Assembly (NCBI GenBank): GCA_019428955.1
Contig: JAHYJF010000003.1
Location: 1-35,983 of the forward strand
Reading direction: 5' to 3'
Length of the DNA: 35,983 nt
Source of the DNA: Burkholderiaceae bacterium
Lineage (GTDB): Bacteria > Pseudomonadota > Gammaproteobacteria > Burkholderiales > Burkholderiaceae_E
The translations under genes were made by a program, and so were the position numbers. Of the stretch, positions 1-35,983 are shown piece by piece (position 1 is the first letter of the stretch; the number at the start of each line of letters is the position of its first letter). The notes under the pieces are model-generated. The model did not search any database. It saw only the letters and a program-made list of their open reading frames with translations, and had not been told where the DNA came from.

Positions 1-347
1 CCCGAGTTCATCTTCAGGTTGCGTCCCGCCATGATGTTGTCGAGCACGCTCATGCCCTTGAACAGCGCCAGGCTCTGGAAGGTGCGCGCCACCCCCATCA
101 TCGCTACCCGGCGCGGGTTCATCTTGTGGAAGTGCTGGCCCCGGAAGACAATTTCGCCGACCTGCGGCGCATACACGCCGTTGATCACATTGAGCATCGA
201 GCTCTTGCCCGCTCCGTTGGGACCGATGATCGAGCGCACCTCGTGTTCACGCACGTTGAACGAAATGTCGGTGAGCGCCTTTACCCCGCCAAACGACAGC
301 GAGATATTCTCGAGCTCCAGGATCACTTCGCCGATTTCTTTGCCCAT
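1..347 (-). CDS. ABC transporter ATP-binding protein, branched-chain amino acid type (LivG-like), C-terminus beyond window start
   Basis: Reverse-strand translation from ATG at 347: [59 protein letters not shown]... with Walker A GPNGAGKSS; runs off the window edge. Confidence 0.9.
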   Translation of the reverse strand, partial: MGKEIGEVILELENISLSFGGVKALTDISFNVREHEVRSIIGPNGAGKSSMLNVINGVYAPQVGEIVFRGQHFHKMNPRRVAMMGVARTFQSLALFKGMSVLDNIMAGRNLKMNS

Positions 348-360
348 CTTCGATCCCCGC

Positions 361-2385
361 CTACGCCGCTTTCACGGCAGCGCCGGAAGCAAAAACCTGC
401 GATTCCTCGATCTTCAGGTCGGCCGATACCGTCCCGGTGCGACCGTCCTCGAAGCGCACCTGGGTCTCGATGAACTGCGACGTCTTGCCGCCGTAGAGCG
501 CATCGATCAGGACCTGGTACTTCTCGGCGATGAAGCCTCGACGCACCTTGCGGGTGCGGGTCAGCTCGCCGTCGTCGGCATCGAGCTCCTTGTGCAGCAC
601 CAGGAAGCGGTGCAGCTGCGAGGCCGACATCACCTCGTCCCCGGCCAGGTCGGCATTGACCTTCTCGACGCATTCCTTGACCAGCGCGACTATTTCGGGA
701 CGGCCGGCGAGGTCGACATAGCCGGCGTAGGGGATGTTGCGCCGCTCGGCCCAGTTGCCGCAGGCTTCGTAGTCGATATTGATCATCGCCATCGCCCGCT
801 CGCGTCCGTCGCCCAGCGCGACCGCTTCCTTGATGTAGGGGAAGAACTTGAGCTTGTTCTCGATGTACTTGGGCGCGAACAGGTGGCTGCCGCCGATCTT
901 GCCGACGTCCTTGGCGCGATCGATGATCTTGAGGTGACCGTCACGATCGAGGAAGCCGGCGTCGCCGGTGTGGTACCAGCCATCGGCGTCCTTGACCTCG
1001 GCAGTGGCCGCCGGGTTCTTGTAGTACTCGAGCAGCAGTCCGGGGCTGCGGATCAGCACCTCGCCGTTCTCGGCGGTGCGCACCTCGACGCCCGCCACGG
1101 CCGGACCGACCGTGTCGGACTTGACCTGCCCGTCGGGCTGGATGCACACGAACACCGCGGTCTCGGTCGAGCCGTAGAGCTGCTTGAGGTTGATGCCCAG
1201 CGAGCGGTAGAAGACAAACAGGTCGGGACCGATGGCCTCGCCAGCGGTGTAGGCAACCCGCACCCGGCTCATGCCCAGCGCATTGCGCAAAGGCCCATAG
1301 ACCATCAGGTCGCCCAATCGGTACTTGATCCGGTCAATCAGCGACACCCCGGCCTCGTGCTGGAGCAGGCGCTCGCCAACCTTGCGCGCGACCTCCATGA
1401 AGTAGGCGAACATCCAGCGCTTGATGACAGCGGCGTCCTCCATGCGGATGGTCACCTGGGTGAGCATCGCTTCCAGCACCCGCGGCGGGGCGAAGTAGTA
1501 GGTCGGGCCGATCTCGCGCATGTCGTGGCCAACCGTCTCGGCCGACTCCGGGCAGTTGACCGTGAAGCCGGTCGCCAGCCACTGCGCATAGGAAAAGATG
1601 TTCTGGCCGATCCAGGCAATCGGCAGGTAGGCCAGCACATCTTCTTCGGAGGTCAGGTGCTCGAGCTCGGAAGCCACGCTGGCCATCGTGATCAGGTTGC
1701 GATGACCGTGGAGCACGCCCTTGGGATTGCCGGTGGTGCCCGAGGTGTAGAACATCGCCGCGACGTCGTCGGGGGCGCCCTTGGCGATTTCCGCTGCGAA
1801 GAATCCCGGGTTGGCGGCGAGATGCGCGCGCCCCAGTTCGAGCAGAGCGTCGTAGCTGGTGAGCACCGGATTGTCATAGCCGCGCAGGCCGCGCGGGTCA
1901 TCGTAGTAGATGTGGGCGATCTGCGGTGCGCTCTCGCGCACCTCGAGCAGCTTGTCGACCTGCTCCTGGTCCTCGACGATGGCGAACGCCACTTCGGCGT
2001 TCTGGAACACGTAGACCATCTCGGCAGCGACCGCGTCCTGGTAAAGCGGCACCGGGATTCCGCCCAGCACCTGCGTCGCGAGCATCCCGGCGTACATCCG
2101 GGGCCTGTTCTCGCCGATCAGCGTCAGGTTTTCGCCGCGCCGGAAACCATGCGCCGCCAGTCCCCCGGCGAGCAGCGCCACTTCATCGCGCAACTGGGCC
2201 CAGGTGACGGTCTGCCAGATCCCGTACTCTTTCTCGCGCAGCGCGGCAGCGCCCGGCCGGCCGGCGGCGTGACCCTGCAACAACTGCGGGAAGGTGGTAT
2301 TACCCCGCGTCTTCAGTAAGTCTTCCGGGGATGCGCCCCGGAGGGCGCCAGTCTCCGCCATTCTTGCTGTCTCCCGTGTCGGCAC
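361..2385 (-). CDS. AMP-dependent synthetase / long-chain acyl-CoA ligase family
   Basis: 674 aa; AMP-binding signature MFYTSGTTGNPKGVLHGH, YGSTE, GWYHTGDAGFLDRDGHLKIIDRAKD. True start may be the internal MAETGALRG (about 2361). Confidence 0.92.
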   Translation of the reverse strand: MPTRETARMAETGALRGASPEDLLKTRGNTTFPQLLQGHAAGRPGAAALREKEYGIWQTVTWAQLRDEVALLAGGLAAHGFRRGENLTLIGENRPRMYAGMLATQVLGGIPVPLYQDAVAAEMVYVFQNAEVAFAIVEDQEQVDKLLEVRESAPQIAHIYYDDPRGLRGYDNPVLTSYDALLELGRAHLAANPGFFAAEIAKGAPDDVAAMFYTSGTTGNPKGVLHGHRNLITMASVASELEHLTSEEDVLAYLPIAWIGQNIFSYAQWLATGFTVNCPESAETVGHDMREIGPTYYFAPPRVLEAMLTQVTIRMEDAAVIKRWMFAYFMEVARKVGERLLQHEAGVSLIDRIKYRLGDLMVYGPLRNALGMSRVRVAYTAGEAIGPDLFVFYRSLGINLKQLYGSTETAVFVCIQPDGQVKSDTVGPAVAGVEVRTAENGEVLIRSPGLLLEYYKNPAATAEVKDADGWYHTGDAGFLDRDGHLKIIDRAKDVGKIGGSHLFAPKYIENKLKFFPYIKEAVALGDGRERAMAMINIDYEACGNWAERRNIPYAGYVDLAGRPEIVALVKECVEKVNADLAGDEVMSASQLHRFLVLHKELDADDGELTRTRKVRRGFIAEKYQVLIDALYGGKTSQFIETQVRFEDGRTGTVSADLKIEESQVFASGAAVKAA

Positions 2386-2432
2386 TGTTTGGCGTGCCCT
2401 GAGCGCAGTCTAACCATGCGAAACGGGTATAG

Positions 2433-2450
2433 TTGTCACTTACATGACAA
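2433..2450. promoter_or_regulatory. 18-bp dyad TTGTCA-N6-TGACAA, candidate Crp/Fnr-family operator
   Basis: Perfect 6-bp inverted repeat with 6-nt spacer (TTGTCActtacaTGACAA) in the intergenic region between divergent acyl-CoA ligase and Crp/Fnr-type regulator. Confidence 0.55.
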
Positions 2451-2482
2451 TTTACTCTAGCGTTAATCGCCGACCTTTGGAA

Positions 2483-2542
2483 CTGCCGCGATGAATTCTG
2501 CCGCGATGAATTCTGCCGCGATGAATTCTGCCGCGATGAATT
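2483..2542 (+). repeat. 4 x 15-bp exact tandem repeat (ctgccgcgatgaatt)
   Basis: Four identical copies read directly; each contains an in-frame ATG (2491, 2506, 2521, 2536) and a GAATTC straddling the unit edge; translates as MNSAA MNSAA MNSAA MNS. Confidence 0.97.
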
Positions 2543-3207
2543 CACTCGAATCACTGCTGGCACAGTCGAGCTGGAGTCAAAGCCTGGACCCTGCGCAGGC
2601 GGCGCAGTTGCGCTCTGAAATAGTCGAGCGTTCGGTGCCCGCCGAGGGCTTCGTATGTCAGAAAGGCGAACCGGTCGAGGCCTGGATCGGGGTGATCTCG
2701 GGGCTGGTCAAGATCAGCAGCGTTTCCTTTGAAGGCAAGGCGGTGACCTTTGCCGGAGTGCCCTCGGGGGGCTGGTTTGGCGAGGGTTCGCTGCTCAAGC
2801 CCGAGTCGCGGCGCTACGATGCGGTCGCGCTGCGCGACAGCCGGATCGCGTTCATGCCGCGGCGCACCTTCCAGCGCCTGCTCGACACCAGCATCGAGTT
2901 CAACCGCTTCCTGCTGCTCCAGATCAACGAGCGCCTGGGCCAGTTCATCGGCGCGCTCGAGCACGAGCGCCTGCTCGGCCCCGAGGCGCGGGTCGCGCGC
3001 TGCCTGTCGCAACTGTTCAACCGCCTGCTTTATCCGCGCGCCGACAATCGCATCGAAATTTCGCAGCGCGAGGTCGGCTTCCTCACCGGCCTGTCACGCC
3101 AGCGGGTCAACCAGGCGCTCCAGGCGCTGCAGGAGCGCAATCTGCTGCGGGTCGAGTACGGACGCATCGTGGTGCTCGCGCTCGAGGAACTCGAAACCCT
3201 CGAATAG
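2491..3207 (+). CDS. Crp/Fnr family transcriptional regulator
   Basis: 238 aa; cyclic-nucleotide-binding-like domain (SVSFEGKAVTFAGVPSGGWFGEGSLL) and C-terminal HTH (ISQREVGFLTGLSRQRVNQALQALQERNLLRVEYGRIVV). Start ambiguous because of the ATG-containing repeat. Confidence 0.9.
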   Translation: MNSAAMNSAAMNSAAMNSLESLLAQSSWSQSLDPAQAAQLRSEIVERSVPAEGFVCQKGEPVEAWIGVISGLVKISSVSFEGKAVTFAGVPSGGWFGEGSLLKPESRRYDAVALRDSRIAFMPRRTFQRLLDTSIEFNRFLLLQINERLGQFIGALEHERLLGPEARVARCLSQLFNRLLYPRADNRIEISQREVGFLTGLSRQRVNQALQALQERNLLRVEYGRIVVLALEELETLE

Positions 3208-3247
3208 CGAGCGGGCCCGGCTCCTGGGCCCGTTACCCGCCGCCCCT

Positions 3248-4102
3248 TCAGCGCTGGTAGCTGTAGAACCCGCGGCCGGTCTTCCTGCCAAGCATCCCGG
3301 CATCGACCATGTCGCGCAGCAGCGGCGCCGGGCGGTACTTAGGGTCGTTGAAGTTGTTGTAGAGCACTTCCATGACCGCCAGCTCGACATCGAGCCCGAT
3401 CAGGTCGCACAACGCCAGAGGCCCGATCGGGTGGTTGCAGCCAAGCTTCATTCCGGCGTCGATTTCCTCGGCGCTTGCCAGCCCCTCCTGCAAGGCGAAG
3501 ACCGCTTCGTTGATCATCGGGCAGAGGATGCGGTTGACGACGAAACCGGCACTGTTCTTGACCCCGATCGGGGTCTTGCCGAGCTGCTGGGCAAAAGCGG
3601 TGACGGCGGCGACCGTCTCTTGCGAGGTGCGCAGGCCGCTGATGATCTCCACCAGCGCCATCATCGGCACCGGGTTGAAGAAGTGCATGCCCACGAAGCG
3701 CTCGGGACGCCCGCTGGCCTCGGCCAGCCGGGTGATCGAGATCGACGAGGTATTGGTCGCGATAATGGTCTGGGCCGGCACCAGCGCGGCGACCTGGCCG
3801 AGGATCTTGATCTTGAGCGCCTCGTTCTCGGTGGCTGCCTCGAGCACGAGGTCGGCACCGGCGATCCCGGCGAGTTCGCTGGTGGTGCTGATCCGCGCCA
3901 GCACCGTCGCCTTGTCGGCGTCGCTCATGGTGCCCTTCTTGATCAGCCGGTCGAGCGACCTGCCGACGGTTGCCATGCCGCGCTCGAGGGCCGCCGGGGC
4001 GATGTCGTACATCACCGCCGCGAGCCCCGAGAGCGCGCAAGCCTGCGCAATGCCATTGCCCATCGTGCCGGCGCCGATGATTCCGATTGTCTGGATTGCC
4101 AT
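3248..4102 (-). CDS. 3-hydroxyacyl-CoA (3-hydroxybutyryl-CoA) dehydrogenase
   Basis: MAIQTIGIIGAGTMGNGIAQACALSG Rossmann motif; HFFNPVPMMALVEII and NSAGFVVNRIL motifs; start chosen internal to the longer ORF. Confidence 0.93.
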   Translation of the reverse strand: MAIQTIGIIGAGTMGNGIAQACALSGLAAVMYDIAPAALERGMATVGRSLDRLIKKGTMSDADKATVLARISTTSELAGIAGADLVLEAATENEALKIKILGQVAALVPAQTIIATNTSSISITRLAEASGRPERFVGMHFFNPVPMMALVEIISGLRTSQETVAAVTAFAQQLGKTPIGVKNSAGFVVNRILCPMINEAVFALQEGLASAEEIDAGMKLGCNHPIGPLALCDLIGLDVELAVMEVLYNNFNDPKYRPAPLLRDMVDAGMLGRKTGRGFYSYQR

Positions 4103-4213
4103 TCCTTTCCCCCATGTCCCGATAGCTTGAAAGGAGATTCTATCGGCAGGAGTCAACCGGCGTCGACTCAAGTGTGTAATCGCGCTTGAGCGACCCCTAC
4201 AATTAGTGGGCCA

Positions 4214-4260
4214 TTAAGATAAGAATATAATAAAAAAAGGACTAGTGAGGTTTATCTTAA
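4214..4260 (+). repeat. 9-bp perfect inverted repeat TTAAGATAA...TTATCTTAA with 29-nt spacer, upstream of haem protein CDS
   Basis: TTAAGATAA at 4214-4222 and its reverse complement at 4252-4260, directly upstream of the AGAGAGGAAG ribosome-binding region. Confidence 0.6.
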
Positions 4261-4278
4261 CCGTGGAGAGAGGAAGTA

Positions 4279-5571
4279 ATGAAGAAGATTGGATACACTT
4301 TGGCCTGTGCCGCGTTGATCGCCGCCCCGACCCTGGCCGCCGACCCGGCCACGATCGACTGGTCGAAGGTTGCGGCGACGAAGGTGACGTTGTTCTACCC
4401 CGGCCAATCGTCCTACCAGTGGCTGCTCAGCGGCCACAAGGGCGCCAAGGCCATCAGGGGCGGCAAGGCCTGCGTCAGTTGCCACGAGGGTGAAGAGAAG
4501 GACATGGGCGAGGCGCTCGTCAAGGGTGGCCCGCTCGAGCCGATGCCCGTCAAAGGCAAGGACGGCTTCAAGGAGCTCTCCGTGCAGGCGGCCTACGACG
4601 CGAACAACGCCTACCTGCGCTTCCAGTGGAAGACGCTCAATGCGTTTGGCGGCATCGAGCATCCCTTCTATCGCTTCGACGGCAAGGAGTGGAAAGGCTA
4701 CGGTAATCCGAAACTCGACCAGGTCGTTCAGGACGGCACGCAGCCCGGCATCTACGAAGACCGGATGTCGGTGATGATCGACGACGGCAAGGTGCCCAAT
4801 TTCGCCAAGCAGGGCTGCTGGCTGACCTGCCACGACGGTGAGCGCGATATGCCTAAACTGGCGACCAAGGAGCAAGTCGCCGGCAACGCATTGTTCAAGG
4901 AAATCAAGAAGAGGGACGTGCGCAAATACCTGCCCGCAACCCGCGCGGCTGATAATGCCGAATGGCAAAGCGGCAAGTCCAAGGCCGAGATCGACCAGAT
5001 CAAGGCCGCCGGTGGCTTTCTCGACCTGATCCAGTGGCGTGCCCACCGCAGCAACCCGGTGGGGATGACCGACGACGGCTACGTACTCGAGTACCGCAAC
5101 GCCGACGCCGGCGTCAACCCTTTCAGCTCGAACAGCGACAAGGTGACGCACGCGCCCAAGTACATGTATGACGCGAGCAAGGTCGGATACAAGTCGATCA
5201 CCGCCGACCAGCTGCGCAAGGGCGAGCACTTCCTGACGCTCGAGAAGAACGCGGTGGCGTTCGACCCCAACGCCGGCTGGAAGGAAGGCGACATGCTGCC
5301 GAAGTACTACACCACCCGCACCGGTTCCAAGGGCTCCGCAGCCGACAACGGCGGCATGGGCACCTGGAAGGACGGAATGTGGACCGTGGTGATGACCCGT
5401 CCGCTCGGCTTGACGAACGCCGACGACAAGAACCTCAAGGAAGGCGGGGTCTACAACGTCGGATTTGCGGTCCATGACGACAACATCACCACCCGCGGCC
5501 ACCAGGTGTCCTTTGTGCGGACACTGGGATTCGGCGCCAAGGCCGACATCCAGGCGGTGAAGCTGCCGTAA
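4279..5571 (+). CDS. Exported cytochrome c-552 / DMSO-reductase-like haem-binding protein (ethylbenzene dehydrogenase-related)
   Basis: 430 aa; signal peptide MKKIGYTLACAALIAAPTLA; CVSCH (CX2CH) and CWLTCH (CX3CH) motifs; overall resemblance to EB_dh-type haem-binding domain proteins. Confidence 0.75.
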   Translation: MKKIGYTLACAALIAAPTLAADPATIDWSKVAATKVTLFYPGQSSYQWLLSGHKGAKAIRGGKACVSCHEGEEKDMGEALVKGGPLEPMPVKGKDGFKELSVQAAYDANNAYLRFQWKTLNAFGGIEHPFYRFDGKEWKGYGNPKLDQVVQDGTQPGIYEDRMSVMIDDGKVPNFAKQGCWLTCHDGERDMPKLATKEQVAGNALFKEIKKRDVRKYLPATRAADNAEWQSGKSKAEIDQIKAAGGFLDLIQWRAHRSNPVGMTDDGYVLEYRNADAGVNPFSSNSDKVTHAPKYMYDASKVGYKSITADQLRKGEHFLTLEKNAVAFDPNAGWKEGDMLPKYYTTRTGSKGSAADNGGMGTWKDGMWTVVMTRPLGLTNADDKNLKEGGVYNVGFAVHDDNITTRGHQVSFVRTLGFGAKADIQAVKLP

Positions 5572-5611
5572 TCAGCACCAACGGCTTGCCGGACACACCG
5601 GCGGGCAATGT

Positions 5612-5641
5612 GACAACGGCCCTGCGGGGCCGTTGTCGTTT
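5612..5641 (+). terminator. Rho-independent terminator-like hairpin
   Basis: GACAACGGCCC-tgcg-GGGCCGTTGTC (11-bp stem) followed by GTTTTC, 40 bp after the stop of the 4279-5571 CDS. Confidence 0.8.
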
Positions 5642-5676
5642 TCGAACACACCCGCACCCGTCCCGACTCGCGTCCT

Positions 5677-6648
5677 TCAATCCGACAGCGGCCGCAGCAG
5701 CACCTCGGCAAAGACGTCGTGATCGACGTTACCGCCGCACAGCGGCAGCCCGACGCGCCGCCCGCGCACCAGTTCCGGATGCGCCAGCGCCGCCGCCAGC
5801 GGTGCTGCTCCCGCGCCCTCGGCGACGTTGTGGGTGGCGATGAAGTAGATCTTCATCGCCCCGGCCACCTGCTCGTCGCTGACCTGAACGACATCGTCCA
5901 TGTGCGCGAGAATCATCGCCAGCGACTCGGGGTCCGGGGTGCGGCAGGCCATGCCGTCGGCGAGCATGGTGCTGACCGGAGCGTCGATGGCCCGCCCCGC
6001 TGCGAATGAAAGGGCGTAGGCCGGGGCCAACTCCGAGACCACCCCGATGATGGCGCACTTCAGGCCCAGCACCTGGCGGGCGACGATCGCCGAGCAGATC
6101 CCCGAGCCCAGCCCGATCGGCACGAAGACCACGTCGATATCGGGGTGCGCGCCCAACAGTTCCATCCAGTAGGTCGCGACGCCGAGGATCAGGTCGCGGT
6201 GGAATGAAGGCACCATGTGCAACCCGCCCGCCGCGGCCAGGTGCGCGGCGTGTTCCCGGCTTTCCTGGAAGTCGTCGCCGTACTCGATGAGCGTGGCCCC
6301 GAACGCGCGCATTGCGGCATTCTTCTCGCGGCTGTTGCCCCGCGGCACGACGATCGTCGCCGGTATGCCGTTGCGCGCTGCCGCCAGGGCCACCGACTGG
6401 CCGTGGTTGCCGCGGGTGGCGCTCACCACCCCGGGGCAGCCCGGCTCGCGACGCGCGAGCCGGTCGAAATACACCAGGCCACCGCGCACCTTGAAGGCGC
6501 CCGTGGGGGTGTGGTTCTCGTGCTTGACGATTACCTCGGTCCCGAGCCGCTCGCGCAGCAGGGGCCAGGCATAGGCCGGCGTAGGCGGCACGACGGCGCG
6601 GACGATGTCGCGGGCGGCGTCTAGTTCTGCGCGGTCAGGGAATTTCAT
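5677..6648 (-). CDS. Threonine dehydratase-like PLP-dependent enzyme
   Basis: 323 aa; KHENHTPTGAFKVRGG PLP-lysine motif, SATRGNHGQSVALAA. Confidence 0.9.
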   Translation of the reverse strand: MKFPDRAELDAARDIVRAVVPPTPAYAWPLLRERLGTEVIVKHENHTPTGAFKVRGGLVYFDRLARREPGCPGVVSATRGNHGQSVALAAARNGIPATIVVPRGNSREKNAAMRAFGATLIEYGDDFQESREHAAHLAAAGGLHMVPSFHRDLILGVATYWMELLGAHPDIDVVFVPIGLGSGICSAIVARQVLGLKCAIIGVVSELAPAYALSFAAGRAIDAPVSTMLADGMACRTPDPESLAMILAHMDDVVQVSDEQVAGAMKIYFIATHNVAEGAGAAPLAAALAHPELVRGRRVGLPLCGGNVDHDVFAEVLLRPLSD

Positions 6649-6720
6649 CGGCGCTTGCTCCTTGGCGCGCGGCAGTCGGCGCCTTGCAGGTTAGTGTAGT
6701 GCTTGTCCTTGCGGCGTGCT

Positions 6721-7722
6721 TCAGACCGCCAGTGCCGGTTCGGCCATCGCGGCGACCTGTTCGCGCAGCTCGAGGATCCGGTCCTGCCAGTAGTGGTGAG
6801 TGTTGAACCATGGGAATGCGCTCGGGAAGGCCGGATCGTCCCAGCGCCGCGCCAGCCACGCCGAATAGTGCATCAGACGCAGCGTGCGCAGCGCCTCTAC
6901 CAGGTGCAGCTCGCGGGGGTCGATTTCGGCGAAATCCTCGTAGCCGGCCAGCAGCTCGGAGAGCTGGCGGGTCATCGCTTCCCGATCCCCCGAGATCAGC
7001 ATCCAGAGATCCTGAATCGCCGGTCCGTTGCGGGCATCGTCGAGGTCGACGAAGTGCGGTCCGCCGTCGCTCCACAAGAGGTTGCCGATGTGGCAGTCGC
7101 CGTGAAGGCGGATGCGGGCAACGTCGCCGGCACGCTCGAAACACGCCTGCACGCTCTCCAGCGCCAGGTCGGCAACGCTGCACCAAGGCGACAGCAGATC
7201 GGCCGGTACCCAATTGTTGGCGAGCAGCCAGTCGCGCGGTTGGGTCCCGAACGAGACCTGGTCAAGAGTCGGCCGGGTCTGGAACGCTCGCACCGCGCCC
7301 ACCCGATGGATGCGGCCGATGAAGCGCCCGATCCGGGTCAGAATTGCCGGATCCTCGAGCTCGGGTGCGCGGCCGCCACGCACCGGGAAGACCGCGAAAC
7401 GGAAGCCTTCGAACTCGTGCAGGGTGCGCCTCTCCTGGGCGAGCGGCGCCACCACCGGGATCTCATGGCCGGCCAGTTCCTGGGCAAACCCATGTTCCTC
7501 GAGGATCTGCTCGTCGCTCCAGCGCCCGGGGCGGTAGAATTTGACCACCACCGCCTGCGCGCCAGCGTCTGGTGCTGACGCATCCCCCTCGAGGTGAACC
7601 CGATAGACCCGGTTCTCGTAGCTGTTGAGCGAGAGCAAGCGGCCGTCGCCGGGTAATCCGATGCTCGCGAGAGCATCGAGGATCCGGTCCGGGGTAAGAC
7701 CCTGATAGGGCGTGGCAAGCAT
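6721..7722 (-). CDS. srkA: Stress response serine/threonine kinase (YihE/SrkA-like, APH fold)
   Basis: LLSLNSYENRVYRVHLEG, RLHGDCHIGNLLW (kinase HGD catalytic motif), FVDLDDARNGPAIQDLWMLISG. Internal start MLATPYQGL. Confidence 0.88.
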   Translation of the reverse strand: MLATPYQGLTPDRILDALASIGLPGDGRLLSLNSYENRVYRVHLEGDASAPDAGAQAVVVKFYRPGRWSDEQILEEHGFAQELAGHEIPVVAPLAQERRTLHEFEGFRFAVFPVRGGRAPELEDPAILTRIGRFIGRIHRVGAVRAFQTRPTLDQVSFGTQPRDWLLANNWVPADLLSPWCSVADLALESVQACFERAGDVARIRLHGDCHIGNLLWSDGGPHFVDLDDARNGPAIQDLWMLISGDREAMTRQLSELLAGYEDFAEIDPRELHLVEALRTLRLMHYSAWLARRWDDPAFPSAFPWFNTHHYWQDRILELREQVAAMAEPALAV

Positions 7723-7831
7723 CAGCAGGGTCGGCGAGCGGCGGGAGGGCGACAACAACCGAAGGATACGGCAAAGCGGCCGGTGGCAACGCTGATTGGC
7801 ACGGCACGGCCGCTGCAACAAAGGGATTCAA

Positions 7832-9501
<1,670 letters not shown>

Positions 9502-9505
<4 letters not shown>

Positions 9506-11625
9506 TTCCGCCGGCGACGGGCCTCCTTGGGGTCCTCCGCGGCGGCGGCGGCCCGTAGCCCTGCAGCCCGGTCGACCGGCACCGCGACGCTCACCGGGGT
9601 GCCGACTGGCGGATGGAGTTCGGGCGGAAAGACCGCCAGTTTCTGCACGCCAGCCAGCTTGGCGCCACGGTCCGGTTCGAGGCCGCGGCGGTTGGTGCCG
9701 CCGGGCGGGCGCAGAGCCACCCCATCTATGATCTCGAGGTCGAACCACCAGCGCTTGACCCCGTTGATCGCGCCGGCGCCGATCTCGTCATCGTGGGCGA
9801 TCAGCCACGGGTGCTGCTCGGGGTGATCGATCGCCAGCCAGAGCAGGCGCCGTGATTCCTCGAGGTCCTCGCGGTTGTAGGGGCAGGTCTTCATGCACCG
9901 GCCGCAGGCCGAGCCGCGCAGGTTGGTCAGGCGGTACTTGGCACAGCGCTCGACGTCCGGCTTCCAGATCTCGTAACCGTTGTACATCCGCTTGGGACCG
10001 AACGAAATCGCGTTGCAGGGACACTCGCGGGCGCACTTGCGGCACAGTTCACAGAAGCTCTGCAAGCCGAAGTCGATCGGCCGGTCGGCAGTGAGTGGCA
10101 GGTCGGTGGTGACCAGCACCGATTTGGAGCGCGGCCCGATGAACGGATTGAGCACCAACTCGCCGATGCGCGGCAACTCTCCCAGCCCGGCCATCAGCAC
10201 CGCCGGGAGATGGAGCACTTCGGAGTGGGCGCTGGTATGGGAGCGGGCGCTCACGCCCAGGCGCTGCAAATGGGCGGCGATCACCCCGGCGACCAAGGCA
10301 CCGCGCAGGTAGGCCCGCATCGACTGGGCGCCAGAAATCCAGTCGTCGCCCGAAGCGCCCTCCATGGTCTCGAAGCCCTGGTCGAGCAGGATCACCAGCG
10401 CGAAGCGGTGGTAGGCCGCGATCGGCGCGCCGGTTTCATCGTGCGAGTAATACATCCAGGGCTCGGCGCGACAGACGCCGACCAGGTCGGCGCCCAGGAA
10501 GTAGGCCAGGGCCTTGAGCGCAGCGGCATTGCGCTCCGGGTCGTCCAGCTTGGGATCGAAGGTGGCGGGCGGTGCCGGCCCCCGGCCGCCCTGCAAAGGC
10601 ACCATGGCCCTGATCGGTGGGGTCATCGCCAACGCCAACGGGTGCTTGGTGGCGAACCGGCCCCGCTCAGCCTGGGCTTTGGGGCCGAGGTCCCCCGCGA
10701 GCCCGCGGGTAAAGAAGTCGGAGCGCTTGGTTACGCGTTGGATCTCGTCGCGCAGCACCAGCGTGGTCGGCTCGTCGACCCGGCGGATGCGCTCCATCGG
10801 GTAGCGCCCGAGGTGCAGCGCCCGGCTCGCCAGTTCCTCGTCCCACCACGACGGCCTGGTTCCGCCAGCGCCGTCGCGGGCTGCCTGGTCGGGAAAATCG
10901 GGCGTTGCGTCGGCCGCTAGCGGCAGGTCGCAGGCCATCGCGTAGTCGGTGGTGACCACCGCTATCCTGAAGCCGCGGCGCACCATCGGCGCCCGCAATT
11001 GCCCACCGTCGGCACTGGCGCGCGCCACGCCGGCACGCTGCGCGAGCCGTTCGATCATCAGGTTCTGGTCGAGCGCCACGTGACCGCGCGCGGCGTAGCC
11101 CAGCGCGCGCAGGTAGCCCGCCAGCACCACCGCGGTCTCGGCGCAGCGCAGGTCGGTCCAGGCCGCATTGCTGCCGGCGATCCACGACCAACCCGGAGCC
11201 CCCGGGGCGGGCTCGGGACCGAACTCGACCAGGAAGACCAGCGCATGGGTGGCCGCGCTGGCCGGCGCTGTGGTCCAGTCCGAAGGCTCGAGCTCACAGA
11301 CCCCGGCGCTGGTCGCATCCAGGAAGTAGGCGCTCGCTTTCAGGTTGTTGGCCCGCGCCTCGAGGTCGGCCGGCACCTGCCCCGGCTGCGGCGCTGCGAC
11401 GCCATCCAGCAGGGACAGGAACAGCTCGCGATAGGGCGGAAAGACCGCCGCAATCGCTGCGTCACCGGGCGCCGCAGCGTCGCCCGGCTGGCTGGCGGCG
11501 AGGATCGGCGCAGCCCGCTCGCGTGCCAGCCGCTCGGTGGGCAGCGGCCCGAGATGGAAGGGACGCTCGCTGTTAGAATGCCGTCGCGGCACCGGGCTGG
11601 TTCCTGCAGTTATGGACTCGGTCAA
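9502..11625 (-). CDS. Reductive dehalogenase (RdhA)-like cobalamin / 2x[4Fe-4S] protein
   Basis: 707 aa from a TTG start at 11625 (GTG at 11592 also possible). C-terminal half: [70 protein letters not shown]...[25 protein letters not shown]-terminal half shows a similar [16 protein letters not shown] / [17 protein letters not shown] pattern. Confidence 0.82.
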
Positions 11626-11633
11626 ACCTGACC
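11620..11633. promoter_or_regulatory. Short dyad GGTCA-aacc-TGACC between RdhA-like gene and divergent response regulator
   Basis: Perfect 5-bp inverted repeat, 4-nt spacer, overlapping the TTG start candidate. Confidence 0.3.
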
Positions 11634-11671
11634 AAATGGTTAGTACTGGTTCGAATTGCTAAAATGATTAC

Positions 11672-12358
11672 ATGCGCGTAGCAATAATAGACGACCATCC
11701 GATCGTACTGAAGGCCGTTTCTGACACGGTGTCCTACATTGATCGCGACTGCATCGTCGAGTCGTTCGGTGATCTCGAGTCGTTCCTGGCGGCCCGCGAG
11801 GCCGCGCCCGACCCCAACATGGTGCTGCTCGACCTGATCCTGCCGGGCTACGAAGGCGTCGAATCGGTCCTGCGCTGTCGCGAGTCCTGCCCCGACGTGC
11901 CGATCGTGGTCTTCTCGGGGATTACCGAACCGTCGACCGTGATGGCCGCGCTCGATGCCGGCGCCATGAGCGTGATCGCGAAGACCGCGTCCAGCAGTGA
12001 CCTGATCCGGGCGATCAGCATTGTCCTCGGTGGTGGCTACTATGTGCCGGAGGAGGCTTTGGGCGGTAGCGAGCTTGGCCCCGATTCGGCCAACGGCGCC
12101 GTCCACAACCTCGGACGAGTTTCCAACCGCAAGGCGATGGAAGGGCTCACCGAACGCCAGCAGCACGTCCTGCGGCTGCTCCTGCGCGGCGCGCCCAACA
12201 AGCGCATCGGGGCCGAATTGCAGCTCTCCGAGAACACCGTCAAATCCCATGTCAGCGCGATTCTGCGCACGCTGGGCGTGCGCAATCGCACCGAGGCGGT
12301 GCTCGCGGCCCACCGCCTGAACCTCAGCCACCAGTTGGGCGTTCCCATCGAGCACTGA
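11672..12358 (+). CDS. Two-component response regulator, NarL/LuxR family (orphan in this window)
   Basis: Receiver MRVAIIDDHPIVL...VLLDLILPGYEG...IAKTAS and LuxR HTH LTERQQHVLRLLLRGAPNKRIGAELQLSENTVKSHVSAILRTLGVRNRTEAV; no histidine kinase adjacent. Confidence 0.93.
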   Translation: MRVAIIDDHPIVLKAVSDTVSYIDRDCIVESFGDLESFLAAREAAPDPNMVLLDLILPGYEGVESVLRCRESCPDVPIVVFSGITEPSTVMAALDAGAMSVIAKTASSSDLIRAISIVLGGGYYVPEEALGGSELGPDSANGAVHNLGRVSNRKAMEGLTERQQHVLRLLLRGAPNKRIGAELQLSENTVKSHVSAILRTLGVRNRTEAVLAAHRLNLSHQLGVPIEH

Positions 12359-12367
12359 GTGGCCATT

Positions 12368-12389
12368 GCGCCGGCGAGCGCGCCGGCGC
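12368..12389. terminator. GC-rich perfect hairpin between convergent genes (possible bidirectional terminator, no T tract)
   Basis: GCGCCGGCG-agcg-CGCCGGCGC, 9-bp stem, located between convergent stops at 12358 and 12404. Confidence 0.4.
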
Positions 12390-12403
12390 GGCCTCCAACT
12401 GCC

Positions 12404-13183
12404 TCAGCCGCGCCCGACGAAGGGCATCCTGGTGGCCATGATGGTCATGAACAGCACGTTGGTATCGAGCGGCAGGTTGGCCATCTGCAATACCGCCCGG
12501 CCGACCAGGGTGACATCGATCTGGGGCTCGGGACGAACGCTACCGTCGGGCTGGGCGACCCCCTGCTTCATGCGCTCGGTCATCTCGGTGGCGGCATTGC
12601 CGATGTCGATCTGTCCGCAGGCGATATCAAAATTGCGCCCGTCGAGCGCCGCCGAGCGGGTCAGACCGGTCACGCCGTGCTTGGTCGCCGTGTAGGGCGC
12701 GGAGTTGGGCCGCGGCGCGTGCGCCGAGATCGACCCGTTGTTGATTATCCGTCCACCGCGCGGGACTTGTTTCTTCATCAGACGGAACGCTTCCTGGGTG
12801 CAGAGAAAGGTCCCGGTCAGGTTGGCCGCGACCACTGCCTGCCACTGCTCGAAACTGAGTTCCTCGAGGGGTACCGCCGGGGCCCCCCTGCCGGCATTGT
12901 TGAATAGCACGTCGAGGCGGCCGAACACTTCTTCGGTGCGCGCGAACAGTGCTCGCACCGAGGTTGGGTCGCCCACGTCGGTGGCGACCGCCAGAGTCCG
13001 GTCGGCCGGCAAGCCAGCATCGGCAATGACCCGCTCGAGCGCCTCGCGACGGCGCCCCGCCAGAACCACCCGGAAACCATCGCCGAGCAGGGCCAGCGTT
13101 GCCGCCCGCCCAATGCCGGTGCCGGCGCCGGTCACCAATGCCACCCGATCAGTGCTCGCCCCGGTCCCTTCGTGCTCGCTCAT
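12404..13183 (-). CDS. SDR family NAD(P)-dependent oxidoreductase
   Basis: [35 protein letters not shown]. Confidence 0.93.
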
Positions 13184-13299
13184 GTCGTCTACCTCCGCGC
13201 TGGCAGCGGCGCCGACCCATGCGCCTTTGCCCAGATGTCACAATACCGATTTTGGATGGTAGCGCAAAGCTTGCGGTGCCGAATCGCGCGGAGCAGAAG

Positions 13300-14652
13300 A
13301 TGACTGAATACGACTATGACCTGTTCACGATCGGTGCCGGCTCCGGCGGGGTGCGCGCGAGCCGCTTCGCCGCCCAGCTCGGCGCCCGCGTGGCGGTGGC
13401 CGAGGACCGTGACCTGGGCGGTACCTGCGTCAATGTCGGCTGTGTCCCCAAGAAACTGCTTTCCTACGCTGCCCACTACCACGGTGACTTCGAGGATGCC
13501 GCGGGCTTCGGCTGGAGCGTGCCGCCGGCCGAGTTCGACTGGCCGACGCTGATCGCCAACAAGGACCGCGAGATCGCCCGGCTCAACGGGGTCTACGAAG
13601 AGATCCTCGGCGATGCCGGCGTGACGCTGCTGCGCGGTCGCGCCACCGTGCTCGACGCCCACACCGTGGCAATCGGCGATCAGCAGATCAGCGCCCGGCA
13701 CATCCTGGTGGCCACCGGCGGTCGACCGACCAAACCCGATTTGCCGGGAATCGAACACGCGATCACTTCCGACGAGGCCTTTCATCTCGCCGCCCTGCCC
13801 CGGCGCGTGCTGATCTACGGCGGTGGCTATATCGCCGTCGAGTTCGCATCGATCTTTGCCGGGCTCGGCGTGGAGGTAACGCTGGTCTACCGGGGCGCGC
13901 AGATCCTGCGCGGCTTCGACAGCGACCTGGGCGCGACCCTGGCCGCCGAAATGGTCAGGAATGGAGTGGCGATCCGGCTGCAGACGCAATTGCAGGGGAT
14001 CGTGCGCGACGCCGCGGGCCTGACGGTCAGTCTTGACGACGGCACCGAGCTCACCGTCGACAGCGTGCTCGCGGCCACCGGCCGCTCGCCCAATACCGTC
14101 GGGCTCGGGCTGGAAGCCGCCGGGGTCGGGCTGGACCAACGCGGCGCCGTTCGCGTCGCCGCCGACTACCGCAGCAATATCCCGTCGATCCTCGCGATCG
14201 GCGACGTCATCGACCGGGTACAACTGACCCCGGTGGCGCTGGCCGAGGGCGTGTATGTCGCCGAGCTGCTGTTTGGCGCTGGCCGAGCGCCCATCAACTA
14301 CGAGAACATCGCCACCGCGGTGTTCAGCCACCCCAACGTCGGCACGGTGGGGCTGAGCGAAGCGCAGGCGCTCGCGCGCGGCGCGGTGCGGATCTTCCGT
14401 TCACGCTTCCGCGCGCTGCGCCACACGCTTTCCGGACGCGACGAACAGACCTTGATGAAAATCGTCGTCGATGCCGCCAGCGACCGCGTGCTCGGCGTCC
14501 ACATGGTGGGACCGGACGCGGGCGAGATCATCCAGGGGTTTGCCGTGGCCTTGCAGTGCGGCGCGACCAAGGCACAGTTCGACGCCACGATCGGGATTCA
14601 CCCCACCTCGGCGGAGGAATTCGTAACCATGAGAACGCCGGTCACGCCCTGA
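13300..14652 (+). CDS. gor: Glutathione-disulfide reductase
   Basis: [40 protein letters not shown] redox-active disulfide, C-terminal [13 protein letters not shown]. Confidence 0.93.
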
Positions 14653-14660
14653 GGGCAAGC

Positions 14661-15260
14661 CTAATGGCGCTCGCTGCGCCCGGGTAGAGTGCGCAGCCGC
14701 TCATGGAAGCTGAAGGCCGCCTCGATCATCGCCTCGATCAGTTCCTGGCGGTGTTCCGGGGCGACCGCGGCGCTCACCTCACCGGTCTCGAAATCGATTT
14801 CCTCGGCCAGAGTTTCGAACGGCTCGAACAGCGCGCCGGTATCCTCGGCCTCTTCCAACTGGTCCCAGACCTCGGGGTGCACCGTTATGCCGCGCAGGAA
14901 CCCGACCGCCCAGAGGTTGCCCTGCGGGGTGCCGTCGTCGTCGTGCATCAGGATCGGCGCAAAGCCCTCGCCAGCCGACAGCGCTTCGGCGACCGACATC
15001 AGGTGGCGCTCGAGCAATTCCTTGAACTCGCGACCTTCGTCCTCGGAGCTGAAAACCGGCTCCTCGTCATCGTCGAGGCCGAGAATCTCGGGCAGCAACT
15101 CCTCGACATCGATGTCATCAGGGGTGCAGGCGACGGCCGCCATGAAGCCGTCGAGCTCCTCCAGGAGCATGGCGGTATCGGGGCTGAGGGCATCGAGGAA
15201 ACCGTCGACGCGATTGAGATCGTCGTCGCCGAGCGGCTGGGCGGAGCTGGTGGTATTCAT
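14661..15260 (-). CDS. UPF0149 / YgfB-YecA family protein
   Basis: 199 aa from MNTTSSAQPLGDDDLNRVDGFLDAL; LEELDGFMAAVACTPDDI, acidic EEDxE region, GFLRGI. Confidence 0.8.
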   Translation of the reverse strand: MNTTSSAQPLGDDDLNRVDGFLDALSPDTAMLLEELDGFMAAVACTPDDIDVEELLPEILGLDDDEEPVFSSEDEGREFKELLERHLMSVAEALSAGEGFAPILMHDDDGTPQGNLWAVGFLRGITVHPEVWDQLEEAEDTGALFEPFETLAEEIDFETGEVSAAVAPEHRQELIEAMIEAAFSFHERLRTLPGRSERH

Positions 15261-15404
15261 CGGGCAATTATAGTCGGCTTCAAAGCGCCAACCAATGCCT
15301 GAACGAGCACCTCGAGGGGGCTGCGCCGGGGCGCTTCCCAAGTTATCATCTGCCGTGATCGCACCAACCAGGTGGCACGCGGCACGCCGGGAGGAAGAGC
15401 GCAT

Positions 15405-16018
15405 ATGACCGAACCGAAAGGCCTCGAGCGCCTGCTCGAAAACAACCGCGGCTGGGTTGTCGAGCGCCTTAGTCATGATCCGCGATTCTTCTCGCGCCTT
15501 TCGGGCCAGCAGGCGCCGGAATTCCTGTGGATCGGGTGCTCCGACTCGCGGGTGCCGGCCAACCAGATCACCGGGCTCGATCCCGGCGAGGTATTCGTGC
15601 ACCGCAACGTCGCCAACGTGGTGGCCCATCCGACCTCAACCTGCTCTCGGTGCTCCAGTTCGGGATCGACGTACTGCGCATCCGGCACATCATCGTCTGC
15701 GGCCACTACGGCTGCGCCGGAATCCATGCCGCGATCACCGGCACCAGGGTCGGGCTGGCCGGCAACTGGCTGCGCCACGTTGCCGATATCGCCGAACGCC
15801 ATGAGGATGAACTCGCCGCGCTCCCGCTAGCCGAACGACTCCGGCTGATGTGCCGGCTCAACGTCGCGGAGCAGGTGCGCAACGTGGTCCGCAGCTCGGT
15901 GGTGGGCGACGCCTGGGCCCGCGGCCAGTCGCTGAGCGTGAACGGCCTGGTCTACGATCTGCACGACGGCATCCTCCACGACCTCGGCATCACGGTGAGC
16001 GGGCCGGTCGCGAGGTAG
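15405..16018 (+). pseudogene. can: Beta-carbonic anhydrase, split by a single-nucleotide frameshift near 15630
   Basis: Frame 1: MTEPKGLERLLENNRGWVVERL...LWIGCSDSRVPANQITGLDPGEVFVHRNVANVVAH, then a different frame continues: DLNLLSVLQFGIDVLRIRHIIVCGHYGCAGI...VNGLVYDLHDGILHDLGI. One missing base restores a complete beta-CA (CSDSR, HxxC). Confidence 0.9.
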
Positions 16019-16064
16019 CCGGGCGCCGCGCCTCGTGCCACTCGCTGGGACTCGCGGCGGCGCG

Positions 16065-18215
16065 TCACCACATCCCGCGCATCGTCGCGGCGACGTCGAG
16101 CGGGGCGCCGGCCGGCGCCCCCAGCTCCCGGTCAGGATCGGTGACGGCCGGTGCGACGGTCTCGAAACAGCCCAGCACTGCCGGGGTGAGGAAGCGGCTG
16201 CGGGCGCCGTGCACGTAGGCGCCCCCCAGGCGCGGCTGGTGGGTGACGTAGTAGCGCAGCGGCTCGATCAGGTGGAGCCGGTCGCGCGCCCGGGTGATCG
16301 CCACGTAGAGCAGGCGGCGCTCCTCCTCGATCGCCGCGGCGTTCCCCGCGGTAAACTCGTTGGGAAAATTGCCGTCGGCGACGTTGAGCACGTAGACCGA
16401 GTCCCACTCCTGCCCCTTGGCCGAGTGCACCGTCGAGAGAATCAGGTAGTCCTCGTCGCGCAGCGGATCGCCGGCGAGATCTCCGCTCGCCTGGGGCGGA
16501 TCCAGCGTCAGCTCGGTGAGGAAACGCTCGCGGCAGGCGAACTCTCCCGAGATGTTGGCCAGCATGTCGAGGTCCGCGGCGCGCACCCCGGCGTCGTCAT
16601 AGCACCGCTCGAGCAGCGGCTGGTACCAGCGCCGGACTTGTGCGACCTGTCCCGGCCAGGGCGTGGCCGGATCGACCAGAACCGTCATCAATCGCGCGAA
16701 ACCCTGCCACTGCTCGCCGTCGGTGGCCGGCGCCGCGAAGCTCGCCAGGGCCGCAAACGTTGCCCTGGGGCGCGGCTCGGCCGCAGCATCCAGCGACGGA
16801 GCGGGCGCGGCAGCAGCGAGATGCTCGAGGCAGCGCTGCGCGCTCCTGGGGCCAACGCCGGCCATCAGCTGCAGGGCACGAAATGCCGCGATGCCGTTCC
16901 TGGGGTTGTCGGCCCAGCGCAGCACGGCGAGCAGATCCTTGACATGGGCGCTCTCGAGAAATTTCAGCCCGCCGTATTTGACGAAGGGAATGTTGGAGCG
17001 CAGCAATTCGACTTCGAGCACGTCGCTGTGGTGGCTACTGCGAAACAGCACCGCCTGGCGGCGCAGCGCGGTCCCGGCCTCGCGCGCCTCGAGCACTTCG
17101 CGGATCACATACTCGGCCTGGGCCCGGTCGTCGAGCACCGTGGCCAGCCGCGGCGACACACCCTTGCCCAGAACCCGCGCGGCGCGCAAAGTCTTGGGGT
17201 ATTGTCGTGAGCCTTCGGCGATCAGCGCGTTGGCGGCATCGAGCACGGCCTGCACCGAGCGGTAGTTCTCCTCAAGGGTCACGCGCCGCGCGGGCGGTGC
17301 GAAGTTCTCCGGGAATGCCAGGATATTGCCGACGTCGGCGGCGCGAAAGCGATAGATCGACTGGGCGTCATCGCCGACCACCGTGACGCCGGCGCCATCG
17401 GGCTTGATCGCCAGCAGGATGCTGGCCTGCAACGCGTTGGTGTCCTGGTACTCGTCGACCAGCACGTGATCGAAACGCGCGCCAATCTCACGGGCCACCG
17501 CCTGGTCCTGCACCCCCGCATGCCACCACAGCAGCAGGTCGTCGTAATCGAGCACGCCGTGCACTTGCTTGCGCTCGACGTAGCCGCGAAACAGCTGCTG
17601 CAGCTGGGCGAGCCACTGGCGGCACCAGGGGTAGTGCTCGTCGAGCACCTGCTCGAGCGGCCAGCCGGTGTTGACCCGGTAGGAATAGATTGCCAGGCAG
17701 GCGTCCTTGCGCGGGAAACGCCGCCGCTCGGAGGAGAAGCCGCAGTCGTGGCGGACCACATCGAGCAGATCGGCGGAATCGCCCCGGTCGAGAATCCCGA
17801 AACCGGGATCGAGTCCGAGGCGCGCGGCGTAATGGCGCAGGAGGCGCGCCCCGATGGCGTGAAAGGTTCCGGCCCAGCGCAGGCGAACCGTGGCGGCGTG
17901 GTTGCCACCGTGGCGCTCAGTCAGCGCCTGGAACACCAGCCGCTCGGCGCGCCTGATCATTTCCTGAGCCGCCCGCCGACTGAAGGTGAGCAGCAGGATC
18001 CGGTCGGGGTCGACTCCCGCCATCACCAGGTGCGCCACCCGGTGTGCCAGCGTCGCGGTCTTGCCGGTTCCGGCGCCCGCGATCACCAGCAGCGGACCGG
18101 CCGCGAAATTGCCCTGGTCATCGACCTCGCCCCAAGTGGCGGCGAGTCGCTGCTGCGGGTTCAGCCGTTCAAGCCAAAGCGGCGTTGTGGCTGGTGATTG
18201 CTTGACTCCTGGCAT
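16065..18215 (-). CDS. UvrD/Rep-family ATP-dependent DNA helicase
   Basis: LNPQQRLAATW, VIAGAGTGKTATLAHRV, LLTFSRRAAQEMIRRAE, VDEYQDTN, VGDDAQSIYRFRAAD, STVHSAKGQEWDSVYVLNVADGNFP, LLYVAITRARDRLHL. Confidence 0.95.
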   Translation of the reverse strand: MPGVKQSPATTPLWLERLNPQQRLAATWGEVDDQGNFAAGPLLVIAGAGTGKTATLAHRVAHLVMAGVDPDRILLLTFSRRAAQEMIRRAERLVFQALTERHGGNHAATVRLRWAGTFHAIGARLLRHYAARLGLDPGFGILDRGDSADLLDVVRHDCGFSSERRRFPRKDACLAIYSYRVNTGWPLEQVLDEHYPWCRQWLAQLQQLFRGYVERKQVHGVLDYDDLLLWWHAGVQDQAVAREIGARFDHVLVDEYQDTNALQASILLAIKPDGAGVTVVGDDAQSIYRFRAADVGNILAFPENFAPPARRVTLEENYRSVQAVLDAANALIAEGSRQYPKTLRAARVLGKGVSPRLATVLDDRAQAEYVIREVLEAREAGTALRRQAVLFRSSHHSDVLEVELLRSNIPFVKYGGLKFLESAHVKDLLAVLRWADNPRNGIAAFRALQLMAGVGPRSAQRCLEHLAAAAPAPSLDAAAEPRPRATFAALASFAAPATDGEQWQGFARLMTVLVDPATPWPGQVAQVRRWYQPLLERCYDDAGVRAADLDMLANISGEFACRERFLTELTLDPPQASGDLAGDPLRDEDYLILSTVHSAKGQEWDSVYVLNVADGNFPNEFTAGNAAAIEEERRLLYVAITRARDRLHLIEPLRYYVTHQPRLGGAYVHGARSRFLTPAVLGCFETVAPAVTDPDRELGAPAGAPLDVAATMRGMW

Positions 18216-18236
18216 GGATGCAGTCTAGCCCAAAGA

Positions 18237-18252
18237 CTGTATATACATCCAG
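18237..18252. promoter_or_regulatory. LexA (SOS) box CTGTATATACATCCAG
   Basis: Exact CTG-N10-CAG with AT-rich core, 22 bp upstream of the UvrD-like helicase start. Confidence 0.8.
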
Positions 18253-18322
18253 ACCAAAGGGTCGGCAAAGCCTCCCAGATCGGTCATAATGGACTATCTG
18301 CAATCGGAATCAGGGAGGAGCC

Positions 18323-19183
18323 ATGGCCACATTCAAGAAGGTCCTCGCGCTGGTCAACGATAGCGAGCGCTCCCGCGCCACTCTCGGGTTAGCCGCCCGG
18401 GTCGCGCGCGATCATGACGCCGGCCTGACCGCGCTCTACTGCGTGGAACAATCGCGCCACGCGCCCTACCTCGATCGCTCGATGACCAACACCTTGGTGG
18501 CCTTCGAGCGGCGCCGCGTGAACGCCGAGGAGTTGGTTGCCGATGTCGCGGAATCCGCGGGCACCACTATCAAATTCATCGCCGACGACGGTGATCCGGC
18601 GACCATCGCAGTGCGCGCCGGGCGCCTTCACGACCTGGTGGTGATCGGGCAATGGAACGCCGAGGATTCCGGATCGACGCCGGCCGACCTGTCCTACCGC
18701 CTGCTCATGGGAGCGGGCCGGCCAGTGCTTTTCGTGCCCCATTCGGGAGATTTCCAGGAATGTGGAATCAGGGTGCTGATCTCCTGGAACGCGAATCGGG
18801 AAAGCGCCCGCGCCGTCAGCGACGCACTGCCGATACTGTCACGGGCCAGCTTTGTCGAAGCGATCCAGTTCTCGAGTAATGGTGCCGGCGCCGGCGACGA
18901 CGAGCGCCTCGGAGGCCTGAGCGCCTACCTCGCCGCCCACGGAATCAACGCGGAAACCACCCGCCAGGTGCCGTCCAACCCGTCGATCAGCGAACGCATC
19001 CTGTCTCCCACCAACGTCGACGCGTCTTTCGCCGAGATGCTGCTGTCGCACGCCGCCGATCTCGGCGCCGACCTGGTGGTGATGGGGGGCTACGGGCACT
19101 CCCGTGGCTTCGAGCTGATCCTGGGCGGGATGACCCGCACTTTCCTGGCGTCGATGCCGATACCGGTGCTGATGTCCCACTAG
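18323..19183 (+). CDS. Tandem universal stress protein (UspA family)
   Basis: 286 aa; FKKVLALVNDSERSRATLGLAARVARDHDAGLTALYCVE and C-terminal GADLVVMGGYGHSRGFELILGGMTRTFLASMPIPVLMSH. Confidence 0.9.
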   Translation: MATFKKVLALVNDSERSRATLGLAARVARDHDAGLTALYCVEQSRHAPYLDRSMTNTLVAFERRRVNAEELVADVAESAGTTIKFIADDGDPATIAVRAGRLHDLVVIGQWNAEDSGSTPADLSYRLLMGAGRPVLFVPHSGDFQECGIRVLISWNANRESARAVSDALPILSRASFVEAIQFSSNGAGAGDDERLGGLSAYLAAHGINAETTRQVPSNPSISERILSPTNVDASFAEMLLSHAADLGADLVVMGGYGHSRGFELILGGMTRTFLASMPIPVLMSH

Positions 19184-19236
19184 GAAAGGCCGCGCGGCTG
19201 GGCTGACCCGCGGCAGAATCGCGGCAGCACGCGCGG

Positions 19237-19552
19237 CTAGCGTTCGCTTACCGGCAGCGGCGCCAGGGGCTTGATCTCTTTTATGCAAATCGTCGAACGC
19301 ACGCCGGCGACGCCGCTGACGTGCAGCAGGCGATCGGTCAGGAAGCTCGACAACTCCTTGAGGTCGCGGGCCACAGCCTTGAGCGGGTAATTGAAATCGC
19401 CCGAGATCGTGTAGCACTCGACGATCTCCGGGAAACTGCGAATCTGGCGCTCCAGTTCGCGCTCGCGCGTGGACTGCTCGCGGTCGACCGACAGGCTCAC
19501 GAACGCCACCACTCCGTAGCCCAGCGCCTGCGGATCGAGCAGCGCGGCATTG
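19237..19552 (-). pseudogene. Lrp/AsnC family regulator, C-terminal ligand-binding domain only (HTH missing)
   Basis: Reverse frame: ALLDPQALGYGVVAFVSLSVDREQSTRERELERQIRSFPEIVECYTISGDFNYPLKAVARDLKELSSFLTDRLLHVSGVAGVRSTICIKEIKPLAPLPVSER; homology ends at the junction near 19545 and no HTH precedes it. Confidence 0.85.
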
Positions 19553-20427
19553 CCGACGGATCGGCCCGCATCGTCGTCGCCGCGGGCAACTTCGCCGGCC
19601 GCACCACCACCATCATCAGCTTCTCGAGCGAAGCGCAATACCGCAGCGGCTTCGGCCCCTGCACGCCAGGGTTCGACACCGTCGCCTAGGGCGATACGGT
19701 GGCGCTCGAGGCGGCCATCCGGCCGGAGACGGCGGCGTTCCTGGTCGAACCGATCCAGGGCGAAGCCGGGATCGTGGTACCCCCCGTCGGCTACCTGCGC
19801 GCGGTGCGCGAAATCTGCTCGCGTCACAACATCCTGATGATCGCCGACGAGGTCCAGACCGGACTGGGGCGCACCGGCAAGCTGCTGGCCTGCGACCATG
19901 AAGCAGTCAAGCCCGACGCCCCGATCCTGGGCAAGGCCCTGGGCGGCGGACTGTTGCCGATCCCGATGTTCCTGGCCCGTGCCGACGTGATGGCGGTGTT
20001 CCAGCCCGGCGACCACGGCAGCACTTTCGGCGGCAACCCGCTGGCCTGCGCGGTGGCGCGCACAGCCCTCGAGATCCTCGAGCGCGACCAGCTCGCGCAA
20101 CGCGCCGAAGAACTGGGTTCCTACCTGCTCGCGCGCCTTGGCGAGCTGCGGCACCCCGCGATCCGTGCGGTGCGCGGCCGCGGCCTGCTGATCGGACTCG
20201 ACCTCTGGCCGCAGTGGGTCAGCGCCCGCAGCTTTTGCGAGGAGCTGATGCGCTGCGGCGTGCTCAGCAAGGAAACTCACCAGAGCGTGGTCCGGCTCGC
20301 GCCCCCGCTGACCATCACCCGTGCGCAGGTCGATCAGGCGCTCGGCGCTATCGAAGCGGTTCTCGACACCATCACGAGTCCCCAGCCAAGCCCCACCCCC
20401 GTGCGCGGTGACGCACTGCCAGCCTGA
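19540..20427 (+). pseudogene. rocD: Ornithine aminotransferase remnant: N-terminus missing, in-frame TAG at 19687-19689
   Basis: GIADGSARIVVAAGNFAGRTTTIISFSSEAQYRSGFGPCTPGFDTVA*GDTVALEAAIRPETAAFLVEPIQGEAGIVVPPVGYLRAVREICSRHNILMIADEVQTGLGRTGKLLA...KALGGGLLP; class-III aminotransferase motifs, reads in frame through TAG. Confidence 0.87.
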
Positions 20428-20443
20428 AACCAAGGAGCAAGTA

Positions 20444-20899
20444 GTGACGCCAACCCTGCTGATGTGCGAACCAAGCAGGTTCGAGGTCTGTTACGTCATC
20501 AATCCGTGGATGCTTGGCCACGTCAACACCAGCAAGCGCTCGCTGGTGACCAGGCAGTTGAGCAAATTGCACCAGGCCCTGGTGCGGCACGCCGAGGTGA
20601 GGCTGATCGAACCGGCCGCTGGCTGCCCCGACATGGTGTTCACCGCCAACGCCGGACTTGGGGTGCTCGGCAACCGGGTCGTGCTGGCCAGATTTCGCCA
20701 TGGCGAGCGGCGTGGCGAGGAGCGCCATTTCGGGCAATGGTTCACCGCCCAGGACTTCGAAGTAGTGAACCTGCCCGCTGACCTTTCCTTCGAAGGCGCC
20801 GGCGACGCGCTGCTCGATCGCGCCGCGCCGATCGTGTGGATGGGCCGCGGCTTTCGTACCGACGAGCGGCAGCCTCAGCGCGCTGCCGCAGCGGCCTGA
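20444..20899 (+). pseudogene. Dimethylarginine dimethylaminohydrolase / amidinotransferase-family N-terminal half (truncated)
   Basis: GTG start after AAGGAG: TPTLLMCEPSRFEVCYVINPWM...GCPDMVFTANAGLGVLGNRVVLARFRHGERRGEERHF...FEGAGDALLDRAAPIVWMGRGFRTD then unrelated ERQPQRAAAAA stop; C-terminal catalytic His/Cys region absent. Confidence 0.82.
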
Positions 20900-20935
20900 G
20901 CTAGCGGCGCGCCAGGCCTGGCTCTACGATCGTGG

Positions 20936-22021
20936 CTAGGTCGCTGGTTTGGCCGAAGGGTGGGTGGCCTGGAAACTTGGGCGCGCCCGGGCACTGGCCA
21001 GCGCGCGGCTGACGTTGGGCGCCGCGGCCAACAGTTCTTCGCCGCCGGGCGAGCGCGCCAGGTAGTCGATGATCGGCACCAGCACCAGATCGGCAATGCC
21101 GAATGTTTCCCCGGTGATCGCGTTGTGCTCGCCGTAGGCGTCATCGAGTATCGCTAGATGGCGCGTAATTTCGACTCGGGCGGCAGCGATGACCCCGGCA
21201 TCGGGCTCGCCGCCGGGTCCTTTGGGAAACAGGTACTGCAGGACGTAGCGGCGGATCATCGCGTCATACAGGTATAAACTGGCCGCGCTCACCCACTGCT
21301 CGGCGCGCGCCCGCTCCCGCACACTCGCTGGCATGAGCGCCGGCTCGGGAAAGCACTCGTCGAGGTAGCGCACGATGGCGCTGGTTTCGAAGAGAATGAA
21401 GTCACCGTCGCGCAGCGCGGGGATGCGACCGAAGGGGTGCAGCCGCACCTGCTCCGCACTGTGCGGCGCGCGCTGGACCATTTCGTAGTGCAGCCCCTTT
21501 TCGGCCAGCGCGATGCGCACCGACCAGGTATTGGTGCTGCGGGGGTCGCCGCTGAGGGCAAGATTTGCTGCCGTGCCACGCGGATCGAGCATTTCGACCA
21601 GCCGGTTGAGACTCGAATTCCAGCCCGGGATGTGGGCATCGCGCATCCCGGGTTCACTGAAGCCGGAGTGGGTCAGCACCAGTTCGGTTCCCTCGTCGCA
21701 GGGCCGGAGCTCGACCAGCACCAGGGTTTCGAGCGCCGTCGTCGCGTCATCGACCCACTGCCAGGTGTAGGCGATCCGCGTCGGGCGCAGGAGCTCCCGG
21801 TATTCACCGGTGACCGTAAAAGTCGACCGGTCACGAGCTTCCATGGTCAGCCGATAGCCCTGTCCGACCCGAGCATCGAGCGCCACCTTGGGCACGGTCA
21901 TGCCCCGCGGCGCACACCACTTCGAGAGCTGGTCGCCAGCGACAAAGGCGTCGAAAACAAACTCTGGCGGTGCACTGATCCGGCGGGTCAGGCTGAGTTC
22001 AAAACTGGGTTTATGGGTCAT
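20936..22021 (-). CDS. Fusion protein: AHSA1/SRPBCC domain + glutathione S-transferase domain
   Basis: MTHKPSFELSLTRRISAPPEFVFDAFVAGDQLSKWCAPRGM...VELRPCDEGTELVLTHSGFSEPGMRDAHIPGWNSSLNRLVEML (SRPBCC) followed in frame by GST-like STNTWSVRIALAEKGLHYEMVQ...HPFGRIPALRDGDFILFETSAIVRYLDECFP...FGIADLVLVPIIDYL. Confidence 0.85.
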   Translation of the reverse strand: MTHKPSFELSLTRRISAPPEFVFDAFVAGDQLSKWCAPRGMTVPKVALDARVGQGYRLTMEARDRSTFTVTGEYRELLRPTRIAYTWQWVDDATTALETLVLVELRPCDEGTELVLTHSGFSEPGMRDAHIPGWNSSLNRLVEMLDPRGTAANLALSGDPRSTNTWSVRIALAEKGLHYEMVQRAPHSAEQVRLHPFGRIPALRDGDFILFETSAIVRYLDECFPEPALMPASVRERARAEQWVSAASLYLYDAMIRRYVLQYLFPKGPGGEPDAGVIAAARVEITRHLAILDDAYGEHNAITGETFGIADLVLVPIIDYLARSPGGEELLAAAPNVSRALASARARPSFQATHPSAKPAT

Positions 22022-22146
22022 GGCAACCTCCCTGCCCGGCCTCATCCGCCAGGGGCGCCTCCGAGGCACTCGCACCCGACGTTGACCATTCATTAACCTT
22101 TGGCTAATTTTAGACCCTTGCGGGTAGTGTGACCACTGCCACTGCC

Positions 22147-23406
22147 CTAGAGTTTTTCGATGCCGAAGAGACGGCCGCTGCCATCGAGCACCACCAGGCT
22201 TTCACCGACCGCGAGCAACGCGCCCACTGGCGCCTTGAGGCGCAGGCGCCAGCGTTCGCGGGCGTCATCGGCGAGGTCAAGGGCAACCAGTTCGTCGTGC
22301 TGCTGGCTGGGCACCACCAGCAGCGAGCCGACGAGCGCCGAGGCGTTGAGATCGCGCGATCCGATCATGTGGTTCGACACCCCGGTACGCAAGGCTTGAG
22401 CAAGCAGTCTGGCGCCAACGCGCCGGTAGAGCGTCAGAACCCCGCCGATGTGCGGCGTGTGGACAGCGTAGAGGCCGTCACCCGCGGCGATCGGCGCCAG
22501 CCAGCGCTGGCGCATGCCCAACGCCGGCCCTTCGGCGATGATCGTCAGCGCCGCCGGGTCGGTGCGCGAGCGACCAACCAGCACCAGTGCCGCGCCCTTG
22601 TCACCCGAGCGCACCGTCGCCAGGCTCGTCCGGCCATTGTCGGGGTCGACGAACGCGCGCAGTGTGATGTCCTCGAAAACCTGCGGCTCGGGCAGCGTGA
22701 TCGTGGCCAGCGGCGCGAGGCTGTGGCGCTCGGCATAGACGATCGCGGTGGCTTCAAAGGGGTCGCCGAGCACGCCATGGCGATATCGTCCGGCGTCGGG
22801 TCCGGCAAGCACCGCGAGGTGTGCGCCATCCTCGCGCCCGCCGGCCGCGCTGCCGAGGTCGACCAGCGTGGGCCGGGCATCGGGCAGCACGGCGAAATTC
22901 GAGCGTGCCGCTTCGCGCCAGACCGCTCCCTCGCGTTCGAAACGCACCAGGCGTGGTGCTGGTGGCGCCTGGTCGCGGCCGGCTCTGGCCCGAGGCCCTC
23001 TCGGGCTGCCCGGAGAGTGTTCGGCGCTGACCGCGATGATACCGGCCGCGAGGTTCACGAAGCCGCCGTGATCGGAAATCCGCGGTCCGAGGGTTGCGAC
23101 CATGGTGCAGTTCTCGATCACGCGCAGCCAGCCGGCGTTCGAGCGCCCGACGATCCGACCATGGCCAGCTGCCACCGGCGCGGCGGGGTCGAAGCCCTCG
23201 CCGATGGTTTCCCAGTAGCTGCCAACCAGCCGCAAGAGCGCCCCGGAAAGGGTCATCGCCAGGAATTCGTCTTCGCCCTGCGCGAGCGCTGCGATCAGCT
23301 CGGGTGCGACCAGCGGCATCAGCTCGGGAGCAGCGTTGCCGGCCCGCGCACTAGCTGCCCAGGCTCCGAGCGGCGCGCAGGCGCCGGCCGTAAGCGCCCG
23401 CAGCAC
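22147..23406 (-). CDS. Conserved hypothetical secreted protein, possibly beta-propeller-like
   Basis: 419 aa ORF beginning at GTG 23406 with a hydrophobic N-terminus (VLRALTAGACAPLGAWAASARA); no specific family recognised. Upstream in frame are SRR codons, then a stop. Confidence 0.55.
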   Translation of the reverse strand: MLRALTAGACAPLGAWAASARAGNAAPELMPLVAPELIAALAQGEDEFLAMTLSGALLRLVGSYWETIGEGFDPAAPVAAGHGRIVGRSNAGWLRVIENCTMVATLGPRISDHGGFVNLAAGIIAVSAEHSPGSPRGPRARAGRDQAPPAPRLVRFEREGAVWREAARSNFAVLPDARPTLVDLGSAAGGREDGAHLAVLAGPDAGRYRHGVLGDPFEATAIVYAERHSLAPLATITLPEPQVFEDITLRAFVDPDNGRTSLATVRSGDKGAALVLVGRSRTDPAALTIIAEGPALGMRQRWLAPIAAGDGLYAVHTPHIGGVLTLYRRVGARLLAQALRTGVSNHMIGSRDLNASALVGSLLVVPSQQHDELVALDLADDARERWRLRLKAPVGALLAVGESLVVLDGSGRLFGIEKL

Positions 23407-23485
23407 GCCGCGGCGCGACTCGCGCGCTCACCAGCCTGCCGATCGATGCCATCCCCTCAGCCACTGCGCGGACATGGCGGCTCTC

Positions 23486-26400
23486 CTACATGCTGCGCCG
23501 GTACTGGCCTCCAACTTCGAACAGTGCGCTGGTGATCTGCCCGAGCGAGCAAACCCGCACGGCCTCCATCAGCACCTCGAACACGTTGCGGTTCTCGATC
23601 ACCGCCGTCTGCAGGCGCGCCAGCATCGGACCCGATTCCTTGCTGTGACGCTGCTGAAAATCGCGCAGCCGCTCCAGTTGCGAGGCCTTCTCTTCGTCAG
23701 TGGAGCGCGCCAGCACGATCGTCTGCGAGGTCTGGTCACCATGCGGATTGCGGAAGGTGTTGACACCGATGAGCGGATATTCTCCGGTGTGCTTGAGGGT
23801 CTCGTAGTAGAGGCTTTCGTCCTGGATCCGGCCCCGTTGGTAGCCGGTTTCCATCGCCCCCAGCACCCCGCCACGCTCGGCGATACGTTCGAACTCGGCG
23901 AGCACCGCCGCCTCTACCAGCTCGGTCAGTTCGTCGATGATGAAGCTGCCCTGGTTGGGGTTCTCGTTCTTGGCCAGCCCCCACTCGCGATTGATGATCA
24001 TCTGGATCGCCATGGCGCGGCGCACCGACTCCTCGGTAGGCGTGGTGATCGCCTCGTCATAGGCATTGGTGTGCAGGCTGTTGGCGTTGTCGTAGGTGGC
24101 AATCAGCGCCTGCAGCGTCGTGCGGATGTCGTTGAAATCGACCTCCTGGGCGTGGAGCGAACGACCCGAAGTCTGGCAGTGATACTTGAGCTTCTGGCTG
24201 CGCTCGTTGGCGCCGTACAGTTCCTTCATCGCCACCGCCCAGATCCGCCGCGCGACGCGCCCGATCACCGTGTACTCGGGGTCCATGCCATTGCTGAAGA
24301 AGAAGCTCAGGTTGGGCGCGAAATCGTCGATGTGCAGGCCGCGCGCGAGATACGCCTCGACATAGGTGAAGCCGTTGGCCAGCGTGAACGCCAGCTGGCT
24401 GATCGGATTGGCCCCGGCCTCGGCGATGTGATACCCGGAGATCGACACCGAGTAGAAGTTGCGCACGCCGTGATGGACGAAATATTCGGCGATGTCGCCC
24501 ATGACCTTGAGCGAGAACTCGGTCGAGAAGATGCAGGTGTTCTGGCCCTGGTCTTCCTTGAGGATGTCGGCCTGCACCGTGCCGCGCACCGTGCTCAGCG
24601 TCCATTCGCGAATCTTCTCGTACTCGGTATCGGTGGGCTGGCGCTCGTTGTCGGCGACGAACTTTGCGACCTGCTGGTCGACGGCGGTGTTCATGAACAT
24701 CGCCAGGATGGTCGGAGCCGGACCGTTGATCGTCATCGACACCGAGGTGCTCGGATCACACAGGTCGAAGCCGTCGTAGAGCACCTTGAGGTCATCGAGG
24801 GTGGCGATCGAAACGCCCGAATTGCCGACCTTGCCGTAGATGTCGGGTCGCAGGTCGGGGTCGAAGCCGTAGAGCGTCACCGAGTCGAAGGCGGTCGACA
24901 GCCGCTTGGCCGGCATGCCCTCGGAGAGCAGGTGGAAGCGTCGGTTGGTGCGAAACGCGTCGCCTTCGCCCGCGAACATCCGGGTCGGATCCTCGTTCTC
25001 GCGCTTGAACGCGAACACTCCGGCGGTGTAGGGATAGGAGCCCGGAACGTTCTCGAGCATCAGCCACTTGAGCAGCTCGCCGTGATCCTCATAACGCGGC
25101 AACGCCACCTTGGGAATCCTGGTGCCAGACAGCGAGGTGCTGACCAGCGAAGTGCGAATCTCGCGGTCCCTGATACGCACCACGTACTCGTCGCCTGAGT
25201 AGGCCTTGCGCATGTCGGGCCACATTGAGAGCAGCTTGCGGGCGGCCGGATCGAGCTGGTCCTCGCGCTGCCCCGCCAGCTTCTCGAGTGCCGCGATGCT
25301 ATCGTCCGGCGCTCCCGCCTCAGGGGCACACGCCTCCCGCTCAGCGGCCAGCATCCGCGCGGCCGCGCGCAACTGCTGGACCTCGCGGGCCAGCTGCGCC
25401 TGGGTGCGGGCCTGGTCCTCGTAGTCGCGCAGCGCCGCGGAAATCTCCGCCAGGTAGCGCGCCCGGGCCGAGGGCACGATCGCGTTGGCGGAGCTGGTGT
25501 GGCGCACGCTGACCTTGGCCAGCCGACCCGGCGCGAGGGGGAAGCCGAGCTCGGCCAGGCGCGCGACGATCGCCTGGTAGAGCGCCGTCACGCCGTCGTC
25601 CTGGAAACGCGACGCCTGGGTACCGAAGACCGGCATCTGTTCGGCCGGCACCCCGAACGCCTCGCGATTGCGCTGCACCTGCTTGGCGACGTCGCGCAAG
25701 GCGTCCGCCGAACCCTTGCGATCGAACTTGTTGATCGCCACGAAATCGGCGAAGTCGAGCATGTCGATCTTCTCGAGCTGGCTGGCGGCGCCGAACTCGG
25801 GCGTCATCACATACAGCGAGGCCGACACCAGCGGCGCGATCGCCGCATTGCCCTGGCCGATGCCCGAGGTTTCGACGATGATCAGGTCAAAGCCCGCGAC
25901 CTTGCACGCCGCGATCGCATCGGGCAGCGCGCCACTGATTTCGCTGCCCGCTTCGCGGGTGGCCAGCGAACGCATGAACACGCGCGCTCCGCCATCACCC
26001 CACGGCCCGATCGCATTCATGCGGATGCGGTCGCCGAGCAGCGCGCCGCCGGACTTGCGCCGCGACGGATCGATCGAGATCACCGCCACCCGCAAGGCGT
26101 CGCCCTGGTCGAGCCGCAGGCGGCGGATCAATTCGTCGGTCAGCGACGACTTGCCCGCGCCACCGGTACCGGTTACCCCCAGCGTCGGCACCTTGCAGTC
26201 GGCCGCCGCGGGCTGCAACTGCGAGCGCAACTTGTCCAGACCCTTGCTGCCGGCACCGTTGTCGAGCACGGTGATCAGCCGCGCCAGCGCCCGCCAGGAT
26301 TTCTCATCGTGGCCGCCAAGCGCCGCGAGGTCGGTGCTCGCGCCCTTGGTCAGGTCGACGTCGGAGAGCTGGACCATCTCGCCGACCATTCCCTGCAAGC

Positions 26401-26812
26401 CCATGCGCTGGCCATCCTCGGGCGAGTAGATGCGGGTGACGCCGTAGCCCTCCAGATCACGGATCTCATCGGCGACGATCACGCCGCCACCGCCGCCGAA
26501 AATCCGGATGTCGGCGCCGCCGCGGCTGCGCAGCAGATCGATCATGTAGTGGAAGAACTCGACGTGGCCGCCCTGATAGGAGCTGATCGCGATGCCCTGG
26601 ACATCTTCCTGCAGGGCGGCGCTGACGATCTCTTCGACCGAACGGTTGTGGCCGAGATGGATTACCTCGACGCCCATCGACTGCAGGATCCGGCGCATGA
26701 TGTTGATCGAGGCATCGTGGCCGTCGAACAACGATGCGGCGGTTACAAAGCGCACCTTGTGGATAGGGCGATAGGTGGCCAGTTTTCTGGCCTCACTTTG
26801 ATCGTTCATCAT
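23486..26812 (-). CDS. icmF: Fused isobutyryl-CoA mutase (B12-binding domain + G-protein chaperone + mutase large subunit)
   Basis: 1108 aa; [28 protein letters not shown]12-binding motif, [19 protein letters not shown] MeaB-like P-loop, [34 protein letters not shown] and [36 protein letters not shown] mutase motifs. Confidence 0.95.
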
Positions 26813-26855
26813 TGGTTCCCTTCGAGGCGCCTTGATATTATCCGGAAAAGGTAAA

Positions 26856-26875
26856 TGACGTTTACGTAAACGTCA
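26856..26875. promoter_or_regulatory. Perfect 20-bp palindrome TGACGTTTACGTAAACGTCA, candidate operator
   Basis: Self-complementary across all 20 bp; in the intergenic region between divergent icmF (start 26812) and enoyl-CoA hydratase (start 26932). Confidence 0.75.
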
Positions 26876-26931
26876 GCTAGATCAGTCCCACAGACCGCAT
26901 CCGTTCCGACCAGTCAGGAGGCTGGCCAGCC

Positions 26932-27786
26932 ATGTCACCAACCATCGCCCAAGCGATTGCAGACCATGAAGGTGCCCCGCTCGCGCGCCGTGAGGCCGAC
27001 TGGCTGGAGGTGACGCTGAACCGTCCGGCCCAGCACAACCGCATCGACCCCGCCGACATTGACGCGCTGCTGGCGCTGCTCGAGCCCCTGCGCGCCGACC
27101 CGGGAACGACCCGGGGGTTGCTGATCACCGGAGCGGGCGAGCGCAGCTTCAGTTCCGGCTACACGCTCCAGGCGATCGAGACCCGGCTCGACGACCGCCT
27201 CGAGCAGCTCTTCGACACCCTTGAGACCCTGCCATTCGTGACCATCGCCGCACTCAACGGCAGCATCACCGGTGGCGCGACCGACCTGGCGCTGTGCTGC
27301 GACATCCGGATCGGCGTCCCCGGAATCCGGATGTACGTGCCGGCAGCACGCCTCGGGATTCACTACTACTCCGGCGGACTGCGCCGCTACGTCACCCGCC
27401 TCGGACTGTCGGCAACCAGCCGGCTGATGCTCGCCGGGGTGAATATCGACACCGAGGAGATGCTGCGCATCGGCTTTCTCTCGGAAATCATCCCGCGCAG
27501 CGCGCTCGACAAGAGAATCGCGGAGTTGCGCGCAACCATCGCCCAAACCGAACCGGGCGCGGTGGCCGACATGAAACGCCATCTGCTGGCGCTCGCCGCG
27601 GGCGGCAGCAGCGACGAGCGGGTCGCGCTCGAAAGATCGATGTCCGCTGCCCACCAGGCAAGCCTGCGGACCCCGGCCCTGCAGGAGCGGCTCGCGGCGC
27701 TGCTCGGGCGCCCATCGGCCAAGCGCGGCGAAGCTTCCGCAGAGCCGGGTCCGGACCCTCAGGAGGCGACGCGCCGGAACCGGTAG
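26932..27786 (+). CDS. Enoyl-CoA hydratase/isomerase (crotonase) superfamily protein
   Basis: LEVTLNRPAQHNRIDPADID, GERSFSSGYTL, IAALNGSITGGATDLALCCDIRIGV. Confidence 0.88.
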   Translation: MSPTIAQAIADHEGAPLARREADWLEVTLNRPAQHNRIDPADIDALLALLEPLRADPGTTRGLLITGAGERSFSSGYTLQAIETRLDDRLEQLFDTLETLPFVTIAALNGSITGGATDLALCCDIRIGVPGIRMYVPAARLGIHYYSGGLRRYVTRLGLSATSRLMLAGVNIDTEEMLRIGFLSEIIPRSALDKRIAELRATIAQTEPGAVADMKRHLLALAAGGSSDERVALERSMSAAHQASLRTPALQERLAALLGRPSAKRGEASAEPGPDPQEATRRNR

Positions 27787-28379
27787 ATCGCCTGGGTGGC
27801 GCGCAGGCCGGCGAGCCAATTGACCGGCTTGCCGTTCTTGAGAAACGCGCTGGCGCTGACCTCATAGCCGAACTTGGCCAGGAAGTCCTCGAAGTCGGGC
27901 AGGGTCGCGAGATGCAGGTTGGGGGTGTTGTACCACTCGTAGGGCATTTCGCGCGACACCGGCATGCGGCCGCGCAGGATCGACCAGGCGTGGGACCAGC
28001 GCCCGAAGTTGGGGAACGATACGATCCCCTCGGCGCCCACTTCGCTCATCTCGCGCAGCACCCGCTCGGTCTGGTGGGTGACCTGGATCGCCATCGAGAG
28101 CACCACCACGTCGAAGCGGCTGGCCGCGAACATCCCCAGCCCGGCCTCGATGTCTCGCTGGATCACATTGACGCCGCGGCGCACGCAGGCAAGCACCGAG
28201 GCGTCGGCGATCTCGACCCCGTAGCCCAGGCAGGCCTTCTCGCGCTGGAGGTGAGCCAGCAATGCGCCATCGCCGCAACCCAGGTCGAGCACCGTGGCGC
28301 CGGGCTTGATCCAGTTGGCGATCACCGCCAGGTCGGGGCGCAGGCGCGGCGTTTCTCCCCGGGCAGCAGCCGAACTCAT
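27759..28379 (-). CDS. metW: Methionine biosynthesis protein MetW
   Basis: [64 protein letters not shown]; start overlaps the metX stop. Confidence 0.93.
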
Positions 28380-29530
28380 CGCCGTCCTCCCAAGCGCGCC
28401 GCGATGCGCTCGAAGTAGGCGCCCAGCAGCGCGTGGTACTGCTCGTCATCGAGCAGGAACGCATCGTGGCCGTGGGGCGCATCGATGGCGGCGTAGGTGA
28501 CGTTGCAGTGATTGGCGACCAGCGCCTCGACGATCTCGCGGCTGCGCTGGGGCGCAAAGCGCCAGTCGGTGGTGAAGGATGCGACCAGGAAATCGGCCCG
28601 CGCCGGCGCCAGCGCCTGTTGCAGGCTGCCGCCGTGGTCGCGTGCCGGATCGAAGTAATCGAGCGCGCGGGTGATCAGCAGGTAGGTATTGGCGTCGAAG
28701 TAGGTCGAGAATTTCTCGCTCTGGTAGCGCAGGTAGGACTCGATTTCGAAATCGACGTCAAAGCTGAAGCTGTACTTTTCGTGGCGCATGGTCCGGCCAA
28801 ATTTCTCGGCCATCGCGTCGTCGGACAGGTAGGTGATGTGGCCGATCATCCGCGCCACCTGCAGGCCACGCCGCGGCACCACGCCGTAACGATAGAAGTG
28901 TCCGCCGTGGAACTCCGGGTCGGTGATGATAGCGCGCCGCGCCACCTCGTCGAAAGCGATGTTCTGCGCCGACAGGCGCGGCGCGGAGGCAATCACAACC
29001 GCGTTGGCAATGCGCAGCGGATAGAGATAACTCCAGGCCAGCGCCTGCATGCCGCCGAGGCTGCCGCCAATCACCGCCGCAAAGCGCTCGATGCCCAGCC
29101 GGTCGGCGAGCAGCGCCTGGGAATGCACCCAGTCCTCGACCGTCGCCACCGGGAAATCCGGCCCGTAGGGCTCGCCGGTGGCCGGGTTGGTCGACCCCGG
29201 CCCGGTGGACCCGAAGCAGCTGCCAAGGTTGTTGACGCCAATGACAAAGAAACGCTCGGTATCAACCGGCTTGCCGGGGCCAATCAGGTTGTCCCACCAG
29301 CCGAGGTTCTCGGGGTCGTCGGCGTAGGTCCCGGCAACATGGTGCGAGGCGTTGAGCGCATGGCAGACCAGCACCGCGTTGTCGCGCGCCGAGTTGAGCT
29401 CGCCATAGGTCTCGTAGGCCAGCTCGTAATTGGCGATCCGACCGCCGCCGCGCAGCGCGAGCTCGTCGTCGAAGCGCATCCGTTGCGCCTGGACCACACC
29501 GACCGAACCTTTGCCGCTATCGCCCACCAC
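28376..29530 (-). CDS. metX: Homoserine O-acyltransferase
   Basis: [28 protein letters not shown]...[13 protein letters not shown]..., [17 protein letters not shown]. Confidence 0.95.
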
Positions 29531-29536
29531 TGCCGC

Positions 29537-31276
<1,740 letters not shown>

Positions 31277-31383
31277 CCAGGAAGCGTGCGCCGGACCATC
31301 CGGCGCGACCTTCGAGCCGATAGCTTAGCCGATCGCCGTGCCGGTCCCGACCGGAACCCTGCTATCGACCACGAATACCTTTC

Positions 31384-31668
31384 TCACTGCGCCTCACCCT
31401 CGCCGTCTTCATCGAAGCCGGCGGCAAACAGCTCGCAGACCGCCACCAGGGCGGCCGCTTCATCGGGACCATCGGCCTCGACCAGCAGCGTGCTGCCCTT
31501 GGCCGCCGCCAGCATCATCACCCCCATGATGCTCTTGGCATTGATCCGCCGACCCTTGCAGCTCAGCCATATCTCCGCCTGAAACTGCCCCGCCAGCCGG
31601 GTCAGTTTGGCCGAAGGCCGGGCATGCAGACCGAGCCGGTTGACCACCATCGTCTCGGCTTCAAGCAT
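31384..31668 (-). CDS. ptsH: HPr family phosphocarrier protein
   Basis: MLEAETMVVNRLGLHARPSAKLTRLAGQF, INAKSIMGVMMLAAAKGS; start overlaps the upstream EIIA stop. Confidence 0.95.
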   Translation of the reverse strand: MLEAETMVVNRLGLHARPSAKLTRLAGQFQAEIWLSCKGRRINAKSIMGVMMLAAAKGSTLLVEADGPDEAAALVAVCELFAAGFDEDGEGEAQ

Positions 31669-32098
31669 CGTCTCGCCCGCTTCCGTCCTCTCCCTGCTGA
31701 CTGTATTGCTCCAGGCCGAGTTCGATGACGGCGCCACGCCCGGCATCGATGAGCAGGTCCACCAGTTCGGGCAGGTCCGCCCCGCGGCGGCGCCCCAGAG
31801 CCTTCACCAGCATCGGCAGGCTCACGCCCGAGATCACCGCCACCTGGCGCAGGCACGCCAGGCGGGTGGCGATCCGCGCCGGCGTGGCGCCGTAGAGATC
31901 GGTGAACACCACCGCACCGCCGCCATCGTTGGTGCGAGCCAGCAGGTAGCGCGCCGCCTCCAGAGCCGCCTCAGGGTCCTCGTCCGGAATCACATCGAGC
32001 GCCGCGAACTGCTTGGGCAATTCGCCGAAGACGTGCCGAGTGCAGTTGACCAGCGCCGTGGCCAGCGGCGCATGGGCGATGACCAGCACGCTGATCAT
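31661..32098 (-). CDS. PTS EIIA component, mannose family
   Basis: MISVLVIAHAPLATALVNCTRHVFGELPKQFAALDV, GGGAVVFTDLYGATPARIATRL. Confidence 0.92.
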   Translation of the reverse strand: MISVLVIAHAPLATALVNCTRHVFGELPKQFAALDVIPDEDPEAALEAARYLLARTNDGGGAVVFTDLYGATPARIATRLACLRQVAVISGVSLPMLVKALGRRRGADLPELVDLLIDAGRGAVIELGLEQYSQQGEDGSGRDDA

Positions 32099-33042
32099 CG
32101 CGCGACCGCCGCCTCCAGCGCCGTGACGAATTGTGCGGCGACGTCGTAGCCAGTCTGCTGGGTGATTTCCTGGAAACAGGTCGGGCTGGTGACATTGATT
32201 TCGGTCAGGCATCCCCCGATCACGTCGAGCCCGACCAGCAGCAAGCCGCGCTCCCACAGCGGCTGGGCGAGCGCCTCGGCGATCTCGCGGTCACGCGCCG
32301 ACAGTGGCTGGGCGCGGGCGGTGCCGCCGGCGGCCAGGTTGCCGCGCGACTCACCTTCTTGCGGGATGCGAGCCAGGCAGAAGGGCACCACCGCGCCAGC
32401 AATCAGCAGGATGCGCTTGTCGCCTGCGCTGATCTCGGGGAGGTAGCGCTGCGCCATCACCGAGCGCGCGCCAAACTGGTTCATGGTCTCGATGATCACC
32501 GACAGGTTGGCATCGCCCTCGCGCGCCTGGAAGATCGAGGTGCCACCCATGCCGTCGAGCAGCTTGAAGATCGCCTGCCCATGTTCCTTGACAAAGGCAC
32601 GCAGCCGCTTGGGATCGCGGGTGACTATGGTCTGGGCCGCAAACTGCGGGAATTCGGTGATTGCCAGCTTCTCGTTGTGATCGCGGATCGCGCGTGGATC
32701 GTTGAACACCCGCGCACCCTGCGCCACGGCGCGTTCGAGCAGCATCGTCGCGTAAAGGTACTCGAGGTCGAAGGGCGGGTCCTTGCGCATCAGCGTCGCG
32801 TCGAAGTGCTGCAGCGGCTGTTCGTCAGGATCAGCCAGCCGGTACCAGTCGTCGTGGCCCATGCCCTGGAGTTCCAGTCTGGTAGCCGCGACGCAGACTT
32901 GCGCGCCATCGAACCACAATTCGCCCGGCCCGCAGACGTGAATCTCGTGACCACGCTCGCCGGCGGCAACCATCATGGCGTAGCTGGTGTCCTTGTAGGT
33001 CTTGATCTGCGGCAGCGGATCGAGAATGAGCAGGACGCGCAT
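32095..33042 (-). CDS. gshB: Glutathione synthetase
   Basis: MRVLLILDPLPQIKTYKDTSYAMMVAAGERGHEI, LMRKDPPFDLEYLYATMLLE, FKLLDGMGGTSIF, LNVTSPT-type C-terminus (INVTSPTCFQEI). Confidence 0.95.
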   Translation of the reverse strand: MRVLLILDPLPQIKTYKDTSYAMMVAAGERGHEIHVCGPGELWFDGAQVCVAATRLELQGMGHDDWYRLADPDEQPLQHFDATLMRKDPPFDLEYLYATMLLERAVAQGARVFNDPRAIRDHNEKLAITEFPQFAAQTIVTRDPKRLRAFVKEHGQAIFKLLDGMGGTSIFQAREGDANLSVIIETMNQFGARSVMAQRYLPEISAGDKRILLIAGAVVPFCLARIPQEGESRGNLAAGGTARAQPLSARDREIAEALAQPLWERGLLLVGLDVIGGCLTEINVTSPTCFQEITQQTGYDVAAQFVTALEAAVAR

Positions 33043-33324
33043 CGGCGGCTCCTTCGAACGGCGGAAATCCGGGCGGCAATCTGGTGCTTCGCCCCGGTCG
33101 TGCGCACGCGCTGGGTGCGAGCCGCGATTTTAGCCCAGCACGCCGCCGGAACCGCGAATGGAAATGGGAGAAGGCCACGGAGGCGGTCAGCAGTGGCGCC
33201 CGGCTGCCAGGCGTTGGGGCAGGCCACGGTCGGACCCGTCGCGAGGCACCTAGGACCACAACGCAGCAGTTGACGGTTGCGCCGCCTCAGGAGATCGGAA
33301 CCGCCTCGACCTACGATCCGCAAG

Positions 33325-33352
33325 TTATCAGCCGATCAACTGGCTCTGATAA
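33325..33352 (-). terminator. Imperfect hairpin downstream of the ABC transporter operon, possible terminator
   Basis: TTATCAG...CTGATAA with interior GCC/GGC pairing and a CT bulge, ~100 nt after the stop of the 33455-34156 CDS; no convincing T tract. Confidence 0.3.
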
Positions 33353-33454
33353 AAGGGGCAGTTCATTTCGAGCGGGCGATGGCAAGTAGAGTAATTGATT
33401 GGATAAAAGTCAATATTTTGTAACTTTGGCGGAAATATTTCATCCGAATATATT

Positions 33455-34156
33455 CTATATCGCCAGATATTCCTTCATGATATTAGAGTTCGACAGCTCA
33501 TGAGGAGACCCTTCTGCCACTATACCGCCCTTTTCTATTATCAAACACCGTTTTGCCATCTTAAATACCATGGGCACATTCTGCTCGACTATTATGATAG
33601 TCATTTTCTGGCGTTGATTAATTTCTACCAAGATCTCTGCGATCTGCGCAACAATCGATGGCATTATGCCATCCGAAGGTTCATCGAGCAGCATAAGCGT
33701 GGGATTGGCCATAAGCCCTCGCCCAATAGCTAACATCTGTTGCTCTCCTCCGCTCATCGTACCGGCTTGTTGACCCATTCGCTCCTCTAAGCGCGGGAAA
33801 TAGCCAAATACTTCACTTAGGCGATCTTTGTCGCCACGACCTGCAGCAATTCGCCCCATCTCCAGATTCTCAGCAACTGTCATCTGTGGGAATACGCCGC
33901 GTCCTTGCACAATCGTCGTGAATCCACATCTTGCCCGTTCGTAAGGCTTCAAGGCAGTGACGTCTTGTCCCTCGAAAGAGATGGAGCCCACGGATGGCTT
34001 AATTAGGCCAGCCAAACACCGGATCAAGGTTGTCTTGCCCATTCCGTTTCGGCCGAGAATTCCTATTATTTCACCAGCGCCGACGCGAAATGAAACATCA
34101 CGTAGTACAGTGATGTCTCCGTAACCAGCTGTCAAATTGTCAGCTTTTAGAGCCAA
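33455..34156 (-). CDS. ABC transporter ATP-binding protein, LivF/UrtE type
   Basis: MALKADNLTAGYGDITVLRDVSFRVGAGEIIGILGRNGMGKTTLIRCLAGL, MSGGEQQMLAIGRGLMANPTLMLLDEPSDG. Confidence 0.93.
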   Translation of the reverse strand: MALKADNLTAGYGDITVLRDVSFRVGAGEIIGILGRNGMGKTTLIRCLAGLIKPSVGSISFEGQDVTALKPYERARCGFTTIVQGRGVFPQMTVAENLEMGRIAAGRGDKDRLSEVFGYFPRLEERMGQQAGTMSGGEQQMLAIGRGLMANPTLMLLDEPSDGIMPSIVAQIAEILVEINQRQKMTIIIVEQNVPMVFKMAKRCLIIEKGGIVAEGSPHELSNSNIMKEYLAI

Positions 34157-34159
34157 TTT

Positions 34160-34879
34160 CTAGTGCCCAAGATAACTATCGCGCACCATTTCATTGCGCG
34201 AGATTTCGTCGTAATTACCGTGGGCAACAACTCGCCCCATGTGTAGAACGGTGATCGGAGCTTCCAGGTCGCGTATGAAATTAATGTCGTGCTCTATGAT
34301 GATCGCCGATAAGGACAGTTCCTGAGCGAGCGACCGCACCAGTTCTCCGGTGGAATGCGTTTCCTCGGCCGTCATACCAGCGGTAGGTTCATCTAGCAAC
34401 ATCAAGTCGGCATCGTTGCCGATGAGCAGTCCCACCTCCAGCCACTGCCTCTGACCGTGGGATAGCATCGAAGTGAGTTGGTGAGTTTGTTCTGAGAGCC
34501 GCACTAGTTCGAGCACTTCGCGCACACGTGCATGACGGCGATGTTTGGGACGCGAGGTCCCGAGTACCGCAAGCTCGATGTTTTCGTAAACAGTTAGACG
34601 ATTGAACACGGAAGGGGTCTGGAATTTGCGAGCGATCCCGAGTCGCGCGCGTTCAACCAACGGCATCTTTGTAATATCTTCACCGCGAAACCATACGTGG
34701 CCGGAAGTGGGCTGCAGGTGTCCGGAAATCATGCTCAAGAAGGTGGTCTTACCAGCGCCATTGGGTCCGATTACGCAGCGAATCTCACCAGCGAAAATTT
34801 CAAAGTCCACATCCTCGTTGGCCGTAAGCCCCTTGAATCGCTTGGTAAGGTGTTCGGTGCGTAGCAATTGGGCGGCCAT
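34160..34879 (-). CDS. ABC transporter ATP-binding protein, LivG/UrtD type
   Basis: [82 protein letters not shown]. Confidence 0.93.
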   Translation of the reverse strand: MAAQLLRTEHLTKRFKGLTANEDVDFEIFAGEIRCVIGPNGAGKTTFLSMISGHLQPTSGHVWFRGEDITKMPLVERARLGIARKFQTPSVFNRLTVYENIELAVLGTSRPKHRRHARVREVLELVRLSEQTHQLTSMLSHGQRQWLEVGLLIGNDADLMLLDEPTAGMTAEETHSTGELVRSLAQELSLSAIIIEHDINFIRDLEAPITVLHMGRVVAHGNYDEISRNEMVRDSYLGH

Positions 34880-34883
34880 GTGA

Positions 34884-35900
34884 TCAGCCCCCTATGCGCG
34901 CCGAGAAACGATTCACCGCTCCCGCAATACCGCCACGGAAGAATGCGACCACGACGACGAACGACACTCCGAGCACCAGCTGCCAATATTGCGGTGTAAC
35001 TGCGCTAAGAGCGTTAGATAAGGACGAGACCAGAATCCCACCCAATAAAGCGCCAAGAAGAGAACTGCGGCCCGCGATCGCCACCCAAACCACTACCTCT
35101 GTGGAAAACAGGACGCCCGCCAAGGATGGTGCCACGAAGGCTGCGTGGGTACCGTATAGTGCCCCAGCCAGGCATGCGATGCCCGCCGAGATCGCAAAGG
35201 TCGCTGTCTTGTATAGAGGGACCTTAAAGCCGAGAGACTGGGTGCGATCCTCGTTTTCCCGTATACCAGCAAGGACCTTGCCGAATTTCGCTCGGGTGAT
35301 CCAGCGGAGGAAGAAATAGGCCACCGCTACAAAAACCAGTATCACGTAGTAGATGCTCTCGTCCGACTCTAGTGGTAACTTCCACTCCCAGAGCGAGAGT
35401 TCCATACGTGGAATGAACATCCCGTTCCAGCCCCCGGTGATCTGTGATTGCCCCACGGCAATCTGCTCAACAATTATTGAAAGCGCTAACGTAACAATCA
35501 CGAAGTACGAGTCGCGCACTCCAGCGCTGAACAAAAAGTAACCTACGCCACCGGCAATTACGATGCCGACCACCATGCTGATGAACAGTCCAAGATAGGC
35601 CGCGTTTATCCCGAGCTCACCGGCGTGTTGGATGCATAGGCCCATGGTGTAGGCGCCCAGCGCGAAGAAACCGGCTTGCCCGAAGCTCAGCATGCCGCAG
35701 AAACCCCAGACAAGGGCAAGCGACATAGCTAGGACACCGAACAGCATGTACTGCGGAAGAATGTAGATCACGTACCCGGATATCAGGAGTGGCAGACTCG
35801 TTAGAAGTCCAAATACGATGATTGCGACCACTGGTTCGCGCAACAACCGAGCCCGCAGTAGCAGTCCAGGATGTGCGTGTGGTTTCCGCGCCTCTTTCAT
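34884..35900 (-). CDS. Branched-chain amino acid/urea-type ABC transporter permease (LivM/UrtC type)
   Basis: 338 aa, multiple hydrophobic segments; LSFGQAGFFALGAYTMGL, ITGGWNGM, AKFGKVLAGIRENEDRTQSLGF. Confidence 0.92.
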   Translation of the reverse strand: MKEARKPHAHPGLLLRARLLREPVVAIIVFGLLTSLPLLISGYVIYILPQYMLFGVLAMSLALVWGFCGMLSFGQAGFFALGAYTMGLCIQHAGELGINAAYLGLFISMVVGIVIAGGVGYFLFSAGVRDSYFVIVTLALSIIVEQIAVGQSQITGGWNGMFIPRMELSLWEWKLPLESDESIYYVILVFVAVAYFFLRWITRAKFGKVLAGIRENEDRTQSLGFKVPLYKTATFAISAGIACLAGALYGTHAAFVAPSLAGVLFSTEVVVWVAIAGRSSLLGALLGGILVSSLSNALSAVTPQYWQLVLGVSFVVVVAFFRGGIAGAVNRFSARIGG

Positions 35901-35983
35901 CGGTTGGTCACCACTCCCTGGGGACGAAAACGCAGGATCAGGATAGCCAGCGCGAACACGATCGTTTGTGCCACAACCTGGCT
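35897..35983 (-). CDS. ABC transporter permease (LivH type), C-terminal end only
   Basis: Reverse frame SQVVAQTIVFALAILILRFRPQGVVTNR*, stop overlaps the next gene's ATG (ATGA). Confidence 0.75.
   Translation of the reverse strand, partial: SQVVAQTIVFALAILILRFRPQGVVTNR

Follow-up and report, generated by a model that had tools for sequence, protein, structure and literature searches.

The window analysed here, a stretch of 35,983 nucleotides from a Burkholderiaceae bacterium, contains the 20-bp sequence TGACGTTTACGTAAACGTCA, and direct reading confirmed the claim of the initial annotation that this sequence is perfectly self-complementary. The palindrome holds three ACGT units (26858-26861, 26864-26867 and 26870-26873) and lies between the minus-strand icmF gene, whose start codon is at 26812, and a divergent plus-strand crotonase ORF. 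The features of the locus are as follows.

23486..26812, minus strand: icmF, fused isobutyryl-CoA mutase/GTPase (NF045497), most likely the gene controlled by the operator
26848..26853, minus strand: putative icmF -10 hexamer TACCTT, with a 17-bp spacer, at the conserved TAnnnT position (46 icmF sites)
26855..26870, minus strand: second overlapping 16-bp LiuR box (predicted, icmF-proximal) TTTACGTAAACGTCAT, one mismatch to TTKACGTNNACGTMAA
26856..26875, no strand: predicted three-unit LiuR operator TGACGTTTACGTAAACGTCA, based on direct reading, a further copy in the genome at liuR and its retention upstream of icmF together with LiuR
26861..26876, minus strand: first overlapping 16-bp LiuR box (predicted, icmF-distal) CTGACGTTTACGTAAA, one mismatch to TTKACGTNNACGTMAA
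26871..26876, minus strand: putative icmF -35 hexamer CTGACG, supplied by the outer operator unit and reading TTGACG in sister species, from the alignment of 48 icmF sites and a genus alignment
26932..27786, plus strand: divergent ORF of the enoyl-CoA hydratase/isomerase family (PF00378); control by the operator is possible but unsupported

Two perfect 20-bp palindromes are present in the whole window, TGACGTTTACGTAAACGTCA and another at 16102-16121. First-order Markov simulations of the window gave a mean of 0.16 such palindromes and at least one in 14 of 100 runs, and a perfect 20-mer is by itself only mildly surprising here. With two found against 0.16 expected, the palindrome alone proves little, and its recurrence is the informative part. 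The palindrome at 16102-16121 (GGGGCGCCGGCCGGCGCCCC) consists entirely of G and C, lies within a UvrD-like helicase ORF and probably arose by chance. No other match to TGACGTTTACGTAAACGTCA with up to three mismatches was found in the window (none expected from 100 shuffles). The expectation of 0.16 shows that such palindromes are not extremely rare in this GC-rich window, which would suit a chance origin or a non-regulatory structure such as an RNA hairpin or terminator. However, this explanation is exceedingly improbable, as the site has been conserved despite diverged flanks and a variable position relative to icmF (about -37 to -236), tracks a regulator gene, and is retained in variants that break the perfect hairpin, e.g. 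TGACGTTGACGTAAACGTCA.

A genome-wide scan (3.72 Mb, 509 contigs), as had been suggested with the initial annotation, revealed one further exact copy of TGACGTTTACGTAAACGTCA at C34:16513-16532, at a MerR-family gene that heads an acyl-CoA operon. Each of three congeneric genomes carries exactly two exact copies. Two weaker matches were judged to be chance: one at G000:C20:9719 (three mismatches), whose surroundings look coding with no acyl-CoA context seen, and one at C454:2855 (one mismatch to the 16-bp box), which is inside a 663-aa ORF. The copy on C34 overlaps, through its first TGA, the stop codon of the MerR-family gene.

G000:C34:16126-16515: LiuR candidate gene, 129 aa (PF13411 and PF09278)

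This gene is followed by genes for a 4HBT thioesterase, an acyl-CoA dehydrogenase, aceK, a PRK06954-type thiolase and a second acyl-CoA dehydrogenase. In the sister genome G002 the same stretch runs on into carboxyl transferase, enoyl-CoA hydratase and HMG-CoA lyase genes, forming a liu cluster; the G000 contig stops short of these three genes. The promoter of the C34 gene contains TTGACGTAAACGTAAA. The encoded protein is 45% identical to a MerR protein on a Marinobacter plasmid, whose gene is followed by liuABCDE in the order isovaleryl-CoA dehydrogenase, carboxyl transferase, enoyl-CoA hydratase, carboxylase alpha subunit and HMG-CoA lyase. TTTACGTTTACGTAAA lies directly upstream at this Marinobacter locus, and TTTACGTTAACGTAAA precedes the Vibrio homologue of the MerR gene. 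The minimal 16-bp LiuR box is TTKACGTNNACGTMAA, and the window site comprises two boxes like those at the Marinobacter and Vibrio liuR genes, each with one edge mismatch. On the strength of synteny, the related liuRABCDE locus and the matching 16-bp sites, the C34 protein was taken as LiuR. The genome would thus encode a MerR-family LiuR orthologue, with the MerR protein of the Marinobacter liuABCDE locus as the reference, in a gene that adjoins liu genes (the acyl-CoA dehydrogenases and thiolase in G000, the further genes in G002). A PDB search returned distant MerR-family structures only. The position of LiuR on another contig is consistent with the earlier remark that the window has no regulator gene of the MerR/TetR kind proposed.

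The aceK gene (G000:C34:18220-19998, L004) within the LiuR-headed acyl-CoA operon is an observation in its own right, and at least 11 further liuR loci (including L115, L116, L117, L094, L127, L124, L122 and L121) also have aceK close to liuR. LiuR of Shewanella is reported to control aceBA (PMC3223726). The presence of aceK in the LiuR operon would tie LiuR to the glyoxylate-shunt switch.

Comparisons across genomes showed that the presence of the site depends on LiuR. Among 61 relatives of the same order, with the palindrome scored at up to three mismatches, palindrome and LiuR are both present in 22 and both absent in 36, leaving three discordant genomes (1 + 2; p = 3e-13, this and the following p-values being guides only, because related genomes are not independent though counted so). 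The site lies upstream of icmF in 15 of the 16 LiuR-containing relatives with an icmF 5' region available, against 0 of 13 LiuR-lacking relatives that keep icmF (p = 2e-7). In a named collection the site occurs at 40 of 75 icmF loci, mostly from Burkholderiales with some gammaproteobacterial records; a search of 50 named icmF genomes located LiuR in all 24 with the site and in 14 of 26 without it (p = 1e-4). Culturable betaproteobacteria such as Hydrogenophaga and Massilia also carry it. In a class-wide sample of 94 genomes, LiuR is present in 9 of the 10 that have a three-unit site and in 2 of the 84 that lack one (p = 5e-10). The link between site, icmF and LiuR is not universal, as the 14 site-less named genomes with LiuR indicate, and G058 has both LiuR and icmF with no site upstream of icmF. 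Of the sampled genomes, only G157 (C91:23020, C146:29547) has three-unit sites while giving no match to LiuR at 1e-15.

The second copy at liuR, the synteny and the co-occurrence thus support, through comparative genomics, the earlier suggestion of a LiuR-like site for a MerR-family protein. This suggestion also survived a search for copies near acyl-CoA genes and for conservation upstream of icmF; both are present, and a TGACGTTTACGTAAACGTCA-type site is kept upstream of icmF across orders. The palindrome next to icmF is very probably a LiuR operator. That another regulator is the true ligand, with LiuR merely co-occurring, is very unlikely. Acyl-CoA genes in proteobacteria are also under other regulators (PMC5343134), and candidates would be TetR-type proteins (FadR, PsrA, FadP or LiuQ) or an Lrp/AsnC-type protein of the window. 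However, the promoter and operon of the regulator gene itself contain a minimal box and the second exact copy, as in autoregulated LiuR loci, and the presence of the site tracks LiuR over three genome samples (co-occurrence was examined for LiuR alone). The Lrp-like domain in the window is the C-terminal part of the minus-strand ORF at 19237-20433, which matches Lrp/AsnC-type regulators.

The assignment to LiuR stands, but the palindrome does not represent the minimal box, as the three ACGT units, spaced 6 bp apart, form two 16-bp boxes that overlap with an offset of 6 bp and have the middle unit in common. Three units are present in 35 of 40 named icmF sites and in 28 of 29 sites after liuR, whereas the promoter of liuR itself shows them in only 4 of 36 cases (p = 1e-11 and 5e-13, respectively; 8 of 53 liuR loci could not be parsed and were left out of the liuR-site count). 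The sites were called mainly with the two-unit consensus, so that three units were not strongly favoured. In three-unit sites the linker hardly varies at the bases that overlapping boxes require, with T as the first linker base in 47 of 48 three-unit sites vs. 22 of 32 two-unit sites. By these site classes, three-unit sites mark target promoters, and the promoter of liuR usually has two units.

Alignment of 48 three-unit icmF sites showed a second conserved block, TA...T, 17 bp after TTGACG and on the icmF side only. The TAnnnT motif occurs at this 17-bp spacer in 23 of 46 icmF sites, that is, in only half of those aligned; at the other offsets tested and on the mirror side it never exceeds 3 of 46. 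TTGACG within the outer unit and TA...T 17 bp further on indicate that the outer unit doubles as the -35 element and that the operator fills the spacer. The hexamers CTGACG and TACCTT of the window itself are weak promoter matches; from them, icmF transcription is predicted to begin about 7 bp beyond TACCTT. In many species the promoter of liuR instead has a TAnaaT-like element, judged by eye, on the upstream side of the box. Both the icmF and the liuR layouts would suit the blocking of polymerase. The site and its conservation, the joint occurrence of site and LiuR, the division into site classes and the geometry of the promoter can all be read from the sequences.

The palindrome is thus best described as a doubled LiuR operator laid over the icmF promoter, from which LiuR most likely represses icmF until branched-chain acyl-CoA builds up. 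We infer LiuR binding, repression, the inducer and the choice between one and two dimers from sequence comparisons. LiuR, a MerR-family regulator of leucine, isoleucine and valine catabolism encoded outside the window, would bind the icmF operator in its inducer-free form and block RNA polymerase, with the outer unit acting as the -35 hexamer, the remaining operator filling the 17-bp spacer and the -10 element following directly. Accumulating branched-chain acyl-CoA intermediates would release LiuR, and IcmF would be made along with the liu enzymes. IcmF interconverts isobutyryl-CoA and butyryl-CoA, and thus fits valine breakdown.

Activation from a long spacer of 19-20 bp is common among MerR-family proteins. 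At the same site, LiuR could therefore be a DNA-distorting activator in the MerR style, or both activator and repressor, at icmF, considering that it belongs to the MerR family and that the icmF promoter, like classical MerR promoters, has the operator between -35 and -10. However, the conserved TAnnnT gives a spacer of 17 bp, a normal sigma-70 length, the -10-like element that often lies upstream of the box at liuR fits a roadblock, and LiuR has been described as a repressor in Shewanella (PMC3223726) and in Pseudomonas (PMC8871633). Activation at icmF is unlikely compared with repression.

Repression by LiuR may also be graded. Tentatively, LiuR would use two operator grammars, a two-unit form at its own gene and, at its targets, a three-unit form fused with the -35 element and the spacer. 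The latter form might be bound by two dimers on opposite faces or by one dimer in two registers, giving a steeper or stronger target response. We know of no QacR-like paired dimers on opposite faces in the MerR family. The split between two-unit and three-unit sites gives a specific, testable prediction on how LiuR grades its own expression and that of its targets.

The initial annotation placed the palindrome in a promoter region common to icmF and the crotonase. The icmF side of this proposal holds, whereas the crotonase as a demonstrated co-target is unsupported. Control of both genes would be favoured by the symmetry of the operator, its spacing of 44 bp to icmF and 57 bp to the start of the crotonase, and the crotonase neighbour being kept in three of the four congeneric genomes. 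However, the crotonase side lacks a conserved -10 element, and in the congener G003 both the site and the sequence towards icmF are retained, although the crotonase has been lost and the divergent neighbour is a different one. A crotonase gene lies near icmF in few other genomes, and one of these, G026, has neither the site nor LiuR. Dual control is thus doubtful, and icmF is the preferred target; a bystander effect on the crotonase may occur in the window species.

The wider regulon foreseen in the initial annotation was borne out by boxes at liuR, its operon, icmF and further acyl-CoA genes in relatives. The genomes, namely that of the window and 13 relatives, have 1-5 exact boxes each vs. 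0-1 for controls, and the exact boxes examined adjoin liuR, the following operon, icmF and genes for MCC-beta, acyl-CoA dehydrogenase, EtfB, thiolase and an SDR protein. These neighbours form the branched-chain and acyl-CoA catabolic regulon expected of LiuR. In distant relatives (L099, L120, L261, L102, L103 and L104), LiuR-type boxes lie by MCC-beta, acyl-CoA dehydrogenase, EtfB, thiolase and SDR genes. In many Burkholderiales and some other proteobacteria, the operator would place the B12-dependent IcmF under the regulator of branched-chain amino acid breakdown, indicating valine/isobutyryl-CoA metabolism as the physiological setting of IcmF in bacteria with LiuR sites. The literature searched, which did not extend to the RegPrecise LiuR matrices, yielded no LiuR consensus and no LiuR-icmF link; the one paper mentioning both LiuR and isobutyryl-CoA mutase states that R. 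rubrum probably lacks the latter. Published LiuR matrices may already contain icmF as a target, the three-unit form, or both.

The system closely resembles the LiuR regulon, or 'ILV box', of proteobacteria, with a MerR-family regulator beside the liu cluster, a TTKACGTNNACGTMAA-type box at liuR and its targets, and branched-chain amino acid/acyl-CoA genes as targets. It differs in the probable target icmF, which did not appear in the literature searched, and in three overlapping units fused with the -35 element and the spacer. Like the spacer operators of MerR, CueR and CadR, the icmF site lies between -35 and -10 and would serve a dimeric winged-helix regulator of the same family, but it has a 17-bp rather than a 19-20-bp spacer, three ACGT units, and catabolic instead of metal control. 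The two overlapping dyads offset by ~6 bp resemble QacR-type operators of the TetR family, which can bind two dimers on different faces; the protein family is a different one, and for the LiuR site two-dimer binding is hypothetical. Apart from tying icmF to the LiuR pathway in many bacteria, the operator is a known type of switch.
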